DNA of 64,000 bases, taken from NCBI RefSeq assembly GCF_040807025.1, contig NC_090951.1, positions 1,674,001-1,738,000 on the forward strand, written 5' to 3'. Source of the stretch: Struthio camelus (lineage: Eukaryota > Chordata > Aves > Struthioniformes > Struthionidae). The notes beneath the pieces are model-generated. The model was not told where the DNA came from, searched no databases, and was given only the letters and a program-made list of their open reading frames with translations. Of this stretch, positions 1 to 64,000 are shown piece by piece; position 1 is the stretch's first letter, and every line of letters begins with the position of its first letter. A program made the position numbers and the translations under genes.

Positions 1-552
1 CGCAGCTGGCTCCGGCGTGCACGGCACCCGGCCGGGCCCCTCTGCTCCGGCTGCGGGCGCCGCGCGGGGCCTTTTCTCCGTAGCACCGTGGGGGGCGCGA
101 GGGCCCCCCAGAAAGCACCGAAGGACGGGGAGGCGCCGGCCGCGGCTGAGCTCGGCGCGGGGCGAGGGACGCCCGGCCGCAGGGCTGCCGGCGGGCAAGA
201 CGCAGCTTCAGCCCCCGCCAGGGCGCTGCCGAGCCCTGCTCCCGCGGGCGCCCCGGGGCGCCCCAGCTTGGGTGGCCCCGGCCGTTGCGCGCTGCCGGGC
301 TCCTGTTTCAGGCAGGAAAACAAAAAACAAAAAAGGGAAGGGGGGAAAAAAAAAACCAAAAAAAAAAAAAATCAAAAAGCAGCAGGACGGTTGATGGACG
401 CCGGGGAGCGCTCGGCCCAGCCGGACGCGGGGCCCGGTGGCGGGACGCGCTCCCGCCGGCCACCCCAGCCGCTCGGCGCCCGCCCGGCGGGGCCCTGCCG
501 GCGCTGCCCGAGTGGTGGCCGGCCGCCCCGGCGCCACCAGCCCTCCCCGCGC
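1..552 (-). other. HAS3: HAS3 3' flank, probably 3'UTR
   Basis: Sequence downstream of the HAS3 stop. No AATAAA or ATTAAA is visible on the minus strand here, so the 3'UTR probably continues past the window edge. It holds a homopolymer-rich patch at about 318-372 (A/G-rich on the plus strand, T/C-rich in the transcript). No other gene is supported. Confidence 0.5.
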
Positions 553-1476
553 TCACACCTCGGCGAAGGCCAGCCCGCACTGCTCCTGCCGCTTGCCGCA
601 GCGCCGGGCCACGATGGCCAGGTAGAGCGTGAGCAGGGCCACCCAGTAGCAGGCGTAGAGGATGGCGCCCGAGACGAGGAAGGCCACCTCGGTCTCGCTG
701 AAGAGGTCCTGGCTGTAGGCGGTGTAGGCCAGCCCCCCCAGCAGCACGGCCACCCACACCGACACCGGCAGCAGCCCCACAAAGTTGACCACGATGGTCC
801 GGCGCCCCGACGTGCCCCAGCCCGACTTGTTGATGGTGGCAATGGCGAACATCTTGGCGGGCAGCAGGCTGGACATGTAGAGCAGGGCGTAGAGGGACAT
901 GAAGATCATCTCGGCGTTGCCCCGGAGGAAGCAGGCGTACGTGGCCTTGATGATGCCCACCAGCTGCACCGTCAGGAGGAAGAGGAGGATGTTCCAGATG
1001 CGCCCGCGGTAGAAGAGCTGGATCACAGTGGCGATGAGGAAGAAGGGGAAGAAGCCGGTCACCACGGACTCGTAGGTCATCCAGAGGTGGTGCTTGTGGA
1101 ACCACAGGGCGTTGTAGAGCCACTCGCGGAAGTAGGACTTGCTCCAGCGGGTCTGCTGGTTGAGCCAGCGCAGGTAGCGGGTGGGCGTCTCCGTCAGGCA
1201 CTTGGAGCGGGCCGTGTACTTGGTCTGGTAGCCCAGGCTGAGGACGCGGTTCGTCAGGTGCCGGTCGTCCCCGAAGCTGCACTTGCTGCCCAGGAAGGTC
1301 TGGTGGTACCAGTCCTCGAGGAAGTGCTGCAGGAGGGCGTTGCGGTACATGCCCAGGGGCCCGCTGATGCACTGCACGCACCCGAAGTAGGACTGGCAGG
1401 CGCGCTCCACGTTGAAGGCCATCCAGTAGCGCACGCTGCTCAGGAAGGAGATCCACGAGTCGTACTTGTTCAGGAT
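553..1476 (-). CDS. HAS3: HAS3 terminal coding exon (residues 242-548)
   Basis: Begins [11 protein letters not shown] after the acceptor CCCGGCAG and runs to a TGA at 553-555. It contains GDDRHLTNR, the QQTRW motif and the cluster of C-terminal membrane helices (for example a stretch around [16 protein letters not shown]). Confidence 0.96.
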
Positions 1477-2602
1477 CTGCCGGGGTGGGGAGAGAGGCCG
1501 TGAGAGCCAGCAGCGCCGGGGCGGCCACCCGGGCCCCCGGCCGCGGCCCTACCTGGACGTCGCCGCCGACGCCGCCGACGCGGGGGTCGGCCTCCAGGAT
1601 GCGGAGCATCTCGGCGGTGCAGGCGGGGTCCAGCACCGTGTCTGAGTCACACACCTGGGAGCAGGGAGAGGGAAGGTCGGGGCCCCGCCGCGCCGCCCAC
1701 GCGCGCGCCCGCCAGACGGCCCAGCCCGCAGCCGGGCAAGCCCGAGCCGCGGCCGGCGAGCCGCAGCGGCGCCCCGCAGCCCGGCGAGCGGCAAGGAGCG
1801 GAGCCCGGGCGGCTCACGGAGGGGCAACCCCGGCACGCGGGGCTGGAGCCGGCGGGGGGACGGTGAGTACGGGCGGGCTCTGCTCCTCCCCACCCAGCCC
1901 GTTCCCCCACGGCACGACGCTCGGGTGTCCCACGTCCGCCCCCAACCCGGCGCCCGTCCCCGCCGCGGCCCGCGCATCCACCTGGACGTAGTCGACGGAG
2001 TCGCCCAGCGCCCGGAAGGCCGTGTACATCACCTCGCGCTTCCCGCCCCACTTCTGCAGGATGCAGGAGTAGGTGGTGCCGCGCACCAGCGCCTGGACGC
2101 GGGCCAGCCCGGCCCGCAGCCCGGCCTCCGTCTCGCCCTCGCCTTGCGCGTGGAAGTTGCTCCTCCAGACGTAGCTGCCGGCCCGCTCGGAGCCCATGAC
2201 CTCGTGGAAGATGTCCAGCATGTAGGTGTCGTCGGGGCCGTTGCCGTCCACCACCATCACCACTTTGAGGCCGGGGAAGGCGATGCGCTTGACGGAGCGC
2301 AGGCACTTCTTCAGGTAGTCGGGGTCCTCCTGGTAGGCGGCGATGCAGAGGGCCACGGAGCGGCCCGGGCGGGCCGGCCGCCCCGCGCCCCGCATGCGCC
2401 GGTGCTCCAGGAAGGCGAAGAGGCTCTGGATGAAGAGATGCAGCGCCAGGATGGCGCCGTACAGCCCGAAGGAGAGGTAGTGCTTCTCCGTGTGGATGAA
2501 CTGGTAGCCGGTGACGTAGGCGGCCAGGATGCCCCCCAGCACGGCCAGGGCGAAGAGGCTGGTGCCCACCACGCGCAGGGCGGTGGAGAGGCTCGCTGGC
2601 AT
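553..2602 (-). CDS. HAS3: HAS3, hyaluronan synthase 3 (three coding exons)
   Basis: Family-2 glycosyltransferase of the plasma membrane that polymerises UDP-GlcNAc and UDP-GlcA into hyaluronan and extrudes it. Coding exons are 1982-2602, 1553-1654 and 553-1476 (transcript order), joined in phase 0, giving 548 aa against 553 aa for human HAS3. Visible marks: two N-terminal membrane segments (about residues 12-65), VVDGNG in the nucleotide-binding region, VCDSDT around residues 208-213, [12 protein letters not shown] at 310-313, QQTRW at 348-352, then several C-terminal membrane segments and the tail SLAFAEV-like end (here GLAFAEV). These are the catalytic motifs of vertebrate HAS enzymes, and the text matches HAS3 better than HAS1 or HAS2 as I recall them. 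The ATG follows directly after a splice acceptor, so the 5'UTR lies in a separate exon. Downstream neighbour of TANGO6, as in mammals. The frame is intact throughout. Confidence 0.97.
1553..1654 (-). CDS. HAS3: HAS3 coding exon 2 (residues 208-241)
   Basis: A 102-bp exon of exactly 34 codons from [10 protein letters not shown] to GGVGGDVQ, with acceptor CTCCCAG and donor GTAGGG. It carries the DSD-type acidic motif of the glycosyltransferase. Confidence 0.95.
1982..2602 (-). CDS. HAS3: HAS3 coding exon 1 (residues 1-207)
   Basis: Starts at the ATG (CAT at 2600-2602) immediately after the acceptor CGCCCAG, and ends VDYVQ before the donor GTGGATG. It encodes the two N-terminal transmembrane segments and the first half of the catalytic domain, including CIAAYQEDP and VVDGNG. 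Confidence 0.95.
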
Positions 2603-2938
2603 CTGGGCGAGAGCGGGCGCAGTCAGGGCACCCCAGCCCGTCCTGCCCCGGTGGAGCTCAGCTCGGCTCCGGGGCTGAGCGGGGACCCGGCCGGGGCAGA
2701 CGCGGCGCCCGGGAGCCCCGGCTGCACTTCCCCCCCCCCCCCTACCGCGACCCCCCGCGGGACCGGGACCCGCTGCAGCGGGACCGCGACGCGGGCGGCA
2801 GCGCGGGCACCGGGCGCTGCGGAGCCCCCGGGCCGGCCAGGAGCCGCGGGCAGGGGGCGCCCGGCGGGTCCCGGGGCCGCCGCCGCCTCCCCGGTGCCTC
2901 CGACCCCCCCCGCCCGGTGCCGGCTCTGGGCGCCGCCG

Positions 2939-3016
2939 GGGGACGGGGACGGGGACGGGGACGGGGACGGGGACGGGGACGGGGACGGGGACGGGGACGG
3001 GGACGGGGACGGGGAC
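2939..3016. repeat. (GGGGAC)13 hexanucleotide repeat in HAS3 intron 1
   Basis: Thirteen perfect tandem copies of GGGGAC (78 bp) on the plus strand. The array overlaps the first bases of HAS3 intron 1 and runs into the splice donor. In the HAS3 transcript it reads (GUCCCC)n; the G-rich strand is the transcription template and could fold into G-quadruplexes. Confidence 0.97.
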
Positions 3017-3020
3017 TCAC

Positions 3021-3078
3021 CGTGGAGGAGCCGGTGGTGCCGCTCGCCCCGGCCGCCGCCGCCGCCGCCGCTGTGCGC
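3021..3078 (-). other. HAS3: Predicted HAS3 5' non-coding exon
   Basis: The HAS3 ATG sits directly after an acceptor, so a leader exon is needed. A strong donor (GTGAGT, 3015-3020) lies 417 bp upstream of it and just downstream of a TATA box. The expected start, 25-30 bp after the TATA, is near 3075, making a leader exon of about 55 bp rich in GGC triplets. The exact 5' end is inferred. Confidence 0.65.
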
Positions 3079-3100
3079 CCGGCCCGGCCCGCGCGGCCGC

Positions 3101-3106
3101 TTTATA
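3101..3106 (-). promoter_or_regulatory. HAS3: HAS3 TATA box
   Basis: The minus strand reads GCGGTATAAAGCGG, with TATAAA at 3101-3106. It lies about 80 bp upstream of the GTGAGT donor that closes the predicted leader exon, so spacing fits a TATA-driven start near 3075. Surroundings are extremely GC-rich, as in a CpG-island promoter. Confidence 0.65.
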
Positions 3107-3146
3107 CCGCGGCGGAGCCGGCACCGCCCGCAGCCCGCGGGGGCCC

Positions 3147-3420
3147 CGCCCGGCACCGGCACCGGCACCGGCACCCCCAGCACCTCCGGCACCGCCACCG
3201 CCACCGCCACCGCCTCCCCCGGCTCCGACACCTCCCTCGGCCCCGGCACCGCTCGCGGGGCCCCACCCGGCACCGGCACCCCCGGCACCGGCCCCACCTC
3301 CCTCGGCACCGGCACCGGCCCCGGGCCCACCGGCACCGGCCCCCCGGCGCCACCCGGGCCCCAGCACCGGCCCCGGCCCCGCTTCCCCGGGCACCGGCCC
3401 CGGCACCAGCCCGGCTGGCG
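3147..3420. repeat. Imperfect GGCACC/CCGGCA-rich low-complexity tract
   Basis: Upstream of the HAS3 TATA box the plus strand is dominated by degenerate repeats of GGCACC, CACCGC and CCCGGCACC. Long open frames across it come only from the lack of stop codons in GC-rich sequence. Confidence 0.7.
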
Positions 3421-4648
3421 GGGCCCCACCCGGCCGCGGCGGCGGCTCCCCGGTGCCCCCTGCCGCCGCGCCGCCCGCTGCCCCCCGGCCCGGGGACACG
3501 CGTGGGGACAGGCGGGAGCGGGGCAGCCGGGGCACGGGCACCGGCGGCGGCACCTCCGCCCCCGGCCGTGCGCAGCCCGGCGCCCCGGGAGCCGCAGCCT
3601 CCCCGTTCTGGGCTCCCGTCCAGCGCCCCGGGCTGGAGGCAGCGGCACGCGGAGCCGGCAGCCCCCGGCCCCCCGGCCCGGCCCGCCGCGGAGGCGCGAA
3701 GCCGGCTGGGCAGCGCCTCGGCGCGGGGACGCGGGGGGCACGCGGGGTCCCCTGCACCGCCGTCCCCAGCCCACACCGCCGTCCCCAGCCCGCCGCCCCG
3801 CCGGGAAGCCGCGCAGCCCCTTACCTTTCGGCGCGGACCCCTCGCCCGCCGCCGTCCTGCGGCTCGCTGCGGAAACCCTTCCCGAGGTATAAATAAAATT
3901 TCCTCCTCCTCCAGCACAGAAATCTCCTTGTTCGCCGAGGCAGGTTTACAGCCAGGAGGCCAGAAAACACCATTAAAAGGGACTTTTCATTGAAAAAACC
4001 TTCCCCCGGCGGCTGGCTCCAGGGCCGGGCAGGCAGAGCCCGGCCGGCAGCATCGGCGAGCGGAGCCGGCACCGGGGCCGGCGGCCGCGCGGGGGGGAGC
4101 CGCAGCCGCCGCCGCAAGGACACTGCGCTGCCGGCGCGCGCGGCGCGGCGCAGCGGGGCCCTGCGTGGACGGAGCCGCGCGCGACACTGCCGCCTGCCCC
4201 GGGCGCCCGCGGAGACCCTCGGTGCTGGGCGGGGGGGGGGGCTCAGCCCCCCGCCGGCGCGTTCGCCACGGCGGGACCCCGCGCTCGGCCCCTCGCGTTG
4301 GCGGTGACCCGGCAGCGGGACCTGGGCTGCGAGACGCCGGGTCGGTTCCCTCCGGCCCCCGGGGAAACGCAGCCGGCTCGGGCGAAAAGGGCCCCGGCGG
4401 GAGGACGGCGCAGCTCGCCGAGCCGGCAGCACCCGGGCGCGGGGCGTCTCTGCGGGGGGACGCGGCGGCAAGGCCACCTCTCGCTCCCATCCTGCAGCGC
4501 GGGGATGGCGCTGGCCCCGGCGCGCTCCTCTCCTGCGCCCAAGGGCTGATGCCGGGATTCCCCCGCAGAAAGCAGCAGCTCCGGCGAGAGCGGCCGGAGG
4601 CCACGGGCAGGGGCTGGCCGGGGGCCCCACGCGGCCCCCAAGAAGGCG
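3421..4648. other. HAS3 upstream / TANGO6 downstream intergenic region
   Basis: GC-rich and CpG-rich, with no supported gene. One patch at about 3885-4005 is clearly less GC-rich and contains TATAAATAAAAT on the plus strand and TTTTAATGG-type sequence on the minus strand. It could be a proximal regulatory element of HAS3, but this is inference only. Confidence 0.45.
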
Positions 4649-4667
4649 ACACACACACACACACACA
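4649..4667. repeat. (CA)n microsatellite just past the TANGO6 poly(A) signal
   Basis: A short (AC)n run on the plus strand reads (GT)n in the TANGO6 transcript direction. It lies about 30-45 nt beyond the ATTAAA, where a GT-rich downstream cleavage element is expected, so it may serve 3' end formation. Confidence 0.7.
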
Positions 4668-4674
4668 TGCGCCC

Positions 4675-4860
4675 CCATGGGGAAGTTTTCCTTTTTAATC
4701 CGGCCTTGGCCGTGCAAGCGGAGCCCGGCGCTGCCCGGCGGCCGGCTCCCGGGCTGCCGCGGTGCCGCCGGCGGCCAGCATGGCCCCAGCGCGGCCCAGA
4801 GGCACTGCCGAGCGGCCCGGCAGGCCGCGAGCGGGCGTCCGCGGGGTCGCCGCCGTCCCG
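4675..4860 (-). other. TANGO6: TANGO6 3'UTR (predicted)
   Basis: Region between the TAG stop at 4861-4863 and the cleavage site expected after the ATTAAA at 4694-4699. GC-rich, with no further features seen. Confidence 0.55.
4694..4699 (-). terminator. TANGO6: TANGO6 poly(A) signal (ATTAAA)
   Basis: Minus-strand ATTAAA about 160 nt after the TANGO6 stop codon, followed by a GT-rich run at 4649-4667. Together they predict cleavage near 4675 and a 3'UTR of roughly 185 nt. Confidence 0.6.
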
Positions 4861-48225
<43,365 letters not shown>

Positions 48226-48232
<7 letters not shown>

Positions 48233-48569
48233 CTTGGGCAGGCGAGGGAGGGAGGGAGGGCGGGCGGCCGCGGGGAGGAGCCAGGCCGCCCCGCCGCCAT
48301 CTTGGAGAGGCGCCGCCATCTTGGGAGGGGCACCGACCAGGGAGGGAGTGTGGCCGCGTCGCCGCCATCTTGAGAGGGGCACTTCCCCGGGGAGGGGCGT
48401 GGCCGTGTCGCCGCCATCTTAGGAGGCTGCCGCCCACAGAAGGAGGGCGGCCGAGCTCGCCGCCATCTTGGGGGTCCGTGGAGAGGGGAGGAGCTCCGCC
48501 GAGCCCTCCGCCATCTTGGGAGGGTCGGGCCCGCCCCTGGCGCCTTGAGGGGACGTGCGGCGCCATCTT
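48226..48569 (-). promoter_or_regulatory. TANGO6: Array of eight YY1/TISU-type elements at the TANGO6 promoter and start codon
   Basis: Eight same-orientation copies of the minus-strand motif AAGATGGCGGC (plus strand GCCGCCATCTT or close variants) lie at 48226-48235, 48293-48303, 48312-48322, 48361-48371, 48410-48420, 48459-48469, about 48506-48516 and 48560-48569. Several are spaced about 49 bp, implying tandem duplication. The motif is the YY1 consensus and, as CAAGATGGCGGC, also the TISU element that couples transcription start and translation start in genes with very short leaders. The copy nearest the gene contains the TANGO6 ATG. The copy at 48312-48322 has an ATG (48319) in frame with TANGO6, adding 29 residues if used. 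Confidence 0.85.
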
Positions 48570-49764
48570 GGGCCGCGGCCTGAGTGGCTGCCCCGCACCC
48601 TCCGGGGCCATGGCTGCTCACTCACTGCTCCTTCCCACGGCCTGGGGCGCTCTCAGAGACTACCGGGGATGGGGCTCAGGCGAGCTGTGCGTGCCACCCT
48701 CTGCCTCCGTGTGAGGGCAGGCCGCCCCCGGCCTCCATCCATCCGGCCGGCACAGGGGCCTCCTGCCCCACTGCTGGCAGCAGCCTCTCGCCCACCACGG
48801 GTTTGGGGTTTGCCTTTCCCGCAGCCGGGTGCGCCTGGGCCATGGCCATCCCCGAGCAGCCTCGCCAGGCCCGGCCTACCCGTCGGGGTGGCTAAAGGAC
48901 AGGCTTGCCCTGGCGGGGTGTCCCTAATGCCACTGGTCCAGGTGTCAACAGCATCAACCGTGCCAACAAGTCAGGTCTTTCAGGAAAAAGCCCTACCAGC
49001 ATTTCTTCCTGCAGACGGCAAGGAATAACCCGCCCGCACTGACTGGAGCGGTTGCTACCAAATCTCAGCGGCGGGTGGCAGCAGCTCGGGCTGCGACGCC
49101 TGGGGAGACACAGCCACCCGGGACACGGGGCTCTTCCACAGCAAGGTTCGTCCAGCCGTGAGGCTCCGGCTTGTATCCAGCAAAAATCAGCGACTTTGGG
49201 AAAGGAGAAGCCAGCAGTTGCGTCAGTGAAAGGACAGCCCCAACACCTAGCAGTGTCGCAGTCAGCACATGGGGGAGGCGTGCAAGCTGGGGAGTTACAG
49301 CCTGCTGCTCGTGCCATGGCCAGACACTAACTTGGGGATGAACAGATGATGTGGGAATTGCAAAGCATGTAAATTAGCAGCTCGCGTGTCTAGCGCTGTC
49401 ACCGGGATGTTTACAAACCTTTGGCCTACCTCCTAGGCTGCTGCATGTCAAAAAGCACGCAGACACTGTGGGCCGTATTATTTGGGGTTTGCATTTCCTT
49501 ACAAGGCAGGGCTGCTAAAGGGAGGTCAGCGCGGTTACTGGGGTTGGGCAAACATCGGTGAGCTGTCTCTTACTCACAGCCTTGCCTGCTGCTGCTTCCC
49601 CTGTGTGGGTCAGCGGGGCAGGGCATGGTGCCAGTCACTGAGCACACAGGGCGCAGCCACCATGATAAGACACCACACTGCAAGCCCTGTTCTCATGGGC
49701 TCGCCTGAAAGGCCTCGGGAGCAAGCTAAAACCATGCCCCAGCTATTTGCTCCATCCAGGTCTC
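48570..49764. other. TANGO6 upstream intergenic sequence
   Basis: Between the YY1/TISU array and the CR1 element. GC content falls off gradually. No supported gene on either strand. Confidence 0.5.
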
Positions 49765-50450
49765 TCAGAATCACAGAACGGCCGAGGTTGGAAGGGACCT
49801 CTGGAGACCATCTAGTCCACCGCCCCTGCTCAAGCAGCGTCACCTAGAATATGTTGCATGGGGTCATGTCCAGGCAGCTTTTGAATATCTCCAGAGACAG
49901 AGACTCCACAACCTCTCTGGACAACCTGTTCCAGTGCTCAGTCACCCTCACAGTCAAGAAGCTTCTCCTCATATTCAGATGGAACTTCCTGTGTTTCAGT
50001 TTGTGCCCATTGCCTCTCGTCCTATCGCTGGGCACCACGGAGAAGAGTCTGGCCCCGTCCTCTTGACACCCTCTCTTCAGGTACTTCTACACATTGATCA
50101 GATCCCCCCTCAGTCTTCTCTTCTCCAGGCTGAACAGGCCCAGCTCCCTCAGCCTTTCCTCATAGGAGAGATGCTCCAGTCCCCTCATCATCTGTGTAGC
50201 CCTCCACTGGACTCTCTCCAGTAGTGCCATGTCTCTCTTGTACTGGGGAGCCCGGAATTGGACACAGTACTCCAGATGTGGCCTCCCCAGGGCTGAGTAG
50301 AGGGGCAGGATCACCTCCCCCGACCTGCTGGCAACACTCTTCCTAATGCATACACCCCAGGATCCCATTGGCCTTCTTGGCCACAAGGACACAATGCTGG
50401 CTCATGGTCAACTTGTTGTCTGCCAGGACTCCCAGGTCTCCTCGCGCTCC
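49765..50450 (-). mobile_element. CR1 LINE, 5'-truncated 3' fragment
   Basis: Chicken repeat 1 non-LTR retrotransposon in minus orientation. The plus strand starts with the reverse complement of the CR1 3' end (AATCACAGAACGGCCGAGG, TTGGAAGGGACC), whose TTCTGTGATTCT corresponds to the octamer-like CR1 terminus. In the element's sense, pieces of the reverse transcriptase C-terminus are readable: [70 protein letters not shown]. These pieces fall in more than one frame, so the copy is dead. It is about 0.69 kb of a 4.5-kb element, typical of bird genomes. The 5' boundary near 50450 is approximate. Confidence 0.94.
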
Positions 50451-50744
50451 CTGGTGATGAGAGCGTGTGCGCTCTGGCCATTGCTCTGTTGCCCTTCCAC
50501 CCACCTGCTTAGCATCAGCGCTGGGCTGGCTGGGCCCTTTTCTGCTCATCTTGCAGGGCACGGTGTGCAGGAAGCATTGGAGCAGGATCAATATAAAGAC
50601 CAGGGGCTGCAGAAAAGCATTTGGCTTCTGCACTTCAACGGCTGCTGTGGCTGAAACCATTCTGAGGAATCCCTCTCTGCAGGCCAGAGGATGGACACAG
50701 GTGGTGAAACTAGCAGAGCTACGCACGCAAAGAAAAGGGCTTTT
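50451..50744. other. CDH1 downstream flank
   Basis: Unique sequence between the CR1 and the predicted CDH1 cleavage site. No feature seen. Confidence 0.45.
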
Positions 50745-51765
50745 GGTTTTCTTAAAACAATTTATTCTTTCAATTTTATATAAAAACAGATGATCAAATT
50801 AACACTAGACCATTGCTGGTCTCCTAATCTGCATCAAACCCTTTTCCCATAATAAAAAGTACAAAATATGATGACAGCTAAACACACAGTTTAGAATTGA
50901 AGTAAAGCCCTTGGATTTTGGAAAGCGCCTTTCATCAGCCGCACAACAATTACATTCCACGACACAGAAGGAAATAATATCGTAATCTGGTATACAGAAA
51001 AATAGAAATCTGCCTGTAACTCCCATATCAAATATAATTCTCTATCATGCATCCCGTTAACGAGAATGGCACATCATTAGGCTGTATATTACGAATCACC
51101 TCTCCCCGCTGGGGCACACGCACGAGCAGTTTCACACAAAGGCACAGCGTCCAGCTGCACGGAGACCTTCACATTTCCCTGGCGCTCGCTCCGGTGGGCC
51201 GAGCATGGCAGGTCGCCAGCGCGGCGGCAATTTCGGGACCTGAAATGGGGGCTGGGAGCCCCACGGGGCAGGAGGGCTGGGGCAGCCCATGGGCCGACCG
51301 CTGCGGTGCGAGGGAAATGCGTAAAATGACGTGGAGAACAAGTTTCTGCGCGTGAACGTGTGGGGTGAAGCTGCGTCTTCTATGTCCAAGCCGGGAAGAC
51401 GCCGGGCTGGTGTCAGGGCAGGTCCCAAAGCAAAGCCTGGCGCAACCGTGATTTTGTGTTGGCCCAGTGAGGTCAAGCGCATCCCCCAACCGGTGCTGCT
51501 GGAGACCCTGGGCCACCACGGGGACCACTGTGACGGGAGGCAGCGCCTGGAAGCAGCCAGGTCCCCCTCCAGCCCTGCTAACCCGCCACCCTGAGCTTTC
51601 CCTGCGCTGAAGGAAGGGGACGCAGACGACAAGTCCGAGGGGTGTCCGAGGGAATTTCGGCCGCCCACCCCGCAGCCGGGGCAGGGCAGGCGCGCCAGCC
51701 TGAGTCCGAGGGGCTGAAATGACGTGAGCTGCGGCTGTGGCCCGGCCCGGGGGCGGCGGGGGGCT
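50745..51765 (-). other. CDH1: CDH1 3'UTR (predicted)
   Basis: About 1 kb between the CDH1 TAG and the AATAAA. The distal third (about 50761-51120) is AT-rich, the proximal part GC-rich. Confidence 0.6.
50761..50766 (-). terminator. CDH1: CDH1 poly(A) signal (AATAAA)
   Basis: Minus-strand AATAAA about 1.0 kb after the CDH1 stop; the first canonical signal that fits. It is followed by a T-rich stretch (TTGTTTTAAG) suited to downstream elements. Cleavage is expected near 50745. Confidence 0.65.
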
Positions 51766-51978
51766 CTAGTCGTCCTCCTCGCCGCCGCCGTAGAGGTCCG
51801 CCAGCTTCTTGAAGCGGTTGCCCCAGTCGTGGAGGTAGTCGTAGTCCTGGTCGCGGTCGGAGGCGGAGGAGTGGAGGGAGCTGAGCGAGGTGGCCTCCGA
51901 GCCGCTGCCCTCGTAGTCGAACACCAGCAGCGAGTCGTAGGGGGGGGCCGTGGGGTCCGTGTCGGCCGCCTTCAGGTT
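51766..51978 (-). CDS. CDH1: CDH1 exon 16 (residues 808-877, stop)
   Basis: [39 protein letters not shown] (beta-catenin binding) and [18 protein letters not shown] at 51766-51768. Identical to CDH3 exon 16 at every base I compared. Confidence 0.97.
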
Positions 51979-54900
51979 CTGGGGGCAGAGAGGGGCAGCG
52001 TGGGCCGGGGCTCGGCGGGGCGGCCCGCGCAGGTGGGTGGGCGAGCGGGCGGCGGGGACTCACCTCGTCGATGAAGTTGCCAATCTCGTCGGGGTTGGCG
52101 GGCCGGGGCCGGTACTGGGGGGCCGCCATCAGTGGGGGGGCCACGTCATTGCGGATGACCTCGGGGCGGGCATCCAGCCCCCGGTGCAGCTGGCTCAGAT
52201 CATAGTCCTGCACGGGGACAGGCCGGGATGGGACGTGAGGGGACGGCGGGCCGCCAGCGGGACCCTCCTCAGGCAGGGGAGGCTGGGGGCATCGCTGAGG
52301 CCGGCAGGTCCACGAGGACCTCACACACCCCGAATCCCCATCGTGGCCACGGCGAAGAGAGCAACGGAGCGCAGCCCGCAACACGCCTGACCCACCTGGT
52401 CCTCCTCGCCACCACCCTCCTCGTCATAGTGGTACACGTTGTCCCGCATGTCGTCCTCGGGCGGCAGCAGCGGCTCCTTCACCACCTTCCTCCTCCTGGC
52501 GAAGAGCAGCAGCAGCAGCAGCAGGACTGCGGGGAGCGGGGCAGTGGCGTCAGGGCGGCCCTGTCCCCGGCTCTGTCCCCGTCCCCCCAGCCCGTCCCAT
52601 ACTCACTCAGCAATGCCAGGATGCCCCCCAGGATGCCCAGGATGGCGGGGACGCCCAGCCCGCCGACGACGCGTGCCCGCCGCTCGCAGTTCTTGGCCAT
52701 CCCCTTGCACTCGCACACCTGGGCTTTGACTGAGGTCACCTGCGCCTTGCCCTGGCTGTCCGTCAGCTTCAGAAAGATGTTGTACTCCCCCGGCTCCAGC
52801 TCCTTCACCAGGTTGAGGACCAGCGTGTCTGAGGCAGGAGAGACAGAGCTGAGAGCCAGGTCTGGGGTCCTGGGGCCGGGGACACCCTCGACGCTGGGCT
52901 CCCTGGGATGCCCCTGTCTGGCGCCTGCTCTTCCAGCTGGAACCCCGCTCTTACTTGGTGCATCCCCGCGACCCTTACCTTGGCCGGTCACCTTCACGGT
53001 CCAGTTGGTGCCAGAGCCGTACTCCAGTGCCGCCTGGAAGGGGTAGGTGTTGGGGGGCAGGTCCTTATCCACGATGGTCAGCGTCTGCTCCTCGGGCTGC
53101 CGGTTGCAGATGTCGAAGAAGCGGGGCTCCGGCATGGGCCCGTTGTCGTTCACGTCCTGCAGGACGAGGAGCAGCGTCCCCGTGCCAGTGGCGTCCGGCG
53201 CCCCTGCAAAGCGCAGGGTTCAGTGGGGTGCCCAGGCAGGACACCGGCCCCGGGGGCGTCCGGGAGCCCCTGCGCCCAGTGGGACGTGCCCTGCTCTGCG
53301 ACGGATAGTGCGCCCCTTACCGCTGTCCACGGCCAGCACGATGGCCTTGTAGGTGCTGTTCAGGGCGTACGCTGACTCCCGGTCCAGGGCCTGGGTGGCG
53401 GTGATGATGCCGTTCTCGGGGTCGATGGCCAGCCACCCCGCGGGGTCACTGCCCATCCGGTACCTGGGGCGAGCGTGGGGTGAGCGAGGGGGGCTCGACC
53501 CCACCATCCCCCCTCCGGCAGCCGGGACGGGCTCATGGCGCAGCAGGAGCAGCCTGGCCCGTGGGCACCCGTGCTGCTCCCGTGTCGGACCCGCAGCCCC
53601 GCGTGCCGGGGCGCGTTGTCTTTCCCCGCCCGGGAACAACGCATCCCCTAGCCAGCGCGTGTGGGGTCCCTGCGCTCACGTGATTTTCTGCCTCTGATCC
53701 TTGTCTGGGTCCTGAGCCGTGTAGGACGTGACCTCCTGCCCCACCGGCAAATCCTCTGACACCTGCACCCTCTTGACAGGGGGCATGAAGATGGGGGCTT
53801 CATTCACGTCTGTGACTATCACCAAGACGCTGGCTGTGGAGGTGGGGAGGGACACGGTCAAGGGGACTTCGTTCTCCACCGTCACCATGAGCTCGTACCG
53901 CTTCTTCATCTCATAATCCAGGCCCTGGGTGGGATGGGAGAGAAGCCCCAGTGTTACCCCAGCTCCTATGGGGAGGACATCTGTCCCATGGCAGCCACGT
54001 GGCGGCATAACCCACCTTGGCAGTTCTGAGGATGCCGTCATTGGTTTTAGGATCAGTGGTGATGCTAAAGTCATTGTCCTGGTCCCCGCTCTTGATGTGG
54101 TAGACCGCTCGCCAGGCAGGGGAGCCCTGCATGTCCAGGTCCTTCACCTTCAGCCGGGCCACCACAACCCCCACCTTGTTCTCCTCCACCACCCCCTCGT
54201 ACTGCAAGAGAGGAGACAGGCCCGGTCACCTGCATGATCCTGGGTGCCTGTGGCAGATGGGTTTGCACCACAGAGGCCCAGGGAGCCAGGTGCCCCGTAG
54301 TCCCCATTGGAGCCAGCATGGGGGGGGAGGGACAGGTACCGCGGTGGGGTCAAAGATGGGAGGGTTGTCATTGGCGTCGGTGACTTCGATGATGGCCGTA
54401 GCCGTGTTGGTCAGGCCCTTGCCCTCCTGGTCCGCTGCCTGGATGATCAGCGTGTAGTTGGGAGTGCTCTGCAAGCCAAAATCACCATGGTCAGGGCAGG
54501 AACGGGTGCAGTCTATCCCCGCAGACCTTCCTCTGGGCCAGTCTTGCCTGCCTGCTCTTCCACCCTTCTCCAGCCATGGCTGTCCCTGCTGGCATGCTTT
54601 CCAACATCCCCTGGCTGGGGTCCCTCTACAACATCCTCATCACAGACCCCCGCTGGGCTCAGGGCCCCAGACACACCCAAAGCAGGGGATGGTGACGTGA
54701 CACAGTGATGGTGTGTCCCCAAATAGACTGCACCCCAGAGCTCCAGTGTCCCCCACCTCCCTGCAGCAAACCCCACTGCCTCCCCAGGTGCACCACACGG
54801 AGCTGCCGCGCAGCCCTGCAGGACATGGTGTGGGCACCCACCTCCCTGTCCAGCCCCGTGGCGATGACACTGATGATGCCCTTCTCCGGGTCGATGGTGA

Positions 54901-57900
54901 ACATCTGGTGCGGTGGCTCCTGGCTGAGGATGGAGTATCTGATGATGCCATTGTCCACGTTCACTGCGTCGTCCGCATCCGTGGCATTCACTGTCATCAC
55001 AGAGGTACCTGGGCACAGGAACAAGCAGAAGAGGTTTCACTTGCAGGACAAACCCTGCCAGGTGTCTGCTCAGCTCTGGCTCGCAGCTCCACATGTCCTG
55101 CCCAGCTGGGCTGCAGGACCCCACGTCTCCCATCGTGCAGCCCACGCACCCGGCTTCGCGCCCTCCTCAATGTAGCCGACGAAGACCTGCTTGGTGAACA
55201 TGGGCCGGTTGTCGTTCTGGTCCGTCACCGTGATGATGATCTCCATGGGTTCCTCCACGCGCTGCCCGTTGGCCGACACAGCATGGGAGAAGAGCTGCAA
55301 GGCGCGTGGTCAGCGCTGCGGCCAGGACCCGGGACCACGTCCCGCCCCGGCACCCGACTCACGATGTATCTGTTGATCTCCTCCCTGTCCAGCGGCTTTG
55401 TCACCTCCAGCCACCCCGTCTCCCGCTCGATGGTGAAGACACCCACGGGGGGGGTGTCCGCCCCCTGCCCCGTGATGCTGTAGAAAACCTTGGTCTCCTT
55501 GTCCTTGTTGGATTTGATCTGGCAGTGAGGCGGAGGGGGCGGTTAGAGGGACTCCCTGCCCCGAGACGCCGCTCCGCATGGGACGACCAACGCTGGTGAG
55601 GTGTCCCCAGAGCCTCGGAGACATGCTCAGCCTTGCCGGACGGCCAGGAGGGAGCAGGGGCTTCCCCGGCAGCCCGGCCTCGCGTGGCCCTTCCTGGAGA
55701 GCCGGCGCGGCCGCGCGGGGACGAGGCGCCACGTACCTGCACCAGCTTCTTGGGGAAGGGGCCCCGCTCGTTCTCCGGGCAGTTGATGGGCGGGATGACC
55801 CAGTCCCTCTTCCGCCTCCGGAGGCCGTGGCCGGGCTCGGGGAAGGTCAGCACGTCCGGCGCCGCGCGCTGCGGGGAGAGGAGCTCGTCTCGGGGCCGCG
55901 GCGCGCGCGGGAGGGCAGAGCGCCCGGAGGCACCCGCTGCGCCTGGCCGAGGCGTCCGTGCCCTTTTCCCCGGGACGGGGCAGCGCGAGGGGCGCTTTAC
56001 CGGGGGCTGCTGGGGCCGCCTCCGCCTGCCGAGGGTAACCCGGGCCGAGTGCTTCCCGCCCGCCGCGTCCCGGGCGTGGATGAGGAAGGCGATTTCTTGC
56101 CCGTGGAGCTGCAGGGGCCGTTTTGCCGAGACGACGCCGTCCGCGCGCACCTGGAAGCGCGTGTCATCCGCGACGAGCATTGCCGGCTGCTGCCCGCCGC
56201 AGTCCGTGAAGCTCGCTGCGGACGGGAGAGCGGGTGGGCAGGGAGCCCCGCGTGGGCCAGCTCCTCGCCCGCCCGCACCGCAGAGCTCCGGGTGCCGCAG
56301 GGAGCCCGCGACGGCAGCCGGAGCTGGCTGCGGGACGGCGCGGCCGCGGCACGGCCACGGTTTGGGCTGCGGGGTGCAGCAGGCACGTGCCGTGCACGGC
56401 GCTGCAGGCCCGGCGGGGACCTGGGCAAGGCGGGCAGCACCACGCATGGCGCATCCCTGCCGTGCCTGCGGCAGCAGGACCGAGCACAGCGCAGCCCGGC
56501 CGTGCCCGCGCGGGGCGCTCTGCACGCTGCATCCCTGCGGCACATCCCCACGCAGGGTGCAGCCCTGCCGTTTTGGCACATCCCCACTCATGGCACATAG
56601 CTGTGTGCAGCACACCCCTGCTGTGCAGCACTGTGCGGGGCACATGCCTGTGTGCAGCACGTCCCCCTGCACAGCACATCCCCGTGGCGCAGCACCCTGC
56701 GCACCACGTCCCCGTGCATGGCCCATCCCCGTGGTGCAGCACTGTGCACAGCACCCCATGCAGCATGTCCCCCCTGCACAGCACGTCCCCATGCATGGCC
56801 CATCCCTGTGGTGCAGCACCGTGCACAGCACGGCACGCAGCACATCCCCGTGCACGGCCCATCCCTGTGGTGCAGCACCGTGCACAGCACCCCACGCAGC
56901 ACATCCCCGTGCACGGCCCATCCCCGTGGTGCAGCACCGTGCACAGCACCCCGCGCAGCACATCCCCGTGCACGGCCCATCCGCGTGGTGCAGCACCGTG
57001 CACAGCACCCCATGCAGCACATCCCCGTGCACGGCCCATCCGCGTGGTGCAGCACCGTGCACAGCACCCCACGCAGCACATCCCCGTGCACGGCCCATCC
57101 CCGTGGTGCAGCACCGTGCACAGCACCCCGCGCAGCACGTCCCTCTGCGTGATGCCAGGTGCGGCCCGTCCCCGCTGCGCAGCACCGTGCATGGCGCAGC
57201 GCTGCCATGCCCCCAGCAGCGGGCAGAGGGGGTTGGTGCTCCGGGTCCTTTCCAAATTAAAGCAAAGCAGCGTCCCTCGCCCCTGCACTGGCACCCAGCC
57301 ACCCCGGTGGCCGGCAGGGCCAGGGCGGGAGCCAGGGCTGCCCCGCGGGTGCTGGCGGCCGGGGTCTGCGTGGGGGTCACCGGGGCTGCCCATGGGTGCG
57401 TCACCCCGCACGGAGGGGCCGGGTGGGCGATAGGGACCAGGAGAGGGACAGCGGGAGTGGGATGGGCAGTGGGATGGGGACCAGCCCCCCCGCCGGGCAC
57501 CCTGGCGCCCCAGCAGCGCTTCCCGGTGCGGAGACGTGCCGTGCTGGGCCGGCGATCGGCCGGCGTCGCCCGAGCTGCCCCGGCCGCCGCGCTGCACGGC
57601 CCCGGGGCAGGTGGCTGGAGAGCCGAGCGCCCGGCCCCGGCACGCTTACGTCAGCCGCCCGGCAGCCCAGGAATGCGGCAACAGTGCGGGACGGAGGTGG
57701 GAAGCGCCCGCAACGCCCGGGGGGCCGGGGCCGAGCTGCCCCCGCCGCAGTGCCCCAGCTCCCGGGGCTCCCGCCGGCCCCCCGGGGCAGGGCAGAGCTC
57801 ACAGGCAGCCAGGGCACAGCGCTCAGCACCCGGCCCCACAGCAGCTGCATGCAGCGAGCACACAGTGCTCAGCACCTGGCCCCACACTGGCTGCATGCAG

Positions 57901-60900
57901 CGAGTGCTCAGTGCTCAGCACCCAGCACCCACCCCCACATTGGCTGCATGCAGCAAGTGCTCAGTACCCAGCCCCACAGTGGCTGTGTGCAGCGAGTGCT
58001 CAGTGCTCAGCACCCAGCCCCACACTGGCTGCATGCAGCGAGTGCTCAGTGCTCAGCACCCAGCACCCACCCCCACATTGGCTGCATGCAGCAAGTGCTC
58101 AGTACCCAGCCCCACAGTGGCTGCGTGCAGCGAGTGCTCAGTGCTCAGCACCCAGCCCCACACTGGCTGCATGCAGCGAGTGCTCAGTGCTCAGCACCCA
58201 GCACCCACCCCCACATTGGCTGCATGCAGCAAGTGCTCAGCACCCAGCCCCACAGTGGCTGCGTGCAGCGAGTGCTCAGTGCTCAGCACCTGGCCCTGTA
58301 CTGGCTGCATGCAGTGAGTGCTCAGCACCCAGCACCCACCCCCACACTGGCTGCATGCAGTGAGTGCTCAGCACCCAGCCCCACAGTGGCTGTGTGCAGT
58401 GAGTGCTCAGCACCCAGCACCCAGCCCCACACTGGCTGCATGTAGTGAGTGCTCAGCACCCAGCACCTTGCCCCACACTGGCTGCATGTAGTGAGTGCAG
58501 TGCTCAGCACACAGCACCTGGCCCTGCAGTGGCTGCATGCAGCGAGTTGCACAGTGCTCAGCACCCAGCACTTGGCCCTGCAGTAGCTGTATGCAGCGAG
58601 TGCAGTGCTCAGCACCTGGCCCTGTACTGGCTGCATGCAGCAAGTGCTCAGCATCCAGCACCCAGCCCCACAGTGGCTGCGTGCAGTGAGTGCTCAGTGC
58701 TCAGCACCCACCCCCGCACTGGCTGCATGCAGTGAGTGCTCAGCACCCAGCCCCACAGCGGCTGCATGCAGTGAGTGCTCAGTGCTCAGCACCCACGACC
58801 TGGCCCTGCACCAGCTGGCTGCGGCGAGCACGCAGCGCTCAGCGCCCGCTCGGCCCCCCTTCCCGCCCCGGCCGTGTGCACAACCTGTTTTTCCAGCTCC
58901 CGGCTGGAAGAAACCTCCCTCGCAGCCCAGCCGGATCGCCGCCGGGGCAGGGGGCCGCGGCCGGGCGGCGCGGCGGCTCTGGCGCTGGCGAGGGGGGGCG
59001 GGGGGGGGGGCGGTGCAGCACCCGGCTCCCACGCTTCGCCCACCACCCCCGGGGAGCCCAAAAATCGCCGAGGCGCCTGCCAGGGACCCGGCTTGGCCCG
59101 GCCGCGCTGCCCGCCCGGCGCTCCCCGACGCGCGGGGGCCGAGGGACCCCCGCCGGGGCTCCCCGGCGCCCCTCAGCCCGGCGGAGGGCCACGCGCGCCC
59201 CGCTTCCGCCGGCGGCACGGCCGGGCGCCAGCCGCGCCGGGGGGCTTGCGCAAGGGCGGCCGCGGCGGCGCCCGGCTGACGTCACCCCCAGTTTCGCCCT
59301 GACTTCAGACTTTCGAGGTTTCACCCACCCGGGGCTGAGTCAGCAGCGCCCCCGCGCCGGGCCGCGGCTCCCCGGGGACCGCCGCCGCGCTACGGCCTGG
59401 CACGACGCAGCCGGCGGCGCCGGGCAGCTTTCGCCGGGGGGAAACCGCCTCTCCCTCGGTGGGGAGCTTCCCGCCAGCCCCGCTCGGCCCCGGCGGAGGC
59501 GGCAAGCCGAGGACGCGTCCGGCGCGGCCCCCGCTCGGCGCAGGTGTCCCTCCGTCCTGCCCCGGCCAGGCCCTATCCGGACCCGCCGCGGGGCGGAAAA
59601 CCCCAGGTGCCGCTCGCCAGCCGGCCGCAGCGCTCCCTCCTCGCCCCCGGCCCCAGCGCCAAGCTGGGAGCGCCGGCGCGGGAAAGCGGGGCCGGCCGCG
59701 GCTCCGGGGAGCGGGCCAGCCGAGCGCCTTCGTTAATGATCAGCCACAAAGCTAACGAGCCTGGCATTCGCGAGGGGCGACGGCTTGGCCGGGGCCGAGG
59801 GCGGTTTTGGGAGCCCCGCCGCGCGGCGGGCCAGCCTTCGCCCCGGCCAAACCGGAGCACACGGCGGCGCGGGGCGAAAGCGCCGGGAGCCGGCGCTCGG
59901 CGCGGCATGGCCACCCCGGCGCCGGGAGAAGCAGGGCGTCGGGGGCTTGGGGGCCACTCGGGGATGCTCGCAATGAGAGTTTGTGGAGGCAGCGGCTGGG
60001 GCGCCCGCCCTGCCGGGACAGGTATTTCGCGTCGGCGCGGCCTGCCGAGGCACGGCCTCGACGCCGGCCCCTCCGCGGGCGCCGCAGCAGGGGCCCGGCG
60101 GGCTCCGGGGGCCGCGAAACGCGGCAGGTGCCCCGGCGCGGCCCCCCGCCCAGGCCTGCCCGCCCCGACAGGTCTGCGTGCCTGAGTCAGCGCCCGCCGC
60201 CCCGGCGCTCCCGGCGAAAGGGCAGCCCGCCCGGCGCCTCCGCTCCTTAACGCTTTCGTGGCGGTGGTGGAGCTGCCCCGGCTCTGCCCCCATCGCCACC
60301 GTGGAGCCGTGCACCGCCGTGGGCACCGCGCAGGGCATCCGGGCACACGGCCCCGGCTCTGCCCCCGTCGCCACCGTGGAGCCATGCATCGCTGTGGGCA
60401 CCATGCAGGGTGTCCGGGCACATGGCCCCGGCTCTGCCCCCATTGCCAACGCGGAGCCGTGCACTGCCGTGGGCACCGCACCGGGCACCCGGCTGCCCTC
60501 CATGGCCCCGGTCGCCCTCGGAGCCGTGCACCACCGTGGGCACCGCGCGGGGTGTCCGGGCACACGGCCCCGGCTCTGCCCCCATCGCCCTCGGAGCCGT
60601 GCACCACCGTGGGCACCACGCAGGGCATCCGGGCACACGGCCCCGGCTCTGCCCCCGTCACCACCGTGGAGCCGTGCACCACCGTGGGCACCACGCAGGG
60701 CATCCGGGCACACGGCCCCGGCTCTGCCCCCGTCGCCACCGCGGAGCCGTGCACCACCGTGGGCACCGCGCGGGGTGTCCGGCCGCACCGTCGCGGCTCC
60801 GCGGCCCCGGCCGCCCTCGGAGCCGTGCACGACCGTGGACGCCGCGCGGGGCAGCCGGCCGCGTGGCCGTGGGAACCCGCGCGTCCCGCCCACGCGCCCC

Positions 60901-61198
60901 GCGCGCCTCGGCCGCCCACGCCGCCGCCGTCGCGCCTTACCTCGGCCCAGGGCTCTGCCCGCCGCCGCCCCGTCCGGCCGCCCGGCGAAGGCGAAGGTCC
61001 CGGCGGCGAAGCCGGGCTGGCAGGAGCCGCGCAGCCCGCTCCCGGCCTGCCACGAGAGAGCCGTCAGCCCCCGCCCGTCCCGCCCGTCCCGTCCCGTCCC
61101 GTCCGTCCCGTCCCGTCCCTCACCTGGAGCAGCAGCAGCAGGAGGAGGAGGAGGAGGAAGAGGCACAGCGGGGCCGGGCAGCCCCGCCGCGGCCCCAT
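51766..61198 (-). CDS. CDH1: CDH1, E-cadherin (L-CAM)
   Basis: Classical type I cadherin mediating calcium-dependent homophilic adhesion at epithelial adherens junctions. I find 16 coding exons, the classical number, nearly all with sizes equal or close to mammalian CDH1, giving 877 aa (human 882, chicken 887). Signal peptide 1-25 with a leucine run; prodomain; furin site RRRKR then mature DWVIPPI from residue 154, with the adhesive Trp at 155; SHAVSANG (HAV, residues 232-234); calcium motifs DQNDNRP, DANDNPP, DVNEAP, DVNDNGP separating EC1-EC5; transmembrane segment about 701-724; juxtamembrane p120-catenin site [17 protein letters not shown]; beta-catenin-binding tail ending GGGEEDD. Sequence is very close to chicken L-CAM as I recall it. 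Intron 2 is about 4.7 kb. Lies about 0.7 kb downstream of CDH3, the tandem arrangement known in chicken. Confidence 0.98.
52064..52207 (-). CDS. CDH1: CDH1 exon 15 (residues 760-807)
   Basis: A 144-bp exon, [20 protein letters not shown] through [14 protein letters not shown]. At DNA level it differs from CDH3 exon 15 by one synonymous base. Confidence 0.97.
52396..52526 (-). CDS. CDH1: CDH1 exon 14 (residues 716-759; transmembrane end, p120 site)
   Basis: A 131-bp exon, seven leucines after Ile, then [18 protein letters not shown] and [13 protein letters not shown], which begins the p120-catenin-binding core. Confidence 0.97.
52607..52828 (-). CDS. CDH1: CDH1 exon 13 (residues 642-715; EC5 end and transmembrane start)
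   Basis: A 222-bp exon with [32 protein letters not shown] and the transmembrane start [15 protein letters not shown]. Confidence 0.97.
52979..53203 (-). CDS. CDH1: CDH1 exon 12 (residues 567-641)
   Basis: A 225-bp exon with [19 protein letters not shown] and [22 protein letters not shown]4-EC5. Confidence 0.97.
53321..53463 (-). CDS. CDH1: CDH1 exon 11 (residues 519-566)
   Basis: A 143-bp exon, [18 protein letters not shown] and [22 protein letters not shown]4. Same length as the CDH3 counterpart. Confidence 0.97.
53680..53924 (-). CDS. CDH1: CDH1 exon 10 (residues 438-518)
   Basis: A 245-bp exon, the family-typical length, with [32 protein letters not shown] and [15 protein letters not shown]3-EC4. 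Confidence 0.97.
54016..54201 (-). CDS. CDH1: CDH1 exon 9 (residues 376-437)
   Basis: A 186-bp exon, [19 protein letters not shown] and [15 protein letters not shown], ending GILRTAK; EC3. Confidence 0.97.
54340..54468 (-). CDS. CDH1: CDH1 exon 8 (residues 333-375)
   Basis: A 129-bp exon, [19 protein letters not shown] then [11 protein letters not shown]; ends EC2. Confidence 0.97.
54842..55008 (-). CDS. CDH1: CDH1 exon 7 (residues 277-332)
   Basis: A 167-bp exon (human 176) with [38 protein letters not shown]2. Confidence 0.96.
55150..55294 (-). CDS. CDH1: CDH1 exon 6 (residues 229-276)
   Basis: A 145-bp exon with the HAV motif in [10 protein letters not shown] and the EC1-EC2 linker DQNDNRP. 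Confidence 0.97.
55363..55518 (-). CDS. CDH1: CDH1 exon 5 (residues 177-228)
   Basis: A 156-bp exon, the same length as in human: [19 protein letters not shown] and [20 protein letters not shown], with the LDRE calcium motif. Confidence 0.97.
55737..55868 (-). CDS. CDH1: CDH1 exon 4 (residues 133-176; furin site and EC1 start)
   Basis: A 132-bp exon with the proprotein cleavage motif RRRKR, then [20 protein letters not shown]. The N-terminal Trp used in strand-swap adhesion is present. Confidence 0.97.
56001..56215 (-). CDS. CDH1: CDH1 exon 3 (residues 61-132)
   Basis: A 215-bp prodomain exon with [31 protein letters not shown] and [19 protein letters not shown]. Acceptor GTCCGCAG, donor GTAAAG. 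Confidence 0.94.
56640..57150. repeat. Minisatellite, about 59-bp unit, 7-8 copies (CDH1 intron 2)
   Basis: Units such as CCCATCCCCGTGGTGCAGCA followed by CCGTGCACAGCACCCC(A/G)CGCAGC and ACATCCCCGTGCACGG repeat at about 59 bp, regular from about 56765 and more degenerate on the low-coordinate side. Confidence 0.93.
57795..58830. repeat. Minisatellite, about 22 copies of a 39-55-bp unit with a 12-bp palindrome (CDH1 intron 2)
   Basis: Units combine a GCTGCATGCAGC block with GAGTGCTCAGTGCTCAGCAC and CCAGCCCCACA. Length varies because the CAGTGCTC and CAGCACC sub-repeats are present once or more. GCTGCATGCAGC is its own reverse complement and occurs intact in many of the units; others read GCTGCGTGCAGC or GCTGTGTGCAG. 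Confidence 0.95.
59277..59344. promoter_or_regulatory. CRE and MAF/AP-1 palindromes in CDH1 intron 2
   Basis: TGACGTCA (59277-59284) is a perfect cAMP-response element and GCTGAGTCAGC (59334-59344) a near-perfect MAF-recognition/AP-1 palindrome, 50 bp apart in non-repetitive sequence. Binding in vivo is inferred only. Confidence 0.4.
60272..60840. repeat. Minisatellite, 69-75-bp unit, about 8 copies (CDH1 intron 2)
   Basis: Units begin CCCCGGCTCTGCCCCC and contain GGAGCCGTGCACCACCGTGG then GCACCGCGCAGGGCATCCGG. Units missing CACCGT-type bases are 69 bp, the full ones 75 bp. Degenerate at the high-coordinate end. Confidence 0.95.
60941..61046 (-). CDS. CDH1: CDH1 exon 2 (residues 26-60)
   Basis: A 106-bp prodomain exon containing [18 protein letters not shown], equivalent to human PCHPGFDAESYTF. 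Acceptor GTGGCAG, donor GTAAGG; ends in phase 1, like the mammalian exon. Confidence 0.9.
61066..61120. repeat. (CCCGT)n pentanucleotide repeat in CDH1 intron 1
   Basis: Imperfect run of CCCGT/CCGTC units filling most of the 77-bp intron 1, right next to the exon 1 donor. Confidence 0.85.
61124..61198 (-). CDS. CDH1: CDH1 exon 1 (signal peptide, residues 1-25)
   Basis: [12 protein letters not shown] followed by a Phe and ten leucines encoded by CTC/CTG triplets, then Gln and the donor GTGAGG. The leucine run is a coding trinucleotide tract and may vary in length. Confidence 0.95.
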
Positions 61199-61890
61199 GG
61201 CGCGGCCGAGCTCGGGGGTGCGGAGCCGGCGGCGGAGCGGAGCGCACTGCAGCCCGCAGGTGGGTCGCGGCCCGCCCCGTCCCGGCCCGCCCCGCAGGTG
61301 CCGGCCCCGTCGGGAGGCGGTGCCGCCCCGGTCCGCCCCCCCGGGAGCCCTGGGCCGGCTGTGAGAGCTCCCCGAGGGCCGCTGGGGTGTGCGTGGGGGG
61401 GGGGGTCTGAGGACCCCCGGGATGGTTCGCAGGTGTCCTGCGAAATCCGTGGGCGCCCTGGGAAGGCTGCGGGCGCTTCGCGGGGTCCCCGGGGCTCTGC
61501 ACGGTCCCCGGGAGCATCACGGGCTCCTTCGGAAACCCTGGGGCTGCTTTTGGTGGTCCAAGAGGGCCGCGGGGAGCCTGGGAGGGCTGTGGGTGCCCCG
61601 GGAAGCCCGTAGGCGTCATGGCTGGGTGGGGGGGCTGTGGGTGCCCTATGGATGCTGGAGGAAATCCGTGAGCGCCCTGGAGCCCCGGGAGGGCCGAGGG
61701 CACCCCGGGAGGTACCCAGGGGACGGAGGGGCCGGCGGCTCCCCCGCGCCTCCGGCGAGCAGGGGACAAAGTCCGGCCGAGCACGAGCAAACAGCGCGGC
61801 GGTAAACAGCAGCGCGGGGAGGGGGGGGACGGCGCCGCCACGCAGCCCCGCAGAAACTTAAAAACCAAGAACAAACCAAAAAAAAAAAAA
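61199..61890 (-). promoter_or_regulatory. CDH1: CDH3-CDH1 intergenic interval with CDH1 promoter
   Basis: About 690 bp between the predicted CDH3 cleavage region and the CDH1 ATG, so the CDH1 5'UTR and core promoter must lie here. No TATA is seen. GC boxes (CCCGCCCC on the plus strand, twice within 61268-61294) and three CAGGTG E-boxes at 61257-61262, 61295-61300 and 61430-61435 are present. CAGGTG/CACCTG E-boxes in the CDH1 promoter are the known targets of SNAI, ZEB and related repressors during epithelial-mesenchymal transition. Confidence 0.7.
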
Positions 61891-61902
61891 AAAAGGGCCT
61901 CC

Positions 61903-61908
61903 TTTATT
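61903..61908 (-). terminator. CDH3: CDH3 poly(A) signal, distal AATAAA
   Basis: Minus-strand AATAAA followed closely by a T-run (A-run at about 61878-61894 on the plus strand), a good U-rich downstream element. Gives a 3'UTR of about 180 nt. Confidence 0.6.
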
Positions 61909-61957
61909 TAAAAGTTGCACCAGAACCCGCTCACCCCGCGTTTAGCATCGCGCTAGC

Positions 61958-61963
61958 TTTATT
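61958..61963 (-). terminator. CDH3: CDH3 poly(A) signal, proximal AATAAA
   Basis: A second minus-strand AATAAA 55 bp upstream of the distal one, about 105 nt after the CDH3 stop. Either or both may be used. Confidence 0.5.
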
Positions 61964-62067
61964 TCCTAGTCAAAAACAAAAGGAGAAAGGGAGAGGAGGA
62001 AGCCAAGGGCACTTCGGGGGGGGGGGGGGCACGGCCCCAAGGCCTGGCCCGGGGGCGGCGGGGGGCT
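61964..62067 (-). other. CDH3: CDH3 3'UTR (predicted)
   Basis: Short GC-rich 3'UTR with a G homopolymer at about 62017-62030 (C-run in the transcript). Only its first 27 bp belong to the block shared with CDH1. Confidence 0.6.
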
Positions 62068-62280
62068 CTAGTCGTCCTCCTCGCCGCCGCCGTAGAGGTC
62101 CGCCAGCTTCTTGAAGCGGTTGCCCCAGTCGTGGAGGTAGTCGTAGTCCTGGTCGCGGTCGGAGGCGGAGGAGTGGAGGGAGCTGAGCGAGGTGGCCTCC
62201 GAGCCGCTGCCCTCGTAGTCGAACACCAGCAGCGAGTCGTAGGGGGGGGCCGTGGGGTCCGTGTCGGCCGCCTTCAGGTT
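62068..62280 (-). CDS. CDH3: CDH3 exon 16 (stop)
   Basis: A 213-bp coding part, [20 protein letters not shown] through [12 protein letters not shown] at 62068-62070. Base-for-base identical to CDH1 exon 16 where compared. KAADTDP is E-cadherin-type (human P-cadherin KAANTDP). Confidence 0.95.
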
Positions 62281-64000
62281 CTGGGGGCAGAGAGGGGCAG
62301 CGTGGGCCGGGGCTCGGCGGGGCGGCCCGCGCAGGTGGGTGGGCGAGCGGGCGGCGGGGACTCACCTCGTCGATGAAGTTGCCAATCTCGTCGGGGTTGG
62401 CGGGCCGGGGCCGGTACTGGGGGGCCGCCATCAGTGGGGGGGCCACGTCGTTGCGGATGACCTCGGGGCGGGCATCCAGCCCCCGGTGCAGCTGGCTCAG
62501 ATCATAGTCCTGCACGGGGCCGGGACGGGGGGGGGGGTGAAGGCGGACGGCGGCCGTGCCGCGTCCCCCCCACCCCTCCAACGCCGCGCACCCACCTGGT
62601 CCTCCTCGCCGCCGCCCTCCTCGCCGTAGCAAAACACGTTGTCCCGCGTGTCGTCCTCGGGCGGCAGCAGCGGCGGCTCCTTGGCCGCCCTCCTCCTCCT
62701 CCTGCCTCCGAGCAGCAGCAGCAGCAGCAGCAGGACTGCGGCAGAGGCGCGGGGTGAGGACGGGGCGCCCGGCCCCCCGCCGCCCCCCGCCGCCCCCCGC
62801 CGCCCCACGCTCACGCAGCAAAGCCAGGAGGGCGCCCAGCGCTGCCAGCACCAGGGGAGCAGCGGCGGCGGCGGGGGGGGCCGGCGGCCGGGGGCAGCTC
62901 TCGGCGTGCCCCTCGCAGTCGCAGACCCGGGCGGCCAGCACGGTGAGCTGCTCCCTGCCGCGGCCGTCGAAGAGGCGCAGGTAGACGCTGTAGAGGGCCT
63001 GCTGCAGCGGCGCCGTCAGCCGCAGCGTCACCGTGTCTGCGGGACAGGCGGTCAGGCGGGGGCGGCGGGGGGGGACGACACACACACGCCGCCCGGCCGC
63101 CCTCACCCTCGCCGCTGACTTCGGCGGCCCAGCTGTCGGCCGAGCCGTGGGCCAGCTCGGCCCGGAAAGGCGCCGCGTTGGGCGGCAGGTCCCGGTCGAC
63201 GATGGCCAGGACCTGAGGCCGGGGGCTGCGGTTGCAGACGACGACGTCCCGGGGCCGGGGCTCGGGGCCGTGGTCGTTCACGTCGAGCAGGGTGAGGAGC
63301 AGGGTGCCGGTGCCGGTGGCCGGCGGCGAGCCTGCGGGAGGAGCCACGCTGCCCACGAGGGTCCCGGGCGCCGCCGGGTGCACCCGCCGCGGCCGCGCGG
63401 GGCCTTCCTCACCGTCGTCCTCGGCCAGCAGCACGGCCGCGTAGGTGCTGTCCCTGGCGAAGGGGGCCTCGCGGTCCAGCGGGGCGCGCGCCGTGACGAG
63501 CCCGCTCTCCGGGTGCACGGCCAGCCAGCCCGCCGGGTCGCTGCCCAGCCGGTACCTGCGCGGCGAGACGGCGCCGTGGCGGACACCGGCGACGGGGCCG
63601 GGTCCCAGCATCGGCGGCGGCGCCACCGCCGCTCACCTGAGGCGCTGGCCCCGCGCGCGGTCGGGGTCGCGGGCCGTGTAGGCGGCCACGGCGTGGCCCA
63701 GCGGCACGTCCTCCGGCACGCGGGCCGCCAGCGCCGGCGGCTCGAAGGCGGGCGCCTCGTTCACGTCCTCCACGCCGACCGCCACCGTGGCCGTGGCCGC
63801 CGGCAGCTTCACGGCGAAGGGCGCCGCGTTGGCCACGGCCACGTGCAGCACGAACTGCCCCCTGGCCTCGTAGTCCAGAGCCTGGGAGAGGGGACGGGCA
63901 TCATCGCCATCGGCATCGCCCCAGCCGGCGGCGGTGGCGGGGCGCCCGCACGCACCTTGGCGGTGCTGAGGACGCCCTCGTTGCTGGCGGGGTCCGTGGC
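62068..64000 (-). CDS. CDH3: CDH3, P-cadherin (B-/K-cadherin of chicken), 3' part
   Basis: Classical type I cadherin, tandem paralogue of CDH1; the 5' exons lie beyond the window. Exons 9 (partial) to 16 are present with canonical junctions and family-typical lengths (245, 143, 225, 222, 140, 144, 213 bp for exons 10-16). P-cadherin rather than E-cadherin identity rests on residues shared with human CDH3: DVNDHGP in exon 12, [11 protein letters not shown] and REQLTV in exon 13, and [13 protein letters not shown] in exon 14 (CDH1 has [10 protein letters not shown]). By contrast the tail encoded by exons 15-16 is CDH1-like and identical in protein to CDH1 here. EC3-EC5 are unusually rich in Ala and Arg, probably from local GC bias. 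The predicted 3'UTR is short, and CDH1 follows within about 0.9 kb of the stop. Confidence 0.93.
62366..62509 (-). CDS. CDH3: CDH3 exon 15
   Basis: A 144-bp exon with [20 protein letters not shown] and [14 protein letters not shown]. One synonymous difference from CDH1 exon 15. [14 protein letters not shown] is E-cadherin-type; human P-cadherin has ITQLHRGLEARPEV. Confidence 0.95.
62596..62735 (-). CDS. CDH3: CDH3 exon 14
   Basis: A 140-bp exon: leucine run, [36 protein letters not shown]. Longer and clearly diverged from CDH1 exon 14 (131 bp), in contrast to exons 15 and 16. Confidence 0.93.
62815..63036 (-). CDS. CDH3: CDH3 exon 13
   Basis: A 222-bp exon, [30 protein letters not shown], then the transmembrane start [13 protein letters not shown]. 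Confidence 0.93.
63107..63331 (-). CDS. CDH3: CDH3 exon 12
   Basis: A 225-bp exon with [19 protein letters not shown] and [20 protein letters not shown]. The NDHGP spelling is a P-cadherin mark; CDH1 has NDNGP. Confidence 0.94.
63413..63555 (-). CDS. CDH3: CDH3 exon 11
   Basis: A 143-bp exon, [18 protein letters not shown] and [21 protein letters not shown]4. Acceptor CGCGCAG, donor GTGAGG. Confidence 0.94.
63637..63881 (-). CDS. CDH3: CDH3 exon 10
   Basis: A 245-bp exon, [49 protein letters not shown]3-EC4. Donor GTGAGC. Confidence 0.94.
63956..64000 (-). CDS. CDH3: CDH3 exon 9, partial (window edge)
   Basis: Reads [14 protein letters not shown] before the donor GTGCGT, equivalent to [14 protein letters not shown] in CDH1 exon 9; EC3. 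Continues past the window end. Confidence 0.85.

Follow-up and report, generated by a model that had tools for sequence, protein, structure and literature searches.

The window analysed here is a 64,000-nucleotide stretch of DNA (G000:C10:1674001-1738000) from a single genome, the source assembly of which comprises 1.45 Gb in 262 contigs. The right-hand part of the window contains two classical cadherin genes arranged head to tail on the minus strand. Exons 9–16 of the upstream gene are inside the window (exon 9 only in part) and its exons 4–8 are in the adjoining locus, L005. The downstream gene extends from coding exon 1 at 61198-61124 to exon 16 at 51978-51769, and the gap between the stop codon of the first gene and the start codon of the second, calculated from these positions, is 869 bp. 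Exon positions were assigned without exon 3 of the downstream gene and exons 1–3 of the upstream gene, for which no location was obtained (Table 1).

The genes were named from their best matches to solved structures, which identify the downstream gene as a predicted CDH1 (E-cadherin) and the upstream gene as a predicted CDH3 (P-cadherin). The EC1-2 region of the gene at 52-61 kb scored 346 and 337 bits against the Cadherin-1 chains 1edh_A and 6cxy_C, respectively, and 305 bits against the Cadherin-3 chain 4zmt_A. For EC1-2 of the upstream gene the margin was narrow, at 4 bits (4zmt_A 363 versus 1edh_A 359), and over longer chains EP-cadherin (718) ranked above Cadherin-1 (711). The CDH3-CDH1 order matches that of other vertebrates, and gene order together with composition would fit a bird as the source. 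A genome search located a classical cadherin tail at both genes, and the joined exon 15-16 tail matched Pfam family PF01049 with an E value of 1.2e-30. The exon 16 product is the beta-catenin-binding part of the cadherin tail.

Table 1. Features of the CDH1/CDH3 region (positions in the window unless indicated)
Feature	Position	Strand	Comparison or remark
CDH1 exon 1, coding part (signal peptide)	61124..61198	-	869 bp past CDH3 stop codon
CDH1 exon 4 part and first 28 bp of intron 4	55709..55877	-	vs third fragment 66/69, 67/72, 28/28
Second tract: CDH1 exon 5, intron 5 and first 93 nt of exon 6	55202..55518	-	vs C10:1744593-1744910 (L005 6593-6910), 315/318 columns
CDH1 exon 14, in-frame part, outside tract	52396..52527	-	vs CDH3 exon 14: 34/44 aligned aa, 113/132 nt
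Putative converted tract, CDH1 copy (3'UTR start, exon 16, intron 15, exon 15, last 10 bp of intron 14)	51739..52217	-	two mismatches to 62041-62519
CDH1 exon 15, 48 aa	52064..52207	-	143/144 nt and 48/48 aa as in CDH3
CDH1 intron 15, 85 bp, GT...AG	51979..52063	-	85/85 as in CDH3 intron; GC 0.84
CDH1 exon 16, 70 aa, stop codon 51766-51768	51769..51978	-	210/210 nt as in CDH3; PF01049
CDH3 exon 14, in-frame part, outside tract	62596..62733	-	6 nt longer than CDH1 exon 14
Putative converted tract, CDH3 copy	62041..62519	-	counterpart of CDH1 tract; codon-run permutation 0/10,000
CDH3 exon 15	62366..62509	-	vs CDH1: 143/144 nt
CDH3 intron 15	62281..62365	-	identical to CDH1 intron 15
CDH3 exon 16, stop codon 62068-62070	62071..62280	-	identical to CDH1 exon 16

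The bases at 51739-52216 in CDH1 and 62041-62518 in CDH3 are equal at 476 of 478 positions with no gap, which reproduces the gapless match with two mismatches reported in the original prediction. Intron 15, also said to be part of the match, is indeed inside it and identical throughout. The two mismatches, at 51743 (C; T at 62045 in CDH3) and 52148 (A; G at 62450 in CDH3), are transitions and both are at CpG sites. Of the flank limits originally given, 27 bp on the 3' side was correct, and consists of 22 bp after the stop codon, the mismatch at 51743 and four further bases. On the intron 14 side the limit is 10 bp and not 9 bp, as identity reaches 52217/62519. Beyond the tract both flanks are unrelated, and the loss of identity is sharp on each side. 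The neighbouring exons had been described as diverged, with an exon 14 of unequal length, and this was also seen here (in-frame parts of 132 and 138 nt, with 113/132 aligned bases the same). As had been claimed, the two cadherins carry the same distal tail, both proteins finishing in an identical 118 residues.

Per-exon synonymous divergence between CDH1 and CDH3, the comparison proposed as a check on the original prediction, collapses in exons 15–16 only. The pS was 0.20–0.57 for each of exons 5–14 and 0.20–0.63 over exons 4–14, where protein identity in aligned codons was 38–92%; the lowest pS outside the tract was that of exon 14 (0.20). Exons 15–16 together had 1.0 synonymous differences per 84.0 sites, with one change in exon 15 and none in exon 16. 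When the introns were aligned, all 11 of introns 4–14 gave z values of 0.7–4.6 over shuffles, compared with 18.7 for intron 15. Introns 5, 8, 13 and 14 were 3.4–4.6 standard deviations over shuffles and are therefore not wholly unrelated between the two genes. In a codon permutation covering exons 4–16 (2172 columns), the longest run free of differences was 294 nt, against a maximum of 72 nt in 10,000 shuffles. The GC content of the tract is 73% and the GC3 of exon 16 is 1.00 in both genes. GC3 is high along the whole length of CDH1 and CDH3, so that a raised GC3 is no test for conversion here.

A search of the genome with the tract found at least four places, namely CDH1, CDH3 and two more distant matches at 83 and 71% identity, which we take to be CDH4-like and CDH15-like, respectively. 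The C-terminal stretch of classical cadherins was present at 21 places in the genome and was compared in 210 pairs, with nucleotide and protein identities covering all 210 and pS values covering these minus the 20 that involve L033. CDH1/CDH3 was the sole identical pair (1.000), the next highest value being 0.853. The tails at L019 and L024, presumably CDH2- and CDH4-like, have 97% of their residues in common, with a DNA identity of 78% and a pS of 0.87. Between the CDH1/CDH3 tails and the CDH4-like tail, pS was just 0.245. Silent divergence presumably saturates low at a GC3 such as that of exon 16 in CDH1 and CDH3; pS alone would thus overstate the contrast, and the intron and flanks carry more of the case. 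Relatives of exon 16 were also sought in a prokaryote contig collection (222 pattern stretches, no relatives) and a viral contig collection (nine stretches, no relatives), both weak tests in that vertebrate sequence would be there only by contamination.

A third cadherin piece was found by self-comparison of the window end and the next 19.8 kb. It is on the plus strand at L005 6327-7179, followed by its exon 8 up to about 7516, and is just outside the window, inverted relative to CDH1 and about 15 kb from CDH1 exon 5. The same locus was returned when the genome was searched with CDH1 exons 4–6. Compared with CDH1, exon 5 of the fragment carries an additional base, which causes a frameshift, and a tblastn search with CDH1 exons 4–16 across 17.3 kb (66,500-83,800 in the window frame) was significant at exons 4–8 only, with no significant match to exons 9–16, which include the membrane span and tail. 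Within the stretch searched, it has neither the open frame nor the membrane-span and tail exons of a working gene. Given the extra base and the finding of only exons 4–8 of the exons 4–16 sought, the fragment is probably a relic, apparently truncated.

CDH1 and the third fragment are also a mosaic, with a high-identity core next to diverged parts. In the core the match was 155/157 in exon 5, 68/68 in intron 5 and 92/93 in the first 93 nt of exon 6; past it, the match fell to 36/54 in the final 54 nt of exon 6 and to 59/141 in intron 6. Identity is 99% in the core and 93–96% over exon 4, whereas no alignment is obtained in the middle of intron 4 (44/164). The stretch made up of part of exon 4 and the start of intron 4 may be an older or a separate tract common to CDH1 and the fragment. 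Over this core CDH3 is less like the fragment (129/157 in exon 5 and 51/79 in intron 5). As the fragment is frameshifted and incomplete, selection is unlikely to have kept its intron 5, and an identical intron shared with a relic is the strongest sign of copying as a process at this locus. It is also a sign that copying works between copies in direct orientation, 10.3 kb apart, as well as between inverted ones, about 15 kb apart.

The most likely explanation, to which we give a probability of roughly 0.88, is a recent interlocus gene conversion, ectopic and non-reciprocal, in which one of the tandem genes CDH3 and CDH1 had its exon 15, intron 15 and exon 16 replaced with those of the other. 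What can be read directly from the alignments is the mosaic identity, the borders and the second tract. The tail is far more alike than the sequence around it, and this holds for silent and non-coding sites as well; it has a border on each side, and copy number is unchanged, with near-identical sequence at only two of the at least four places found in the genome search. Conversion was the reading originally proposed, and the identical intron, the synonymous collapse in exons 15–16, the two borders, the genome-wide comparison of tails and the second tract all support it. Repair by conversion, its age and the absence of a selective cause are inferred.

In such an event, a double-strand break within one tail or close to it would have been repaired from the paralogue 10.3 kb away. 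Spread of the heteroduplex would have been confined to alike stretches. It would have ended some 10 bp inside intron 14 and some 25 bp after the stop codon, since CDH1 and CDH3 are unrelated beyond these points, and the 85-bp intron 15 would have been carried along because it sits between two conserved exons. The shared tail would then be a by-product, tolerated by selection because the catenin-binding tail that the two proteins require is the same. The second tract, which is built alike (an exon, a short intron and part of a further exon) and involves CDH1 and the inverted broken fragment, suggests that such copying is repeated, and this small cadherin cluster seems to copy pieces of itself repeatedly.

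An assembly artefact, whereby consensus building or polishing copied one tail onto the other or the reads of one gene were placed twice, appears improbable. At 73% GC the tract is very GC-rich, and very GC-rich sequence drops out of some data types. However, there is no N in the window or in loci L001-L008, there are 262 contigs for 1.45 Gb, and the copies are inexact; since their two differences are both CpG transitions, they fit true copies ageing apart. A stretch of about 474 bp would also be short relative to long reads, if such reads were used. An independent error would be required to produce the second tract, which has another partner, an inverted orientation and a different divergence. 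Purifying selection, holding the tails of old paralogues identical for a function of the protein, of splicing or of the RNA, is less probable still. The tail protein is strongly conserved, with 103/117 residues as in the E-cadherin row 1i7w_B, but tails that are 97% alike in protein can have a pS of 0.87, as in the presumed CDH2-/CDH4-like pair, and protein constraint therefore does not explain the identity of the CDH1 and CDH3 tails. An own function of intron 15 was likewise rejected, given that intron 5 is also identical between CDH1 and the frameshifted fragment. The original argument that selection is insufficient to explain an identical intron agrees with these two comparisons.

A single unequal crossover was rejected, as it would leave one border and the tract has two. 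Replacement of the tail by a recent duplication or insertion, or by a double unequal crossover, could yield the same final sequence. We consider it the least probable of the alternatives, as the replacement is exactly in register, its borders coincide with the ends of homology and no further near-identical copy was listed in the genome search. Recurrent concerted evolution, in which the tails were re-homogenised many times and the visible tract is the latest round, is compatible with interlocus conversion and would refine it, and we rate its chances at slightly under even. The GC of 0.84 in intron 15 is what biased repair would be expected to produce, the locus has several tracts of unequal divergence (99% in the core, 93–96% over exon 4) and the pS of exon 14 is the lowest outside the tract. 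However, high GC is general in CDH3, and a single genome cannot tell repeated from single events. The tract may also be a private allele.

Under interlocus conversion, two differences in 478 bp (Poisson range 0.2–7.2) give an age in the order of 0.1–4 million years, using neutral rates for birds of 1.9–3 per site per billion years. As a date for the last event this is approximate, as the tract is mostly coding and both differences are at CpG sites. The signals for the direction of transfer conflict. In the shared tail protein, 103 of 117 residues are the same as in the E-cadherin row, presumably mouse, and 90 of 117 as in the EP-cadherin row, presumably frog, which weakly suggests CDH1 as the donor, although frogs are more distant anyway. 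Intron 15, in its length and GC, resembles introns 9–14 of CDH3 (67–86 bp, GC 0.78–0.88) more closely than those of CDH1 (80–216 bp, GC 0.63–0.75), which weakly suggests CDH3 as the donor, although repeated biased repair would raise GC too. A more tentative proposal, which we hold to be rather doubtful, is that of a standing three-copy network in which two working genes are joined by an inverted, pseudogene-like copy as donor/acceptor. Such a network would keep the catenin-binding tails identical as the adhesive domains diverge and would move blocks between the first adhesive domain of CDH1 and the relic, so that parts of E-cadherin would be mosaic in this lineage.

E- and P-cadherin are standard examples of paralogues whose roles differ. 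Should their tails overwrite each other, then in such species gene trees, dN/dS tests and the specificity of antibodies or probes directed at the tail would break down, and whatever distinguishes the two proteins in function must sit in their adhesive and membrane parts. Within about 20 kb, the locus also offers a clear natural example of tracts whose extent is limited by homology (exon, short intron, exon), in direct as well as inverted orientation.

The chicken L-CAM and K-CAM/B-cadherin genes are in tandem, head to tail with a short gap, and the CDH3-CDH1 arrangement seen here, with its 869 bp from stop to start, is the same. The chicken L-CAM/K-CAM papers of the 1990s may include a remark on conversion. 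No report of conversion between CDH1 and CDH3 or among classical cadherins was found among the matches listed in the open-licence literature. Interlocus conversion of tandem duplicates is known generally, in globins and others. As in those cases, identity here is mosaic with sharp borders, introns are included and one gene overwrites its neighbour. Unlike them, the locus involves two old, functionally distinct genes and a broken, inverted third copy, and the tracts appear to be confined to islands of homology left by conserved exons. Conversion between tandem paralogues is thus already known as an event, and CDH1/CDH3 would be a further instance of it; the tract involving the third copy, newly found in this follow-up, is the less expected part. 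PMC5473995 mentions conversion in arthropod cadherins, which is a different case. In teleost protocadherin clusters, 3' parts of variable exons that are >99% identical lie beside less similar 5' parts, attributed to repeated regional conversion, and the conversion tracts show raised GC3 (PMC1852091). Those clusters, as described there, resemble this locus in that tandem paralogues of the cadherin superfamily have near-identical 3' parts. However, conversion in the protocadherins is within variable exons and among several paralogues (PMC1852091), whereas here it would have taken in two exons and an intron encoding the cytoplasmic tail of two classical cadherins.

The third cadherin fragment, a frameshifted piece in the DNA adjoining the window (L005), is probably a relic. 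When the alignment was counted piecewise, CDH1 exons 4–6 matched it in tracts that were 93–100% identical, and the end of its exon 6 together with exon 7 showed 66–78% identity to CDH1 or CDH3. Several reading frames are open in the repeat array lying between CDH3 and this fragment, probably by chance. The three minisatellite arrays within CDH1 lie between exons 2 and 4; exon 3 was not located.

Location of the fragment, neighbouring genes and repeat arrays
Feature	Position	Strand	Remarks
Third cadherin fragment, exons 4–8	L005 6327–7516 (C10:1744327–1745516)	+	Inverted; alignment to CDH1/CDH3
URAH-like (transthyretin-like); GAS8/DRC4-like	L005 ~9000–9600 and L006	+; −	Look-alikes by sequence
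Minisatellite, 59-bp units	window 56695–57186		Between CDH1 exons 2 and 4
Minisatellite, 46-bp units	window 57805–58846		Between CDH1 exons 2 and 4
Minisatellite, 75-bp units	window 60275–60862		Between CDH1 exons 2 and 4
43-bp minisatellite	window 46740–47300		
36-bp array	window 5317–6033		
Repeat array	L005 4650–5751		Between CDH3 and fragment

In CDH1 and CDH3 alike, one frame runs uninterrupted from exon 15 across the whole of intron 15 (window 51979–52063 in CDH1). Retention of this intron in either gene would give a different, GC-rich tail; the open frame is probably due to chance.

Only a short gap (window 61199–62067) leads from CDH3 to CDH1, and the sole AATAAA found on scanning it after the CDH3 stop was at 61963. 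None of four signal variants turned up in a 967-bp stretch that starts at the CDH1 stop and runs downstream (window 50800–51766).

The neighbouring genes carry putative names, given by sequence resemblance. As human URAH and GAS8/DRC4 are far from CDH1/CDH3, the neighbourhood of the ostrich cadherin genes looks rearranged.
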